In this document: piece after piece, positions 1-58,241 of the stretch | How the letters are laid out: each line of letters starts with the position of its first letter | Position numbering within the stretch: position 1 is the stretch's first letter | NCBI GenBank assembly: GCA_017421025.1 | Contig: JAFQME010000002.1 | Span: 1 to 58,241, forward strand | Direction: 5' to 3' | DNA: 58,241 nt | Source: Oscillospiraceae bacterium | GTDB lineage: Bacteria; Bacillota; Clostridia; Oscillospirales; JAAYXM01 | Position numbers and translations under genes: made by a program | Notes under the pieces: model-generated | What the model was told of the DNA's origin: nothing | Seen by the model: the letters and a program-made list of their open reading frames with translations, nothing else | Database searches by the model: none

Positions 1-226
1 GTACCGTCCAAAGCGGAGTCAAATTCGGAGTATCCGCAATTTCCTCCATCAGCATTTGATTGCCGACCATGGGGTCCAGCTCCGCCGCGACCGCATGGCG
101 CACCAATGCACGCTCAATCCCGCAACGGTCCATTTGCGCAAGCAAGTCTTCCTTCTTCCAGAACGAGCCCGGAAGAACTACATTGCGGCGTCCAAACGAC
201 GCCTCGCTGTCATAGAAACGTAACAT
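1..226 (-). CDS. Amidohydrolase family protein, N-terminal part (cut by window edge)
   Basis: Reading frame open from an ATG at 226 to the left edge, giving about 75 residues that begin MLRFYDSEASFGRRNVV. An in-frame ATG at 235 is possible, but the AAAGGA motif abuts it and is well spaced (about 8 nt) from the one at 226. The pattern (a short 'FYDSEASFG' strand, then 'LLAQMDRCGIERALVRHAV') is typical of the first strand and helix of PF04909-type TIM-barrel amidohydrolases, in which the usual HxH of strand 1 is replaced in some subfamilies. It is divergently transcribed from the aminotransferase operon that starts at 466. That suggests a shared regulatory region and perhaps a shared pathway with the three amidohydrolases at 15.3-20.5 kb. 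The metal-binding residues would lie outside the window, so activity cannot be judged. Confidence 0.65.
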   Translation of the reverse strand, partial: MLRFYDSEASFGRRNVVLPGSFWKKEDLLAQMDRCGIERALVRHAVAAELDPMVGNQMLMEEIADTPNLTPLWTV

Positions 227-304
227 GGTTTCCATCCTTTCAAATTGCGACAAAAATTCTGTTTTTGATTCTGCTTCCATTCTAACATAGGGGGAAAAAC
301 TTTA

Positions 305-335
305 TTTGCACATTTTATAAAATACTTTGCACATT
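305..335. repeat. Direct repeat TTTGCACATT x2, 21 bp apart, in a divergent intergenic region
   Basis: The 10-mer TTTGCACATT occurs at 305-314 and again at 326-335, exactly 21 bp (two helical turns) apart, in the 239-bp spacer between the left-edge amidohydrolase and the DegT operon. Same-face spacing of two identical motifs upstream of both genes looks like an operator for a regulator that is not in the window. No other gene is visible in this spacer. Confidence 0.4.
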
Positions 336-404
336 CTCTGTTTTTCTTTTCCGCAGAATTTATCAAGCAATTTGTTCAAAAAGTGAAGAAATTACAAATC
401 TCTA

Positions 405-433
405 TTGATAAGATTTAATTAAAGTATTATAAT
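405..433 (+). promoter_or_regulatory. Sigma-A type promoter of the DegT/Gfo-Idh/isomerase operon
   Basis: TTGATA at 405-410, a 17-bp spacer, then TATAAT at 428-433. The coding start at 466 with GGAGGG at 453-458 lies a suitable distance downstream. Confidence 0.75.
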
Positions 434-465
434 GAAATTATCATTTTATTATGGAGGGATTTTCT

Positions 466-1722
466 ATGTCTGAAAAGCTCGCAATCAACGGCGGAACTCC
501 GGTCCGCAGCATTCCGATGCCCCCGAACTATCCGGGCGCAACCTCGATGGGAAAAGAAGAAGAAAAAGAAGTTCTGGAAGTTCTTGCTTCCCAGACTCTG
601 TTCCGTTATTACGGTCCGCAGAATCCGCTCATGAAGGTCAAGCAGTTTGAAACCGATACCGCAAAACGTCTTGGTGCAAAGAACTGTGTTGCGGTCACCT
701 CCGGCACCGCTTCCCTGATCGTTGCTCTGCATGCAGCAGGCATCGGCCCGGGCGACAAAGTCATCGTTCCGGCTTGCACCTTTATTGCAACTCCGGGTTC
801 GGTTGTTGCTGTCGGTGCTGTTCCGGTTTTCTGCGACATTGACGAAAGTATGACCATGGATCCGGATAAGATTAAAGATTGCATCGATCCGGATGTCAAG
901 GCGATCATTCCGGTTGCAATCCTCGGCTATCCGTGCAAGATGGATCGCATCATGGAAGAAGCAAAGAAATACAACCTGCTCGTGATCGAAGACATTGCTC
1001 AGTCCATGGGTTCTTCTTACCAAGGCAAAGCTTGTGGTACTTTCGGTGATTTGGGTTGCTTCTCTCTGCAGATCAACAAGATTCTCTCCTCCGGCGAAGG
1101 CGGCTGTGTCGTCACCAACGACGACAAGCTCTACGAGCGTGCAGTTCGTTACCATGATCAGGGAATGTTCCGTGAAAAGGAAGGCTTCCTGAATGTCAAC
1201 GAAGAAGCAGATATCTTCCTCGGCGCTGACTACCGTATGAGCGAGCTCTCCGGTGCAGTTGCTTGTGCACAGATCAAGAAGCTGGATTCCATCATCGAAA
1301 AGATGCTCAAGAACATGCGCATGATCCAGGAAGGCATTAAGGACATCGAAGGCATCCAGTTTGCAACCGAAAACGATCCGGCTGGTGTTTGCGGCAACTC
1401 CCTCATCATGTTCTTCCCGACTGTCGAGAAGAAGAAAGCATTCTGCGCAGCAATGGAAGCTGAAGGCACTCCGCTTTCCGCTCTTTACAACTCCGAGCCG
1501 ATCTACATGGTTCCGCAGCTCATGCAGAAGCGTGTTTCCAACAAGACCGGTTTCCCGTTCAATCAGTTTGACGAAGAAATCGTCTACACTCCGGATATGT
1601 GCCCCACTGCAACCGATCTGATGGCTCGCCATGCATGGGTCGCAATCGGACCGGAGCACACCGAGCAGGAATGCAAGGACTACATTGCAGCATTCCATAA
1701 AGTTGCAAAAGAAATTCTGTAA
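466..1722 (+). CDS. DegT/DnrJ/EryC1/StrS family PLP-dependent aminotransferase
   Basis: 418 residues, a usual length for this family of sugar and cyclitol aminotransferases. The PLP fold is readable: the 'VTSGTASL' phosphate-binding turn near residue 78, the 'VIEDIAQS' segment with Asp176 expected to contact the PLP pyridine nitrogen, and Lys205 in 'CFSLQINKILSSGEGG' as the Schiff-base lysine. The ATG at 466 is chosen because GGAGGG (453-458) precedes it, whereas an in-frame ATG at 451 overlaps that site. It is the first gene of an operon with a dehydrogenase and an isomerase. That set suggests a ketone is made from a sugar or cyclitol and aminated, or the reverse for catabolism. The true substrate is unknown. 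It is divergent from the two DegT proteins at 16.2-19.7 kb, whose lysine motif reads 'NDYKHISAGDGG' or 'NDFKHISAGDGG'. Confidence 0.88.
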   Translation: MSEKLAINGGTPVRSIPMPPNYPGATSMGKEEEKEVLEVLASQTLFRYYGPQNPLMKVKQFETDTAKRLGAKNCVAVTSGTASLIVALHAAGIGPGDKVIVPACTFIATPGSVVAVGAVPVFCDIDESMTMDPDKIKDCIDPDVKAIIPVAILGYPCKMDRIMEEAKKYNLLVIEDIAQSMGSSYQGKACGTFGDLGCFSLQINKILSSGEGGCVVTNDDKLYERAVRYHDQGMFREKEGFLNVNEEADIFLGADYRMSELSGAVACAQIKKLDSIIEKMLKNMRMIQEGIKDIEGIQFATENDPAGVCGNSLIMFFPTVEKKKAFCAAMEAEGTPLSALYNSEPIYMVPQLMQKRVSNKTGFPFNQFDEEIVYTPDMCPTATDLMARHAWVAIGPEHTEQECKDYIAAFHKVAKEIL

Positions 1723-1737
1723 AAAGGAGAACCTCCA

Positions 1738-2772
1738 TTGAAAAAAGAAATTCGTTTTGGTATTATCGGCTGCGGAACGATTTCCAATTGGCATGCAGAT
1801 GCGATTGGCGAAATCGAAGGCGCAACCTTGGTCGGTGTTACCGACGTATATGAGCCGGCACGTATCGCATTTGCAGAAAAGCGTGGCGTTAAGGCTTATG
1901 AGAGTGCTGAGGCACTCCTCGCAGAACCTGAAATCGATGTTGTCTGCATCTGCACCCCGAGCGGGCTTCACGCTCCGCTTGCAATCGCAGCTGCAAACGC
2001 AGGCAAGCATGCTGTGGTCGAAAAACCCATGGCACTTACCCATGAAGAAATTGCTGATTTGGTAGAAGCATTTGATAAAAACAATGTCAAACTCGGTGTT
2101 GTTTCTCAGCTCCGTTTCTCCGCAGCAGTTCAGGCACTGAAAAAAGCTGTTGATTCCGGCGCACTCGGCAAAATCGTGGTCGCAGATTTGAGCATGAAGT
2201 TCTTCCGTTCTCAGGAGTATTATGACAAGGGCGGTTGGCGTGGCACTTGGAAAATGGATGGTGGCGGAGCGCTGATGAATCAGGGCATCCACGGCATTGA
2301 CATTCTCCAGTACATCATGGGTCCGATCAAATCGGTTTCCGGTATTGCTCGCACCTTGGTCCGTAACATCGAAGTAGAAGATACTGCAGTTGCGGTTTTG
2401 GAATTTGAAAACGGCGCACTGGGTCAGATCGTTGGTACCACCTCGATTGCCCCGGGTTCTGACCGTGTTCTTGAAATCTGCGGAAGCGAGGGCACTATTG
2501 TCCTCACCGAAGACTCTGTCACCTCTTGGGAATGCCCGAACATGGAACTTCCGGAAGAGCTTGCGCAGAACAGTCGTACCGGCAGCACCGCTGCTGACCC
2601 GACCAACTTCAGCATCGCAGGTCACGTCCGTCAGTTGCAGGATATGGTAGATGCAATTCGTGAGGACCGTGCTCCGATGATTACCCAGCACGACGGCAGA
2701 AAGCCGGTTGAGTTGATTTTGGCAATCTACGAATCCTCTAAGACCGGAAAACCGGTTATCCTTTCCAAGTAA
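1738..2772 (+). CDS. Gfo/Idh/MocA family NAD(P)-dependent oxidoreductase
   Basis: 344 residues starting at a TTG (1738) with AAGGAG at 1724-1729, 8 nt upstream. The N-terminal Rossmann motif reads 'GIIGCGTISNWHADAI'. The conserved 'VVEKPMALT' follows near residue 95 and carries the EKP lysine, and the C-terminal half has the alpha/beta substrate domain with 'GGWRGTWKMDGGGALMNQGIHGIDIL'. Family members oxidise a hydroxyl on sugars or inositols. It lies 15 nt after the aminotransferase gene and 15 nt before the isomerase gene, so it is almost certainly co-translated in one operon and likely makes or uses the keto-sugar of the neighbouring aminotransferase. Exact substrate unknown. Confidence 0.9.
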   Translation: MKKEIRFGIIGCGTISNWHADAIGEIEGATLVGVTDVYEPARIAFAEKRGVKAYESAEALLAEPEIDVVCICTPSGLHAPLAIAAANAGKHAVVEKPMALTHEEIADLVEAFDKNNVKLGVVSQLRFSAAVQALKKAVDSGALGKIVVADLSMKFFRSQEYYDKGGWRGTWKMDGGGALMNQGIHGIDILQYIMGPIKSVSGIARTLVRNIEVEDTAVAVLEFENGALGQIVGTTSIAPGSDRVLEICGSEGTIVLTEDSVTSWECPNMELPEELAQNSRTGSTAADPTNFSIAGHVRQLQDMVDAIREDRAPMITQHDGRKPVELILAIYESSKTGKPVILSK

Positions 2773-2787
2773 AGCGAGGAAGCTATC

Positions 2788-3675
2788 ATGAAAAATCCGA
2801 TTATTTTACATATCAACTTTATGGAAATCGACTGGATTGTTCTCGGTCATGACATTGACACCATCGTCAAGAAAGCAGTCGAGTGGGGTTATGACGGAAT
2901 CGAATTCCGTGGTTATTGCCCGGCAAATTACACCGGCACGGTAGAAGAATACTTGAATGAAATCGCAGCAGCGAAGAAGAAATACGGACTCAAGCACGTT
3001 CTCTTCGGCAAGGGCATTTCCGACTGTGGAAGTGATGATGCTGAAAAACGTGCAGCAGGCATCAAAGATGCGATTGAGTTTTACAAACGTGCTCAGGATG
3101 TCACCGGCGCATGCATCTTCAACGTATTCGGCGATTTGATCGTGCATGCTGATCCCCGGATTCCGGCAGGATGCTACGATTTCGGCGGAAGCCATTTTGC
3201 AACCGAAGCAATGTGGAACAACACGGTTGATTCCTATCAGCAGGTTGGCAAGGAAATGGAAGCTGCAGGTATCAAGCTTGCATTTGAGACTCACATGAAC
3301 TATCTGCACGATCGGCCCGACACCGCAAAGAAGTTGGTGGATTTGATCGACAGTTCTGCGGTCGGCATCAACATGGACTATGGTAACACCATTTACATGA
3401 CCAAAGTCCCCTCCCCGGCAGATACCGTAAAGCTTTACGGCGATAAGCTCTTCTATATGCATTTGAAGAACTCCATTGGCATTGGCAATTACAACCGTAT
3501 TCCCACCTCCCTTGCAGAAGGTGAAATCAACCATCGTCAGTATCTGAAAGCGGTTAAGGAACTCGGTTTCACCGGTCCGATTGGTATTGAGGCTCCGCGT
3601 GGTGGCGACCGTGAATGGTTCGCACGTCAGGACCTTGCATACTTCAAGAAAGTCGCAGAAGAAATCGAACTCTAA
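2788..3675 (+). CDS. Sugar phosphate isomerase/epimerase family TIM-barrel protein
   Basis: 295 residues with the AP-endonuclease-2/xylose-isomerase-like fold (PF01261 type). 'YDGIEFRGY' marks an early strand, 'LAFETHMNYLHDRPDTAKKLV' carries the metal-binding Glu and His, 'VGINMDYGNTIYM' a later metal ligand region, and 'PIGIEAPRGGDREWF' the final Glu. GAGGAAG precedes the ATG. It is the last gene of the three-gene operon and is followed by a strong terminator. Relatives act in inositol or keto-sugar pathways (IolE/IolI, tagatose epimerases). Which reaction is catalysed here cannot be read from the sequence. Confidence 0.85.
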   Translation: MKNPIILHINFMEIDWIVLGHDIDTIVKKAVEWGYDGIEFRGYCPANYTGTVEEYLNEIAAAKKKYGLKHVLFGKGISDCGSDDAEKRAAGIKDAIEFYKRAQDVTGACIFNVFGDLIVHADPRIPAGCYDFGGSHFATEAMWNNTVDSYQQVGKEMEAAGIKLAFETHMNYLHDRPDTAKKLVDLIDSSAVGINMDYGNTIYMTKVPSPADTVKLYGDKLFYMHLKNSIGIGNYNRIPTSLAEGEINHRQYLKAVKELGFTGPIGIEAPRGGDREWFARQDLAYFKKVAEEIEL

Positions 3676-3678
3676 ACA

Positions 3679-3714
3679 AAAAGAACGGAGTCAAACGACT
3701 CCGTTCTTTTTATT
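3679..3714 (+). terminator. Rho-independent terminator of the DegT operon
   Basis: A perfect inverted repeat around AAGAACGGAGTC / GACTCCGTTCTT with a 4-nt loop, followed by a T-rich run. It sits directly after the isomerase stop codon. Confidence 0.85.
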
Positions 3715-3723
3715 GTGTTTCAT

Positions 3724-3844
3724 TCAGCCTGTTTTATATCCGACAAAACAAAGTTCTTTTCTGTACAGAGTCTCGTTGGCTGAATTACCCGTTTTTTCTT
3801 TATCAATCCATATTGCCCAAATGCTCACACGTTGTTCCATTCTC
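3724..3844 (-). other. Gap after the BlaR1 stop codon; alternative-frame extension
   Basis: No separate gene is seen here. One frame over from the BlaR1-like protein, the minus strand stays open for about 40 codons from the BlaR1 stop at 3845 to a TGA at 3724-3726, just before the shared terminator. The 3' end of the BlaR1 gene cuts its last domain short at '..FNVFWET', so a recent frameshift is possible. The extension does not resemble the expected domain end, and chance is equally likely. Confidence 0.25.
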
Positions 3845-5671
3845 TCAGGTTTCCCAAAAGACATTGAAACGCAATGCTTCCGATAGAAATCTCAACGGCA
3901 GATATGTCCTGTTTCCTATGATTCTTGCCGTGGTGTCCATTTGAATCTTTTGCCCATCAACAAAAAGTTTATCATCTCCTATCTTAGTTGTGATAACAAC
4001 ACCATCAGTACTAATCAGTGTGATCCCCTGCGTATGTGGGTTCCATGTTACTTGACAATTCAATTCTTCTGCCAATATTCTAATCGGGATTTGTGTTCTG
4101 CCTTCTTCATCAATAAACGGTTGTGCGTCTGGGAACGTCACAAACATTCCTTCGATAAAAACACTCGGCGTGTTTCCTTGTGTCAAAACAGTGACTTTTC
4201 GAGGTGCAATATGGTCTTCCGGTCGCACTGTCGGCGGTGCAATATTCTTCACCGCTTCAGGTGTTTCGTCGGTCACAGACAAGATCACATTATTTTTCTC
4301 CGGGTCGTAGGACACCTGATAAGAAAATAATGTTTCGATATCCTCTAAAGACAGATAATACCCTGCATCTGTGCATTCGAATGCTTCTGTTAGTGCAACA
4401 CCTGTTCCGTCTATCATAGCTGTTTTTGAGTTTGTCGATAATACAATCTCTCGATTGCCGTTTGAAATTACAATCGTTTTTTCATTTTCAGATATAACTT
4501 TATAATCGATAAAAACCAAAAACGATTTCAGTGGAATTTTGACAGGTTCTTTTGATTCACAAACAGGCTCGCATCCAATAAAAACATCATACCCTTCTCC
4601 CGTATCCATGACAACTGTGTTTTCACGGTTTGAACTGTTTTTCACCATTTCTTTGCTATCGACAAACTCAATAGTGCTTGCAGCAGCGGTCAAAGAAAGC
4701 AGAATTGTCATTGCCGTCAAAGCCACCATTGCCGCTGCTCCTTTCTTTCGTTTCTTTTTACTTGCAATCAATGTGAGTCTTTTTTTCATTGCTTGTTCCC
4801 CTCCAAAAAATGTAGTTGTCAGATAAGATTTCTTCTGATTCTCGGTTTTTAAAAATTTTATCAACATTTCTCCATAAAACACTCTAGTTTCATACGGCTC
4901 GTTCTCGAGTACTTTCTCATCGCAGGAGGTTTCTCCATCTATCTCGATGGCATTTGCCATCAAATATACGAATGGATTAAACCAGTGTAAGGATAGAAAC
5001 ACTAATGTCAAGCATTGGTACAAAATGTCGTTACGCTTGTAGTGAATCAACTCATGTCGTAGGATAAGATGCAGCTCATCATTGCTATAATCACGGCTTG
5101 GTAAAACTAGCATCATGCAAAATACTCCCGTCAACAGCGGAGTGTCTGCAATTGGTGAAACTCTTACAGATAAACGTTTTGACACATTCAAACGCACTTG
5201 CTCTTCTGCAAGAATTGCTTCTACTCTGGAATCCGAGAATGGATGGGATACTCGCTTTATCATTTTTTTGAAATGGCGATATCGTTTGATATGTATTACA
5301 AAATACAAAAGCGCTCCGACCATCCATAATAATGCTAACCAAAACACACTGTCTGGTTTTGGTGTTTCACATTTCACAGTCTCATTAGATTCCTGTATAA
5401 CAGTATCGGTTTTCTCCGGAACTGCGCTTTGTTCCCACACTTCCCGTACTTCGGTTTGGAAACGTGGTATCTCTATTTCATACTGTATTCCAATGCTGTA
5501 AAGTGGGAGTAGAAAGATAAGCATGACCGCAAGCCATGAGTAATACCGAAAACCTGCACGGTATCTGATTTCAATTGGTTTCGTCAACAGTAAGAGTACA
5601 CTTATTATAAATGTTACTTTAAGTGAGGAAATCACCACTTGTAAAAAGATTTCTTTCAGTAATCCAATCAT
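3845..5671 (-). CDS. BlaR1/MecR1-type M56 metalloprotease sensor with copper-amine-oxidase-N-like domain
   Basis: 608 residues. Several membrane segments flank a cytoplasmic M56 protease domain whose zinc site HELIH is at residues 206-210 ('ILRHELIHYKRND'). A further membrane segment near 313-332 leads to an extracellular part. In place of the penicillin-binding sensor of BlaR1, the C-terminus carries a stretch like the copper amine oxidase N-terminal domain (PF07833 type), with 'TQIPIRILAEELNCQVTW' and 'RTYLPLRFLSEAL'. The start ATG overlaps the stop of the BlaI-like repressor by 4 nt, so the two are translationally coupled. By analogy, a signal sensed outside activates the protease, which inactivates the repressor. 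The ligand is unknown. The protein ends abruptly inside the last domain. Confidence 0.85.
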   Translation of the reverse strand: MIGLLKEIFLQVVISSLKVTFIISVLLLLTKPIEIRYRAGFRYYSWLAVMLIFLLPLYSIGIQYEIEIPRFQTEVREVWEQSAVPEKTDTVIQESNETVKCETPKPDSVFWLALLWMVGALLYFVIHIKRYRHFKKMIKRVSHPFSDSRVEAILAEEQVRLNVSKRLSVRVSPIADTPLLTGVFCMMLVLPSRDYSNDELHLILRHELIHYKRNDILYQCLTLVFLSLHWFNPFVYLMANAIEIDGETSCDEKVLENEPYETRVFYGEMLIKFLKTENQKKSYLTTTFFGGEQAMKKRLTLIASKKKRKKGAAAMVALTAMTILLSLTAAASTIEFVDSKEMVKNSSNRENTVVMDTGEGYDVFIGCEPVCESKEPVKIPLKSFLVFIDYKVISENEKTIVISNGNREIVLSTNSKTAMIDGTGVALTEAFECTDAGYYLSLEDIETLFSYQVSYDPEKNNVILSVTDETPEAVKNIAPPTVRPEDHIAPRKVTVLTQGNTPSVFIEGMFVTFPDAQPFIDEEGRTQIPIRILAEELNCQVTWNPHTQGITLISTDGVVITTKIGDDKLFVDGQKIQMDTTARIIGNRTYLPLRFLSEALRFNVFWET

Positions 5672-6054
5672 TTCTGCATTTCCCGAAACATTTCTTCCAG
5701 TTTTTCAATTTCTTCTGCACTCATGTTTTTTCCGTTAAACAATGCACGAATGAAACTTGTAACAGAATTTCCGTGTACCTTTTTCAAGAACACTTTGCTC
5801 TCATAACTGACGTAATCACTCTCAGACACCAAAGGAGTATACAGATATTCTTTCCCTCGCTTTCCTTTTTCAATAAACTCCTTCGCAATCAAGCGATTTA
5901 ATAGTGTTTGTATTGTTTGCTGTGTCCAATCGTTTATCCCTTCTTCATCAATGATATGCTTCACCTCACTTGTGGAAATTGGTGTTGGATTGTGCCAAAT
6001 CACCTTCATAATTTCGAGTTCCGCGTCCGGAAGTCTCTTTTCAAATTGTTTCAT
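5668..6054 (-). CDS. BlaI/MecI/CopY family transcriptional repressor
   Basis: 128 residues, the usual length. A winged helix-turn-helix fills the first 80 residues ('LPDAELEIMKVIWHNPTP', 'WTQQTIQTLLNRLIAKEFI'), followed by a dimerisation region containing 'FIRALFNGKNMSAEEIEKLEEM'. GGGAGG precedes the ATG. The promoter upstream carries two TACGAC-N4-GTCGTA-type palindromes that fit BlaI-family operators, so the repressor very probably controls its own operon with the M56 sensor that follows with a 4-nt overlap. No beta-lactamase gene is next to it. Confidence 0.92.
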   Translation of the reverse strand: MKQFEKRLPDAELEIMKVIWHNPTPISTSEVKHIIDEEGINDWTQQTIQTLLNRLIAKEFIEKGKRGKEYLYTPLVSESDYVSYESKVFLKKVHGNSVTSFIRALFNGKNMSAEEIEKLEEMFREMQK

Positions 6055-6073
6055 GATTGGTACCTCCCTTTCT

Positions 6074-6089
6074 TACGACGCCTATCGTA
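6074..6089. promoter_or_regulatory. BlaI-type operator 2 (downstream)
   Basis: TACGAC-GCCT-ATCGTA, one mismatch from the perfect palindrome at 6106-6121 and with its centre 32 bp away. It lies just downstream of the predicted transcription start. Confidence 0.65.
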
Positions 6090-6099
6090 TTACAATGAC

Positions 6100-6128
6100 A
6101 TTATATACGACATTCGTCGTATTGTCAA
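6100..6128 (-). promoter_or_regulatory. Consensus sigma-A promoter of the blaI/blaR1-like operon
   Basis: On the minus strand TTGACA (6128-6123), a 17-bp spacer and TATAAT (6105-6100): both hexamers are perfect consensus. The spacer is almost completely occupied by operator 1, the arrangement expected for tight repression by the BlaI-like protein. Confidence 0.85.
6106..6121. promoter_or_regulatory. BlaI-type operator 1 (in promoter spacer)
   Basis: Perfect palindrome TACGAC-ATTC-GTCGTA lying between the -35 and -10 hexamers. The TACA/TACGAC-type half sites match what is known for BlaI/MecI operators. Confidence 0.75.
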
Positions 6129-6147
6129 TCCACATTTGAAAATTTCT

Positions 6148-6185
6148 CAAAAAAATAATATCCCCACTCCAAATAGAGTGGGGAT
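6148..6185 (-). terminator. Terminator of the lipoprotein gene
   Basis: Stem ATCCCCACTC / GAGTGGGGAT with a 6-nt loop, followed on the minus strand by a T-rich run. It sits just after the lipoprotein stop codon. Confidence 0.8.
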
Positions 6186-6191
6186 GTTACT

Positions 6192-6962
6192 TTATTCTTT
6201 CACCGGATATCCGCACAGTTTTGAGGGTTTGGCTACAAATACATAATGCACTTCACCGCCAAACCCTTTTTGGGTCTCCCATATAGCCGTGATTTCATAA
6301 ACACAGTTTTCTTTTAAGAAAAGTGCAGAGTCTTGAACCTCTACAGATTCCGCCTCCGTCATAGGTTGATCCCATGCACGCACACTCCAGCACCGAGCGG
6401 TGATCTGATCGGGTGGAAGGCTAAATTCCAGGTGTGCCAAGTTTGGATCGACACTGGAATAGATACTAGGGCGAAGTGTGAGAATCGGGGCAAGCTCTTT
6501 ACATTCCAATGGGTGCAACGCATCCGCAATCACGGTTTGCGCCTTCCCGTCTTTTGTAATACTTGTCCAGCTAAATCCGCCACGCATACACGGAGCACTC
6601 TCCTCACCGTGCAACACTCGCATTTCAGGCGGTTTCTGCATCTCATAAAAAATACACCACTCGCCGTCTATCAGGAGTTCAATCGTATTGGGATCAGCCC
6701 CGATTTGGTATCCAAAGCCTGTACCGAAGTTGGATGTGCTCTCCTCAGTTGGGATTTCGTTTTGCGCTACCTGCGATACAATTTCGCCATCCATCACACC
6801 ACAACGTGGGGTATTTTCGCTTACCCGTCCGGTATCGACATATAGGCTTTCTTCTGCCCACACCATGCGTGGCAAGTCTTTTGCAGCAACTTCAGGTTTG
6901 ACTTCTGCTTGACCGCATCCGCAAAGAATACAAAGAATCAAAAGCATCCATGTCAATTTCAT
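6192..6962 (-). CDS. Putative lipoprotein of unknown function
   Basis: 256 residues. A lipoprotein signal peptide is clear: 'MKLTWMLLILCILCGCGQ' with a lipobox ending in Cys near residue 14-16. The mature part contains a low-complexity linker and beta-rich segments ('IELLIDGEWCIFYEMQ', 'RCWSVRAWDQ', 'CVYEITAIWE'). AAAGGAGGG precedes the ATG. It stands alone between the SdpI terminator and its own terminator. No known family was recognised. It is probably anchored on the outer face of the membrane. Confidence 0.7.
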   Translation of the reverse strand: MKLTWMLLILCILCGCGQAEVKPEVAAKDLPRMVWAEESLYVDTGRVSENTPRCGVMDGEIVSQVAQNEIPTEESTSNFGTGFGYQIGADPNTIELLIDGEWCIFYEMQKPPEMRVLHGEESAPCMRGGFSWTSITKDGKAQTVIADALHPLECKELAPILTLRPSIYSSVDPNLAHLEFSLPPDQITARCWSVRAWDQPMTEAESVEVQDSALFLKENCVYEITAIWETQKGFGGEVHYVFVAKPSKLCGYPVKE

Positions 6963-7011
6963 CCAAACTCCCTCCTTTATCTTGTTAGACGAAATTCAGG
7001 AGAAAAGTTCC

Positions 7012-7048
7012 AAAAAAAGACGAAGTCATACGACTTCGTCTTTTTTTC
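7012..7048 (-). terminator. Terminator overlapping the 3' end of the sdpI-like gene
   Basis: Stem AAAAAAGACGAAGTC / GACTTCGTCTTTTTT with a 4-nt loop. The sdpI-like stop codon (7026-7028) lies within the hairpin, and a T run follows on the minus strand. Confidence 0.8.
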
Positions 7049-7652
7049 TTCCGACAATGATAGCATAGATGATTGCGAGAAGGGTATACGGAATCAAAAG
7101 GATGAGTGCAATTACCGATGCGATTGGCGGAAGGAAGATAGAGAGGAGCATCAGTGCACCCATGATGACGGTTTCAAAGCCGAGGAAACGGTTGATTTTC
7201 CGTGCCTTGTCCGGCGAAACTTTTATATTGTTGAGGTGGTCCATCTTCGGTAAATAGTTACCTGTCATAATCAGCAAACACCCCACAAGAAATACTGTGA
7301 CACGGCGGATGTCGATGTTCCAACCAAGGGCATAGAAAAAGATCACCGGCTGGAGGATGAGTGCCATAACAGGGATGATCCATTTGACCAACCGCACCAA
7401 TTTGGCCGGTGTTTTTTGCTTTTCTGCACTGAGATCATAGACCAAACAGCAAAACACATGCATCACAACCATCAAAGCAGCAAATCCAAAGATCGCAAAG
7501 GGCTTGGATGCAAAGTTGTCCGGTTCCCCGTAAAAATTAAAATGGATTGGGATGAGATCCGGAAGTTGGTCCCAAAGTGCAATCCCCAAAAGAATAGGAA
7601 GCAAACAGGCAAGTGATGTGACAAACAGTGTCTTCCATTGAATTCTTTTCAT
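7026..7652 (-). CDS. sdpI: SdpI family immunity membrane protein
   Basis: 208 residues with about six membrane segments. The N-terminal DUF1648-like segment 'LPDLIPIHFNFYGEPDNFASK' is the hallmark of the SdpI family. In Bacillus subtilis SdpI gives immunity to the cannibalism toxin SDP and signals to its partner repressor by holding it at the membrane. The start at 7652 has GGAGG 9 nt upstream and overlaps the stop of the ArsR-type gene in an ATGA junction, so the pair is coupled. No sdpABC toxin genes are in the window, so this may be an orphan immunity or stress-sensing pair. Confidence 0.85.
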   Translation of the reverse strand: MKRIQWKTLFVTSLACLLPILLGIALWDQLPDLIPIHFNFYGEPDNFASKPFAIFGFAALMVVMHVFCCLVYDLSAEKQKTPAKLVRLVKWIIPVMALILQPVIFFYALGWNIDIRRVTVFLVGCLLIMTGNYLPKMDHLNNIKVSPDKARKINRFLGFETVIMGALMLLSIFLPPIASVIALILLIPYTLLAIIYAIIVGRKKDEVV

Positions 7653-7918
7653 TCTTTCTTGCCTCCTAACGCATAAATCCATGTGAGCACTTCTTCAAAC
7701 ACCGAAGTGTTGAGTGAATAATAAATATAATTTTTATACTTTTCCTCTTCAATCAAGTCTGCTGATTTGAGTTTGGACAAATGATACGAAACCGTTGCCG
7801 CTGTGAGCCCAAACCGCTCTGCAATCTCCCCTGCCGACTTTTGTCCACCCTTTAGCATAGACAGAATCTCACGGCGTACAGGATCTGAAATTGCTTTTAA
7901 TGTTTCATTGATCCCCAA
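7649..7918 (-). CDS. sdpR: SdpR-like ArsR family autorepressor
   Basis: 89 residues from a TTG at 7918, with AGGAG 8 nt upstream. No in-frame ATG is near, and 89 residues fits SdpR (about 90). The winged-helix core is typical: 'LKAISDPVRREILSMLKGG', then 'SAGEIAERFGLTAATVSYHLSKLKSADLI'. The cysteine metal-binding motif of ArsR is absent, as in SdpR. It is coupled by an ATGA overlap to the SdpI-like gene. Two near-identical 24-bp palindromes flank its promoter and are the expected binding sites, so autoregulation is very likely. Confidence 0.85.
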   Translation of the reverse strand: MGINETLKAISDPVRREILSMLKGGQKSAGEIAERFGLTAATVSYHLSKLKSADLIEEEKYKNYIYYSLNTSVFEEVLTWIYALGGKKE

Positions 7919-7931
7919 CGTTTCCACTCCT

Positions 7932-7955
7932 CTATTTAGAAGTTTATCTAAATAG
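7932..7955. promoter_or_regulatory. SdpR-type operator, proximal
   Basis: Perfect palindrome CTATTTAGA-N6-TCTAAATAG over the predicted transcription start, just downstream of the -10 element. Confidence 0.7.
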
Positions 7956-7984
7956 ATAATAACATATCGAAAGTCCATTGTCAA
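7956..7984 (-). promoter_or_regulatory. Promoter of the sdpRI-like operon
   Basis: On the minus strand TTGACA (7984-7979), a 17-bp spacer and TATTAT (7961-7956). It is flanked on both sides by the two palindromic operators. Confidence 0.75.
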
Positions 7985-7986
7985 TG

Positions 7987-8010
7987 CTATTTCGATTTTC
8001 TTCTAAATAG
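7987..8010. promoter_or_regulatory. SdpR-type operator, distal
   Basis: CTATTTCGA-N6-TCTAAATAG, the same design as the proximal operator with one mismatch. It lies immediately upstream of the -35 element, with a centre-to-centre distance of 55 bp. Confidence 0.6.
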
Positions 8011-8014
8011 TTTC

Positions 8015-8054
8015 ATAAAAAAGAACGGACTCTTTGAGTCCGTTCTTTTTTATG
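8015..8054 (-). terminator. Terminator of the M18 aminopeptidase operon
   Basis: Stem AAAAAAGAACGGACTC / GAGTCCGTTCTTTTTT around a short loop, directly after the aminopeptidase stop codon. Confidence 0.8.
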
Positions 8055-9411
8055 AATGATAAACTGCTTTTGCTGCACGATAGGTCATATAGACATCGAA
8101 TTTTGCCACGGTTTCAAACGGTGCGTGCATACTGAGCACCGGGACACCGGCATCGATGGTGTCGATATTGCGTTCTGCCATATACATCGCAACCGTACCA
8201 CCGCCACCTTGGTCAACTTTTCCAAGTTCACACATTTGCCATTTGACATTTGCTTCATCAAAGATGCGTCGCACAAAGGCAACCACTTCGGCGGATGCAT
8301 CGCTCGCACCCGATTTACCACGGGATCCGGTATATTTACACAGACAAACTCCATAATTGAGACGTGCGGTATTTCTCTTTTCGGTAACTTCCGGATAGGT
8401 CGGGTCAAATGCCGCAGAAACATCTGCCGAGAGACAGAAGGAGTTTGCAAAAAGGGCACGAAGGGTTCCGCCAAGGGAAACAGCAATATCTTCCATGAAT
8501 CTGTCGAAGGCTTTGGACTTCATACCGGTAACGCCCTCTGAGCCAATTTCCTCTTTATCAGCAAGGATGCAGACTGCAGTACGGCGAGGCGCTGTACATT
8601 CCAAAATCGCACGAAGTGCAGGGTATGCACACACACGGTCATCCTGACCGTAACCGCCAATCATCGAGCGATCAAAGCCAAGATCACGTGCCGGAAATGC
8701 CGGAACGACGCAAAGTTCTGCTGAAATGAAATCTTCTTCCTCGATGCCATAAGATTCGTTGAGCAAACTCAGAATATTTGCCTTAACCGCATCTTTTTCC
8801 GCATCGCTTGGCTGGCTGCCGATGAGAACGTTGAGCGCTTCCCCTTGGACACCTTCTGCCATGGTCTTTGTCATCTGGTCTTTGCCCAAATGCGGAAGCA
8901 GATCGGTGATGGTAAAAATCGGGTCATCCGCTTGATTGCCCACACTCACTGTGACAACACTTCCGTCTTTGAGTGCAACTACGCCATGGAGTTCAAGCGG
9001 AATTGCAGGCCACTGATATTTCTTGATCCCACCGTAATAATGGGTCTTAAAGAGACAAAGCTCCTCGGATTCATAGAGCGGATTTTGCTTTAAGTCAATG
9101 CGTGGTGCGTCGATATGTGCAGCAACGATGGCAGCACCCGAGTCAATTGGGTCGGTACCAATCACCGCAAGCATCAATCCTTTTCCACGGTTATTATAAT
9201 AGATTCGATCGCCGGCTTTGAGGGACATTCCACTCACATAAGGGACAAAGCCTGCGGCTTGTGCAAGTTGAACCGATTCTGCCACCGCTTCACGCTCGAT
9301 TTTCGCTTTGGTGATAAAATCACAGTAATCCTTACAAAGTGCGGTCATTTCCGCACGTTCGGCGTCACTCAATTCGGTAAGCCCGTGTTTTTGCTGATAG
9401 AACAAACTCAT
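8050..9411 (-). CDS. M18 family aminopeptidase
   Basis: 453 residues, the usual M18 length. Metal and active-site blocks are visible: 'AAHIDAPRIDLKQNP' (first zinc His and Asp), 'GYGQDDRVCAYPAL' (bridging Asp), 'ADKEEIGSEGVTGM' (catalytic and ligand Glu), and 'SMHAPFETVAKFDVY' (last His). The enzyme removes N-terminal residues from peptides in the cytosol with a di-zinc centre. The start ATG overlaps the coaE stop by 4 nt. It is the last gene of the prfA-Sua5-coaE operon and is followed by a terminator. Confidence 0.92.
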   Translation of the reverse strand: MSLFYQQKHGLTELSDAERAEMTALCKDYCDFITKAKIEREAVAESVQLAQAAGFVPYVSGMSLKAGDRIYYNNRGKGLMLAVIGTDPIDSGAAIVAAHIDAPRIDLKQNPLYESEELCLFKTHYYGGIKKYQWPAIPLELHGVVALKDGSVVTVSVGNQADDPIFTITDLLPHLGKDQMTKTMAEGVQGEALNVLIGSQPSDAEKDAVKANILSLLNESYGIEEEDFISAELCVVPAFPARDLGFDRSMIGGYGQDDRVCAYPALRAILECTAPRRTAVCILADKEEIGSEGVTGMKSKAFDRFMEDIAVSLGGTLRALFANSFCLSADVSAAFDPTYPEVTEKRNTARLNYGVCLCKYTGSRGKSGASDASAEVVAFVRRIFDEANVKWQMCELGKVDQGGGGTVAMYMAERNIDTIDAGVPVLSMHAPFETVAKFDVYMTYRAAKAVYHS

Positions 9412-10004
9412 ACATTCTCCTCCATGATTTCGCGGTAGAGCGCTTCTGCCGCTTCTTCCACATGATTCTCTCCGTCATTCACCAGGATATGATCGCATTT
9501 CTTTTCGTAATATTCATTCGTCTGCTGAGCACGCACACGCTCCCATGCACGGAGTTCATTGATTCCATCCCGCTCCACGATACGGGAAACACGCACGGAC
9601 TCAGGTGCGATTACACCAACAGTAACGTCGCAAAGCTGCGACAGTCCGCTTTCAAACAAACGAATGACATCCAACACCACAAACGGCAGATTTGTACGGT
9701 AACATTCTTCAAAACGCCGCTCCAATTCCTCAATCATATACGGTTGCGTAATGGCGTTTAGAATCCCAAGTTCGTTATCATCACGGAATACAATGTGCGC
9801 AAGAATACTGCGATCTACTTTCCCATCCGGGGTGCGTGTGGTCGGAAACCGTTCGATGATCTCCTTTTGCATGGGGATACAGGATTCCAACATTTCATGG
9901 TAAACCGCATCTGCATCGATGGCAGCACCTCCATGTTTCGCAAAGAACTGCGCCACAGTGGTTTTCCCGCTACCGCTTCCGCCGGTAATTCCAATGATAA
10001 ACAT
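9408..10004 (-). CDS. coaE: Dephospho-CoA kinase
   Basis: 198 residues. The P-loop 'GITGGSGSGKTTVAQFF' is at residues 5-20, followed by 'AAIDADAVYHEML', the substrate Asp motif of CoaE, and the lid region 'RVSRIVERDGINELRAWERVRAQ'. It phosphorylates dephospho-CoA in the last step of coenzyme A synthesis. The gene abuts the Sua5 stop codon with no gap and overlaps the aminopeptidase start by 4 nt, so the block is tightly coupled. Confidence 0.95.
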   Translation of the reverse strand: MFIIGITGGSGSGKTTVAQFFAKHGGAAIDADAVYHEMLESCIPMQKEIIERFPTTRTPDGKVDRSILAHIVFRDDNELGILNAITQPYMIEELERRFEECYRTNLPFVVLDVIRLFESGLSQLCDVTVGVIAPESVRVSRIVERDGINELRAWERVRAQQTNEYYEKKCDHILVNDGENHVEEAAEALYREIMEENV

Positions 10005-11036
10005 TTACTCGCCTCCAAGTGTCACTCGCTCAAATCCCGCCGCTTTTTCCAAACGGTTGATGACTGCGAGCTCCATTCCGTCTCCCGCATTGGGAACACG
10101 GGCAAAAATCGCATCGACTGCGAGGGTATCAAATTTACGAAGTGCTGCGAACAACGCATGTGCCATTGCTTCTGCGTCTGCCTTGCCACCGTAGACCTCC
10201 AGATGCTTGCAGCATCCACGCAACGCTTCCGCCTCCTCTGCAAAGCATAGAATCGCTGCATTGGGAATTCTCCCAACATATTCTGCCACCGCAAGCACAT
10301 CTCCATCCAAAATTGTGACCGGTGCTTTCGGTGCATAATGACGGTATTTCATTCCGGGAGCACGTACACGGCGACCCGGAGTAAGGGCTCGTGTGACCGC
10401 TTCATCCACTTCCACTTCGCCCAACACATCCCGAAGCTGGCGCAAGGTGATTCCGCCCGGACGAAGCAGGACCGGAAGTTCTTCCGTCATATCAATGACG
10501 GTGGATTCCACACCCACGGTGCAGACCCCGCCGTCTAAAATTGCATCGACTCGTCCATCCAAGTCCTCACGCACGTGATCAAAATCGGTGGGACTGGGGC
10601 GACCGGAACGATTTGCCGACGGTGCGGCAAGCGGCACACCTGATGCACGAATGATGGCACGGGCATCCGGATGAGAGGGACAGCGCACACCGATGGTGGA
10701 AAGCCCGGCGCTTACTTCGTTTGGAATAGAGTCGGGTTTCGGCACAATCATGGTAAGCGGTCCGGGCCAGAATGCATCTGCCAGTTTCTTTGCAGCTTCG
10801 CTCACCTGCCCAACCAAAGGCTCAAGATCCTCAGGGGACGCAATATGCACAATGAGAGGGTTGTCTTGCGGGCGACCTTTTGCAACAAAAATATTTTTGA
10901 CCGCTTCTGCATCAAATGCATTGGCGGCAAGACCATAGACCGTCTCGGTCGGGATTCCGACCAAACCACCATGGTGTAAAATCTCACCTGCACGAGAAAT
11001 GCCCGCTGCATCATTTCGTAAATACTCGGTTTTCAT
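10005..11036 (-). CDS. L-threonylcarbamoyladenylate synthase, two-domain Sua5/YwlC type
   Basis: 343 residues: a YrdC/TsaC catalytic domain (about 1-205) with 'GGLVGIPTETVYGLAANAFD' and 'PLAAPSANRSGRPSPTDFDH', then the C-terminal Sua5 domain joined by a linker with 'GMKYRHYAPKAPV'. It makes threonylcarbamoyl-AMP for the t6A modification of tRNA. It lies 3 nt after prfA, as in many Bacillota, but the prmC gene that often sits between them is missing. Confidence 0.93.
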   Translation of the reverse strand: MKTEYLRNDAAGISRAGEILHHGGLVGIPTETVYGLAANAFDAEAVKNIFVAKGRPQDNPLIVHIASPEDLEPLVGQVSEAAKKLADAFWPGPLTMIVPKPDSIPNEVSAGLSTIGVRCPSHPDARAIIRASGVPLAAPSANRSGRPSPTDFDHVREDLDGRVDAILDGGVCTVGVESTVIDMTEELPVLLRPGGITLRQLRDVLGEVEVDEAVTRALTPGRRVRAPGMKYRHYAPKAPVTILDGDVLAVAEYVGRIPNAAILCFAEEAEALRGCCKHLEVYGGKADAEAMAHALFAALRKFDTLAVDAIFARVPNAGDGMELAVINRLEKAAGFERVTLGGE

Positions 11037-11039
11037 AAG

Positions 11040-12119
11040 TTATGCGTTCTCCTCGCTTGCGCGGAGTTTTTCTGCCTGATCTGCAGTGATGATGGCATCG
11101 ACCATCTCATCCAGATCACCGTTTAAGAACTGCTCAAGTTTATAAAGCGTCAACCCAATACGATGGTCGGTAACTCGACCTTGCGGGTAGTTATAGGTAC
11201 GGATACGCTCACTGCGGTCACCGGTACCAACCTGGCTTTTACGCTCTGCCGCAATTTGGGAAGTCTGCTCCTGCATTTGGATTTCATACAACTTAGAGCG
11301 CAGAATCTTAATCGCACGATCCTTATTTTTATGCTGACTGCGTTCATCCTGACATTCAACCACAATCCCGGTGGGGCGGTGGGTCAAACGAATCGCAGAT
11401 TCGGTTTTATTGACGTGCTGGCCACCTGCGCCGGATGCACGGAACGTGTCCACATCCACATCGGACATATTGAGTTCCACTTCCACATCCTCTGCTTCCG
11501 GAAGCACAGCGACAGTGACGGTCGAAGTATGGATGCGTCCACCGGACTCGGTGTCCGGGACTCGCTGGACACGATGCACACCACTCTCAAATTTCAACCG
11601 GGAGTATGCGCCTGCGCCTGTAATCATAAAACTGATTTCCTTGATACCGCCAAGCTCGGTCTCATTTGCGTTGACCACTTCGGTTTTCCAATTACGAGCA
11701 TCTGCGTACATGTTATACATACGATACAACGAATGAGCAAACAGCGCAGCCTCTTCACCGCCTGCACCGCCACGGATTTCCATGATAACGTTCTTATCAT
11801 CGTTCGGGTCGGTGGGCAAAAGCAGAATCTTGAGTTCTTGCTCAAGACGCTCCATCTCCGCACGGGAGGTGGTGAGTTCCTCTTGTGCAAGTTCTCTCAT
11901 ATCTGCGTCCAAACCGCCTGCATCCAGCATTTCACGTGCGTCCTTAGCCGCAGTTTCCGCAGCACGATAAGCACGATACGCCTCAATAATCGGGGTGAGT
12001 TCTTTTTGCTCTTTGAGCAGACGGGTTGCCGCTGTCGGGTCGTTATACAAATCCGGTGCTGCAAGCGCAGTTTCTAAATCATTGAATTTTTCTTCCAACA
12101 ATGCAAGTTTTTCAAGCAT
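11040..12119 (-). CDS. prfA: Peptide chain release factor 1
   Basis: 359 residues, the standard RF1 length. The GGQ peptidyl-hydrolysis motif is in 'RASGAGGQHVNKTESAIRL' near residue 235, with 'GGAGGEEAALFAHSLYRMY' and 'RVPDTESGGRIHTSTVTVAV' upstream. It releases the finished chain at UAA and UAG stops. RF1 is favoured over RF2 because the gene has no internal frameshift and has the RF1-like central sequence. GAGAGGA precedes the ATG, and a possible promoter lies in the gap after the ABC-F gene. Confidence 0.93.
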   Translation of the reverse strand: MLEKLALLEEKFNDLETALAAPDLYNDPTAATRLLKEQKELTPIIEAYRAYRAAETAAKDAREMLDAGGLDADMRELAQEELTTSRAEMERLEQELKILLLPTDPNDDKNVIMEIRGGAGGEEAALFAHSLYRMYNMYADARNWKTEVVNANETELGGIKEISFMITGAGAYSRLKFESGVHRVQRVPDTESGGRIHTSTVTVAVLPEAEDVEVELNMSDVDVDTFRASGAGGQHVNKTESAIRLTHRPTGIVVECQDERSQHKNKDRAIKILRSKLYEIQMQEQTSQIAAERKSQVGTGDRSERIRTYNYPQGRVTDHRIGLTLYKLEQFLNGDLDEMVDAIITADQAEKLRASEENA

Positions 12120-12155
12120 AATGACAAATTCCTCTCATTTTGGAATAACGAATAT

Positions 12156-12183
12156 AGTATACCACAGTTTCCCTTGTTTGAAA
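12156..12183 (-). promoter_or_regulatory. Possible promoter before prfA
   Basis: On the minus strand TTTCAA (12183-12178), a 16-bp spacer and TATACT (12161-12156). The -35 is weak, so this is tentative; prfA may also be read through from the ABC-F gene. Confidence 0.4.
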
Positions 12184-12185
12184 AG

Positions 12186-14057
12186 TTATTCCAAGGAAAG
12201 CTGCAAGGTTTCCCATTCTTCATAGAGTGTGCTCAGCACCGCATCCTCGGTTTCCTGCTCTGCATAAAGTTCTTGCAAAGCATTGAAATCGCTTGCGGAT
12301 GCCGCAATTGCTTCTTCACGTTCCGCTTTCTTTTGCTCAAGTTTTTCGATTTCACGTTCCACTTCACGCAACCGCTTTTCTATGGCACGGGAATTCTGCA
12401 CACGTTTTTTTGGTTTTTCCTCTTTTTTCACGGGAGTTGGAGTCGGGATTTTCTGAAGTTCCAACATCCTTTGGTATTCTTCATAGGTGCCTCGGAAATC
12501 CAGAATTTTGCCGTCCGACAACGCCCAGATACGATTTGCAAATCGATTGATAAAATAGCGGTCGTGAGAAACAAAGAGCAGGGTTTCCTCAAAATCCGCC
12601 ACTGCTTCTTCGATCCACTCACGTGAGGCGGTGTCTAAGTGGTTGGTCGGTTCGTCTAAGATAAGGAAGTTAATTTTCTGCGCCATAAGCATACAGAGCG
12701 CAAGGCGACTCCGTTCACCACCCGACAAGGTGGAAACCGGTGAAAAAACATCTTCCCCACGAAAGTCAAATGCACCTAAATGATTGCGTGCGCTTTCGGG
12801 CGTCAGTTTCATCTGCCAAATCAACGTATCCACCAAATTGCGGCTCTCCACATCGAATTCGATCACCTGCGGAAGGAGTCCGAATTTGACAGACGGACCG
12901 AAGCGTACCGAGCCAAAATCCGGCTTGAGCATCCCGGTAAAGAGTTTTAGGAGCGTGGTCTTTCCGGTTCCGTTATCGCCGATTAGTGCAATGCGGTCGC
13001 CGTTTTCAATGGTAAGACTCACGCCGTCAAGCAAAGTCCTGTCTTCGAAGGACATGGAAATATCTTTACATTGCATAACCAAATCACCATGAAACTCACG
13101 GGAAGAAAAGCCGCCCTTGCGCACCACATGGATTTCTTTCGGTTTTTCGGTTTTCCGCATTCGTTCAATGCGTTTTTCCATCGCAAACGCACGTACCTGC
13201 AGGCGTTTGTTGCCCATGCCCCAGCCGTGCATCCGTTCTGCAGTATGCGCAAGCTGTGCAATTTTTTTCTGCTCCGCCTCATAACGTTTTTTCTGTTCGA
13301 GATAGCGCCGTTCTTTTTCCTGCATATAGAAAGTATAGTTACCGGGAAAATCTGTGATGCATCCGTCCTCAAGTTCAAGAACACGGTGTACGGTGCGGTC
13401 TAAGAAAAAACGGTCATGCGATACGATCAGGACTGTACCGCTATACTTTTCGATATACTCTTCCAACCACTCGATTGCACTCAAATCCAAATGGTTTGTC
13501 GGCTCATCGAGCAGCAGAAGATCTGCTTTCTGCAAAATGGTACAAGCGAGATTGACTCGGGTTTTTTCTCCACCGGAAAGGTCAGAGAAAAGCTGTGTAC
13601 GCATAGTCGCTGTAATGCCGAGACCGTTTGCAATTTTATTGAGTTCGGTCATGGTATCATATCCGCCACGACGTTCAAACTCATCTGCAAGTTCTCCGTA
13701 GTTCCGCACAGTTTCCCGTGTTTGGTCATATTCCATGCGTTTTTGCAGGCGATTCATCTTCTCCTGCAATTCATAGAGTTCTGCAAAGCCGGTGCAAAGA
13801 ACTTGCTCTACGGTATAGCCCTCCGGGTAATTCGGAATCTGCTGAATGAGCCCGACACGCAGACCTTTTCCGATATTGACTTCCCCTTCATCATAGTCTA
13901 AATTCTGCGCTAAAATGCGAAACAGCGTGGTTTTTCCGCTGCCGTTCAAACCAACTAACGCAGTTTTTTCCCCATGTTGAAGTTGGAAGGAGATATCGGT
14001 CAAGATGGGCTCCGCACCGTAGTACTTACTCAGGTGAGAAACCGCAAGATCGATCAT
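12186..14057 (-). CDS. ABC-F family ATP-binding protein
   Basis: 623 residues with two ABC domains and no membrane segments. Walker A motifs are 'GLNGSGKTT' (near 36) and 'GDNGTGKTT' (near 355). Signatures are 'LSGGEKTR' and 'LSGGERSR', and both Walker B motifs read 'LLDEPTNHLD' or 'ILDEPTNHLD'. A basic linker lies between the domains and a charged coiled coil ends the protein (about 555-623). ABC-F proteins act on the ribosome as translation factors or, in some cases, as antibiotic-protection proteins. Which applies here cannot be told. The start overlaps the stop of the upstream hypothetical gene by 4 nt. Confidence 0.93.
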   Translation of the reverse strand: MIDLAVSHLSKYYGAEPILTDISFQLQHGEKTALVGLNGSGKTTLFRILAQNLDYDEGEVNIGKGLRVGLIQQIPNYPEGYTVEQVLCTGFAELYELQEKMNRLQKRMEYDQTRETVRNYGELADEFERRGGYDTMTELNKIANGLGITATMRTQLFSDLSGGEKTRVNLACTILQKADLLLLDEPTNHLDLSAIEWLEEYIEKYSGTVLIVSHDRFFLDRTVHRVLELEDGCITDFPGNYTFYMQEKERRYLEQKKRYEAEQKKIAQLAHTAERMHGWGMGNKRLQVRAFAMEKRIERMRKTEKPKEIHVVRKGGFSSREFHGDLVMQCKDISMSFEDRTLLDGVSLTIENGDRIALIGDNGTGKTTLLKLFTGMLKPDFGSVRFGPSVKFGLLPQVIEFDVESRNLVDTLIWQMKLTPESARNHLGAFDFRGEDVFSPVSTLSGGERSRLALCMLMAQKINFLILDEPTNHLDTASREWIEEAVADFEETLLFVSHDRYFINRFANRIWALSDGKILDFRGTYEEYQRMLELQKIPTPTPVKKEEKPKKRVQNSRAIEKRLREVEREIEKLEQKKAEREEAIAASASDFNALQELYAEQETEDAVLSTLYEEWETLQLSLE

Positions 14058-14830
14058 ACTTCTTGCTCCTTCCCCATCATAACAGCCGAGAAAGTCCCCA
14101 CCACACTAACGATTCCGCCGGATTCCAAAACAGCATCCTGCAATACAGAGTTGGCAACCGGAACATCCACCGGGCCGAACTGTGTTTCTACTACAAGATG
14201 GGTGAAGCTACTGATTTTATCACCGCTGCGTTCGATGGTGCGCTGGTCGGCGGAAATAATTCGTCCCACCAGCTGAGTGACCAAAATTTCTTCCATGACA
14301 GACTCCTCGCTCACTACGAGACGGGAGTACATTCCTCGTGGAAATGCGGTGCCCAAAACCGTGAGTTCGTCGCCTGTTGCGGCACGATATGCATCTTCAT
14401 GTTCATAAAAACGGACGATGTGCGGCATGAGTGCAATCTGGAACGGGTAGGTTTTCCCTTCTTCCAGTTCACGAATTGCCTGTTCTCCCTGAAGCCGTGC
14501 AGTGATAAATTGAGTCTCATCCTCGGTATGGAGGAGATACTTTGCATCCAATGCATCATCCTGCTCTCCGTCCAGTTTTCGTCCAACCACAAGATTCCAC
14601 ACGGTATCACCGTGGAAATGCGGGTCAATATTCAAAAAGGTAGCCTGACCGCTTTCGTGGTCCAGCGCAGTACGAGACCAGATTTCACTCCCCGATGCGT
14701 CGGTCCATCGAGCATAAAACCCGTTTTCCACAACAAACATCTGCCCTGCGTTGAGAACAAAATCCGCAAGGCGGTAGACCTCCTCTTCATTGTGGATAAA
14801 AAATCCGATATGCTCAAATAATGTTGCCAT
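14054..14830 (-). CDS. Hypothetical protein coupled to the ABC-F gene
   Basis: 258 residues, soluble, acidic, no signal peptide or membrane segment. It begins 'MATLFEHIGFFIHNEEE' and has two parts: residues 1-160 rich in aromatic beta strands ('FYARWTDASGSEIWSRT', 'FLNIDPHFHGDTVWNL') and a second half with strands 'SFTHLVVETQFGPVDVPV'. GAGGTGG precedes the ATG. The 4-nt overlap with the ABC-F gene suggests coexpression. No family was recognised, so no function is assigned. Confidence 0.75.
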   Translation of the reverse strand: MATLFEHIGFFIHNEEEVYRLADFVLNAGQMFVVENGFYARWTDASGSEIWSRTALDHESGQATFLNIDPHFHGDTVWNLVVGRKLDGEQDDALDAKYLLHTEDETQFITARLQGEQAIRELEEGKTYPFQIALMPHIVRFYEHEDAYRAATGDELTVLGTAFPRGMYSRLVVSEESVMEEILVTQLVGRIISADQRTIERSGDKISSFTHLVVETQFGPVDVPVANSVLQDAVLESGGIVSVVGTFSAVMMGKEQEV

Positions 14831-14854
14831 AATGCCACCTCTTTCATATCACAG

Positions 14855-14883
14855 CAAAAAAGCGCTGAGATCAGCGCTTTTCT
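14855..14883 (-). terminator. Terminator of the RNase P RNA gene
   Basis: Stem AAGCGCTGA / TCAGCGCTT with a 2-nt centre, and T-rich 3' side on the minus strand. It begins about 10 nt after the P1 helix of the RNA. Confidence 0.75.
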
Positions 14884-14892
14884 GCATATCGA

Positions 14893-15268
14893 TGCGAGCA
14901 AGTCTGTAAGCCGAGTTCTGTATTTGACAGCCATCTATCTACGCCTTGCGTTGCCACAAGGCTCCAGCCACCTTCCCGAGAACAGCCGGGCCGACCTTTT
15001 CGACCGATTTGCATCGGTCTCCATTCTCCTATGCGGTGTTGCTCCGGATAGAGTTTACAGGGTCGCATAGTCTCCTACCGACCGGTGAGCTCTTACCTCG
15101 CCTTTCCACCCTTACCGAACAGATATGTTCGGCGGTATCTCTCTGTTGCACTTTTCCTGAAGTCGCCTTCGGCGGGCGTTACCCGTTATCCTTGCCCTAT
15201 GGAGCTCGGACTTTCCTCATACGTCGCCTTTCGGCATATGACGCACGCGACTGTCTGGCTTACTCGCA
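14893..15268 (-). ncRNA. rnpB: RNase P RNA (catalytic RNA of ribonuclease P)
   Basis: About 376 nt. The universal blocks are present on the minus strand: GAGGAAAGTCCGAGCTCC near the 5' end (CR I) and ACAGAACTCGGCTTACAG near the 3' end (CR V region). The ends pair as helix P1 (GCGAGTAAG with CTTGCTCGC, one wobble pair). The RNA cuts the 5' leader from precursor tRNAs. A consensus promoter ends a few nucleotides before the 5' end and a terminator follows. Ends are estimated from P1 and may be off by a few bases. Confidence 0.93.
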
Positions 15269-15274
15269 CAGATG

Positions 15275-15303
15275 ATTATACACAAATTCCATGCAAAAGT
15301 CAA
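15275..15303 (-). promoter_or_regulatory. Promoter of rnpB
   Basis: On the minus strand TTGACT (15303-15298), a 17-bp spacer and TATAAT (15280-15275), placing the start at about 15268, which matches the first base of helix P1. Confidence 0.85.
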
Positions 15304-15304
15304 C

Positions 15305-15330
15305 AATGCACCGACTTTCGCCGGTGCATT
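15305..15330 (-). terminator. Hairpin at the end of the amidohydrolase/DegT operon
   Basis: Stem AATGCACCG / CGGTGCATT with an 8-nt loop, five bases after the last stop codon. Only a weak T run follows, and it overlaps the -35 of rnpB, so termination may be leaky. Confidence 0.6.
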
Positions 15331-15335
15331 GGTCA

Positions 15336-16205
15336 TTATTTGATTGGGACAAGTTTACAAGCGTTTTTGTAATAGATCTTGTCCATCACGTCCTTGGGGA
15401 GTCCCAAAGAATTGAGAAACTCCTGATGGTCGTTGGAAAATTCATCACGACCATAGAGAATCCGGTCTTGATACGCAACCAAGAACTTCTTTGCAAATTC
15501 CGGATCACGGGAGAGCGCATTACAACCGCTGCCTGCCGAAATGTCACAGAAGAGGTTGGGGTACTTGTCCAACATCTCAATCATTTTTCCGCCGGGCAGA
15601 ACCGGTCCGGTGGCATATTCCACCTTGTCGTACTGGTCATCCCCTGAAATGTGTGACCAAAATCCCGGAGCATGACCAATAAAATTGGTCTCAGGGCAAG
15701 CTGCAATTGCACGTTCAAACGCCTCAATACCGCCACCGAACCAATAGTTCGGGCGAGGATAGGTGACCCCGTAATCCAGCGAATAGTCCACATGGACCAG
15801 GACCGGGATTCCTGCCTCACCGCAATAGCGGTACATCCGAATTGCATCCCAGTTATCATACATCATGCGAAGCTTCATTTCGCCATAGACTTTGACACCA
15901 TAGATGCTGACAGCCGCTTTCATGCGATCAATCGCATCGGGGCGGCGAGGATCGGGCGCATAACCGAGAATGAACCGGTCAGGTGCTTTTTCCGCATATG
16001 CAACACAACGGTCAAATCCGATCGGGCCCCACGGGCCCGGGTTAATTGGAGTGGTGACACGGACATCTGCAATATTATAGTCTCCCATGGGAGATTCCCA
16101 AGAAAGAAGCCATGTTTTATCGATGCCGTATGCGTCCATATTTGCAACGAATTTTTCAACGTCGTGACCATGCCAATCCGGATGGTTATGTACATCAATA
16201 ATCAT
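15336..16205 (-). CDS. PF04909-type amidohydrolase, copy 1
   Basis: 289 residues. The metal-dependent hydrolase pattern is clear: HxH in 'IDVHNHPDW' (His6, His8), 'VKVYGEMK' on the strand that usually gives the bridging residue, His in 'IPVLVHVDY', His in 'NFIGHAPGF', and Asp in 'ILYGRDEFS'. The ATG at 16205 has AAGGGG upstream and aligns with the starts of the two paralogs; an upstream in-frame ATG is ignored. It is the last gene of an operon of alternating amidohydrolase and aminotransferase genes, 10 nt after a DegT gene. Relatives include lactonases, decarboxylases and hydratases acting on small organic acids; the substrate is unknown. Confidence 0.85.
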   Translation of the reverse strand: MIIDVHNHPDWHGHDVEKFVANMDAYGIDKTWLLSWESPMGDYNIADVRVTTPINPGPWGPIGFDRCVAYAEKAPDRFILGYAPDPRRPDAIDRMKAAVSIYGVKVYGEMKLRMMYDNWDAIRMYRYCGEAGIPVLVHVDYSLDYGVTYPRPNYWFGGGIEAFERAIAACPETNFIGHAPGFWSHISGDDQYDKVEYATGPVLPGGKMIEMLDKYPNLFCDISAGSGCNALSRDPEFAKKFLVAYQDRILYGRDEFSNDHQEFLNSLGLPKDVMDKIYYKNACKLVPIK

Positions 16206-16215
16206 TGAAAACCCC

Positions 16216-17463
16216 TTACTTTTTGCTCTGATAATATGCGTGGACCTTACGGATTGCATGGATCATTTCGTCAATATCCTGCTCGGTGTGGAATTCCTTG
16301 ATGTTGAAGCTGATCGCACTCTTCAAAATGAGTTCTGCACCCGGGCAGTTCTCCTTGGAATAGGTGACATTGCCGCCGTAGTACTTGCTGTCGAACGGTG
16401 CATGAGTTCCTTGATATGCACTTTTGTTCTGGAAGAAGTTATAGTCATAAGCACAGAAGAGACCGTAGCCACGACCGGTCGGGATCCCTTCTGCAATCAG
16501 TGCGTCACAGAAATCATTACGGCTGACACCGCATACTTCTTCATCCACACGGAACATATAGAACCAGTAAGAGGACTTGTTATCCGGCTTGACTTCCGGC
16601 GGCATGATGCCCGGAAGATCCTGAATGCCTTTGGTCAAGCGCTGACCGAGTTCCCAACGACGGGAGCAGATCCATTCCAATCGATCGAGCTGAGCAAGAC
16701 CAACAGCACCGGTGAGTTCGTTCATGCGATAGTTCGGAGCAATGAAGTCAATCTGTCCGTCATGCACATTACGGGTGTGCCAACGGTCATAGTTCTTATC
16801 TGCAAACTTCGCTGCAGTGTAGTAGCCGGTCTCGTCATTGGTGAGGACCATACCGCCGTCACCTGCAGAGATGTGCTTATAATCATTCAGACTGAAGCAG
16901 CCGAAATCGCCAAAAGTGCCGACTTTACGGCCCTTATAGAATGTTTCGTATGCCTGTGCGCAGTCCTCAATAACCTTGATGTGATACTTCTTTGCAACCG
17001 CCATGATTTCATCCATTTCTGCACAGTTACCTGCAAGATGAACCACGATAACCGCCTTGGTCTTCGGAGTAATGACCTTTTCGATACTTTCTGCGGTCAT
17101 GACATAGGTATTCGGATCGAGGTCTGCAAAAACCGGGATTGCATTCTGGAACAGAATACCGATCATGGAGCCCATGTCGGTCATCGGGGCAACGATAACT
17201 TCGTCACCTTCAGTGACGCCTGCTGCACCCAGTGCTACATGGATTGCTGCGGTACCAGAGCTGGTTGCAACACAGTACTTCGCACCGTACATATCCTTAA
17301 ACTTATCACACATTGCCTTGACCTTGGTGCCGCTGAAATAGAACAGTGTGTTCTGCTCCAACGCTTCTTTTACCTGTTGGAGTTCTGCATCACCGAAGCG
17401 CATGCCGGTACCCCAAGGGGTGGTTTTTGCCTTTTCGCCACCAAAAATTGCGAGATTTTCCAT
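16216..17463 (-). CDS. DegT-type PLP aminotransferase, tandem copy A
   Basis: 415 residues. The fold-type I PLP motifs are intact: 'ATSSGTAAIHVALGAAG' near residue 66-82, Asp167 in 'VIEDCAQAYE', and Lys196 in 'CFSLNDYKHISAGDGG'. It is about 70% identical by eye over the first 60 residues to the tandem copy at 18408-19652 and much less like the DegT at 466. Family members usually aminate keto-sugars, or act in reverse on amino-sugars or amino-cyclitols. It lies 17 nt after one amidohydrolase gene and 10 nt before another, which suggests their products are linked in a pathway. Confidence 0.87.
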   Translation of the reverse strand: MENLAIFGGEKAKTTPWGTGMRFGDAELQQVKEALEQNTLFYFSGTKVKAMCDKFKDMYGAKYCVATSSGTAAIHVALGAAGVTEGDEVIVAPMTDMGSMIGILFQNAIPVFADLDPNTYVMTAESIEKVITPKTKAVIVVHLAGNCAEMDEIMAVAKKYHIKVIEDCAQAYETFYKGRKVGTFGDFGCFSLNDYKHISAGDGGMVLTNDETGYYTAAKFADKNYDRWHTRNVHDGQIDFIAPNYRMNELTGAVGLAQLDRLEWICSRRWELGQRLTKGIQDLPGIMPPEVKPDNKSSYWFYMFRVDEEVCGVSRNDFCDALIAEGIPTGRGYGLFCAYDYNFFQNKSAYQGTHAPFDSKYYGGNVTYSKENCPGAELILKSAISFNIKEFHTEQDIDEMIHAIRKVHAYYQSKK

Positions 17464-17480
17464 GAAAATTCCCTCCTATT

Positions 17481-18350
17481 TTAATCTATCGGGACTAATT
17501 TACAAGCATTTTTGTAATAAATCTTATCCAAAACTTCCTGCGGAAGATCCAAGGAGTTCAAAAGCTCCTGATGGTGATTGGAGAATTCATCACGACCATA
17601 GAGGATACGGTCCTGATACTCAACCAAGAATTTTTTGGAGAACTCCGGATCACGGCTGAGTGCAGTATACCCGGATGCCGAAATATCACAGAAGAGATTC
17701 GGATATCGATCTAACATTTCCGGAAGTTTCCCACCGGGGAGGACCGGATAACCGGTCGGATACTGGACTTTGTCGTGCAGCCCGTCACCCGAGATGTGAC
17801 CCCAAAAGCCCGGCGCATGGCCGATGAAGTTGGTTTCCGGACAAGCCGCAATCGCACGTTCAAATGCTTCCATACCGCCACCGTACCAATGGTTGACACG
17901 ACTGTACGGTGCTGCATAGTCAAACTCATAGTCAATGTGGACCAAAACCGGAATTCCATTTTCACCGCAATAACGATACATCCGAATCGCATCCCAGTTG
18001 TCAAACATCAAACGCATCTTCATTTCGCCGTAAACTTTGACACCGTAAATGCTGACGGCTGCTTTCATGCGGTCGATCGCATCAGGACGGCGGGGGTCGG
18101 GTGCATAGCCCAAGATGAAGCGGTCCGGAGCTTTTTCTTTGTATTTCACGCAGTATTCAAACGGAATGGGTCCGTACTCCCCATACACCATGGGCGGACA
18201 CTTTTGGAAGTAGATGGGGTCGTACTCATCGTGCCGGCATTCCCAAGAGAGAAGCCACGTTTTGTCAATTCCATACTGATCCATATTGGCGATATAACGG
18301 TCAAAGTCATATCCAAGCCATTCCGGATGATTATGTACATCAATAATCAT
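17481..18350 (-). CDS. PF04909-type amidohydrolase, copy 2
   Basis: 289 residues with the same motifs as its paralogs: 'IDVHNHPEW' (His6, His8), 'VKVYGEMKMR', 'VLVHIDYEFDY', 'NFIGHAPGFWGH' and 'RILYGRDEFSN'. The central segment 'APDRFILGYAPDPRRPDAID' is shared by all three copies. The AAAGGAG site before the ATG at 18350 lies just after an intra-operon hairpin. The product is probably a cytosolic metal-dependent hydrolase or lyase, substrate unknown. Confidence 0.85.
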   Translation of the reverse strand: MIIDVHNHPEWLGYDFDRYIANMDQYGIDKTWLLSWECRHDEYDPIYFQKCPPMVYGEYGPIPFEYCVKYKEKAPDRFILGYAPDPRRPDAIDRMKAAVSIYGVKVYGEMKMRLMFDNWDAIRMYRYCGENGIPVLVHIDYEFDYAAPYSRVNHWYGGGMEAFERAIAACPETNFIGHAPGFWGHISGDGLHDKVQYPTGYPVLPGGKLPEMLDRYPNLFCDISASGYTALSRDPEFSKKFLVEYQDRILYGRDEFSNHHQELLNSLDLPQEVLDKIYYKNACKLVPID

Positions 18351-18370
18351 GGATTGTTTCTCCTTTGCGA

Positions 18371-18402
18371 AAAGTCTGCACAGTATAGACTGCGCAGACT
18401 TT
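18371..18402 (-). promoter_or_regulatory. Intra-operon hairpin between DegT copy B and amidohydrolase copy 2
   Basis: Arms AAAGTCTGCGCAG and CTGTGCAGACTTT (minus strand; one G-U pair, 13 bp) with a 6-nt loop. It fills the only long gap (57 nt) of the operon and is followed by a short T run, then the ribosome binding site. It could be an attenuator or an mRNA processing or stability element. Confidence 0.55.
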
Positions 18403-18407
18403 CAGTT

Positions 18408-19652
18408 CTACTTCTTGCTCTGGAAATATGCACTAACTTTGCGGAATGCATGGATGATTTCCTCAACATCGGTATCAGTGAAGAATTCGCTGATGCCGAA
18501 ACGGATTGCGGTGTTGAGAATTTCTTCTGCATTCGGGCACAGACCTGCCTTGTACTCGATCTCCTTACCGTAGTACTTGCTGTCAAACGGTGCATGAGTT
18601 CCCATGTAACCGGTCTTCTCAAGGAAGAGTTTGTTCATATAAACGCAGAACGGGATATAGCCCGGCTGGTTCGGAATACCTTCTGCTGCAAGAGCTTCGG
18701 AGAATTCTTCACGGGTGCAGCCCGCTTCCTTCTCATCGATACGGAGCATATAGAACCAGTAGGAGGACTTGTTGTAGTCCTTGACTTCCGGCGGATAGAC
18801 ACCCGGGAGGTCCTTGAGTGCCTCGGTCAAACGCATACCGATTTCGTTACGGCGTGCGCAGATACCTTCCACACGGTCAAGCTGAGCAAGACCCACCGCA
18901 CCGGTGAGCTCGTTCATGCGGTAGTTCGGTGCGATGAACGGGATTTCACTTGCGTGAACGTCACGCTGATAGCGATCATAGTTCTTATCTGCAAATCCGG
19001 CAGCAGTGTAGAAGCTTTCTTCGTCATTGGTGAGGACCATACCACCGTCACCTGCGGAGATGTGCTTGAAGTCGTTGAGGCTGAAGCAACCGAAATCACC
19101 GATGCTACCTGCCTTACGGCCCTTGTAGAAACATTCATAGCTCTGTGCACAGTCTTCCACAACAGTGATGTTGTGCTTCTTTGCAAGCGCCATGATTTCG
19201 TCCATTTCAGCCGGGTTACCTGCAAGGTGGACAACCACGACAGCCTTGGTCTTCTCAGAGATGCAAGCTTCGATGGTTTCTGCAGTCATGTTGTAAGTAT
19301 GCGGATCCAGGTCAGCAAAGACCGGAATTGCGTTCTGATAAAGAATACCGATGACAGAACCCATATCGGTAATCGGGGAAACGATAACTTCGTCACCCTC
19401 GGTCACACCGGCAGCACCCAATGCAACATGGATGGATGCGGTACCCGAGCTGGTTGCAACACAGTATTTGGAACCATACATGGTTTTGAACTTTTCACAA
19501 AGTGCCTTTACTTTGTTACCAAACCAGTAGAACAGAGTCTCCTGATCCAGTGCTTCTTTGAGTTGCTGAAGTTCCGGCTCACCAAAGCGTTTCCCGGTAC
19601 CCCATTCGGACTTTTTGGCTTTTTCGCCGCCATGCAATGCAAGCTTTTCCAT
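18408..19652 (-). CDS. DegT-type PLP aminotransferase, tandem copy B
   Basis: 414 residues from the ATG at 19652, which has AAAGG at 8 nt; the ATG two codons earlier is too close to that site. Motifs: 'ATSSGTASIHVALGAAG', Asp167 in 'VVEDCAQSYE', Lys196 in 'CFSLNDFKHISAGDGG'. The tail 'APFDSKYYGKEIEYKAG' matches copy A at 'APFDSKYYGG', showing a tandem duplication. It lies 14 nt after amidohydrolase copy 3. Differences from copy A in the C-terminal substrate region may mean a related but different amino donor or sugar. Confidence 0.87.
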   Translation of the reverse strand: MEKLALHGGEKAKKSEWGTGKRFGEPELQQLKEALDQETLFYWFGNKVKALCEKFKTMYGSKYCVATSSGTASIHVALGAAGVTEGDEVIVSPITDMGSVIGILYQNAIPVFADLDPHTYNMTAETIEACISEKTKAVVVVHLAGNPAEMDEIMALAKKHNITVVEDCAQSYECFYKGRKAGSIGDFGCFSLNDFKHISAGDGGMVLTNDEESFYTAAGFADKNYDRYQRDVHASEIPFIAPNYRMNELTGAVGLAQLDRVEGICARRNEIGMRLTEALKDLPGVYPPEVKDYNKSSYWFYMLRIDEKEAGCTREEFSEALAAEGIPNQPGYIPFCVYMNKLFLEKTGYMGTHAPFDSKYYGKEIEYKAGLCPNAEEILNTAIRFGISEFFTDTDVEEIIHAFRKVSAYFQSKK

Positions 19653-19666
19653 AGTCATTTCCTTTC

Positions 19667-20536
19667 TTAGTCAATCGGCACAAGGCGGATTGCATTCTTA
19701 TAATAGATTTTGTCGAGCACATCTTTCGGAAGTGTGATCGAATTTAAGAATTCCTGATGGACATTGTCGAAATAATCACGACCGTAAAGCACACGGTCCT
19801 GGAATTCGGTTAAGAACTGGACCGCAAACTCCGGATCACGGCTGAGTGCGTTGCATCCGCTTCCCGCCGAGAGATCGCAGTAGAGATTCGGGTACTTGCG
19901 AAGCATTTCCACAAGTTTCCCGCCCGGTTGGACTTTTCCCTCCGGATATGCGGTTTTGGAGAACTGGTCGTCCCCCGAAATGTGCGCCCAAAAACCGGGT
20001 GCGTGACCGATGAAGTTGGTTTCCGGACAAGCGGCTACCGCACGTTCAAATGCGTCCATTCCTCCGCCGTACCAGTAGTTCGGGCGAGGATAGTTGCTGC
20101 CCCGATCAAATTCATAGTCGATATGCACCAAAACGGGAATCCCTGCCTCGCCGCAGTAGCGGTACATACGGATTGCATCCCAGTTATCAAACATCAGACG
20201 CATTTTCATTTCACCGTAGACCTTGACGTCATAAATGCTGACCGCAGCTTTCATACGGTCGATTGCATCGGGACGGCGCGGGTCAGGCGCATAACCTAAG
20301 ATAAAACGGTCCGGTGCTTTTTCCTTATATGGGAGACAATACTCAAACGGAATCGGGCCATATTCACCGTTTACCACCGGAGGACAATTTTTGAGATAAG
20401 CAGGGTCATACTCGTCATGACGGCATTCCCAGGAGAGAAGCCAGGTCTTGTCGATTCCCTTTTCGTCCATATCTGCAAGAAATTTATCAATCGGATGGCC
20501 GTACCAATCCGGGTGATTATGTACATCAATAATCAT
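19667..20536 (-). CDS. PF04909-type amidohydrolase, copy 3
   Basis: 289 residues. Motifs: 'IDVHNHPDWYGHPIDKFL' (His6, His8), 'VKVYGEMKMR', 'VLVHIDYEFDRG', 'NFIGHAPGFWAHISGDDQ' and 'RVLYGRDYFDN'. It is the second gene of the operon, beginning 3 nt after the dehydrogenase stop codon. Length and gap-free alignment with copies 1 and 2 show that no copy has decayed, so each is probably under selection for its own role. Confidence 0.85.
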   Translation of the reverse strand: MIIDVHNHPDWYGHPIDKFLADMDEKGIDKTWLLSWECRHDEYDPAYLKNCPPVVNGEYGPIPFEYCLPYKEKAPDRFILGYAPDPRRPDAIDRMKAAVSIYDVKVYGEMKMRLMFDNWDAIRMYRYCGEAGIPVLVHIDYEFDRGSNYPRPNYWYGGGMDAFERAVAACPETNFIGHAPGFWAHISGDDQFSKTAYPEGKVQPGGKLVEMLRKYPNLYCDLSAGSGCNALSRDPEFAVQFLTEFQDRVLYGRDYFDNVHQEFLNSITLPKDVLDKIYYKNAIRLVPID

Positions 20537-20539
20537 GAC

Positions 20540-21424
20540 TTACAGACCTTTCAGTTCAACTTCCTTACCGGTGTTGACAGAATCAACGATTGCGTTGAGG
20601 AGTTCCACGGTTGCATACAGCTTATCGTGGGAAACCGGAATGACACCGCTCTTTAAGGTCTTGATGTATTCGTCCAAACCATGGCGGTATGCCAAGGTGA
20701 TGTTCAGGCGGCGTTCGATGGTACCCTGATCGCCAATGACCTGGCAGACGTTATGAACACTGCCGTCGATGAAGTTCAGGGTGACATGGTAATTCTCATA
20801 CTTGACCACTGCAATGACATCGCCGTTGTGCTTGGTTGCCCAAACACTCTTCATGTCGTAACCGAATGCTGCACAAGCCATTTCAACCAGATGTGCACCA
20901 TAGAAATACAGTCCGCCGTATTCATTCTCCCAAGTACCCGGGAAGTTCATGGTAGCAGTCTGCATCTTGCCGATGTAGTAGTTGTTTTCCACATCGTTTT
21001 TCAGCATGAGGATATCATAGCAGAACTTACAGGTGGAACCACCGGTAAGGATCGTGCCGGTTTCCTTAGAGAGCTCGATGAGTTCTTTTGCTTCTTCGTT
21101 GGAGATGGTAAAGGGCTTGTCCAACCAAACCGGAATTCCTGCCTTGAGAAACGGTTTTGCATACTGTGCATGCAGACCGCCGTGGCGGAAAACAATCATG
21201 ACCGCATCGACATTGCCGATCATTTCGCTCGGATCGGAAACGATGGTTTCGATCTTACCGATTTCTGCGACTTCTTTGGTGCGTGCTTCCTCAGTGCCAT
21301 AGATCATAGTGACCTTGCAATCCGGATATTCAAAAGCACCGGTTTTTTCATTCGGAATGTTGATGAGGGACGAAAACGCGTCCGCATGGCTGTTATCAGA
21401 GCCGATAATACCAATTCTAATCAT
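20540..21424 (-). CDS. Gfo/Idh/MocA family oxidoreductase, first gene of the tandem operon
   Basis: 294 residues from the ATG at 21424 (GGAG 8 nt upstream; an earlier in-frame start at 21451 lacks one). The Rossmann start 'MIRIGIIGSDNSHADAF' is unusual in having GSDNSH where most members have GxGxxG. 'VWLDKPFTISNEEAKELI' holds the family lysine in a DKP form. The C-terminal domain includes 'ENEYGGLYFYGAHLVEMACAAFG'. It probably oxidises or reduces a sugar-like hydroxyl with NAD(P). It heads the operon of three amidohydrolases and two aminotransferases. Confidence 0.85.
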   Translation of the reverse strand: MIRIGIIGSDNSHADAFSSLINIPNEKTGAFEYPDCKVTMIYGTEEARTKEVAEIGKIETIVSDPSEMIGNVDAVMIVFRHGGLHAQYAKPFLKAGIPVWLDKPFTISNEEAKELIELSKETGTILTGGSTCKFCYDILMLKNDVENNYYIGKMQTATMNFPGTWENEYGGLYFYGAHLVEMACAAFGYDMKSVWATKHNGDVIAVVKYENYHVTLNFIDGSVHNVCQVIGDQGTIERRLNITLAYRHGLDEYIKTLKSGVIPVSHDKLYATVELLNAIVDSVNTGKEVELKGL

Positions 21425-21469
21425 AATAGTTACTCCAATCTGCCGGGACACCGGCTTATTCTCAAGACT

Positions 21470-21497
21470 ATTATATCATCCACTGAATAAAAAGCAA
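21470..21497 (-). promoter_or_regulatory. Promoter of the amidohydrolase/DegT operon
   Basis: On the minus strand TTGCTT (21497-21492), a 16-bp spacer and TATAAT (21475-21470). A small GCCGG/CCGGC hairpin lies in the leader before the ribosome binding site. Confidence 0.65.
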
Positions 21498-21523
21498 TTG
21501 GATTATCTTACTTTTTTACAAAA

Positions 21524-21556
21524 AAATTGCTCCGATGCTGCCATCGGAGCAATTCT
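21524..21556 (-). terminator. Terminator of the 2-oxoacid oxidoreductase operon
   Basis: Stem AATTGCTCCGATG / CATCGGAGCAATT with a 4-nt loop followed by a run of seven T on the minus strand, right after the gamma subunit stop codon. Confidence 0.88.
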
Positions 21557-21564
21557 GTTTTGTT

Positions 21565-22095
21565 TTAGAAATCGTAGCCCATTTGGACTGCTTTGAGGTT
21601 GACTTCGAGCATATCCTTTTTGCGCTCTGGAATCACCTTTACAAGACCTTTCTTGATGGATTCCATATCCATCACACCGAGCTCACGGATGACTTTACCA
21701 AGCATAATCATGTTGGCAAGACCCTTCATGCCGTTATCCTGTGCCATCTGGGTTGCGGGGATGTAGAAGGTTTTGACATCATTGCGTTCTACCTTGCGGG
21801 TAATCAGGGTGCTGTCGATAAACGCATAGCCGTCTTTCTGAATGAGGTCTTCGAACTTATCGAGAGACGGCAGGTTCATTGCAACCAGAATTGCCGGGTC
21901 ATTGATGATAGGAGAACCGATCGGGTCGTCACTGATGATGACGCTGCAGTTTGCGGTACCGCCACGCATTTCCGGACCGTAAGACGGGAGCCAGCTGACC
22001 TGACGGCCTTCCAGCATTCCTGCATAAACCAAGACTTTTCCTGCAAACAGAATGCCCTGTCCGCCAAAGCCTGCAAATAAGATTTCATGATTCAT
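21565..22095 (-). CDS. 2-oxoacid:ferredoxin oxidoreductase, gamma subunit
   Basis: 176 residues. The family start '[20 protein letters not shown]' and '[22 protein letters not shown]' are characteristic of KorC/VorC/PorG subunits. It works with the alpha and beta subunits to convert a 2-oxoacid plus CoA to acyl-CoA, CO2 and reduced ferredoxin. Its ATG overlaps the beta-subunit stop codon by one base. It is the last gene of the operon. Substrate (2-oxoglutarate or branched-chain 2-oxoacids) is not settled by sequence. Confidence 0.9.
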
Positions 22096-22847
22096 TATTT
22101 CTGCACCTCCGCACCGATATCCTTATACACGCCGAGCGGGTAATGCGGGATCATATTTTCCTGCAACCAGCCAAGTGCCTTGACCGGGCTGAGACCCCAG
22201 TTGGTCGGGCAGGTGGAAAGCACTTCAACAATGGTAAAGCCCTTGCCTTCTACCTGATACTGGAATGCCTTTTTGATTGCTTTCTTTGCTGCGTTGATGT
22301 GCGGCACAGTGTCCATCGAAACACGCTCTGCATAAGCAACACCGTCGAGAGTAGAGAGCATTTCGCAAACACGGACCGGATGACCTGCAACCTTGACGTC
22401 ACGACCGTACGGAGTGGTCTGGGTGACCTGGTTGGGCAGAGTGGTCGGAGCCATCTGACCGCCGGTCATACCATAAATTGCATTGTTGACAAAGATGATG
22501 GTGATGTTCTCACCACGGGTTGCCGCATGAACAGTCTCTGCGGTACCGATTGCAGCAAGGTCGCCGTCGCCCTGGTAAGTAAAGACGATGCTATCCGGAT
22601 TGGCTCGTTTGAGACCGGTTGCCTGTGCCGGTGCACGACCATGTGCCGCCTCGGTCATATCACATTCAAAATAGTTATAAGCCATAACACTGCAGCCGAC
22701 CGGTGCCACACCGACGGTACGGCCGGTGAGATCCAATTCATCCAAAACTTCCGCAACCAAGCGGTGGATGATGCCATGGGTACAACCCGGGCAATAGTGG
22801 GTGCTGACCGGGCTGAGTGCTTTGGGACGATCAAATACTACGCTCAT
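22095..22847 (-). CDS. 2-oxoacid:ferredoxin oxidoreductase, beta (TPP-binding) subunit
   Basis: 250 residues from the ATG at 22847, which overlaps the alpha stop codon (TAATG) and has GGGAGGTG upstream; the longer in-frame extension is discarded. 'HYCPGCTHGI' is the usual N-terminal Cys motif, and 'YQGDGDLAAIGTAETVHAA' with 'NNAIYGMTGGQMAPTT' binds thiamine diphosphate and Mg. It carries the decarboxylation step. Close coupling to both neighbours supports a stoichiometric complex. Confidence 0.93.
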   Translation of the reverse strand: MSVVFDRPKALSPVSTHYCPGCTHGIIHRLVAEVLDELDLTGRTVGVAPVGCSVMAYNYFECDMTEAAHGRAPAQATGLKRANPDSIVFTYQGDGDLAAIGTAETVHAATRGENITIIFVNNAIYGMTGGQMAPTTLPNQVTQTTPYGRDVKVAGHPVRVCEMLSTLDGVAYAERVSMDTVPHINAAKKAIKKAFQYQVEGKGFTIVEVLSTCPTNWGLSPVKALGWLQENMIPHYPLGVYKDIGAEVQK

Positions 22848-23911
22848 TATTTCGCACCTCCCGAGATTTCCTTCAGTTTCGCAAGGACTTCCTGCGGCTT
22901 GACGATCATACCGCCGGTACGGTTGCACAAGTGCACCGGCTTCTTGCATTCGCAAGCGAGGCGGACGTCATCAATCATCTGACCCATGGAGAGTTCCACG
23001 GTGAGGAATGCCTTTGCCTGCTCGGTTGCTTCACGAATTGCATCGACCGGGAACGGCCAAAGGGTAATCGGACGGATCATACCGACCTTCATGCCCTCAG
23101 CACGTGCCGCAACAATTGCGTTCTTTGCAACACGGGCAGATGCGCCGTATGCCACAACAACATACTCCGCATCATCCATCATAAAGCGTTCGCACTTCTG
23201 CTCGGTCTTTTTGATGGCATCATAACGCTCGTAACGCTCCATGACCTTGCGCTCGAGTTCATCCGGCTGGAGGTAGAGGGAGTTTACGATGTTTTTCTTA
23301 CGCTTGCCCTGGGTACCGGTAACCGCCCAGTCTTTTTCCGGGAGAGTACGGCCGGTGCCTTCCGGGAAGGATGCCGGCTCCATCATCTGACCCAGAATAC
23401 CGTCGCTCAACATGAGGACCGGCATACGGTAGAGGTCTGCAAGATCAAATGCTTCAAAGGTCAGGTCAATCACTTCCTGAACAGTGCTCGGAGCGAGAAC
23501 GATCATATGGAAGTCACCATGGCCAAGACCACGGGTTGCCTGGTAATAGTCTGCCTGAGACGGCTGAATACCGCCAAGACCCGGACCGCCGCGCTGAACG
23601 TTTACAATAACAGCGGGCAGGTCACAACCTGCAATATAAGAGATACCTTCACTCTTCAGCGAGATTCCTGGGCTGGAGCTGGAAGTCATAACACGCACGC
23701 CTGCAGCTGCTGCACCAAGCACCATGTTGATTGCTGCGACTTCACTTTCCGCCTGCAGGAAGGTGCCGCCGACCTTGGGCATATGTTTGGAAAGATATGC
23801 CGAAATTTCGGTCTGCGGGGTGATCGGATAACCGAAGAAATGACGGCAACCGGCACACATTGCAGCTTCAGCCAGTGCTTCATTTCCTTTCATCAATACT
23901 TTATCTGCCAT
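22847..23911 (-). CDS. 2-oxoacid:ferredoxin oxidoreductase, alpha subunit (KorA/VorB type)
   Basis: 354 residues. 'MKGNEALAEAAMCAGCRHFFGYPITPQTE' (only partly quoted here as AMCAGCRHFFGYPITPQ) is the signature start of KorA/VorB alpha chains. 'TSSSSPGISLKSEGISYIAG' and 'VNVQRGGPGLGGIQPSQAD' follow, and the C-terminal domain II begins near 'YVVVAYGASARVAKNAI'. It helps form the active site with the TPP subunit. Sequence resembles chains annotated as 3-methyl-2-oxobutanoate (VorB) or 2-oxoglutarate (KorA) enzymes; the choice needs phylogeny. Confidence 0.92.
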   Translation of the reverse strand: MADKVLMKGNEALAEAAMCAGCRHFFGYPITPQTEISAYLSKHMPKVGGTFLQAESEVAAINMVLGAAAAGVRVMTSSSSPGISLKSEGISYIAGCDLPAVIVNVQRGGPGLGGIQPSQADYYQATRGLGHGDFHMIVLAPSTVQEVIDLTFEAFDLADLYRMPVLMLSDGILGQMMEPASFPEGTGRTLPEKDWAVTGTQGKRKKNIVNSLYLQPDELERKVMERYERYDAIKKTEQKCERFMMDDAEYVVVAYGASARVAKNAIVAARAEGMKVGMIRPITLWPFPVDAIREATEQAKAFLTVELSMGQMIDDVRLACECKKPVHLCNRTGGMIVKPQEVLAKLKEISGGAK

Positions 23912-23920
23912 TGCTTCTTC

Positions 23921-24133
23921 CTACCTTTCTACCTTGATCGCCACATCCGGACACATGACTGCGCACATTGCGCAACCAATGCAATCATCCGCATTGACTA
24001 CTTCAGCCGGGTTATAGCCCTTCTGGTTGAGTTTGTCCTTCGACATGGCAAGTACGCCCTTCGGGCACGCATGGACACAGAGTCCACAACCCTTACAAAC
24101 GTCTTCATGAATCGTTACTGTTCCTTTTGCCAC
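23921..24133 (-). CDS. 4Fe-4S ferredoxin, delta subunit of the 2-oxoacid oxidoreductase
   Basis: 70 residues from a GTG at 24133 with GGAGG 8 nt upstream. Two CxxCxxCxxxCP motifs, 'CKGCGLCVHACPKG' and 'CIGCAMCAVMCPDV', each bind a 4Fe-4S cluster. It passes electrons from the TPP enzyme to soluble ferredoxin. It sits between the P-loop protein and the alpha subunit in one operon. Confidence 0.93.
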   Translation of the reverse strand: MAKGTVTIHEDVCKGCGLCVHACPKGVLAMSKDKLNQKGYNPAEVVNADDCIGCAMCAVMCPDVAIKVER

Positions 24134-24146
24134 GATTGTCGCCTCC

Positions 24147-24812
24147 TTAAATACTCCAAATCGCTTTGGTCGTTAATGTAATCGGGAACGGGTGTGGGAC
24201 ATCGAGTTCTCCCAAATCCGCTCGGTATGCGGTCATCACCACCGGAAGTCCGATGAGATCCGAAACCGCTTTGGCATATGCAACCGAATCCAGCACATGG
24301 CTTTTCTCGGTCATTGCGCCAAGGTTTGTGTTGTTTGCAATGCCGGTGAATTTCACATGGCACGCATCTTCGATCTCCCGGACCACTTCCAAAACCCCTT
24401 CCGGTGTTGCGGTATCGGGGCGGAACTGATTGATGACCAGGAGCATTTCGTATGTATCAGCGGCGGCAAGCATCTCGGAAAAACGGCCGAGTGCAAGGCT
24501 GCCGCGATCATCTCCGCCAAGGTCTACTACGGAATAGTGCCCGTCGGCTGTGAACATGGAATATGCCGCAGGCGGGAGTGCAGGAACATCCACATTGCTG
24601 TTTGCAAACTCGGACGCAATGACCCGAATTCCTGCTTCACCCAACTCTTTTTCGCTGTCTTTGGAGCGGAAGTAGGGGTTTACGATATCAAGATCCAACA
24701 GTGTGGTCTCTTTCCCCTGCTGCTTTAACCAAAATGCGTAATTTACCGCAAGATTGCTCTTGCCGCTTCCGTAGTGCCCGGCAAAGACTGTGATTTTCTT
24801 TGCTTCCAACAT
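24147..24812 (-). CDS. P-loop NTPase (ParA/MinD-like) heading the 2-oxoacid oxidoreductase operon
   Basis: 221 residues from the ATG at 24812; a GTG at 24824 is an alternative since the ribosome binding site is weak for both. The Walker A 'FAGHYGSGKSNLAVNYA' is near residue 10-20, 'LLDLDIVNPYFRS' follows as in SIMIBI-class ATPases, and 'HYSVVDLGGDDRGSLAL' fits Walker B. 'LLVINQFRPDTATPEGVLEV' is a later conserved-looking block. It is cotranscribed with the ferredoxin and Kor/Vor subunits, so a maturation or regulatory role in that complex is a reasonable guess. No function is known to me. Confidence 0.8.
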   Translation of the reverse strand: MLEAKKITVFAGHYGSGKSNLAVNYAFWLKQQGKETTLLDLDIVNPYFRSKDSEKELGEAGIRVIASEFANSNVDVPALPPAAYSMFTADGHYSVVDLGGDDRGSLALGRFSEMLAAADTYEMLLVINQFRPDTATPEGVLEVVREIEDACHVKFTGIANNTNLGAMTEKSHVLDSVAYAKAVSDLIGLPVVMTAYRADLGELDVPHPFPITLTTKAIWSI

Positions 24813-24849
24813 GTTGGGCACCACACTTTCTATTGTAGAATTACCTTAT

Positions 24850-24878
24850 ATTTTAACAAATTTCGTCACTTTTGGCAA
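24850..24878 (-). promoter_or_regulatory. Promoter of the 2-oxoacid oxidoreductase operon
   Basis: On the minus strand TTGCCA (24878-24873), a 17-bp spacer and TAAAAT (24855-24850), about 20 nt before the GTG/ATG start. Confidence 0.7.
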
Positions 24879-24938
24879 GCACAAATTCTGCCATATAAAC
24901 AGGGCGAAGTGCAGATTTTTTTAGATAAGTTGTAGAAA

Positions 24939-25139
24939 CTACATCCCCTGCTGTGCAAGCTGAGCGGTTTCCTGCACGGTCATGTAAATTGCCATGACCC
25001 AAATCACACTCCAAATAACCGCAACCGATTTTTTTACACCATCGCTCCAGTTTAAGAACTTAAACATGAAAAAAATCCCAAGCGGCGGAAATGTAAACAA
25101 AAACGCCACAGTAATCACAGTGAGTAAAAAGTTCTTCAT
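24939..25139 (-). CDS. Small membrane protein, function unknown
   Basis: 66 residues with two hydrophobic segments ('FLLTVITVAFLFTFPPLGIFFMF' shown here in part as FLLTVITVAFLF, and 'SVAVIWSVIWVMAIYM'). AGGAGG lies 8 nt before the ATG at 25139, and a good promoter lies upstream, so it is likely a real gene. It stands alone, divergent from the copper ATPase. No family recognised. Confidence 0.7.
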   Translation of the reverse strand: MKNFLLTVITVAFLFTFPPLGIFFMFKFLNWSDGVKKSVAVIWSVIWVMAIYMTVQETAQLAQQGM

Positions 25140-25166
25140 CAAAAATTCCTCCTTATTGGTGTTTCT

Positions 25167-25195
25167 ATTTTATCAAATCTCTCTTTTTTTCGCAA
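25167..25195 (-). promoter_or_regulatory. Promoter of the 66-residue membrane protein gene
   Basis: On the minus strand TTGCGA (25195-25190), a 17-bp spacer and TAAAAT (25172-25167). Confidence 0.6.
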
Positions 25196-25202
25196 CCCAT
25201 GT

Positions 25203-25231
25203 TTGACTTTTTGAAATTAGAATAATAAAAT
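25203..25231 (+). promoter_or_regulatory. Promoter of the copA operon
   Basis: TTGACT (25203-25208), a 17-bp spacer and TAAAAT (25226-25231), 23 nt before the copA start. No CsoR- or CopY-like palindrome is evident next to it. Confidence 0.65.
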
Positions 25232-25254
25232 AAATGCAAAGAAAGGAGGCCTCT

Positions 25255-27492
25255 ATGACAAAACTAATTTTTAATATTGGTGGAATGCACTGTGCCGCCT
25301 GTTCCCGTGCGATTGAAACCGCAGTCGGGAAACTTGCGTTTGTGGATTCGGTTGCCGTCAACCTTGCCGCAAATACCATGACTGTGAGTTTTGACGGCGA
25401 AGTTGAAGCAATCATTGCTGCCGTGGAAAAGCAAGGATTTACCGCACGTGTTTCCGATCCTGCACGGGATGCAGAGGAAAAGGCGACCGAAGCTGCAAAA
25501 GCGGCACGTCAAAGCAGACGGGAGTTGCTTGTCGCATTGGTGTTTGGCGGACTTCTCTTTTATCTTGCCATGGCACCAATGGTACCGGGGCTTGCTTGGG
25601 CGGTTCCTTCTGCAATCTCTCCTGCATTTCCCGTTCGCTATTGTATCTTGCAAATTCTTCTGCTCATCCCCGTCACAGTGATGGGGCGCAGGTTTTATAC
25701 CTCCGGTTTTTCCGCACTGTTCCGTCTGCGTCCCAACATGGATTCTTTGGTCGCAATCGGGACAAGTTCTGCCATCATCTACAGTCTGTACGGCTTTGTG
25801 CGGGTTTGCCTGGGCGATGTTCATGCAGTACATGATCTCTATTTCGAATCCGGAGCAATGATTATTGCTCTCATCAAACTCGGAAAACATTTGGAACTGA
25901 GAGCGAAAGAAAGGACCGGTGCTGCGGTCAAAAAGCTCATGGAGCTTGCCCCGAAAACCGTGCATCTGCTGCGTGACGGGGTCGAGGTGGAAGTCCCGCT
26001 CTCAGATGTACATGTTGGAGATCTCTTGCTGGTACGCCCCGGAGAACGGATTCCAACCGATGGCGAAATTGTTTCCGGTTCTGCCGCAATCGATGAATCC
26101 ATGATTACCGGTGAGAGTTTACCTGTGGATAAAACCGTGGGCGACACAGTCACAGGTGCATGTATCAACCAAAACGGTATGCTGACTGTGCGTGCCACCC
26201 GTGTCGGTGCCGACACCACCCTGTCCCAGATCATTCAGTTGGTTACCGAAGCGCAAGGCTCGAAAGCACCCATTTCTCGTCTTGCGGATGTGGTGAGTTC
26301 TTACTTTGTTCCTGTTGTGATCGGGATTGCACTTGTTTCTGCAATTCTATGGCTGATTTTCGGAAAAGATCTCACCTTTGTTTTGACCACCTTTGTTTCT
26401 GTTTTGGTGATTTCTTGCCCGTGTGCGCTCGGTCTTGCGACTCCGGTCGCCATCATGACCGGAACGGGTCGTGGTGCCACTTACGGTATTTTGTATAAAA
26501 ATGGCGAAGCTTTGGAGATAACGCATCGTGTTTCCCATGTGGTTTTGGACAAAACCGGCACCATCACACGGGGACGTCCCGAGGTGACTGATATTCTCCC
26601 ACTGACAGGAACCGAAGCAGAACTTCTCCAGCTTGCTGCATGCATTGAAAGCGGGAGTGAACATCCGCTCGGCGATGCAATCGTGCGGGAGGCATCTCTG
26701 CGAGAACTTCCACTGCTTCCGATCACAGACTTTTTGGCACACTCGGGATTCGGTGTTTCCGCCTCGGTGGATTCTTCTTCGGTAAAAATCGGAAATCAAG
26801 CATTTCTCGGTGAGATTCCCCTTCCCGTTCAAGCGGCTGAAGAATTTGCTCTCCAAGGAAAGACACCCATGTTTGTTGCAAAAGACGGGGTGTGTTTGGG
26901 AATCGTTGCAGTTGCCGACACGGTCAAGCCATCCAGTATTCAAGCAATTGAACAGTTAAAGAAAATGAAGGTTCACACCACGATGCTCACAGGCGACAAC
27001 GAAGTCACCGCCCAAGCGGTGGCAAAAAGCGTCGGTGTTGACCATGTGATTGCGGGCGTGCGACCCGAGGACAAAGCGAGAGTCGTGCAAGAATTGGTAC
27101 AAGGCGGCGCCACGGTTGCCATGGTAGGTGACGGGATTAACGATGCTCCCGCACTTGCTGCGGCAAGTGTTGGAATTGCCATCGGCTCCGGTACCGATGT
27201 GGCTGTTGAGAGTGCGGACATCGTATTGATGCACGACAGTTTGGAGGATGTTCCCCGGGCAATCCGACTTTCCCACAAAGTGATTCGCAATATTAAGGAA
27301 AATTTGTTTTGGGCGTTTGGCTATAATGTGATCGGGATTCCGATTGCAGCCGGGCTTTTATATGCGTTTGGAGGGCCAAGACTCACCCCGGTCTTTGCGG
27401 CATTTGCAATGTCACTCAGTTCGGTTTCTGTGGTTTCCAATGCATTGCGTCTGAATTTTGCAAGTTTAGAGAAAAAGGAGAAAAAACAATGA
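25255..27492 (+). CDS. copA: Copper-translocating P1B-type ATPase
   Basis: 745 residues from the ATG at 25255 with AAAGGAGG 5 nt upstream. One heavy-metal-binding domain opens the protein ('[12 protein letters not shown]', Cys13 and Cys16). Eight membrane segments follow, with the transport motif CPC in '[15 protein letters not shown]', the phosphorylation site in '[11 protein letters not shown]', and the hinge '[15 protein letters not shown]'. The 'GSGSEHPLG'-type His motif appears as '[12 protein letters not shown]'. It exports Cu+ at the cost of ATP. The last codons overlap the next gene by 4 nt. Confidence 0.93.
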
Positions 27493-27881
27493 GTCGTTAC
27501 ACAGAAAAAGCACAGGCATTACGGGATTGCTGTGAAAAGCACTACAACTGTGCGCAAGCGGTCTTTATGGCATTCGCCGATCAAGCAGGTCTTGATTTGG
27601 ATACTGCAGATAAAATCGCTTCCAACTTCGGTGCAGGAATGAAAGCAGGAAGTGTTTGCGGTGCGGTCACCGGCGGACTGATGGTTTTGGGATTATTCGG
27701 AATCACCGACACCTCAGACTATTACTCCCGTGTGAAAGCTACAATCGGTGAGGAACTCAACTGCGCAAAACTTCTGCAAAAAAACACCGAAGAAAAGAAA
27801 GCTTTTTGTGACGGGTTAATTTCTGCCTGTGTCACGGTTGTGGAAGCAATGCTGAAAGAGGCAGGAAAAATTCAGGAGTGA
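27489..27881 (+). CDS. C_GCAxxG_C_C family redox-type protein
   Basis: 130 residues. The family pattern is present in variant form: '[17 protein letters not shown]' (Asn in place of Gly before Cys-Ala), '[19 protein letters not shown]', 'LNCAKLL' and '[10 protein letters not shown]'. These spaced cysteines suggest metal or redox chemistry. The start overlaps the copA stop by 4 nt, an arrangement that suggests a link with copper handling, but this is inference. Confidence 0.85.
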
Positions 27882-27885
27882 TACC

Positions 27886-29229
27886 ATGACCGCAAAACCC
27901 ATGTTTTCCAACCGAGCGTTGACCGCACTTGCTGTCCCGATTGTTTTGGAGGCACTCCTTGCGATCATGGCAGGACTTGTGGATACCGCAATGGTATCTT
28001 CTGCCGGCGAAGCGGCGGTTGGTGCAATTTCCCTTGTGGATTCGGTGAATCTTCTTTTCATCTATGTATTCTCCGCCATTGCCAATGGTGGTGCGGTGGT
28101 CACCGCACAGTACATCGGGAGTAAGAATCTTTTAAGCGCAAAGACTTCAGCGAATCAGCTTCTCTATGCTGCAAGCGGGGTTTCCCTTGTATTAATGGCA
28201 GTCCTTCTCTGCTTTGTACAACCGATTTTGAATCTGATTTATCCCGGAATTGCACCTGATGTATTTCAAAATGCACATGTGTATTTCTTCTACACTCTGC
28301 TTGGGTATCCGTTTTTTGCAGTTGGAAATGCATGTACCGCACTTCTTCGTTCCATGGCAAAAAGTCGGCTTGCGCTGTTTATTGCACTTTCTTCCAACAT
28401 CTTCAATGTGATTGGAAATGCGATTCTGATTTATGGATTTGATTTGGGTGCGGCCGGTGCCGCTATTTCCACCACGGTCTCTCGAGTCCTTTGGGCGGCG
28501 GCCGGCTTATACTTTCTTCACAACAAGGACCTTCCCGTACATTTGGAGAAACTTCTCTCCTTTCGTTTCGACTGGGACATCATGCGTCGCATCATGCTCA
28601 TCGGCTCGGCAAATGGGGTGGAAAGCGGATTGTTTCAGGTGGGCAAGGTTTTGGTTTCCAGCCTCATTGCATCGTTCGGCACGATTGCGACTGCTGCGTA
28701 CTCGGTTTCATATACCATTTGCTCGGTCGGTTGGAACACTGTGGGTGCGATCGGAACGGTTTTGTTGACTGTGGTTGGGCAATGCATGGGAGCCGGCGAG
28801 ACCGAACAGGCAAAGCATTACACAAAAAAACTGACTTGGTTTGCTTATGGCATGGTACTGGTCTTGTTCGGCAGTATCTTTCTGTTCCGCAATCAGCTGG
28901 TTGGGCTCTTCTCGTTTTCAAATGAGGCAAAGACCGCATCCGTGTATTACACCGCAGTCGGTGTGCTTTGCACCGTGTTCTCGGTTTATGCGTGGTCGTT
29001 TGTGCCGGTCAATGCGTTTCGAGCCTCCGGCGAAACCCGATACTCCATGATTCTTGCAATTGTCTCCATGTTCACATTCCGTGTAGGACTCAGTTATGTC
29101 CTCGGCGCATGGATGCAACTGGGACTTCTCGGTGTTTGGATCGGAATGTGGGCAGACTGGGCATGCCGTTCTGTTTTCAATTCCATTCACTTTAAACGTG
29201 GAAAATGGCTCCAGCGAAAACTGATATAA
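27886..29229 (+). CDS. MATE family efflux transporter
   Basis: 447 residues with about twelve membrane segments in two homologous halves. The first half starts 'LTALAVPIVLEALLAIMAGLVDTAMVS', quoted in part as PIVLEALLAIMAGLVDT, a standard MATE helix 1 with the conserved Asp. AGGAG precedes the ATG, 4 nt after the previous stop codon. It likely exports cationic compounds using an Na+ or H+ gradient. It is the third gene of the copA operon. Confidence 0.9.
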   Translation: MTAKPMFSNRALTALAVPIVLEALLAIMAGLVDTAMVSSAGEAAVGAISLVDSVNLLFIYVFSAIANGGAVVTAQYIGSKNLLSAKTSANQLLYAASGVSLVLMAVLLCFVQPILNLIYPGIAPDVFQNAHVYFFYTLLGYPFFAVGNACTALLRSMAKSRLALFIALSSNIFNVIGNAILIYGFDLGAAGAAISTTVSRVLWAAAGLYFLHNKDLPVHLEKLLSFRFDWDIMRRIMLIGSANGVESGLFQVGKVLVSSLIASFGTIATAAYSVSYTICSVGWNTVGAIGTVLLTVVGQCMGAGETEQAKHYTKKLTWFAYGMVLVLFGSIFLFRNQLVGLFSFSNEAKTASVYYTAVGVLCTVFSVYAWSFVPVNAFRASGETRYSMILAIVSMFTFRVGLSYVLGAWMQLGLLGVWIGMWADWACRSVFNSIHFKRGKWLQRKLI

Positions 29230-29263
29230 AAAAAAAGCACCGAAACCCTGTTTCGGTGCTTTC
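29228..29263 (-). terminator. Shared terminator between the MATE and SDR genes
   Basis: Stem AAGCACCGAAAC / GTTTCGGTGCTT with a 3-nt loop. A run of nine T follows on the minus strand, so it is strong for the SDR gene and weaker for the MATE gene. Confidence 0.8.
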
Positions 29264-29267
29264 CTAT

Positions 29268-30020
29268 TTATCTTGCGAGCCAGCCGCCATCCACAGGGAT
29301 GGTAATACCGGTAACATAGTCGCTTGCACGGCTTGCCAAAAAGACTGCCGCACCGCCAAGGTCCTGCGGAGTCCCCCAGCGTCCTTTCGGGATGCGGGCT
29401 AAGATATCCGAATTGCGAATCGGATCGTTTTGGATTGCTTCGGTCATATCGGTTGCCATATAACCCGGAGCGATTGCATTGACACAAATCCCGTCTTTCG
29501 CCCATTCGTTCGCAAGCAACATGGTCAGACTCTTGACCCCGCCTTTACTTGCAGTATAACCTGCCACATTGATGCCGCCTTGATACGAGAGCATACTGGC
29601 AAGATTGATAATTTTCCCTCCACCGTGTTCCCGCATGCGTTTCGCTGCAGCCTGCGCAAGAAAGAATACGCTTTTGAGGTTTACATCAACCACATGATCC
29701 CAGTCTTTCTCGCTCATTTCGTAGGCGGGTGCACGGCGCATAGCGCCTGCATTATTGACGAGAATGTCCACCTGCCCATATGCGTCTATACACGCTTTCA
29801 CAATCTCTTCGGCTGCATTACAATCAGACAAATCGATACAGAGTTCAAAATACCGACGTCCAAGGGCTTGGATTTTTGCCCCGGTTTCGGGTGCACCTTT
29901 GGTTGACACACCGAAAATATCTGCCCCTGCTTCTGCAAGAGCAAGTGCGATCCCGCTCCCCAGCCCACGTGAGAGCCCTGTTACGATCGCAACTGTTCCA
30001 CTTAAATCAAACATACTCAT
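29268..30020 (-). CDS. SDR family oxidoreductase (KduD/gluconate 5-dehydrogenase-like)
   Basis: 250 residues. The Rossmann motif is 'VTGLSRGLGSGIALALAEAG', the NNAG motif 'ILVNNAGAMRRAPA', the catalytic Ser in 'NLASMLSYQGG', and YxxxK in 'GYTASKGG'. The 'GRWGTPQDLGGAAVFLAS' and 'TGITIPVDGGW' blocks are typical of classical SDRs near KduD. The probable start is the ATG at 30020, right after the small membrane gene; a GTG at 30038 would overlap it. It probably reduces a keto-hexuronate or related sugar acid. Confidence 0.85.
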   Translation of the reverse strand: MSMFDLSGTVAIVTGLSRGLGSGIALALAEAGADIFGVSTKGAPETGAKIQALGRRYFELCIDLSDCNAAEEIVKACIDAYGQVDILVNNAGAMRRAPAYEMSEKDWDHVVDVNLKSVFFLAQAAAKRMREHGGGKIINLASMLSYQGGINVAGYTASKGGVKSLTMLLANEWAKDGICVNAIAPGYMATDMTEAIQNDPIRNSDILARIPKGRWGTPQDLGGAAVFLASRASDYVTGITIPVDGGWLAR

Positions 30021-30022
30021 TT

Positions 30023-30208
30023 TTAAAACGGCATGCACTGGTCAACCGCACAAATTGCTTCCTCACACGGCTTTTTCTGCGGCACTGCTTTTGGTTTCGG
30101 TTTGAGTTCTACTGCTTTTTTGCAACGTTCCAAAAAGATCCCGATTGCAACAAACGCACCAAATAATGTGGTTAAAACAAGAAGAAAACTCTTCAAAAAA
30201 TTCTTCAT
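30023..30208 (-). CDS. Small single-span membrane protein, function unknown
   Basis: 61 residues: a membrane helix (about 8-28, 'FLLVLTTLFGAFVAIGIFL') then a basic tail rich in Lys and Pro ('ELKPKPKAVPQKKPCEE'). AAGGAGG lies 7 nt before the ATG. It is placed between the deaminase and SDR genes with 12-nt and 2-nt gaps, so it is probably part of the operon. Function unknown. It resembles the 66-residue protein at 24939 only in starting MKNFL. Confidence 0.65.
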   Translation of the reverse strand: MKNFLKSFLLVLTTLFGAFVAIGIFLERCKKAVELKPKPKAVPQKKPCEEAICAVDQCMPF

Positions 30209-30220
30209 GATGATTCCTCC

Positions 30221-30709
30221 TTAGTATCCAAACTCACCAACCAAAGACTCGTCGTTTCTGACCCAGTCATCTACAAGAATGATCTTGTATGTATCCTCGG
30301 TTTCACGGATGACCACACGTGCAATTCCCGCATTGATGATCAGGCGCTTGCACATGGAGCACGGCGCAGCATTTTCCACCAATTCACCGGTGGATGCCTC
30401 ACGGCCGACCAAATACAAGGTTGCACCAATCATGTCATTGCGTGATGCTGCAATAATCGCATTTGCCTCGGCATGCACACTTCGGCAAAGCTCATATCTC
30501 TGCCCACGAGGAACGCCCAATTCCTCACGCTTGCACTCGCCAATGTCACAGCAATTCTCTCGACCGCGCGGTGCTCCCACGTATCCGGTGGATACGATAA
30601 TGTCATTTCGCACGATGACCGCACCATAACGGCGGCGCAAACAAGTGCCACGCTCACTTACGGTGTCTGCAATGTCCAAGTAATAGTTAAACTTATCTCT
30701 GCGATCCAT
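30221..30709 (-). CDS. dCMP deaminase-like cytidine/deoxycytidylate deaminase (ComEB type)
   Basis: 162 residues. The zinc site is complete: His79-Ala-Glu81 in 'SVHAEANAI' and Cys117/Cys120 in 'APCSMCKRL'. Extra Cys in 'NCCDIGECKREELG' match the ComEB/dCMP deaminase insert. It would convert dCMP to dUMP. It lies 4 nt after the ABC ATPase gene, so it is in the same transcript. Confidence 0.88.
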   Translation of the reverse strand: MDRRDKFNYYLDIADTVSERGTCLRRRYGAVIVRNDIIVSTGYVGAPRGRENCCDIGECKREELGVPRGQRYELCRSVHAEANAIIAASRNDMIGATLYLVGREASTGELVENAAPCSMCKRLIINAGIARVVIRETEDTYKIILVDDWVRNDESLVGEFGY

Positions 30710-30713
30710 AATC

Positions 30714-31382
30714 TCACCCCATCTGATGAATTGTTCCGTTTTCTATTTCCAACACACGCTCTGCGTGCGCTGCAATTTCCATATCATGTGTAATCACAAG
30801 CACGGTTGCTCCCCGTGAATGTTGTTCTTTCAAAAGTCTCAGGATCTCTCTGCCGCTCGTCGGGTCAAGGTTCCCGGTTGGCTCGTCCGCCAAAATCAGC
30901 GGTGGATTCATGACAATTGCACGGGCGATTGCCACACGCTGCTGCTGACCACCGGACATTTGAGCCGGGCGATGCCGCAAGCGGTGCGATAATCCGACCG
31001 CAAAAAGGGCCTCATTTGCACGCCGCACTTGCTCTTCACGAGAGACTCCGGCAAAGCGCAACGGAAGCATAACATTTTCCAGCGCAGTCAACCGTGGGAC
31101 CAAGTGAAACCCTTGAAACACAAATCCGATTTTTCGGCTTCGCACGGAACAGAGTTTGGAAACACACAAGTCACTGACGCAAGCTCCGTCCAAATAGTAT
31201 GACCCGGCACTCGGCGCATCCAAACATCCGAGGATGTTCATCAGTGTACTTTTCCCAGAGCCGGATTTTCCGACAATCGCAACAAATTCCCCTTTGGAAA
31301 TATGAAAGCTGACATGATCCAAAGCACACACTGCACGGTCTCCGCCCGGATAGTGTTTGCACAGGTTTTCCACTTTTATCAT
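30714..31382 (-). CDS. ABC transporter ATP-binding protein, LolD/MacB type, without permease
   Basis: 222 residues from the ATG at 31382 (AGGAG 8 nt upstream). Walker A 'VGKSGSGKSTLMNILG', signature 'MSGGQQQRVAIARAIV', Walker B 'LILADEPTGNLD', H-loop 'VLVITHDMEIA'. The sequence belongs to the family that pairs with FtsX-like permeases for lipoprotein, peptide or antibiotic export. No permease gene is adjacent, so it either pairs with a distant one or is an orphan. It heads a leftward operon with the deaminase, the small membrane protein and the SDR. Confidence 0.88.
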   Translation of the reverse strand: MIKVENLCKHYPGGDRAVCALDHVSFHISKGEFVAIVGKSGSGKSTLMNILGCLDAPSAGSYYLDGACVSDLCVSKLCSVRSRKIGFVFQGFHLVPRLTALENVMLPLRFAGVSREEQVRRANEALFAVGLSHRLRHRPAQMSGGQQQRVAIARAIVMNPPLILADEPTGNLDPTSGREILRLLKEQHSRGATVLVITHDMEIAAHAERVLEIENGTIHQMG

Positions 31383-31462
31383 CACGGTTACTCCTATTAT
31401 ATCACATAATTTCAGACAAATCTATATTATTCCGCATCTTTTTGAAACAATACGAAAAATAC

Positions 31463-31491
31463 TTGCAAAAGGGTGCGTTTCGGTATATAGT
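31463..31491 (+). promoter_or_regulatory. Promoter of nagA
   Basis: TTGCAA (31463-31468), a 17-bp spacer and TATAGT (31486-31491), 31 nt before the nagA start. Confidence 0.65.
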
Positions 31492-31522
31492 TATGTTAAG
31501 AAATGGAATGGAGGATGACCCT

Positions 31523-32662
31523 ATGAATATTAAATTCAAACGTGCTTACAACCGTGGTGCAACTCTCACCGACGGTATTTTGAAAGTTTGTGACGGTCGT
31601 TTTGACGGCATCACTCACGAAAACGGAACTGCGGATTTAGACTTGAGTTCTTACCGTGTATTCCCCGGATTTATTGATATGCACACCCATGGTGCTGTTG
31701 GTTACGACAGTTTGAAGGCTTCGTTTGACGAACTGGACAAACTCTCTAATCATTATGCTTCCTGCGGTGTTTCCACCTTCCTCGTCACCATGAGCACTGC
31801 ACCGCTTGCACTGCTTGAGCATCAGTTTGGCATGGTAAGTGACCGTATCGAAGCCGGCACCTCCGGCGCTTCCATCGGCGGCATTTATGCGGAAGGTCCG
31901 TATCTGTGCGCAAAGTTCCGTGGTGCTCATTCCGAGCCCCTTCTCCGCACCCCGAATGTCGATGAAGCAAAACGTCTGATTGAAGCCGGTCGTGGCAACC
32001 TGCGTGTCTTTACGGTTGCTCCCGAACTTCCCGGTGCAATCGACATGATCGAGTATTTGGTCAAAAACGGTGTCAAGGTTTCTCTCGGTCACACTGCTGC
32101 AACCATGGAAGAAGCTCGTCTCGGTATGGATGCCGGTGCAAATATTCTGGTACATACCTACAACGCAATGGCAGGCCTCAACCACCGTAATGTGGGTCTT
32201 TTGGGTATGGGTCTTGTTCGTGACGACGCATACTGCGAAATCATCTGTGACTTTATCCATGTTTGCCCCGAGGCTGTCAAAATCGTTCTTCGCTGCAAGA
32301 ATTCCGACAAAGTTGTTTTGATTACCGACTCGGTTGAGCCCACTGGCATGCCGGACGGTGAATACATCCTGTCTGATTTGGAATGTATCGTAAAAGACGG
32401 CATCGCACGCACTAAGGAAGGCGCACTCGCAGGTTCTTCCCTGCGCTCCAATCGTGCGTTGCAGAATGTGGTTGAAACTTTGGATGTCCCGATTGAAACT
32501 GCAGCAAAGATGCTCACCATCAACCCAGCGACCGCACTTGGTTTAGATCATGAGATTGGCGCACTTGACCGTGGCTATCGTGCTCATCTCACTGCGTTGG
32601 ACGAAAACTACAATGTTGTCCTCACCATGGTAGACGGCAAGATCGTTTACGACAACCGTTAA
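31523..32662 (+). CDS. nagA: N-acetylglucosamine-6-phosphate deacetylase
   Basis: 379 residues from the ATG at 31523 with GGAGG upstream; an in-frame ATG at 31442 precedes the promoter and is rejected. Metal and catalytic motifs: 'GFIDMHTHGAVGYD' (His54, His56), 'GGIYAEGPYLC' (Glu), 'VSLGHTAATMEEA' and 'ILVHTYNAM' (His residues), and 'LITDSVEPTGMPDG' (catalytic Asp). It removes acetate from GlcNAc-6-phosphate before NagB, which is not in the window. It probably feeds on host or cell-wall amino sugars. Confidence 0.93.
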   Translation: MNIKFKRAYNRGATLTDGILKVCDGRFDGITHENGTADLDLSSYRVFPGFIDMHTHGAVGYDSLKASFDELDKLSNHYASCGVSTFLVTMSTAPLALLEHQFGMVSDRIEAGTSGASIGGIYAEGPYLCAKFRGAHSEPLLRTPNVDEAKRLIEAGRGNLRVFTVAPELPGAIDMIEYLVKNGVKVSLGHTAATMEEARLGMDAGANILVHTYNAMAGLNHRNVGLLGMGLVRDDAYCEIICDFIHVCPEAVKIVLRCKNSDKVVLITDSVEPTGMPDGEYILSDLECIVKDGIARTKEGALAGSSLRSNRALQNVVETLDVPIETAAKMLTINPATALGLDHEIGALDRGYRAHLTALDENYNVVLTMVDGKIVYDNR

Positions 32663-32671
32663 GCAATACAC

Positions 32672-32710
32672 AGGCGGCATCTGTCACCGCAGATGCCGTC
32701 TTTTCTTTTT
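32672..32710 (+). terminator. Terminator after nagA
   Basis: Stem GGCATCTG / CAGATGCC (extended by flanking pairs) followed by TCTTTTCTTTTT. The ribosome binding site of the next gene begins immediately after, so some read-through is likely. Confidence 0.7.
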
Positions 32711-32722
32711 GGAGGAACCGCC

Positions 32723-34219
32723 GTGTCAAAACTTGATTTCAAAACAATTGTAAACCAAGACATATACGAAACAACCGCTACGTTTGATATCGGGACTGCA
32801 GTTTTTACCGCAGTTTGGCTTCAGGCATACAGTGACCTTTATGATAATTTGGTGTGGGAAAGTACCGACTATGTCTTTAACAAGAATTTAGCAGAAACAA
32901 AAGGTCGCATTTTCTTCTTATCAGATCCGGTTTCAAACGCATGTGAGGTTTTCATTGTTCAAGCACCCGATTGTGTTGAATCCACCTTTGCGATTGTAGA
33001 CGAAGTAATCAAAGTCAAATCCAACGGATATCCGATTATTCATGGGTTTACCACAAGAGAAAATGCGGAAAAATTCTGTCGTGATTGGTATAAGACCGTC
33101 TATCAAACCGAGGGTTTGCACACCATGTCAAACACATGGGCGGACTTTCGTGACAGAACCCGTGTCCGTGCGGATTTCCTGATGAAAGAAATCGATGCCG
33201 CACAGGAACTCGGAGTGGATGTCGTTCAAATTGATGACGGATGGCAGAGCGGCACGACCCCGCCGCCTTGTGAAAAGGACGGCTCATTTCTGTTCAGCGA
33301 TGAATTTTGGCTTTTGAATGACGAAGCATTTCCACACGGAATGGAACAGGTCTCTTCGCACGCAAAAGAGCGGGGTGTGAAATTGGGGCTTTGGTTTGCG
33401 CCACAGTCCGTCGGTCCGTTTGGGCGTTTCCAACAGGATCTTGCAGTACTCAAAAAGGCATATGAGGAGTGGGGCATCCGATATTTTAAGTTGGATTTCC
33501 TTCAACTTTGGGACAAAGCCCGTGCCGATGCAATGTGCAAGTTTATTGAGAGTGTGCTTGACTTTGGCAAAGACGCAACCGTTGAGTTGGACGTCACAGC
33601 AGACAAACGGTTGGGATATTTGAATTCTGCGCCGTACGGAACACTGTTTGTTGAAAACAGATACACCAAAACCACCTGGGGCAATTATTATCCCCACAAA
33701 ACACTTCGCAACCTTTGGAGACTCTCCAAATACATCCCGTCATCAAAACTTCAATTTGAGTTTATGAATCCGGGGATTTATACCGAGTCATACAAAGAAA
33801 CCGATCTTTTACGTCCTGCGCTTTATGACATTGATTATTTATTTGCCACAGTCATGGTCTCAAATCCGCTTTTCTGGATGGAAACTCAGTTCTTAAGTCA
33901 GGACAACCGAAAGAAGTTGAAACCGTTGGTAGCGAAGTGGAAAACATATCGAGCGGAGCTTTCCGCATCCGATATTTTCCCGATTGGAAACGAGCCTTGC
34001 GGCGCCTCACTCTGCGGTTTTCATTGTGAAAGCAACCATGCAACACATCTTGTTTTATTCCGTGAGGTTTGCAAAAGCGACACAATGACGCTGCAAATCC
34101 CAAAAAGCTCCTGCGAGGTTTTGTATTCAAACGACCAAGCCGATGTTTGTTTTGCTGACAATGTTCTCACTGTCAAGTTCAATAAACAGCGTGCATACGT
34201 TTGGTTGAGATTGGAATAA
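32723..34219 (+). CDS. GH36-like alpha-galactosidase, short form
   Basis: 498 residues from a GTG at 32723 with GGAGG 7 nt upstream. The GH36/clan D barrel is recognisable: 'VVQIDDGWQSG' (170-175 IDDGWQ), 'GVKLGLWFAPQSVGP', and 'IRYFKLDFLQLW' with Asp258 as the likely nucleophile. The protein lacks the large N-terminal beta-sandwich of full-length enzymes of about 730 residues. The usual acid/base region after the nucleophile is changed ('VELDVTADKRLGYLNSAPYG'). It has no signal peptide, so it is cytosolic and would act on imported oligosaccharides. Substrate uncertain. Confidence 0.78.
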   Translation: MSKLDFKTIVNQDIYETTATFDIGTAVFTAVWLQAYSDLYDNLVWESTDYVFNKNLAETKGRIFFLSDPVSNACEVFIVQAPDCVESTFAIVDEVIKVKSNGYPIIHGFTTRENAEKFCRDWYKTVYQTEGLHTMSNTWADFRDRTRVRADFLMKEIDAAQELGVDVVQIDDGWQSGTTPPPCEKDGSFLFSDEFWLLNDEAFPHGMEQVSSHAKERGVKLGLWFAPQSVGPFGRFQQDLAVLKKAYEEWGIRYFKLDFLQLWDKARADAMCKFIESVLDFGKDATVELDVTADKRLGYLNSAPYGTLFVENRYTKTTWGNYYPHKTLRNLWRLSKYIPSSKLQFEFMNPGIYTESYKETDLLRPALYDIDYLFATVMVSNPLFWMETQFLSQDNRKKLKPLVAKWKTYRAELSASDIFPIGNEPCGASLCGFHCESNHATHLVLFREVCKSDTMTLQIPKSSCEVLYSNDQADVCFADNVLTVKFNKQRAYVWLRLE

Positions 34220-34221
34220 CA

Positions 34222-34261
34222 AAAAAACACCTGTAAAGATATCCTTTACAGGTGTTTTTTA
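34222..34261. terminator. Bidirectional terminator between the GH36-like gene and yigZ
   Basis: Stem AACACCTGTAAAG / CTTTACAGGTGTT with A and T runs on either side, between two convergent genes. Confidence 0.85.
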
Positions 34262-34891
34262 TTATCGAATCTTTACACCCATGAACTTACTTCCGGTTTG
34301 GGTAGGCGTGATTTGCCCTGCGGTGCCGTCTGTAATCTTTGCGCTGAGTACCGGAAATTCTTCCATTGGAATCAGCCCGGAAACCGTGACATCCGCACCG
34401 TATTCGGTATTTTCCAAAATTGCTCCCATATCTTCCAGCATCCGCTTGACGATTTCAAAGAGCGGATACGGAATGGTGACGGTAAAGAGCGACCATTCCC
34501 GCATCTGCGCAATCCCTGCTGCATCCAGTGCAAGCTTTGCGGTGTGCGCATAGGCACGGGTGAGCCCTCCCGCTCCAAGCAGGATTCCGCCGAAATAACG
34601 GGTGGTGATACACACAACATTCTCTACTCCCTCACGGCGGAATACTTCCAGCGTCGGCATTCCTGCGGTACCTTGCGGTTCCCCGTTATCGGAATAGCGC
34701 ATGATATTGTTTTCTTTGATGATATAGGCGTAGACATTGTGGCGTGCTTCACGGTGCTCTTCGGAAGTTTTCTTAATCCACGCAAGTGCTTCTGCTTCGG
34801 TTTCTACCGGATAAACTGCACCAATGAAGCGAGAACGTTTTTCCACATATTCCGCAATACCTGCTCCGGCAGGGACCAAGTATTCATTCAT
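34262..34891 (-). CDS. YigZ/IMPACT family protein
   Basis: 209 residues. The UPF0029 core 'YSDNGEPQGTAGMPTLEVF' and 'VVCITTRYFGGILLGAGGLTRAYAHTAKLAL', here shortened to TTRYFGGILLGAGGLTRAY, identifies the family. A C-terminal DUF1949-like domain follows. Eukaryotic relatives regulate translation; the bacterial role is not established. The start overlaps the hflX stop by 8 nt. Confidence 0.9.
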   Translation of the reverse strand: MNEYLVPAGAGIAEYVEKRSRFIGAVYPVETEAEALAWIKKTSEEHREARHNVYAYIIKENNIMRYSDNGEPQGTAGMPTLEVFRREGVENVVCITTRYFGGILLGAGGLTRAYAHTAKLALDAAGIAQMREWSLFTVTIPYPLFEIVKRMLEDMGAILENTEYGADVTVSGLIPMEEFPVLSAKITDGTAGQITPTQTGSKFMGVKIR

Positions 34892-36152
34892 GCTCCTCGG
34901 CTCCTTTCACACGAAACTCCCGTACTTTCGGATAGAGTCTCTCGTCGCAAATCACATCAATTTCCAAACAATCCGGCAAATACTCCTCACGCAGAACTTT
35001 TCCGTCACGGTGGAGTACATCGAGCAGACCGAGTGATGCATAGGGCAAATGCAGGCGCAAACGATACAGCCCTGTCTCGAGTTTTTTTACAATGGCTCGA
35101 TTCAATTCCTGGATCCCCTCGCCGTTTTTTGCAGAGATCCAAACGGTTTCTTCATCCCGTGGAAGATCTTCCGTTGTCGCAACATCAATTTTATTGAACA
35201 CGGTAATGGTTGGCTTTTGTGCAGCGTCCAAATCCCGCATCAGATTTGCAACCACCGCTGCATGTTCTCGCCAATTCGGATCAGATGCATCAATGACATG
35301 AAGAACCAAATCCGCAAATGTGAGTTCTTCCAGAGTTGCACGAAATGCATTGACCAAATGATGCGGAAGTTTTCGGATGAATCCGACCGTGTCGGATAAG
35401 ATGACTTCAAGTGTGTCACTCACACGGTAGCGTCGTGTGGTGGGGTCCAGTGTATCAAATAAGCGATTTTGCGCAGAGATTCCGGCTCCCGTGAGGAAAT
35501 TTAGCAGAGTGGATTTTCCTGCATTGGTATAGCCCACAATCGCAACCAGCGGGACTTGGTTTTTGATTCGCTGTTTGCGGTTGACTTCTCGGTGACGACG
35601 TACCTCTCGGAGTTCTTCCTCAAGGCGAGAGATATGGCGTCGGATATGACGGCGCTCGGTTTCCAGTTTTGTTTCACCGGGACCACGGGTACCAATACCG
35701 CCGCCCAAACGTGACAACACCACACCCTTACCGGTAAGACGCGGCAGGGTGTACTGATACTGCGCAAGTTCCACCTGAAGTTTTCCTTCTTTGGTTTCCG
35801 CACGTGCAGCAAAAATATCCAAAATCAAGGTACTTCGATCAATGACTCGCACCCCACAGAGTTCTTCCAGGTTGCGGGTTTGCGCAGGAGATAGTTGGTT
35901 ATCGAACACAATGAGGTCCGCACCTAACTGCTCTGCAGCTTCGCCTAATTCCTTTGCCTTTCCGGTTCCCAAAAAGGTTTTCGGCTCCGGGGTTTGTCGG
36001 TTTTGGATCAAACGGCCGACACAGACGCCACCTGCGGTAGTAAGCAATTCTTCGAGTTCGTCCAATGTTTCCTCGGTCACTGCCGCATCCGCCGGAAGTT
36101 CTTTTGCATTCAGCCCAACCAATATGGCTTTTTCAAACTGTTTTTCTTCCAT
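34884..36152 (-). CDS. hflX: HflX ribosome-associated GTPase
   Basis: 422 residues. The N-terminal HflX domain has 'FLGTGKAKELGEAAEQLGAD' and 'DNQLSPAQTRNLEE'; 'GGIGTRGPGETKLE' is the family linker. G1 is 'VGYTNAGKSTLLNFL', G3 'LSDTVGFIRKLPHHLV', and G4 'VFNKID'. It splits or rescues stalled 70S ribosomes under stress. It is divergent from addB, with facing promoters that nearly touch. Confidence 0.95.
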   Translation of the reverse strand: MEEKQFEKAILVGLNAKELPADAAVTEETLDELEELLTTAGGVCVGRLIQNRQTPEPKTFLGTGKAKELGEAAEQLGADLIVFDNQLSPAQTRNLEELCGVRVIDRSTLILDIFAARAETKEGKLQVELAQYQYTLPRLTGKGVVLSRLGGGIGTRGPGETKLETERRHIRRHISRLEEELREVRRHREVNRKQRIKNQVPLVAIVGYTNAGKSTLLNFLTGAGISAQNRLFDTLDPTTRRYRVSDTLEVILSDTVGFIRKLPHHLVNAFRATLEELTFADLVLHVIDASDPNWREHAAVVANLMRDLDAAQKPTITVFNKIDVATTEDLPRDEETVWISAKNGEGIQELNRAIVKKLETGLYRLRLHLPYASLGLLDVLHRDGKVLREEYLPDCLEIDVICDERLYPKVREFRVKGAEEHE

Positions 36153-36177
36153 GTCTGCCTCCTTGTTTCTTTCTATT

Positions 36178-36206
36178 ATTGTATCTGTTTTTTGCCTGCT
36201 TGTCCA
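36178..36206 (-). promoter_or_regulatory. Promoter of hflX-yigZ
   Basis: On the minus strand TGGACA (36206-36201), a 17-bp spacer and TACAAT (36183-36178). Its -35 is one base from the -35 of the addB promoter. Confidence 0.65.
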
Positions 36207-36207
36207 G

Positions 36208-36236
36208 TTGTGAATTTTATCGATTCATGGTATACT
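36208..36236 (+). promoter_or_regulatory. Promoter of addBA
   Basis: TTGTGA (36208-36213), a 17-bp spacer and TATACT (36231-36236), 30 nt before the addB start. Confidence 0.65.
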
Positions 36237-36266
36237 GAAACCATCAGAACAAAAGGCGGTGAGACC

Positions 36267-39200
36267 ATGATTCAATTTATTTTGGGACGAAGCGGTTACG
36301 GGAAAACGCAGGCAGTCCTGCGTGCAATTTCTGCCCGTGCGAACGAAGGCGAGCGCAGAATGCTGCTTTTGGTGCCTGAAACGGTTTCTCATATCACCGA
36401 GCGTGCACTTTGCGCATCTGCCGGAAACCATATTTCTGCGTATGCGGAAGTGGTCACCTTCCGTCGCTTATGTGAACAGGTGTCCTACGAAGCAGGCAGA
36501 CGTTCACATTCCTTGGATGCCGGTGGACGGATTCTCCTGCTTTCACGAGCGATGCGACAGACTGCCGGAGAACTCACTCTGCTCGGTCAGGGAATGCGTA
36601 CCGAGTTTTTAGAGGAACTCCTTGCGATTGAGGAAGAATGCCGTGGGGATGGTGTTACCCCGGAACAGCTTCTTTCTGCATCCGAAGCGCTCACACCGCC
36701 ACTATCCGACAAACTCCATGACCTTGCTCTGCTTCTCACCGCATATCAAGGGGCGCTGACCGATGCGGGGTTGGATGCTACCGATCCGCTGGTGCATTTG
36801 GCGCAAGATGCGGATTCACTCGGGTATTTCCGTGACCGTGAAGTTTGGATTGACGGTTTCTCCGGTTTTTCTGAGGTGGAACTTGACGTGATCCGCCGCA
36901 TCTTCCGTCAGGCAAAAAATGTTACCGTGACTTTGTGCGCAGATCCCGAAAGCAACTCTCCGGCGTTTTCCAAACCGAACCGCATTTACGAATCTCTGCG
37001 TCGAATCGCAGGCACTTGCAGAACCGAGGTTCTGCCCCATTCTCTGCGCCATCAAACCCATGCTTTGGCGACACTTGAACAATGTGCACTGGTTCAGAAC
37101 TCCAAGCCGTCTTCTGATTCGGAAGGGATTTTCTTTTGCGGTGCACACACACGTTATGAAGAATGCGAATTTGCCGCTGCTAAAGTGCTGGAGTTGGTAC
37201 AAAGCGGCTATCGATACCGTGAGATCGGGGTTGCCGCCCGGGACTTTGGAGCATACTCCGAGACATTGGACTCTGTTTTTTCCTATTACGGGATCCCGGT
37301 TTATCTCAACCGCAAGACGGATTTGCTTACAAAGCCTGTGATTGCGCTGACTTGTGCCGCACTCGCTTGTATTGACGACCATTTCCGTTATGAAGACGTA
37401 TTAAAACTCATCAAAACCGGTTTGTGCGGACTTTCCAGACGTGCCGCAGATGAATTGGAGCGGTATTTATTCTCCTGGAACATCCACGGAAAAGATTGGA
37501 GTTCCGATACTCCGTTCCAACGCCCCACAGATGGAATCACGGTTTCAGACGGAGATGCGGAAAAACTCTTGTACTTAAACCGCTTGCGTGATAAAATCCG
37601 TACTCCGCTCATGCAGCTCAAGGAAGCACTGCGTTCCGACCGGACAGGCGCCGGGTTTGCCAAAGCACTGCTTAGTTATTACCGACAGTTACATCTTCCC
37701 CGTCGTTTGCGTGCCCGTGCAAAGTTATACCGTTTACGTGGTGAAATGCAGATTGCGGATGAATACAGCCAGTTTTGGGATATCCTATTGCGTGTTTTGG
37801 AAAACATGGCGAAAACCCTCGGCACGATCACATATGATTTACACGAACTCACACGCCTGTTTATGCTGACTGTGAGCCAATATGAGGTAGCAAGTATTCC
37901 GGTTTCACTGGACCGTGTACACGCAGGCGGGATTGACCGTTTGGGCGAATCAAGCCCCAAATGCCTCATTTTGCTTGGAGTCAATGACGGTGAGTTTCCC
38001 ATGCGAATCAAAGATTCCGGCCCGCTCTCCGATGCTGACCGACTGCGTTTGGAAGCGTTTGGGATTTCTCTCGTTCGAAACACCGAACGTCAAGTAGATG
38101 AGGAATTCCACTTGGTTTACCGTGCGCTCTCGCTTGCCTCCGCTGAGCTTTACCTCTCCCACCACGAAGAAGAGAGTGCGCCCTCCTTTGTCTACACACA
38201 AGTACAAGCCCTCTTCCCCAATCAGGAAAAGATTTTAAATTCTGATTTGGTACGCTCCTTCGGGCTTGCACCTGCGCTGGATGCCGCCATGAGTGGCGAC
38301 GCTTCGTTCTCATCTTCGGCCAAAGAATACTTCCGTACGACCGAGCACGCTCCGCTTATCACGCTTTCCGAACTGCGTGGAACTACACGGCGTGGTCCGA
38401 TTGAGGACCCGACTTTGCGCACAGCACTTTTCGGGCGTGACATTCGCTTGAGCGCAACCAAAATCGATACGTTTGGAAACTGCCGGTTCCGTTATTTTGC
38501 CCAGTACGGTCTGCGACTTGAGCCGCAACGCAAAGCGGAATTTGACGGACTGAGTTCCGGAACAATGGTGCACGATGTTTTGGAGCATACGGTGCGGGAA
38601 ATGACCGACCGAGGCGGGGCACGGTGTTTCACCGCTGGCGAAGCACGTGCAATGGCAGAGTCCTTCGCAGACGCATATGCACGTGATGTTTTGGGCGGAT
38701 TTGAACAGCACGGCGCTCGTTTCCGATTTTTGTTTGAGCGTCTAAAAGAACTGATTGCAGACTCGGTAGAACAACTTCACGAGGAACTCTGTACCTCGAA
38801 TTTCTCACCGATTGACTTTGAATTGCGATTCGGCTATGGCGGTGCACTGCCTGCGATGCAGTTGGAGTTGGATGACGGTACCCGACTCATACTTGAGGGT
38901 GCAGTGGACCGTGTTGACGAGTTTCGAAAAGACGGGAAACTCTATTTACGTGTTGTGGACTATAAGACCGGCGGGAAATCTTTTTCGGTCGATGAAGTAC
39001 TCAACGGCATTGGAATGCAAATGCTTCTGTATCTGTTTGCGCTTGAGGAATTTGGCGAACTCCGTTACCATACCAAAATCCATCCCGCAGGTGTCTTGTA
39101 TGTCCCTGTGGTGGACCGCACCGCAACACATGCAGAAAAACCGGACACGGAACGTGCCGAGAAAGAATCCGGAAAGCAGATTTGCCGTGACGGCTTGTTG

Positions 39201-39536
39201 CTGGATGATTTGGACCTCACCATCCCGTCAAAATTCCTCCCAATCAGATATGCGAAAGACGGCGGTTTTGCCAAGAACAAAGCCCTTGCCACAATCGAGG
39301 AATTCTACCGTCTGCGTGATCGGATGCATGAAATCTTGCGTGGGATCGGATCGGATCTGCACGCAGGCAAGATTGACGCCAATCCCTACTATTCCAGCCG
39401 AGACTATACCTCCTGCAAATGGTGCAAATACAAGACTTTTTGCGGATTTGAGCCGGGAATTGGCGGGGATAAGCTGAGATACTTGTTTGAAATGAAACGA
39501 GAAGATCTGACCCAAGGAGGTGAGCAGGATGGCTGA
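36267..39536 (+). CDS. addB: ATP-dependent helicase/nuclease subunit B (AddB)
   Basis: 1089 residues from the ATG at 36267 (AAAGGCGGTGAG upstream); a long in-frame extension upstream crosses the promoter and is not used. 'ILGRSGYGKTQAVLRAI' is the Walker A site. The C-terminal nuclease has 'RVVDYKTGGKSF', and the Fe-S cysteines are in 'FGNCRFRYFAQYGL' and 'SCKWCKYKTFCGF'. With AddA it resects double-strand breaks for recombination. The 3' end overlaps addA by 8 nt. Confidence 0.92.
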   Translation: MIQFILGRSGYGKTQAVLRAISARANEGERRMLLLVPETVSHITERALCASAGNHISAYAEVVTFRRLCEQVSYEAGRRSHSLDAGGRILLLSRAMRQTAGELTLLGQGMRTEFLEELLAIEEECRGDGVTPEQLLSASEALTPPLSDKLHDLALLLTAYQGALTDAGLDATDPLVHLAQDADSLGYFRDREVWIDGFSGFSEVELDVIRRIFRQAKNVTVTLCADPESNSPAFSKPNRIYESLRRIAGTCRTEVLPHSLRHQTHALATLEQCALVQNSKPSSDSEGIFFCGAHTRYEECEFAAAKVLELVQSGYRYREIGVAARDFGAYSETLDSVFSYYGIPVYLNRKTDLLTKPVIALTCAALACIDDHFRYEDVLKLIKTGLCGLSRRAADELERYLFSWNIHGKDWSSDTPFQRPTDGITVSDGDAEKLLYLNRLRDKIRTPLMQLKEALRSDRTGAGFAKALLSYYRQLHLPRRLRARAKLYRLRGEMQIADEYSQFWDILLRVLENMAKTLGTITYDLHELTRLFMLTVSQYEVASIPVSLDRVHAGGIDRLGESSPKCLILLGVNDGEFPMRIKDSGPLSDADRLRLEAFGISLVRNTERQVDEEFHLVYRALSLASAELYLSHHEEESAPSFVYTQVQALFPNQEKILNSDLVRSFGLAPALDAAMSGDASFSSSAKEYFRTTEHAPLITLSELRGTTRRGPIEDPTLRTALFGRDIRLSATKIDTFGNCRFRYFAQYGLRLEPQRKAEFDGLSSGTMVHDVLEHTVREMTDRGGARCFTAGEARAMAESFADAYARDVLGGFEQHGARFRFLFERLKELIADSVEQLHEELCTSNFSPIDFELRFGYGGALPAMQLELDDGTRLILEGAVDRVDEFRKDGKLYLRVVDYKTGGKSFSVDEVLNGIGMQMLLYLFALEEFGELRYHTKIHPAGVLYVPVVDRTATHAEKPDTERAEKESGKQICRDGLLLDDLDLTIPSKFLPIRYAKDGGFAKNKALATIEEFYRLRDRMHEILRGIGSDLHAGKIDANPYYSSRDYTSCKWCKYKTFCGFEPGIGGDKLRYLFEMKREDLTQGGEQDG

Positions 39537-42500
39537 TGTGAAATGGACCGACCAACAATGGGATGCAATCTCGGATCGGGATGGTGCGCTTTTGGTTTCC
39601 GCAGCAGCAGGCAGTGGCAAAACCGCTGTTTTGGTTGAACGCCTGCTCAGACGAATTGAAGAAGAACACGAAAGTCTTTCCCGGTTTTTGATGATTACAT
39701 ATACCAAGGCAGCAGCCAGTGAGCTTCGCACCAAAATCGGCAAAGCACTTTCCAAACGAATCGCAAATGATCCGACCAATCATCGGCTGATTCGGGAATT
39801 CAACGGACTCCACAATGCCAAAATCCAAACCGTGCATGCGTTTTGCTCCTCGCTTCTGCGCACACACGGGTATTTGCTCGGACTTCCCGGTGAATTCCGC
39901 ATTGTGGACGAAACCGAAGCAGATTTGATGTGTCGCACGATCCTGGATGATTTGATGGAGGAGTGGTATGCCGAATTGCCCGACTGGTTTGTTGCGGCAA
40001 GTGAAGCACTCTCCAACGGCAGAGGGGATGCGCCCCTCATCACTGCAATCCTGTCCCTGTTCCAAAAAAGCCGTTCTCACCCATTCCCCGAAGCTTGGCT
40101 CGCCTCTCTGAACAAACCGCTGATCGGGCAGGATTTGTTCGCAACCGAATGGGGTGCATATTTACGCACTGATCTAAAAGAACAGCTTTCTTATTTAACC
40201 TCCGAACTCGAAGATTTGATTCAGTTCCTGCAACTCCGAATCCCGGGGCTTGTCCCATCCGCTTTGGAGTCTGATTTGGAATTATACTCTGCATTTTCCG
40301 ATGCACTGGATGTGTCCTGGGACGCTTGTTTTGAACTTTCACAAACCAAGTTTGCCACATTCAGTTGGAAAAAAAGTGCAGACCCTGAACTCAAGGATTC
40401 CGCTTATGCACGTCGTACTGCTTGCAAAAAGATTTTCACCGATTTATGTGGAAAACTCATGATTGCCCCATCAAACGAGATCATGACAGATCATGACTCC
40501 ACCTTGCCTGTCATCGATGGTTTGGTACAAGCGGTCCTACGATTATCCGATGTGTTTTCCAAAGAAAAAATTCGACGTGGCGCATTTGACTACAGTGACC
40601 TTGAACACTTTGCCATTTCACTTTTGGCAGAACGTACCGAAAGCCACATAACACCCACCCCACTTGCCCGTTCCATCAGTGAGGAATTCTGTGAAATTAT
40701 GGTGGATGAGTACCAAGACAGCAATGCGGTGCAAGATCTTATTTTTCGCATGATTTCCAAAGATGAGCGCAATATTGTGATGGTGGGAGACCTGAAGCAG
40801 TCCATCTACCGTTTCCGTCTTGCCGATCCCGGAATTTTCCTAGAAAAGTACAAGCGGTTTGCGCCAAAAGCACAGGCAAAGCCCGGCGAGCCACGCAAAG
40901 TACTCCTCAACACCAACTTCCGTTCCCGTGGTGAGGTGCTTGATTCGGTCAACCATTACTTCACACATCTCATGACCGAGCAAATCGGTGATATTGATTA
41001 CACCGATGCCGAAGCGCTCCATTTGCGTCCAAACCCGTTCCCGAACGGCGGTGACCCATACAAAACCGAGGTTTTGGCTGTGGATCTTTGCTGTGCAGAA
41101 AGTGAAGATGAACTCGCTCCCGATAAGGTTGTTTTGGAAGCACGCACAGTGGCGCACAAAATCCGTGATATGGTAAAAAACGGATTTCAAGTCACCGACG
41201 GGGATACCACACGTCCTGCTCAATACCGTGATTTTGTCATTCTAATGCGTGCCGTGAGCACTCGTGGTGAGGTGTTCCGCCGCACACTGAATGAAGAAGG
41301 AGTTCCCTGTGTCAGTGAGAAAAAGTCCAATCTGCTCGGTTCGGTAGAAGTAGGGATTCTGATTTCTCTTCTTACCGTGATTGACAACCCTTTGCAGGAC
41401 GTTCCCCTTGCCTCTGTTTTGCGTTCTCCCCTGTTTGGTTTTACTGCAGACGAACTCTCGGCCTTGCGTCTTTACGACCGCCACGCCTGCTATTACGATG
41501 TCTTGCTAGCCGCTGCAAAAGAAGAAGGCCCGCTCGCAGAAAAAACACGTGGGTTTTTGAGCAAACTCCGTGAACTCCGGGATCTTTCTTACGAGTTCTC
41601 GGGGGCACGCATGATTTGGGAAGCCATTCAGCGGACCCATGCGTTTGGGCTCATCGGTGCGATGCCGGAGGGCACACGTCGAGTGCAGAACCTCATTTTA
41701 TTCTATCAGTATGCAATGAATTTCGGCGGAAGTCTCTTCGAATTGCTCGAACATCTCGCGCACCTTGCCGAAACAGGCAAAGATATCCCCGGCTATGCAG
41801 AAGAGAGCGGAGATTCGGTACAGATTATGAGCATCCACAAGTCCAAGGGTTTGGAATTTCCCATTGTAATTCTTTCCGGCTGTCACCGTGAATTCAACCG
41901 TATGGACTTAAACGGTGCAGTCCTTATTGACCCGGATCTCGGTTTGGGGCTTAAGGTGAGAGATCCCCGTCTCAAAGCAGAATGGCCTACTCTTGCCCGC
42001 ATCGCCATTCAGACCAAAGCGGAGGCTGAGATGAAGAGCGAGGAAATGCGCTTGCTCTATGTTGCAATGACCCGACCGGTAGACAAACTGATTCTGACGT
42101 TAGCGGTTCCGGACTTAGCAAAACAACGCAGTGGTTTTGTCGGGATGTCGAGTTTCCACCCCGCCATCCTGCGCAAAGGAAATTTGGTGACACCGTGGAC
42201 CCTTTATCCCGCACTGATGGAAGATGCACCGCTGGTCTATACCGAGTTGGAAGCACCAGCCAAGGGGAAAAGTATGGCTTCGGAGGTTGCAAACTCCAAA
42301 GACCTTACCATTGATTTTGCGTCTCGCTTTGCCTTTACTTACCCGCATCTTGATGCAATTGACCAGCCGTCAAAAGCGACCGCAACCGGACTTTCGGAAA
42401 GTGATTTCTTCTTTGAGCCTGCATTTGACTTACCGGAGACATTCCGTGATCCAGATTCCCTCACACCCACCGAGCGTGGCATTGCCATCCACCTGGCAAT

Positions 42501-42948
42501 GCAGTTGGTGGAGTTTGAAAAATGCACCACGCTTGAGGGCTGTACTTCTGAAGTCTTACGCTTAAAACAAGCCGGGTACTTTTCAGATGCGGAGTTTGAC
42601 GCAATTGATCCGAATCGTATCCATGCGTTTTTCCGCTCCGATCTTGGAATGCGTGTACTCTCTTCGCTTGGATATGCACGAGAGTCCCGCTTCTCCGTGT
42701 TGGTTCCGGCACCCAACCTCCCAGAAGAAAGCGTTTTGCTCCAAGGTGTCATTGACTTATATTTTGAGGAATCCGACGGACTCGTCGTCGTGGATTTCAA
42801 AAGCGACCGCACTTCTCATGGGGGAAAAGAGAAATATGCACCGCAGCTGGAAGCATACGCCAATGCGCTCTGTGAACTGACCGGGAAACCCGTCAAAGAA
42901 CGCTGTCTCTTTTTCCTCACTACAGGAGAAACTGTTGTATGTGAATAA
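39529..42948 (+). CDS. addA: ATP-dependent helicase/nuclease subunit A (AddA)
   Basis: 1139 residues from the ATG at 39529, with AGGAGGTGA inside the addB end. UvrD-type helicase motifs: Walker A 'SAAAGSGKTAVLVERLL', motif II 'IMVDEYQDSNAVQD', motif III 'GDLKQSIYRFRLADP', motif IV 'NTNFRSR', motif V 'IMSIHKSKGLEFPIV', motif VI 'LLYVAMTRPVDKL'. The C-terminal nuclease holds 'LVVVDFKSDRT'. It unwinds and cuts DNA with AddB in recombinational repair. Confidence 0.94.
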   Translation: MADVKWTDQQWDAISDRDGALLVSAAAGSGKTAVLVERLLRRIEEEHESLSRFLMITYTKAAASELRTKIGKALSKRIANDPTNHRLIREFNGLHNAKIQTVHAFCSSLLRTHGYLLGLPGEFRIVDETEADLMCRTILDDLMEEWYAELPDWFVAASEALSNGRGDAPLITAILSLFQKSRSHPFPEAWLASLNKPLIGQDLFATEWGAYLRTDLKEQLSYLTSELEDLIQFLQLRIPGLVPSALESDLELYSAFSDALDVSWDACFELSQTKFATFSWKKSADPELKDSAYARRTACKKIFTDLCGKLMIAPSNEIMTDHDSTLPVIDGLVQAVLRLSDVFSKEKIRRGAFDYSDLEHFAISLLAERTESHITPTPLARSISEEFCEIMVDEYQDSNAVQDLIFRMISKDERNIVMVGDLKQSIYRFRLADPGIFLEKYKRFAPKAQAKPGEPRKVLLNTNFRSRGEVLDSVNHYFTHLMTEQIGDIDYTDAEALHLRPNPFPNGGDPYKTEVLAVDLCCAESEDELAPDKVVLEARTVAHKIRDMVKNGFQVTDGDTTRPAQYRDFVILMRAVSTRGEVFRRTLNEEGVPCVSEKKSNLLGSVEVGILISLLTVIDNPLQDVPLASVLRSPLFGFTADELSALRLYDRHACYYDVLLAAAKEEGPLAEKTRGFLSKLRELRDLSYEFSGARMIWEAIQRTHAFGLIGAMPEGTRRVQNLILFYQYAMNFGGSLFELLEHLAHLAETGKDIPGYAEESGDSVQIMSIHKSKGLEFPIVILSGCHREFNRMDLNGAVLIDPDLGLGLKVRDPRLKAEWPTLARIAIQTKAEAEMKSEEMRLLYVAMTRPVDKLILTLAVPDLAKQRSGFVGMSSFHPAILRKGNLVTPWTLYPALMEDAPLVYTELEAPAKGKSMASEVANSKDLTIDFASRFAFTYPHLDAIDQPSKATATGLSESDFFFEPAFDLPETFRDPDSLTPTERGIAIHLAMQLVEFEKCTTLEGCTSEVLRLKQAGYFSDAEFDAIDPNRIHAFFRSDLGMRVLSSLGYARESRFSVLVPAPNLPEESVLLQGVIDLYFEESDGLVVVDFKSDRTSHGGKEKYAPQLEAYANALCELTGKPVKERCLFFLTTGETVVCE

Positions 42949-42987
42949 AAGAAGAACGCATTGCAAAAGCAATGCGTTCTTCTTTTA
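42946..42987. terminator. Bidirectional terminator between addA and ksgA
   Basis: A perfect 18-bp stem (AAAAGAAGAACGCATTGC and its complement) with a 4-nt loop between convergent genes; it includes both stop-codon regions. Confidence 0.88.
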
Positions 42988-43833
42988 TTCAGCAAGTTTA
43001 TTTGCGATTTTGGCAAAGTCCGGAATCCCGAGGGTCTCGCCACGGACATTTTCCTGGTATCCAAGTTCTTCCAAAATGCGTGTGATGCGTTCTTTGTCGC
43101 CAAAAGCGGAAGTTAAACCATTTGCAAGTTTCTTTCTTCTCTGCGCAAAAGATGCACGTACAACTCGGAAAAAGAGCTTCTCATCGGTCACAGGGACCGG
43201 CGGGGCAGATCTTGTTTTCAGATATACAATGGCACTGTCCACCTTGGGCTGAGGAACAAAGCAAGAAGACGGAACCGAGAACAGGATTTCAGGCTCTGCA
43301 TAGTATTGGGTAAACACCGAGAATGCGCCGTAATCCGCACTTCCACTCTCTGCACACAGGCGCAGTGCAACCTCTTTCTGCATCATGACACATACCCCGT
43401 CAAATAAACGGCTTTCCAGCAGATAGGACAAAATGGGCGTTGTGATATAATACGGCAGGTTGGCACAAACAAGTTTTTTCTTTGCGCCGGCAAAATGCTC
43501 ATTGCATAGTGCAGAAAGATCGAACTTCAAAATGTCGCCTTCCAGTACTGTTACATTAGAAAACTCTGCCAAAGTCTCTGCCAGAACCGGGATTAAAGCA
43601 TGGTCCAATTCCACCGCAACCACCTTTTCGGCATAACGTGCAATGGCTTGGGTAAGTGTTCCCATTCCGGGACCGATTTCCAGCACCACACAGTCCTTGT
43701 CTACACCGGAGTCGGTCATCATGCGCTCAGGGACCCAGGATTGGGTAAGAAAGTTCTGCCCCAGTGCTTTGGAAAAATGGAACCCATGGCGCTCTAAAAC
43801 CGCACGGATCTCCTGCGGATGGAAAAAGTTCAT
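42985..43833 (-). CDS. rsmA: 16S rRNA dimethyladenosine transferase
   Basis: 282 residues, also called ksgA. 'HFSKALGQNFLTQSW' is the family start, the SAM site is 'VLEIGPGMGTLTQAIA', and the target-base motif is 'CANLPYYITTPILSYLL'. It dimethylates two adjacent adenines of the 16S 3' end during small-subunit assembly. TAGGAG precedes the ATG. It is followed upstream by the YabE-like gene, a gene pair known from Bacillus, but the rnmV gene found between them there is absent. Confidence 0.95.
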   Translation of the reverse strand: MNFFHPQEIRAVLERHGFHFSKALGQNFLTQSWVPERMMTDSGVDKDCVVLEIGPGMGTLTQAIARYAEKVVAVELDHALIPVLAETLAEFSNVTVLEGDILKFDLSALCNEHFAGAKKKLVCANLPYYITTPILSYLLESRLFDGVCVMMQKEVALRLCAESGSADYGAFSVFTQYYAEPEILFSVPSSCFVPQPKVDSAIVYLKTRSAPPVPVTDEKLFFRVVRASFAQRRKKLANGLTSAFGDKERITRILEELGYQENVRGETLGIPDFAKIANKLAE

Positions 43834-43885
43834 GTCATTTCACTCCTATCTGCTTTAGTGTAACAGATTTCACGGTAAAACACAA

Positions 43886-43916
43886 GAAAAACCACCGGCT
43901 AAGCCGGTGGTTTTCA
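43886..43916 (-). terminator. Terminator of the YabE-like gene
   Basis: Stem AACCACCGGCT / AGCCGGTGGTT with a T run on the minus strand, directly after the stop codon. Confidence 0.85.
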
Positions 43917-44960
43917 TTATTCTAAGATATAGACTATCATTTTTCTGCGACCGAAGTTGACACATTCACGATAGGTATCCATGTACAAGTCGATCTTGTT
44001 GCCCTTGATTGCGCCGCCGGTATCAGCTGCAACGGCAGTACCGTAAACAAAAGAGCCATCCGGAGATTCGATATACATACGGGTACCGAGCGGAATGACA
44101 CGTGGGTCTACCGCGATAAGCCCCACTCTTGCAACCTGACCGGACTTGGTAATGTTCCACTTTTTCCCCTCACAGGTGTATGCAGTTGCGGTTACCTGAA
44201 TCGCTTTTTTATAGCGGAAGTTTCCGGCACGGCTGGTAACAATTCCCTCACGTGCAGTGTTATCAGCACGCTTGACGCCACGTACAGTGATTTCTGCCTG
44301 CGGCTCACGGGTTACGACCTCGCCTACTTTTTCCTTGTTCACTTCCACACCGTCACGCAAGGTGATGCGATAAGTGGTAACTTTCTCGCCATCGACACCC
44401 GCCTGTTGGATTTTGCTTTCGCCACTTGCCAACTCATAGGATGTCACAATTTTCTTGGAATGCTTGATGGTACTAACTGCTTCTTCCTCATAGGTAGTGA
44501 CACGTACCAACTGAATCTGCATGCCCTCGGTAACAATCGCATCACGACCGCAGGAGAGCTCGTCCTGTTCACCAATCTCGATTCCCTGCGCCGGCAAAAC
44601 ATCTGCAACCTTGCCGCTCGGGACACGCATAGTAACGGTTTTTCCATCTGCGGTCAAAGTAATGGTCTTGCCACGAACAATGGAAACCTCAGCCTGACCG
44701 TCTTCGGCAAACTCCGGCATGGTGAGTGTGTCTGCACAATCCCATGTATATCCGTTTTCACGCAAAGCTTCTTCGGTATTTCTTGTGTAAGACTGAAACA
44801 CGGTTTTACGTCCGTCATCATACACGGTGAAGGTGTTCACCGATGCAACCGAGAAGCCGACACAGAGCAGTGTGACCATGCTGACAAACGGAATCAAAAC
44901 CGAACGTCGTGCAAGTTGTTTTGCTGTTGTGCACACTGTCTCCAAAATTCTACTACTCAT
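43917..44960 (-). CDS. G5 and 3D domain-containing cell wall protein (YabE-like)
   Basis: 347 residues from the ATG at 44960 with AGGAGG 6 nt upstream. A signal-anchor (about 20-42, 'VLIPFVSMVTLLCVGFSVAS') is followed by two DUF348 repeats ('FTVYDDGRKTVFQSY' and 'ITLTADGKTVTMRV'), a G5 domain (about 160-230) and a C-terminal 3D domain with 'GLIAVDPRVIPLGTRMYIES' and the Asp-rich end 'AADTGGAIKGNKIDLYMDT'. 3D domains are related to lytic transglycosylases, so it probably remodels peptidoglycan. It is the upstream neighbour of ksgA, as in Bacillus. Confidence 0.9.
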   Translation of the reverse strand: MSSRILETVCTTAKQLARRSVLIPFVSMVTLLCVGFSVASVNTFTVYDDGRKTVFQSYTRNTEEALRENGYTWDCADTLTMPEFAEDGQAEVSIVRGKTITLTADGKTVTMRVPSGKVADVLPAQGIEIGEQDELSCGRDAIVTEGMQIQLVRVTTYEEEAVSTIKHSKKIVTSYELASGESKIQQAGVDGEKVTTYRITLRDGVEVNKEKVGEVVTREPQAEITVRGVKRADNTAREGIVTSRAGNFRYKKAIQVTATAYTCEGKKWNITKSGQVARVGLIAVDPRVIPLGTRMYIESPDGSFVYGTAVAADTGGAIKGNKIDLYMDTYRECVNFGRRKMIVYILE

Positions 44961-45025
44961 AAAAATCCTCCTGATATTCTTTGCAATCCCCCGAAAAATT
45001 GAGGGGCGCAAACAATCACTGTACC

Positions 45026-45054
45026 AGTGTAACAGATTGTAACTATTTTGTCAA
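45026..45054 (-). promoter_or_regulatory. Promoter of the YabE-like gene
   Basis: On the minus strand TTGACA (45054-45049), a 17-bp spacer and TACACT (45031-45026). A leader of about 60 nt follows. No ydaO-type c-di-AMP riboswitch, common before such genes, was seen. Confidence 0.75.
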
Positions 45055-45198
45055 CCTTTTTTTCCAATATATTTTCTCGATATTTTGTCGTTTCCTCTTA
45101 TTTTGAATACTTTTTCGATGCTTGTTCCATTTTCCCCCAAGAAAAAGAGTAACAATTCATTTCAATTATATGTAGTTTATTTCCAAATATACCATCAC

Positions 45199-45227
45199 TT
45201 GCGATTTCTCTGCAAATATAGTATACT
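45199..45227 (+). promoter_or_regulatory. Possible promoter of the sortase gene
   Basis: TTGCGA (45199-45204), a 17-bp spacer and TATACT (45222-45227). The -10 is only 11 nt before the ATG at 45239, so the leader would be very short or the true start is the ATG at 45260. The rest of the 278-nt divergent spacer holds nothing else recognised. Confidence 0.5.
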
Positions 45228-45238
45228 GAGGTTATCTC

Positions 45239-45964
45239 ATGAGAAATGGGTGTGAAAGGATGAAATATAAGATTGCCATTGTGTTTTTGGTCTTGGTTTT
45301 CTTGTTTTCCGCAGGAAAAGTTGGCAAAACACTCTATGATTACCATAAAGCAGACCAAATCCACAAAACCGAGCAAGTGCAGTTTACTTCTGTCGGTGAG
45401 GTTGCTCCCATCCAAGTTGCTTTTGACGAGTTGTTAAAAGAGAATTCGGAGGTCACAGGTTGGTTATACTGCCCGAACACTCCAATCAACTACCCTGTCG
45501 TACAAGCAAAGGACAACAACAAATACCTAAGACGTGATCTGCACGGGAAATATTTGGTAACAGGAACACTCTTTGTAGACTTCCGCAACCATGCAATCAC
45601 AGAAGATCGTAACTTTATTATTTACGGTCATAACATGAAAGACGATTCCATGTTTGCCTCGCTGTTAAATTACAACGATCAATCGTATTACGAAGCGCAT
45701 CCGATTCTTTACTATCTCACTCCAAACGGAGATTACAAGATCGAATTGATTGCAGGACTCCTTGTCCCTGCAAATTCCAAGCTCTATCATCCATCCCCTG
45801 ATGAACTTTGGCTTTCTGAATTCTTGACAGAGGCAAAAGCCAACTCCGGGTTTATCTCCTCGGTTGCTCTATCAGACAGTGATCGTATCATTACCCTTTC
45901 CACTTGTTCGTATGACAAGAAAAAAGCGCGATATGTTCTGATTGGAAAACTCATCAAACTATAA
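45239..45964 (+). CDS. Class B sortase
   Basis: 241 residues. An N-terminal signal-anchor (about 9-25) is followed by the sortase fold. His131 in 'NFIIYGHNMKDDS', Cys223 in 'ITLSTCSYDKKKARYV' and Arg231 form the catalytic triad. 'FDELLKENSEVTGWLYCPNT' and 'NYPVVQAKDNNKYLRRD' are typical of SrtB. An alternative start at 45260 is possible. It cleaves a sorting signal and joins the protein to cell-wall peptidoglycan. The likely target in the window is the SPFTG-bearing protein at 48449-49480, since clostridial SrtB enzymes are known to accept S/PPxTG-type signals. Confidence 0.9.
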   Translation: MRNGCERMKYKIAIVFLVLVFLFSAGKVGKTLYDYHKADQIHKTEQVQFTSVGEVAPIQVAFDELLKENSEVTGWLYCPNTPINYPVVQAKDNNKYLRRDLHGKYLVTGTLFVDFRNHAITEDRNFIIYGHNMKDDSMFASLLNYNDQSYYEAHPILYYLTPNGDYKIELIAGLLVPANSKLYHPSPDELWLSEFLTEAKANSGFISSVALSDSDRIITLSTCSYDKKKARYVLIGKLIKL

Positions 45965-45966
45965 AA

Positions 45967-46005
45967 ACACCCCGGTAATACCAGTGTATTACCGGGGATT
46001 TCTTT
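45967..46005. terminator. Bidirectional terminator between the sortase and the surface cluster
   Basis: Stem CCCCGGTAATA / TATTACCGGGG with a 6-nt loop, between the convergent sortase and Ser/Gly-rich genes. Confidence 0.85.
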
Positions 46006-47757
46006 TTATGATTCACTTGCAGAAGATGATCCTCCGCCGCCCGAGCTGCCACCCGAGGACGAACTGCTTCCGCCGCTTGAACTGCCGCCCGAAGAGGAAC
46101 TACTTCCACCACTTGAGCTACCGCCCGAGGAAGAACTGCTTCCACCACTCGAACTGCCGCCCGAAGAGGAACTGCTTCCGCCACTTGAGCTACCGCCCGA
46201 AGACGAGCTACTTCCGCCACTCGAGCTACCGCCCGAAGAGGAACTGCTTCCGCCACTCGAACTGCCGCCCGAAGAGGAACTGCTTCCACCACTCGAACTG
46301 CCGCCCGAGGACGAACCGCTTCCGCCACTCGAACTGCCACCCGAAGAGGAACTGCTTCCACCACTTGAGCTGCCGCCCGAGGAAGAACCGCTTCCGCCAC
46401 TTGAGCTGCCGCCCGAGGACGAACCGCTGTCGCCACTTGAGCTACCGCCCGAAGAGGAACTGCTTCCGCCACTCGAGCTTCCGCTCGAAGACGAGCCGCT
46501 GTCGCCACTTGAGCTACTGCCCGAAGAAGAACCGCTGTCGCCGCTTGAACTACCGCCCGAGGAAGACGAGCCGCTGTCGCCACTTGAGCTTCCGCCTGAG
46601 GAAGACGAGCCGCTGTCGCCGCTTGAACTACCGCCCGAGGAAGACGAGCCGCTGTCGCCGCTTGAACTATCGCTCGAAGAGGAACGATCTCCACCACTTG
46701 AACTATCGCTCGAGGAGGACGAATCGCTGTCACTGCTTGAATTATTACCGGATGTAAAGGAACTGTTTCCTCCGCCCAAACTTCCGCCATGTGAAGAGGA
46801 CGAACCGCTGTCTCCACTTGAACTGCTGTCAGACGAAGAAGAACTTTCGGTGTCGCTCGAATTGCTGCCCACAGAGGATGAATCACTGTCATCAGAGCCA
46901 ACATTGGTCGAGCCCGTACTTCCACCTGAAGAGGATCCGGCTTCTCCGCTCAGACCATCATCTGACGAGGAACTACTGTCAGCGTTTGATTCATGGTCAA
47001 TCGAATCGGAACTGCTATCATCGTCAGAATCAGTGCCGATTGATGTTCCATTGTTGCCGGGCATTGCGCCACCGACTTCACTATCAATCGAGGTTTCATC
47101 CATGGATTTCAATTCTCCATCGACATTCTCATCCTCTTCTGAGAACACAATCGGTTCTCCAACCGGGATTGCATCGCCATCCACGATTAACACCAGGTTG
47201 ACATCTTCGAATTCTTCATAATCTGCAATTGTGCCCAAATAGGATGTCACGGTGATTGTCGCCGGGACAGAAACATCGAAATAGAATTGAATTTCAGAGA
47301 GGTTTTCACCCTGCCAAGACATCGCAGGAGTACAATACAAACCATTGTATAAGGGATTATCACAAATTACTTCAAACACACAAAAGCCATTCTTGGCGGT
47401 ACCTGCTGCGGAAACCGTCACATAATAACTTCCAACAGTATCAATTGTAACTTCATGAGTGTGGTCATCTACCTCAACAAACTCAGGTTGGACGATTTCC
47501 ACGCCTTCCTCAGGTTCAATCAAAGTCAATGAAGCACGCTCGATATAGACATGTGCGTTAAAACTTGCACTTGCAATCACATTGTCCTCTGATTCCATCT
47601 GGTAGTTGAACATTGCATGAGAATATGCGGTGACTACCATTGCGAGCAGGCAGAGCAAAATAAACACAGTCGTGAAAATCACATGCGCCATCATCACTTG
47701 ATCTTTAATTTTTCCGTCTTTTGGGACATGAAAATATTCCCGAAACAGCGATTTCAC
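46006..47757 (-). CDS. Ser/Gly-repeat membrane-anchored surface protein
   Basis: 583 residues from a GTG at 47757 (GGAG 8 nt upstream). The order is: a short basic N-terminus, one membrane span (about 22-46, 'VIFTTVFILLCLLAMVVTAY'), a folded extracellular domain (about 50-205, with four Cys), then a low-complexity tail of Ser, Gly and Asp to the end. The tail is built of 12-residue units of the type SSSSSGGSSSGG. It has no LPxTG-like end. The N-terminal region recalls signal peptides of SipW-type proteins but without the AWFTD motif. A flexible, possibly glycosylated stalk outside the wall is likely. Last gene of the surface cluster. Confidence 0.8.
   Translation of the reverse strand: MKSLFREYFHVPKDGKIKDQVMMAHVIFTTVFILLCLLAMVVTAYSHAMFNYQMESEDNVIASASFNAHVYIERASLTLIEPEEGVEIVQPEFVEVDDHTHEVTIDTVGSYYVTVSAAGTAKNGFCVFEVICDNPLYNGLYCTPAMSWQGENLSEIQFYFDVSVPATITVTSYLGTIADYEEFEDVNLVLIVDGDAIPVGEPIVFSEEDENVDGELKSMDETSIDSEVGGAMPGNNGTSIGTDSDDDSSSDSIDHESNADSSSSSDDGLSGEAGSSSGGSTGSTNVGSDDSDSSSVGSNSSDTESSSSSDSSSSGDSGSSSSHGGSLGGGNSSFTSGNNSSSDSDSSSSSDSSSGGDRSSSSDSSSGDSGSSSSGGSSSGDSGSSSSGGSSSGDSGSSSSGGSSSGDSGSSSGSSSSGDSGSSSSGSSSGGSSSSSGGSSSGDSGSSSGGSSSGGSGSSSGGSSSGGSSSSSGGSSSGGSGSSSGGSSSGGSSSSSGGSSSGGSSSSSGGSSSGGSSSSSGGSSSGGSSSSSGGSSSGGSSSSSGGSSSGGSSSSSGGSSSGGSSSSSGGSSGGGGSSSASES
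46030..46690 (-). repeat. 36-bp coding repeats (SSSSSGGSSSGG-type), about 18 units
   Basis: In-frame tandem repeats with a 36-bp period, drifting from Asp-containing units (SSGDSGSSSSGG) near the 5' end of the tract to pure Ser/Gly units at the 3' end. Sequence differences between units are mostly silent, so the protein pattern is selected. Confidence 0.85.
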
Positions 47758-47790
47758 GCCTCATGCTCCTTTCCAAAAACTGCTAATGAA

Positions 47791-48432
47791 CTAGTGCTGC
47801 TGTGTTGCGTTACAAATAAGGCCGAGTTCTACACGTGGCTGAACGCTTCCACGGTAGTTTGCTTCGTTACCGACTTCCTCCGGCATACGTACAATCAACG
47901 CTATGTATTGCTCTCCACCTGCATCGATCGATGCAACATTGGTAGAATAGTTATTCAGCGGCATATTCGCTATTGCCGCCGCAAGAGAGCGATTTGCCAG
48001 TTTTGCATCCAGTTCTGCTTCTGTATCTGCGATTAGAACCCCAAACGTCAAGTGATCCTGCAAGTTAAAAGACCGTCCAAACACATTGATTGCAGGGGTA
48101 TAGTCTGTAATATTGACTGCTGCTTTGAAATCAAACGGGATTGTGCCTCGGTTTTCCACTTTCAAGAACACGACCTGTGTATAACCGGGCTCATAAAGTG
48201 CCTCATCCTCAAAGATTTTTTGGGTTCCATCCAATTCTTCAAACGTCCCATCCTCTAAACGATGTGAAACCACAAGGTCAAATTCCGCAATGTGGAAAAT
48301 ATTACGCACCTCGTTGGATGTATCAGTGAACCACGCCAAGGAGGCTCCTGCACCCATAAACGCCCAAAGCCCGAACAAACACAAGCTAAGCAACAGTGCT
48401 ATTTGTTTATATTTTTTCTTTAAGATAGACAC
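47791..48432 (-). CDS. SipW-type signal peptide protein, TasA/camelysin-like
   Basis: 213 residues from a GTG at 48432 with AAGGGGG upstream. The signal peptide has the SipW-substrate form: a hydrophobic stretch then 'GASLAWFTDTSNEVRNIF' at residues 30-46. The mature part is beta-rich with 'YEPGYTQVVFLKVENRGTIP', matching the 'EPG..Q...LKV.N.G' pattern of the TasA/camelysin family. Such proteins form fibres or bind the matrix in Bacillus. SipW itself is not in the window. Confidence 0.8.
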   Translation of the reverse strand: MSILKKKYKQIALLLSLCLFGLWAFMGAGASLAWFTDTSNEVRNIFHIAEFDLVVSHRLEDGTFEELDGTQKIFEDEALYEPGYTQVVFLKVENRGTIPFDFKAAVNITDYTPAINVFGRSFNLQDHLTFGVLIADTEAELDAKLANRSLAAAIANMPLNNYSTNVASIDAGGEQYIALIVRMPEEVGNEANYRGSVQPRVELGLICNATQQH

Positions 48433-48448
48433 CTTGCTGCCCCCTTGG

Positions 48449-49480
48449 TTATTCGTGCCCCTCGTCGGAATCTTTCTTTTTCTTGATAAACACCAAAATC
48501 ACAAGCAGTGCTGCTGCAAGTACCATAACCGAAACCCACAACCACAGCTGTGCATTGTCACCGGTAAACGGACTTTGTCCGCCTGCATCTTTGCTTGGAT
48601 ACTGACCTCCGGCATCTTTACTCGGGTATTTCCCATCGTCTTTGCCTGGAGTATCGTCTTTGCCACCCGTGGGGACATCGTCTTTGCCACCCGTGGGGAC
48701 ATCGTCTTTGCCACCCGTGGGGACATCATCTTTGCCGCCCTCAGGGACATCATCTTTGCCGCCGTCGGGGACATCATCTTTGCCACCATCAGGGACATCG
48801 TCTTTGCCACCGTCGGGGACATCGTCTTTGCCGCCGTCGGGGACATCGTCTTTGCCACCGTCGGGGACATCGTCTTTGCCACCATCGGGGACATCGTCTT
48901 TGCCACCATCAGGGACATCATCTTTGCCACCATCAGGGACATCATCTTTGCCGCCCTCAGGGTCGTCTTTGTCATCGATCGGAATCTCTTCAACCATAAA
49001 ATGCCAATCCAAATAACCGATCATATCACTGTATGTGTTGTCCAGCTCAACCGGAACAGTCAGCACAACATCGAGATCAACTTCAGCACCCGTCTCCAAG
49101 GTGCCAAGCAAGACCCAGTCTTGGAGTGGCACTGCTTCATTCGCAGCATTTTCAAACAGGGTGCTTTCTGCACTCTCATCGCTGAGTTTGACTTGGAGAC
49201 CAAGCTTGGACAAAAACTCGCCCGATTCCGGATGTGCACCACGAGAACGCATATAAATCTTAACTGCTGATTTGTTGGATGCTTTGTTTTTCAATGTGAT
49301 CTTCTGTGTAATCACATCTCCCGGCATGACGTCCTTAAAATTTGTAAACAAATCCGTTGGCGAATACTTACTGCCGGGAGTAAAGACAAACTCTTTCGCA
49401 TCTCCGTCGTATGTGACATTAGCCGCATAAGCTGAAGTGAGAAGCACAAGCATCAACAGAAGGGATACTAATTTTTTCAT
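48449..49480 (-). CDS. Wall-anchored repeat-stalk protein with SPFTG sorting signal
   Basis: 343 residues. A Sec signal peptide ends near 'LTSAYAANVTYDG' (about residue 19). A beta-rich domain follows (20-165, 'DVMPGDVITQKITLKNKASN'). Next comes a stalk of about twelve GGKDDVPx octapeptides and two YPSKDAGGQ units. The end is a sorting signal: SPFTG (303-307), a hydrophobic helix, and KKKK. It would be cleaved in SPFT-G and linked to peptidoglycan by a class B sortase such as the one at 45239. The Lys/Asp/Pro stalk may span the wall. Confidence 0.85.
   Translation of the reverse strand: MKKLVSLLLMLVLLTSAYAANVTYDGDAKEFVFTPGSKYSPTDLFTNFKDVMPGDVITQKITLKNKASNKSAVKIYMRSRGAHPESGEFLSKLGLQVKLSDESAESTLFENAANEAVPLQDWVLLGTLETGAEVDLDVVLTVPVELDNTYSDMIGYLDWHFMVEEIPIDDKDDPEGGKDDVPDGGKDDVPDGGKDDVPDGGKDDVPDGGKDDVPDGGKDDVPDGGKDDVPDGGKDDVPDGGKDDVPEGGKDDVPTGGKDDVPTGGKDDVPTGGKDDTPGKDDGKYPSKDAGGQYPSKDAGGQSPFTGDNAQLWLWVSVMVLAAALLVILVFIKKKKDSDEGHE
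48670..48965 (-). repeat. 24-bp coding repeats (GGKDDVPD-type), 12 near-identical units plus one variant
   Basis: Counted on the nucleotide sequence: twelve GGKDDVP units and one GGKDDTP unit, period exactly 24 bp, no spacers, in frame with the gene at 48449-49480. Last position varies D/E/T. Such tracts change copy number readily. Confidence 0.9.
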
Positions 49481-49491
49481 CTTTGTCCCCC

Positions 49492-50058
49492 CTATTCTTT
49501 CGGCCAGCCGAGAGCTTCAAAGGTGTTTGTGCCCTCGACCGGGTTGTTTTCACTTTGCACTGCATGGGCAATGACCTTTAATGTCAACGTTTCTCCACGA
49601 TAGCGCTCATCAGAACGCTGGATTGCCACTTTGACCTCAGAGAACACATTGGGCGTGGTCTCGCCCGGTTCAACGATACCGGTGTAGTAATACCAACCAT
49701 CGACATACTGCCATAAAGCCTCATCAATATTGAGTTTGAAACATTCATCAGCCGAAAGTGCACGTCCCTCTACACCGGATACGATTTTGACACGCAGATA
49801 GAACGGATGCGCACAGATGTTTTCAATGCGGACCTGTTTGGACACCACATCACCCGGATTCACATACACACCACGTTTGGGGAATTCTTTCCCCTGGTCG
49901 GTGGTCTCATGAATGATAAACTGGATTTTACCGGAGGTCACAACATTGGTGGTTTTTCCAAATGCGACGAAATACGCAAGAGTACCTTGGGTGAAGAGCG
50001 TAAAAACAATTGCAACCAATGCGAGAGAAACCAATTTCAATCGTAATTTTTGAAACAC
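49492..50058 (-). CDS. SipW-type signal peptide protein, second TasA/camelysin-like member
   Basis: 188 residues from a GTG at 50058 with GGAGG 8 nt upstream. The signal segment is 'LFTQGTLAYFVAFGKTTNVV' (residues 21-40), a variant of the AWFTD form (AYFVA). The mature part has 'YVNPGDVVSKQVRIENICAHPF' (shortened here to NPGDVVSKQVRIEN), again like the TasA family. It lies downstream of the 1982-residue gene with a hairpin-bearing spacer and 11 nt before the stalk gene. It may be a fibre or accessory subunit. Confidence 0.75.
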   Translation of the reverse strand: MFQKLRLKLVSLALVAIVFTLFTQGTLAYFVAFGKTTNVVTSGKIQFIIHETTDQGKEFPKRGVYVNPGDVVSKQVRIENICAHPFYLRVKIVSGVEGRALSADECFKLNIDEALWQYVDGWYYYTGIVEPGETTPNVFSEVKVAIQRSDERYRGETLTLKVIAHAVQSENNPVEGTNTFEALGWPKE

Positions 50059-50085
50059 AATGTCTGCCTCCTTTTCTTAGACTTC

Positions 50086-50154
50086 GCCTTTCGGCGATCA
50101 AAAGATGCAAATTTCTTTACACCCTTTGATCGCCGCCCGTCCCGGTTTGGGACG
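50086..50154 (-). promoter_or_regulatory. Hairpin cluster between the giant gene and the 49492 gene
   Basis: Order on the minus strand: CGTCCC/GGGACG (50154-50138), then an 11-bp stem CGGCGATCAAA / TTTGATCGCCG (50135-50092) with a 22-nt loop. Its right arm also forms a smaller CGCC-GAAA-GGCG hairpin (about 50096-50085). The two stems share bases and exclude each other. No T run follows, so this is more like an mRNA processing, stability or attenuation element than a terminator. Confidence 0.55.
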
Positions 50155-50168
50155 GAACGACGTTTTGC

Positions 50169-53100
50169 TTAAATGTATTTCTTGTAGCGCTCAATCATTG
50201 CAACGAGTTCTTCCATGGTCATGTTGCCCTTTGCAATTGAGATCTTGAGGTACGGACCACCCGCTGCATAGAACATTTCCTCGGTAAGTTCTACATACTG
50301 CGAGAGTTCTTCGTAAGTGAAGAGTCCATAAGTTGCAATATCTCTTGCCATTGCTGCGAAATCATAACTCATGGTTTCTGCATCAACATCAAAGATGTTC
50401 ATAAGACCCGCTACACCGCCCGGCATGGTCAACATATCGTTGACGAAGTAGCACAAATGCTCCACGGTAACCGGACTCCACGGAGTTGTAACTTGATCCT
50501 GGAGAACGACTTTGACCAGTTTCACCTTACTCAATTTCTCGCCATCTTGCTTTGCAAAGGTATGACCGATGTATTTCGATGCGTTGCAATCAAGATAAAC
50601 GTAACGGTTGAGGTCATAATCCCAGAAGCCGTGTTCGGAAATGACGTCCACCTTCGTTCCGTCCGAGAAATACAGTTGAATGACTTCCCAAAGTCCCTGC
50701 GGATCGTTGTCAACAAACATGATCGGTGCGGAATCCAATTTACCGGTCTCGAGATTCCAAACCAGAAGTTCTTCGCTTCCGTCAAGTTCGGAAACCGCCT
50801 TCTTGCTTCCGTCTGCCAGTGTAATCAAGCTATCCGGTGTGACGCATCCACCACCGCCACTACCGGCTTGCAGTTTGGTCATTGTACCATCGCTGACCAA
50901 AGTATTATAATTATACTGCTCATCTTTATTATACGCTATGTTCCAGGTGTGATCAAACTCCAGTTTTGTCCCGCCATTATTATCGGTAAACTCGTAGTGA
51001 ATTGTTATTGCACGACTAGTAGTTCCCGAGCCAACAAAACCACTTGTGCCAGAAATAGTAAAGTAAACCTCGTTTGCATCCTGACGTCCAATCGGTATTC
51101 CAAATACCGATTTGCCGCTGTGGATTGCTACGCTATTGGTAATCTTTAACTTATAGTCTTTGTTATCCGGCTCATATTCCCAATAATTATTCGCTTCATT
51201 TAGCTTACCATTCTTTGGAATCGGAATTGACGAAAGCGGAAGCTCTACGTATTTCTTTTCTGCAACACTCCAATATTTAATCGTTACACCCGACAATACC
51301 GGAGCCGCCGCACTCCAGTCTCCACCATAACTATTCGCCACGCCAAACCCATCAGCATAGTTTTTGGTAACCAAACTCGGAGAATCCTTGCTGGTTTCAG
51401 TACCGGTGACTTTCCAGTTTGCAGTATATGTCTTCCCATCAATTGTCTTGGTCAAGACATAAGTCTTACCACCGGTTTCGACCGCTGCCGAAGACGGTTT
51501 TGCGTTACCATCCACCATGTAGTCAGTATAGGTAACACCGTTAACCGACATAGTAAGCTGACTGAAATCGATTGCATAACCGCTTAACTTATCAAGATCA
51601 ACACCCAGTTCATAGATCCAGCCGCTTGTATCATAGGATTTACCCGGGGTCAAGCCGTCTGTGGTATCAGTATAAGAAACCTCAACAATATCACTGTACT
51701 TATTCGGTTCATATCCAGCTTCGTTCTTAATTTCACCATCTGTTCCGCCGGTGTTTTTATAAGAATATATATACAAGGTTGTAAATATGTTTGGTTTTAC
51801 TTCGACATGCTCATACGGAACAGAAGACTTATTTTCTCGATTATCTACAATGTTAGTCGGCGTGTTAACATTGGTGGAACTACTGCTTTCCGGCATATAT
51901 GCAAAACCAAGATTCAAAGACTCGTTTATACCGTCTCCATCAATGTCATGCAGATAGTCGGTTTTCGTCAACGCCGCATCAACAATGCTCTGTCCGTCGC
52001 TCGGCACATACTGGGTATGGTCCGAATTTACCCATGCATTTTGGATGAGTTTTCCTTCTAAAGTGGTGGAAGTTGCCTTTCCTTCCGCATCACATACATA
52101 CAGAACGCTAAAGCCCATCAAAGACTTGTTGCTGTCATGGGTAGACGCTGCTGGTTTCTGCACCAGGGTAACATTGCGCAATGTCAAGCTGTTTGCGGCA
52201 CCAACCAAAATACTTGCAACCGCACCAAGCTCAATGCGAGAATTGTCAATGACCACGTTACCACCTGAAACATTGACAGCCGCACGACCGCCCGAGATAC
52301 GAGAATTCAAAATCTGGCTATTACCAGATGCTATAACGCCGCTCTTCGCATTAAAATAACGGGTTTTATCGGTTGTTTCGCTACGGTTTTCATCACTAGT
52401 CAAGTTCGACTTGTAAAGTGCCGCATAGTCAAAGTTCGGACAAATAACCTGTACATTGTCAAGCGTACCATTGTTCAATGTAACAAATGAATAACCGAAG
52501 TCAAGTGCAGCGGAATCACTACCACAAGTCAGGGTAAAGCCGTTACCGTAAAGGGTATGACCGCCCGAAACCTCGAGTGATCCAAATCCACCATCCTTCA
52601 ACAGAACAACGTCCTTATCCGTAGCATTTGTTGCACCTGTTACGTTAGTTGCTGTAACTACTTCGAGAGTAATCTCTGTTGGGATACAATAGTCATCGTC
52701 CTGAACTGTGACTTTAATTCTACCGTTGCCGGAGAACTGAATGGTTGCCTTTGTCCAGTCGGACGCATTCGCAGTGTAAGCCCCGGCTGCAGTTCCGCTA
52801 ACAGTTTCGAATGCTACGGAAACATTACCGATTGTAACATCGGTCACAGCTTCAAACAAACTGCCAAGTGCGACACTGTTTTGATTGCCGACACGATAAG
52901 TAAATGCAGTGCTGGTAAATTTCGTTTCAAACTTTTTGACCGGTACACGTTCTTTGACTGTTACGTTGATTGTAGTCGGAGTACAGAGGTTATCATCCGT
53001 AATTGTAATAGTTGCTGCACCATTACCGCCAAAGGTCAACGTCCCTTTTGTCCAATCAGAAGAGTCCGCTGTATAGGTTGCGGCGGCGGTACTCCCGTCT

Positions 53101-56100
53101 GCCGGTGTTAAGGTAACCTGAACAGCATCAGATACAATCTCTGCACCGTCAGCTGCTGAGAACAGTTCCCCAACACTGATGGTAGTACCTTCATCGAAGG
53201 TTGCGCCGTCCTGATCAGACGTAAACTTGACTACCGGCTCCGGCTGATACTCAACGATTTCCACATTGATTGTGGTCGGAGTACAGAAGTAGTAGTCGGT
53301 AATGGTGATGGTTGCCGCACCGACGCCCGAGAAGGTCAAAGTACCCTTTGTCCAATCAGAAGTATCAGCGGCATAAATACCACTTGCGGTACTTTCGTCA
53401 TCGACCGGAGAGACATAGACCTGAACATTTTCAGACTGAATCGTTCCTGCTCCGCTTGCGGTAAACAAATCGCCAATGTTGATTATTTCATCTGTCGTAT
53501 AAGTCTCTTTTGCGGCGTCAGCCTTTTTGAATTTCTCCACAGAGTCTTTTTGATCGGAGGAGGTGATATCCATAGTATCGATGCCGTCAAAATCCTCTAT
53601 TCCCTTGCTGGTAACGCCCCAACCATAGCCGGTGAAGAGCTGGTTGAACGGCAGATAGATGTGGCGATGATCTTCAACATCAATTTCCACACCGTTTACC
53701 GTTTCTTTGCCACGGGAATCATGGCTATACGGCTGCCCGTCAACAAAATGATAGCAGGTGGCGTTTTCGGTAGAAAACTCACCCGGTCCTCGGACCACAA
53801 AGTTATAAGTTCCGGCTTCAATGGTCTTTTTTGTACCATTCAGATAAGTAACTACATTGCCATTCACACCAGCAACTTCTTCCAAACGACTAAACTGGTG
53901 GTCATGGGTATACGATGCGAGCGAATTTGCGACCAATTCGCAATAGTAATAGTCATTCCAAGTCTCGTAATGAACGGTACAGCCGGATGCGGTGATGCCA
54001 TCCATTTTGGGATAAACACGACCGTTTTGGGTAACGTTCTCACGGATCGAGCCAATCATCATACCCGCATAGCGGTATGCATAATACTGATAGTTTGCGC
54101 AAACGTCGTTATAAACGTCCATCACAGCGGAAACATGACAGTTTTCGAAGTGAATGCCCGGGTTTTTAGGGGTACCTGCAGATGTTTGACCACTTGTGGG
54201 ATAATATTGACCAACAATACCGCCACAGGCAACGTCATAAGAACCCCAGAGGGCGGAGATCTTGTTTGTGCTGTCTACCGTGATGTTTTTGAATGTGACC
54301 TTTTTGTCGGTAGTCCCCTTGGTGTACCAACCGACACAACCGACGATGCCGCCGTTTCCGATGTTATAAACACGCGGGTTACAGTTTGTGATTGCGATAT
54401 TTTCAAAGGTGGCGCCGAAATCGGCATAAGCGGCAATCACGCCGGTGGTAGTAATTTCACCGTCGGATGTGAAATCATGAACGGAAAGGTTCTTAATTGT
54501 GCCGCCGTAAACTCTACCAAATAAGCCCATGCCGTCACGGTAGTGTTGATCCTCCGGTGCATACCAGTCATGGTCACCTTTCATTTCCCAGGTGTTCTGA
54601 TAGATGTTGGAAATGGTGTGTCCGTTCCCGTCAAAGGTTCCTTCAAAGTTTTTGAAACCGCTGGAGATGGCTATACCGGTTTTATCATCGTAGTTGGCTT
54701 TGTCGTCATTATTATAATAACCGACCGGATAGAAGATCTTTTTTTCAGGACCGTTTCCGGCTCCGTCATGATTGATTACAGTTCCGTAATTGAGGTTGAT
54801 ATCCGAAAGGAGTGTGATGGTATCGCCGTTAAAGGAGTCTGCCTCAATACCATCCGCCATACCACCAACAATTTTTGCAAAAGCATAGAGCTGATCGGCG
54901 TTATAAATCACAAATTCGGTTGCATTCGGGTCTTTGGTGTACCACGAATCATCTATGTCACCATTCCATTTGTTTGCAGTATCTGCAACGAGGGCAACTT
55001 CGGAGAAGGTTGCCATTGCAACGGTGACCGCACCGGTGTCGGAATCATAGGTGAACTGGTTGTGTGCAGTAAGTGCTGCAACAGAATCCACCATGCTCAT
55101 CTCGTTGTTGACGCCGTCTTCCACATGGTAAAGATGATAGTTCCCCATGTTGAGGTACTTCGGCAGAATCTCACCGAGATCAATGATGATCGGTGCTGTG
55201 TTATCCTCTGCCACGCCTTCGATATGAACATCCACCGGAATCAGAATTTCCTGATTGACCACTGTGATGTCACTGGTGGTTTTTTCCAGTGGGGTGACAG
55301 TAACAGTGAGTTTCTGCACGCCGTCTTCCAGTTTCACATCCTCCGGCAGAACTGCGGAAACGCCACCGCCGGAAATGGTAAGACCTCCGGTGGGAATCTT
55401 GCCGTCTTCAAGCTCGACTTCTGCCTTGCTGGAGTTTAACACCTTCGGGAAAGATGCATCCTTATCATAGTCGGTGCCGAACGAATCCGCTTCATATGCG
55501 CACTGACTTGCGAGCGCTGTGATGGTAAAACCATCGCCAACGCTTTCATTCTGATACTCATTCCCTGCTGTGGTGAGCATACTCATGGCAAGGGTGATGA
55601 TGGTCTCGGAAGAATCATGCAGCGGGCTTTCTTCGTTTTTGGCAAGTAACGAACCCTTTGCGGTTGCGCCGCCATTCATGACGTTGGAAAGAAGTCCTAT
55701 CGAGTTCAGATTGTCTAAATCCGAACGTTGTGCAAGTGCGACACCGTCGGTGCCGTAATACACACTGATTACCTCAGCGAGTTTTCCTACACTTCCACTC
55801 GGTGTGAGTGTGAGTTCAAAATTGAGGGCAAGACTTCCCTTGTTGACAAGTTTGATGTACTTGACATCGGTGTAGCCCGGCTCCCAGTTGTCATAGTTAA
55901 AAACTGTGTTGTACTGCGGATCCTCTACATTGTACCAAGTGCCCGTTGCAAGATCATCGGTCCAGTACATTTCAAGGTCCAAGTTGCCGGACTTGATGAT
56001 GTTGTTGACGCTGGAAACATTGTCGGTAAACCATGCAAACGTGGAGCCAACAAACATAGAGATGCAGACAAGGAGTGCCAGTACGCTATGGAGATATGCG

Positions 56101-56117
56101 GTACGGGTTTTTTTCAT
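50169..56117 (-). CDS. Giant surface protein with SipW-type signal, GLUG-like and beta-helix-like regions and C-terminal Hint domain
   Basis: 1982 residues. Order: SipW-type signal ('FVGSTFAWFTDNVSSVNNII', 22-41) and TasA-like domain to about 230; linker domain (about 240-390); GLUG/adhesin-like beta region ('FDGNGHTISNIYQNTW', 'GLFGRVYGGTIKNLSVHDF', about 400-760); three repeats of about 95 residues, each with 'DWTKGTLTFSGxG' and 'CTPTTI' (about 860-1150); beta-helix-like stretch ('GGHTLYGNGFTLTCGSDSA'); further beta domains; a GSGGGG linker; then a Hint domain at 1758-1900. Hint features: Cys1758, 'LITLADGSKKAVSEL', 'VISEHGFWDYD' with His1829, and 'VTVEHLCYFVNDML'. A helical tail of about 75 residues ends the protein. 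Hint domains form a thioester at their first Cys, leading to cleavage or attachment of the N-terminal part. The terminal Asn of inteins is absent, so splicing is unlikely. Confidence 0.85.
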   Translation of the reverse strand: MKKTRTAYLHSVLALLVCISMFVGSTFAWFTDNVSSVNNIIKSGNLDLEMYWTDDLATGTWYNVEDPQYNTVFNYDNWEPGYTDVKYIKLVNKGSLALNFELTLTPSGSVGKLAEVISVYYGTDGVALAQRSDLDNLNSIGLLSNVMNGGATAKGSLLAKNEESPLHDSSETIITLAMSMLTTAGNEYQNESVGDGFTITALASQCAYEADSFGTDYDKDASFPKVLNSSKAEVELEDGKIPTGGLTISGGGVSAVLPEDVKLEDGVQKLTVTVTPLEKTTSDITVVNQEILIPVDVHIEGVAEDNTAPIIIDLGEILPKYLNMGNYHLYHVEDGVNNEMSMVDSVAALTAHNQFTYDSDTGAVTVAMATFSEVALVADTANKWNGDIDDSWYTKDPNATEFVIYNADQLYAFAKIVGGMADGIEADSFNGDTITLLSDINLNYGTVINHDGAGNGPEKKIFYPVGYYNNDDKANYDDKTGIAISSGFKNFEGTFDGNGHTISNIYQNTWEMKGDHDWYAPEDQHYRDGMGLFGRVYGGTIKNLSVHDFTSDGEITTTGVIAAYADFGATFENIAITNCNPRVYNIGNGGIVGCVGWYTKGTTDKKVTFKNITVDSTNKISALWGSYDVACGGIVGQYYPTSGQTSAGTPKNPGIHFENCHVSAVMDVYNDVCANYQYYAYRYAGMMIGSIRENVTQNGRVYPKMDGITASGCTVHYETWNDYYYCELVANSLASYTHDHQFSRLEEVAGVNGNVVTYLNGTKKTIEAGTYNFVVRGPGEFSTENATCYHFVDGQPYSHDSRGKETVNGVEIDVEDHRHIYLPFNQLFTGYGWGVTSKGIEDFDGIDTMDITSSDQKDSVEKFKKADAAKETYTTDEIINIGDLFTASGAGTIQSENVQVYVSPVDDESTASGIYAADTSDWTKGTLTFSGVGAATITITDYYFCTPTTINVEIVEYQPEPVVKFTSDQDGATFDEGTTISVGELFSAADGAEIVSDAVQVTLTPADGSTAAATYTADSSDWTKGTLTFGGNGAATITITDDNLCTPTTINVTVKERVPVKKFETKFTSTAFTYRVGNQNSVALGSLFEAVTDVTIGNVSVAFETVSGTAAGAYTANASDWTKATIQFSGNGRIKVTVQDDDYCIPTEITLEVVTATNVTGATNATDKDVVLLKDGGFGSLEVSGGHTLYGNGFTLTCGSDSAALDFGYSFVTLNNGTLDNVQVICPNFDYAALYKSNLTSDENRSETTDKTRYFNAKSGVIASGNSQILNSRISGGRAAVNVSGGNVVIDNSRIELGAVASILVGAANSLTLRNVTLVQKPAASTHDSNKSLMGFSVLYVCDAEGKATSTTLEGKLIQNAWVNSDHTQYVPSDGQSIVDAALTKTDYLHDIDGDGINESLNLGFAYMPESSSSTNVNTPTNIVDNRENKSSVPYEHVEVKPNIFTTLYIYSYKNTGGTDGEIKNEAGYEPNKYSDIVEVSYTDTTDGLTPGKSYDTSGWIYELGVDLDKLSGYAIDFSQLTMSVNGVTYTDYMVDGNAKPSSAAVETGGKTYVLTKTIDGKTYTANWKVTGTETSKDSPSLVTKNYADGFGVANSYGGDWSAAAPVLSGVTIKYWSVAEKKYVELPLSSIPIPKNGKLNEANNYWEYEPDNKDYKLKITNSVAIHSGKSVFGIPIGRQDANEVYFTISGTSGFVGSGTTSRAITIHYEFTDNNGGTKLEFDHTWNIAYNKDEQYNYNTLVSDGTMTKLQAGSGGGGCVTPDSLITLADGSKKAVSELDGSEELLVWNLETGKLDSAPIMFVDNDPQGLWEVIQLYFSDGTKVDVISEHGFWDYDLNRYVYLDCNASKYIGHTFAKQDGEKLSKVKLVKVVLQDQVTTPWSPVTVEHLCYFVNDMLTMPGGVAGLMNIFDVDAETMSYDFAAMARDIATYGLFTYEELSQYVELTEEMFYAAGGPYLKISIAKGNMTMEELVAMIERYKKYI
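50410..50846 (-). other. Hint (Hedgehog/intein-type) domain within the giant surface protein
   Basis: Residues 1758 to about 1903. Cys1758 codon is at 50846-50844 directly after a GSGGGG linker. Block A 'CVTPDSLITLADGS' and 'LLVWNLETGK' match Hint starts; block B has His1829 in 'VISEHGFW', with Ile where the usual TxxH motif has Thr; block G-like 'VEHLCYFVNDMLTMPGG' lacks the final His-Asn. This pattern predicts thioester formation with cleavage, not splicing. Confidence 0.75.
52640..53535 (-). repeat. Three tandem repeats of about 95 residues in the giant protein
   Basis: Each unit has a 'xxGDLFxA' or 'xGELFSA' segment, then 'DWTKGTLTFSGxGAxTITITD' (only the core DWTKGTLTF is quoted in full) and 'CTPT' or 'CIPT'. 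Unit 3 is the most diverged. One further unit is in the neighbouring paralog, at about 56290-56540. Confidence 0.75.
54980..55224 (-). repeat. 245-bp near-identical segment, copy in the giant gene
   Basis: Matches 57997-58241 with no gaps (offset 3017 bp) and three mismatches by eye. Flanking sequence on the downstream side of the gene is much more diverged, so the similarity ends abruptly. Confidence 0.9.
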
Positions 56118-56148
56118 TTTCTTTCTCCTTTATATCAAAATCCCACAC

Positions 56149-56224
56149 GGTGAGCAACAAGCACAAACCGGGATTTATGCTCATTGTTCACCGCCAAACT
56201 CCCTTGACGGGAGTTTGGACGGTG
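56149..56224 (-). promoter_or_regulatory. Overlapping hairpins before the giant gene
   Basis: On the minus strand a stem of about 15 bp with one bulge (CACCGTCCAAACTCCC with GGGAGTTTGGCGGTG, 56224-56189) is followed by a longer imperfect stem (GGTGAACAATGAGCA with TGCTTGTTGCTCACC, 56192-56149). They share four bases, so they are partly alternative. No clear promoter or T run is seen in this 122-nt spacer; the ribosome binding site AAAGGAG follows. Confidence 0.5.
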
Positions 56225-56239
56225 GTAAGTTTCAGAAAC

Positions 56240-58241
56240 TTAGGACCACGGGTTAACGATGTCGTTATCAAGGCTTCCCTCAATCAGAACACTACGAATT
56301 GTACACGGGGTACAGAAATAGTAGTCAGTGATGGTGATGGTTACCGCACCGGTACCGGAGAAGGTCAAAGTGCCCTTTGTCCAATCCGAAGCGTTCGCAA
56401 CATAAGTACCGCTTGCAGTACTGTCTTTATCTGCAGGAGAAACAGTAACCTGAACCTTATCCGACTTGATGGTTCCCATTCCGGTTGCAACAAACAAATC
56501 GCCCACGTTATAAGTCTTTCCGGCAGAAACAGTCTTGATCTGACCGTTTACAGCAAACTTCTCTTCAGATTCCGCACTTTGTTGATTGTCGAGAATCGTG
56601 ATATCAAGCCCCGGATATATTTCGTTAAGGTTTTCTTTTTCACTGACGAGCGGAATGTTCATAATACCGTCGCCGTAGCCTTGGAACACCTGATTAAACG
56701 GGAGATAATAGTGCTGTCTGTCTTCTTTCAGAACTTCTTCTTTAACACCATCTTTATCAACGTCAACAATCTCTGTTCCTGCATCTTCGTGGTTCCAAAC
56801 TTCACCGTCAACGAAGTGATAACAGGTTGCATTTTCTGTTGAGTAAGGCTTTGTGACAACAACATAGTTAACTCTGCCCGATGAAGGAATCGCTGTTGTT
56901 TGGCCATTAACTGTATATGTCTTGTTTTCAACATCTACAGCATCAACTCTTGTCAGTCTTGAGAACTGGTGATCATGTGTATACGATGCAATTGAGTTTG
57001 CAACAAGTTCGCAATACCAGTAGTTATTCCAGTCACCGAAATGGACGGTACAGCCGGATGCGGTGATTCCTTTCATATTCGGACGAATGTACCCGTCTTC
57101 ACAGGTTTCATTTAAGCGGATAGAACCAATCACCATCCCGGCATAACGATACCAATACCACTGATAGTTGCCGCAGACATCGTTGTTGGCATCAATTTGC
57201 GCTGCAGTATGACAATTTTCAAAATGTACGGTATAATCCGCACCTTCGCTGCTGCCGTACCACTGACCCATGATACCGGCACAAGAGGTGCCCCAGTTTC
57301 CCCACAATGCGGAGATCTTGTTGGTGTTATCCACGGTAATGTTGCGGAAAAGCAGGCTGCCGCCGTTTTTGCGATCCCACCAACCGCCGCAACCAACGAT
57401 ACCGCCGTTACCGATGTGGTAAACACGCGGATTACTATTTACAACCGCAATGTTTTCAAAGATTGCGTTATCCGCATAAGTTGCAACACAACCGGTGGTA
57501 GTGTACTCACCATCAGATTCAAAGCGGTCAACACGCAGGTTCTTGATAACAGCAGGATTTGCACTTGTCCCTCTAACACGGCCAAAGATACCCATTGCAT
57601 CGTCCCAATAGCCGTTGTCATAGTCACCGTCCATCAGCCAGGTGTTCTGGTAGATGTTTCCAATGGTATGACCGTTACCGTCAAAGGTTCCGGAGAAGTA
57701 ACTGTTACTAAATCTGTACCACTCGGTTTCCCCTGCCGCATTTGCACCAACACCCGGAACACGATAGCCAATCGGATAGAACACAGTCTGCTTATCGTCA
57801 GTATCACGGGTATGCACACCATTCATATCAAGATTGGAGATGAGTCTGTAGTGTGCGCCACCATAAGTGGCATTTTCAATCGAAACCAAAGTGGACAAAC
57901 CCGCGAGTTCATCCGCACTGGAAATGATGTATGGATTTTCAGCAGTTCCTTCGCCTCGGAAAACGACATCTTCTTCACCGTTCCATGCATTTGCGGTATC
58001 TGCAACGAGGGCAACTTCGGAGAAGGTTGCCATTGCAACAGTGACCGCACCGGTGTCGGAATCATAGGTGAACTGGTTGTGTGCAGCAAGTGCTGCAACA
58101 GAATCCACCATGGTCATCTCGTTGTTGACGCCGTCTTCCACATGGTAAAGATGATAGTTCCCCATGTTGAGGTACTTCGGCAGAATCTCACCGAGATCAA
58201 TGATGATCGGTGCTGTGTTATCCTCTGCCACGCCTTCGATA
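56240..58241 (-). CDS. Paralog of the giant surface protein, 5' end outside the window, no Hint domain
   Basis: About 667 residues are visible, open through the right edge; an ATG at 58231 is internal, as the frame continues 'IEGVAEDNTAPIIIDLG' exactly as in the giant protein. The order repeats the giant: linker domain, GLUG-like region ('FDGNGHTIGNIYQNTW', 'AMGIFGRVRG'), the 'CHFV'-type Cys segment, and one DWTKGTLTF repeat. It then ends early: after 'YYFCTPCTI' comes a short unrelated tail 'RSVLIEGSLDNDIVNPWS'. It therefore lacks the other repeats, the beta-helix-like part and Hint. It may be a secreted partner or a deletion product. Confidence 0.85.
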   Translation of the reverse strand, partial: IEGVAEDNTAPIIIDLGEILPKYLNMGNYHLYHVEDGVNNEMTMVDSVAALAAHNQFTYDSDTGAVTVAMATFSEVALVADTANAWNGEEDVVFRGEGTAENPYIISSADELAGLSTLVSIENATYGGAHYRLISNLDMNGVHTRDTDDKQTVFYPIGYRVPGVGANAAGETEWYRFSNSYFSGTFDGNGHTIGNIYQNTWLMDGDYDNGYWDDAMGIFGRVRGTSANPAVIKNLRVDRFESDGEYTTTGCVATYADNAIFENIAVVNSNPRVYHIGNGGIVGCGGWWDRKNGGSLLFRNITVDNTNKISALWGNWGTSCAGIMGQWYGSSEGADYTVHFENCHTAAQIDANNDVCGNYQWYWYRYAGMVIGSIRLNETCEDGYIRPNMKGITASGCTVHFGDWNNYWYCELVANSIASYTHDHQFSRLTRVDAVDVENKTYTVNGQTTAIPSSGRVNYVVVTKPYSTENATCYHFVDGEVWNHEDAGTEIVDVDKDGVKEEVLKEDRQHYYLPFNQVFQGYGDGIMNIPLVSEKENLNEIYPGLDITILDNQQSAESEEKFAVNGQIKTVSAGKTYNVGDLFVATGMGTIKSDKVQVTVSPADKDSTASGTYVANASDWTKGTLTFSGTGAVTITITDYYFCTPCTIRSVLIEGSLDNDIVNPWS
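57997..58241 (-). repeat. 245-bp near-identical segment, copy in the paralog (to window edge)
   Basis: Matches 54980-55224 with three mismatches and no gaps. The match runs off the right edge, so the identical part is longer than seen here. Confidence 0.9.

Follow-up and report, generated by a model that had tools for sequence, protein, structure and literature searches.

What does a Hint domain do at the C-terminal end of a giant exported bacterial protein when the segment that follows it is a helical tail? The question is raised by the window, the whole stretch of 58,241 nucleotides from an Oscillospiraceae bacterium that was analysed here. The gene (50169..56117, minus strand, with stop codon) is one unbroken frame of 1982 codons, encoding the exported protein of 1982 residues that an earlier note on this DNA had described, and relatives with the same Hint-tail end occur in L028, L029, L097 and L157. 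Hint and tail form one module, which appears to be a hitherto undescribed means of releasing proteins or attaching them chemically.

The first 200 residues (55518..56117, minus strand) hold a SipW-type signal region, recognized by its leader sequence, and a TasA/camelysin-like domain. The TasA-like start proposed in the earlier note is supported by a Pfam Peptidase_M73 match at residues 12-99 (E 8.6e-5; 22.9 bits against a curated cut-off of 22.5). Three tandem repeats of about 100 residues each (approximately residues 862-1153; 52659..53534, minus strand) were also confirmed, with WTKGTLTFSG-type cores at residues 922, 1022 and 1121. The GLUG-like region is discernible by eye (GTFDGNGHTISNI at residue 493) but has no match to the GLUG models of Pfam, and the beta-helix-like region described alongside it matched no beta-helix model in a Pfam search. 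The GSGGGG linker (50847..50864, minus strand) stands before Cys1758 as noted earlier and ends at the predicted scissile bond, Gly1757-Cys1758. Across the family, residue -1, directly before Cys1, is mostly Ser or Gly.

The Hint domain and its helical tail

The Hint domain covers residues 1758-1899 (Cys1 to Pro142; 50421..50846, minus strand). Structure prediction, named in the earlier note as a check of the fold, returned a Hint fold: the AlphaFold2 model (pLDDT 96.5) aligns at Z 17.5-19 over 132-139 residues with inteins, Hedgehog (1at0 and 6tyy) and BIL domains. In a profile search of the PDB, Tetrahymena BIL2 scored best (6y75, E 1.3e-6), and the Pfam Hint model scores the window's copy below threshold (E 5e-4; 20.1 bits against a cut-off of 29.7). 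The domain belongs to the Hint superfamily by the Hedgehog/intein fold of the model together with an N-terminal Cys nucleophile and a block B His in 70/70 members.

Cys1758, which is Cys1 and the predicted nucleophile (50844..50846, minus strand), and His1829, the block B histidine His72 (50631..50633, minus strand), are invariant among the 70 aligned members, where mean column identity is 51%. Their spacing equals that of fly Hedgehog in 83/90 members. Block B reads IxxH rather than TxxH, with Ile (55) or Val (12) at position 69 in 67 of the 70 members, which the earlier note had missed. The TxxH threonine is usual but not universal in the Hint superfamily. In Hedgehog, changing Thr69 to Ala causes a strong drop in the Hedgehog reactions, and the general base Asp46, which inteins are described as lacking, activates the hydroxyl of cholesterol (PMC9163320). 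Asp1803 (50709..50711, minus strand) occupies this position 46, and Asp is found there in 72 of 83 gap-free members. The PT-HINT class's own controls, both PT-HINT and intein, have no Asp at position 46; Npu DnaE and Mtu RecA put an Asp in that column in a gapped alignment. These two inteins, together with a divergent branch of members and the phage copies, from both of which Asp46 is missing, weaken Asp46 as proof of Hedgehog kinship. At the end of the domain the splicing Asn is missing, in line with the earlier reading, with His-Asn replaced by Met-Pro (Met in 61/70, Pro in 65/70). Hedgehog Cys143 has no clear counterpart, the Hint end being Met-Pro with no conserved Cys. A splicing intein or BIL-A is ruled out, as the protein lacks both His-Asn and a host segment at its C-terminus, ending with the tail instead.

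The tail (residues 1900-1982; 50172..50420, minus strand) is conserved and helical, as the earlier note had surmised. It measures 80-83 residues across members and is predicted on its own as five helices (pLDDT 93.8). Lys1963, or Lys206 (50229..50231, minus strand), is invariant (70/70). Searches of the PDB and Pfam with the tail alone retrieved no solved or Pfam relative, and Foldseek and VIA-align gave no match for its fold, which does not imply that the fold is novel. Single-sequence PDB matches to toluene monooxygenase (E 0.02-0.3) were gone in a profile search and were taken as chance. Among 394 genomes of the window's order, 15 of 15 strong Hint-bearing genomes also carry the tail, and the sole tail found there without a Hint is a decayed gene.

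A constant module on variable proteins

A single pattern scan of GTDB genomes recovered 115 relatives, mostly from metagenome-assembled genomes (MAGs) of gut Clostridia, in agreement with the earlier impression that the module recurs there. The scan used two peptide patterns, one containing His72 and neither containing Cys1; 29 of the 70 members lack the His72-containing pattern, yet all 29 keep His72. The module is constant across these proteins, with 3240/3240 module pairs aligning, whereas only 710/3240 ectodomain pairs do. Ectodomains include InlB repeats (20/43), LRR (9), subtilases (3), other peptidases and lipase-like domains, and pilin-like leaders and proteins are also found among the proteins that the module ends. 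The adhesin role read from the giant protein does not hold for the module at large, which is not adhesin-specific: subtilases, other peptidases, lipase-like, pilin-like and phage proteins also end in it. Among the recurrent neighbours of module genes we found no dedicated partner gene and no immunity-type family; the lack of a recurrent partner fits a self-acting module.

Copies of the module are also found in gut phages, where the genes adjoin portal and terminase genes in the virion region and the carrier protein, of 767 residues, has no obvious signal peptide. All phage copies examined keep Cys1 and His72, and the gut-phage copies keep Lys206. T4-like phages carry a Hint with a different tail between the tail-sheath stabiliser and terminase genes. 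The gut-phage context is at least as compatible with release or assembly as with attachment to the envelope. A search of plasmids and GenBank phages for the module gave no match. Standard annotation misses the module, with the window's Hint below the Pfam cut-off and the tail in no Pfam family. A literature search found no paper on a Hint-plus-tail family, which is not proof that there is none. The module is a new Hint variant and not an intein, a BIL-A or a polymorphic toxin.

Proposed processing chemistry and its alternatives

With the fold, the invariant Cys, His and Lys, the Hint-tail coupling and the use on many unrelated exported proteins established, the question becomes what chemistry, if any, the module performs. 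Replacement of His-Asn by Met-Pro leaves thioester transfer or hydrolysis as the only known Hint route, and the Gly1757-Cys1758 bond is probably cut. We tentatively favour, at somewhat under an even chance, self-acting C-terminal processing with a Hedgehog-like logic. The last 225 residues would constitute the processing module, a Hint with an obligate helical tail. Once the protein is exported, Cys1758, assisted by His1829, would attack the carbonyl of Gly1757 and form a thioester through an N-to-S acyl shift. The tail might dock the module, or hold an acceptor, beside this thioester. Because the protein has neither a C-terminal Asn nor a C-terminal partner to join, an external nucleophile would resolve the thioester. 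This would probably be a hydroxyl or an amine on some component of the envelope or matrix, and Asp1803, where present, may activate it. The ectodomain would become bound via its own C-terminus and the Hint-tail would depart. We consider it a toss-up whether the acceptor is something other than just water.

The Hog domain of Hedgehog similarly combines a C-terminal Hint and a helical region on a secreted protein, without a terminal Asn. The family shares its Cys1-His72 spacing, has Asp46 in most members and matches its fold at Z 18 to 1at0. In both, the Hint is followed by a further region at the protein's end, in the Hint-tail family a putative recognition region, and the obligate pairing of Hint and tail resembles that of Hint and sterol-recognition region. 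Hedgehog-like chemistry is plausible from the bipartite layout, the equal spacing and the prevalence of Asp46. Unlike Hedgehog, the family has Ile/Val for Thr69, no Cys143 counterpart and bacterial or phage rather than animal hosts. The favoured mechanism is weakened by Ile/Val at position 69 in 67/70 members, by an Asp46 that is not universal, by the lack of a clear Cys143 counterpart and by the phage context. No relation could be detected between the tail and the sterol region of Hedgehog, of which no structure has been solved for comparison (PMC7906309). A bolder version appears unlikely, namely a bacterial counterpart of Hedgehog processing in which a Hint with a recognition tail joins many unrelated exported proteins, each by its C-terminus, to a small envelope molecule (lipid, glycan or matrix) bearing a hydroxyl or amine, as a sortase-free covalent anchor that also serves wall-less bacteria and was exchanged with phages.

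If active, the module would serve uncultured gut Clostridia and their relatives as a general system for processing C-termini, and would account for the anchoring or release of many proteins that lack sortase signals, among them adhesins, proteases and matrix proteins. It would also offer a small bacterial Hint with a tail of high-confidence prediction, in contrast to the recognition region of Hedgehog, whose structure has proved hard to determine, and might be of use as a tool for protein ligation.

Phage virion proteins offer a known precedent in C-terminal chaperones that cleave themselves off. The Hint-tail could likewise aid folding, export or assembly of the ectodomain, or its tail could hold the ectodomain at the membrane, before being cut off through a water-resolved thioester with nothing attached. 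Such hydrolytic self-release is rather unlikely. It would suit a module placed C-terminally on long repetitive or beta-rich proteins, the gut-phage copies beside portal and terminase, the similar setting of the T4-like phage Hint with its other tail, and the absence of Asp46 from phage copies. However, subtilase and lipase-like ectodomains have no obvious need of such a chaperone, Asp46 in most bacterial members suggests that an acceptor rather than water is activated, and tail conservation reaches an invariant Lys.

A catalytically dead Hint, retained at the C-terminus as a structural cap or for binding, is improbable. The TxxH threonine, Hedgehog Cys143 and intein His-Asn positions are all lost, as this reading would expect, but a pure cap would not need the Cys1 and His72 that stay invariant in 70/70 members and in all phage copies examined.

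BIL domains share the Hint fold (Z 17.5 to the Clostridium thermocellum BIL and 18.7 to BIL2). In the portion of their description drawn on here (PMC4031507), BIL-A domains end in His-Asn and splice, and BIL-B domains, which are without intein block G similarity, cut. The Hint-tail family differs from BIL-A in having Met-Pro for His-Asn and in the constant helical tail that ends the protein. BIL-B is nearest in kind, and block G similarity is lacking here too, with Met-Pro in place of His-Asn, but no such tail is mentioned in that portion. BIL2 of Tetrahymena, the best PDB profile match, conjugates its own N-terminal neighbour to a lysine through an isopeptide bond (PMC8616854). A comparable transfer of the thioester to a lysine of a neighbouring matrix protein, or to Lys206 of the tail, would yield isopeptide cross-linked fibres. 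The invariance of Lys206 and the position of the gene within a SipW/TasA matrix cluster in the window's clade would fit, but BIL2 keeps the terminal Asn that the Hint-tail family lacks and Lys206 may be structural. Lysine conjugation is quite improbable.

Release of the tail as a toxin tip by a pretoxin Hint is very improbable and was rejected: bacterial Hint domains often directly precede toxin tips (PMC3482391), the pretoxin HINT of polymorphic toxins (PF07591) also sits C-terminally on large exported proteins and 4/70 members show a weak PT-HINT match, but those toxins have variable tips whereas all members here share a single conserved tail without toxin family match, as the earlier note's denial of a toxin-like C-terminus had it, and no immunity-type gene recurs beside the module.

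Gene neighbourhood and the sortase question

The next gene encodes a TasA/BsaA-like SipW-dependent protein (49492..50058, minus strand; TIGR04090 E 3.2e-9, below its cut-off, and TIGR04088 above cut-off), found in the same place in L029, L097 and L157. It is followed by a repeat protein that carries an SPFTG signal of sortase type, a membrane helix and a basic end (48449..49480, minus strand; assigned by sequence, with a weak EF0750_LPXTG match), which has relatives in the same three, and by a second TasA-like SipW-dependent protein of conserved position (47791..48432, minus strand; weak TIGR04088 E 0.0086, below cut-off). A class B sortase (45239..45964, plus strand; TIGR03064 E 1.7e-56) is the sole sortase found in the genome and is also present in the cluster of L157. 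A search for SipW in the window's genome, which is 77% complete, did not find it.

The earlier description of a sortase-independent mechanism fits the giant protein itself, which has no C-terminal LPXTG-like motif, membrane helix or basic end but the helical tail instead. Its conserved gene cluster nevertheless includes a sortase of class B and a protein with a sortase signal. The module resembles LPXTG/sortase signals as one C-terminal unit common to many unrelated exported proteins and in its proposed thioester transfer logic, but its catalyst belongs to the substrate, and it also occurs in genomes without detected sortase or almost without Mur ligases. Sortase was detected in 12 of 50 module genomes and not in the other 38, against 78/98 genomes of the window's order, to which the lineages of the 50 are unmatched. 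Five of the six module-bearing genomes in the sortase listing for the window's order have a sortase, and replacement of sortase by the module is not supported as a rule. Peptidoglycan is unlikely as a general acceptor given members in draft MAGs with no Mur ligase match (L092) or one weak match each (L082, L091), absence in drafts not being proof.

In L097, a SipW-type peptidase is encoded upstream within the same cluster. In the window, a paralogue matching residues 299-956 of the giant protein (BLAST, 55% over 654 residues), without a Hint, runs off the contig edge at 56240..58240 on the minus strand.

The Hint-tail module and its distribution

The module composed of a Hint domain and a C-terminal helical tail belongs to the Hint superfamily, in which it forms a new variant. 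Assignment as an intein, BIL-A (the bacterial intein-like type ending in His-Asn), pretoxin HINT or Hedgehog family member was rejected, as the module falls outside each family as defined. In the window, the module terminates a giant exported protein (50169-56117, minus strand), an open frame of 1982 codons. A SipW-type leader is followed by a camelysin/TasA-like domain, three middle repeats of about 100 residues each and a final 225 residues comprising the Hint, with Cys1758 as first residue (Cys1 below), and an 80-residue tail. This architecture bears out the earlier note for frame, N-terminus, repeats, Hint and tail, while its GLUG-like region in the middle is visible by eye but without a Pfam match. 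The Hint scores below the Pfam Hint cut-off. The AlphaFold2 model of the module (pLDDT 96.5, pTM 0.91; alignment of 70 sequences) nevertheless shows the Hint fold. Residues 1-146 match inteins, the Hedgehog structures 1at0 (Z 18.0) and 6tyy (Z 18.2), Tetrahymena BIL2 (Z 18.7) and a Clostridium thermocellum BIL (Z 17.5) using Foldseek and VIA-align, and a profile search matched BIL2 across the entire Hint (E 1.3e-6). Modelled alone, the tail forms five helices (pLDDT 93.8), with no match in the PDB and no Pfam family.

Scanning 84,980 species genomes with sequence patterns returned 115 relatives, with 79 loci retained. Nearly all are from Clostridia MAGs and gut or faecal sample names are common, confirming the suspected recurrence of Hint and tail in gut Clostridia. 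The distribution is patchy, because matches were found in 16 of 394 genomes of the window's order (one of them weak) and in one of 388 genomes sampled phylum-wide, the window's own. Only seven columns are invariant among 70 aligned copies (Cys1, Gly35, His72, Gly94, Phe97, Leu110 and tail Lys206, with Cys1 as position 1). Hint-only and tail-only searches of the 394 genomes return identical strong matches, and the sole tail without a Hint, in genome G078, belongs to a gene with its middle lost. There, a SipW-type gene is fused directly to the remnant Hint end and tail (L020:1486-2678), and the locus is a decayed module gene. The tail ends within a few residues of the protein C-terminus, with a handful of copies carrying an extension of about 45-50 residues.

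For the 81 copies in which 200 or more residues precede the module, the module was alignable in all 3240 of 3240 pairs and the front parts in only 710. Front-part domains include InlB-type repeats (20 of 43), BspA leucine-rich repeats (9), camelysin/TasA (4) and subtilase (3), as well as one case each of IgA peptidase M64, papain, trypsin-like and lipase-like domains. Nearly all complete N-termini carry a leader or membrane helix, as judged by eye, and a few front parts start like type IV pilins (L040, L041, L080 and L100, e.g., FTVVELVIIIAVIAILAAV). No widely recurring partner family was found within 10 kb of module genes, exported paralogues excepted.

Probable cleavage at Cys1 and the possible fates of the front part

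Met-Pro stands where the terminal His-Asn of an intein would be, which makes intein-type completion impossible by known routes and agrees with the missing splicing Asn reported earlier. The remaining Hint chemistry would start with an N-to-S acyl shift at Cys1, after which a nucleophile or water would take over the acyl group. Three features favour a Hedgehog-like transfer. As in Hedgehog, the Hint is joined to an obligate C-terminal helical region, the Cys1-His72 spacing equals that of fly Hedgehog (sequence verified against 1at0) in 83 of 90 members, and 72 of these 83 carry Asp46 within I-[LM]-F-[IV]-D, where the fly has ILFMD. The Hedgehog Asp46 keeps Cys1 in check before cholesterol is present and, on its arrival, deprotonates the cholesterol (PMC9163320). 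Asp is absent from this position in same-class control Hint domains (five pretoxin-type, three inteins). On the other side, divergent module members have other residues there, and a gapped alignment brings Asp residues from Npu DnaE and Mtu RecA into column 46, human SHH being a further comparison sequence. Unlike in Hedgehog, where Thr69 of TxxH is important, this residue is Ile or Val in 67 of 70 members. Weighing the Hedgehog-like features against the limits concerning Asp46 and Thr69, we consider cleavage at Cys1 quite likely and the odds of acyl transfer to a nucleophile instead of water roughly even, both being judgements rather than measurements. The module most probably cuts itself off, and the front part may then be either attached or released.

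Phage copies and candidate acceptors

As a rival to transfer to a nucleophile, the module may act in assembly as a self-cleaving device. This explanation is strengthened by phage copies, because these lie near portal, terminase or tail-sheath genes and Asp46 is absent from both groups. In IMG/VR viral contigs, the full module including Lys206 forms the C-terminal end of a 767-aa protein (L172:8378-10678; also L159-L162 and L173-L176), whose gene follows immediately on portal and terminase genes and precedes that of a 3328-aa protein. A second group consists of T4-like phages, judged by neck and tail-sheath genes, with the Hint in a short protein whose gene lies between those for the tail-sheath stabiliser and the terminase (L177:5548-6609, L184:5554-6624; L178-L195). 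Cys1 and His72 are kept, Thr69 is likewise lost, and the C-terminal tail is different and helical-looking. The comparison suggests that Hint domains lacking Thr69 constitute a separate clade.

Peptidoglycan is not a general acceptor if the drafts are representative, since the module occurs in genomes with a single weak Mur ligase match (L082, L091) or without any in the draft (L092). The scarcity of Mur ligases in these genomes (G532, G538, G539), whose records name Bacilli, Acholeplasmatales and Bacillales, suggests wall-less hosts. A sortase was not found in 38 of 50 module genomes, a count uncontrolled for lineage.

The matrix-type gene cluster

The gene of the giant Hint protein is part of a conserved matrix-type cluster in the window's clade. 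The order is SipW peptidase, TasA-like protein, giant Hint-less paralogue, giant Hint protein, TasA-like protein, sortase-signal protein, TasA-like protein and a further small exported protein. This order is present at locus L097 and, from the giant paralogue onward, at L029; the cluster of G023 (L157) is the same with a sortase at the end. The window keeps the order as far as its class B sortase. The Hint-less paralogue (56240-58240, minus strand) stops soon after its first repeat. Its other end runs off the contig, and the expected upstream SipW gene is therefore out of view. The tandem arrangement of paralogue and giant protein is similar at L097 and L029. Adjoining the SipW-dependent TasA-like genes, the region 45239-49480 encodes the class B sortase and a protein that combines an SPFTG sorting signal with a series of GGKDDVP-type repeats; SPxTG resembles the motif of Clostridioides difficile SrtB. 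Another neighbour in the TasA cluster (46006-47757, minus strand) has a long tail nearly all of Ser and Gly (SSSGGSSSGGS repeats).
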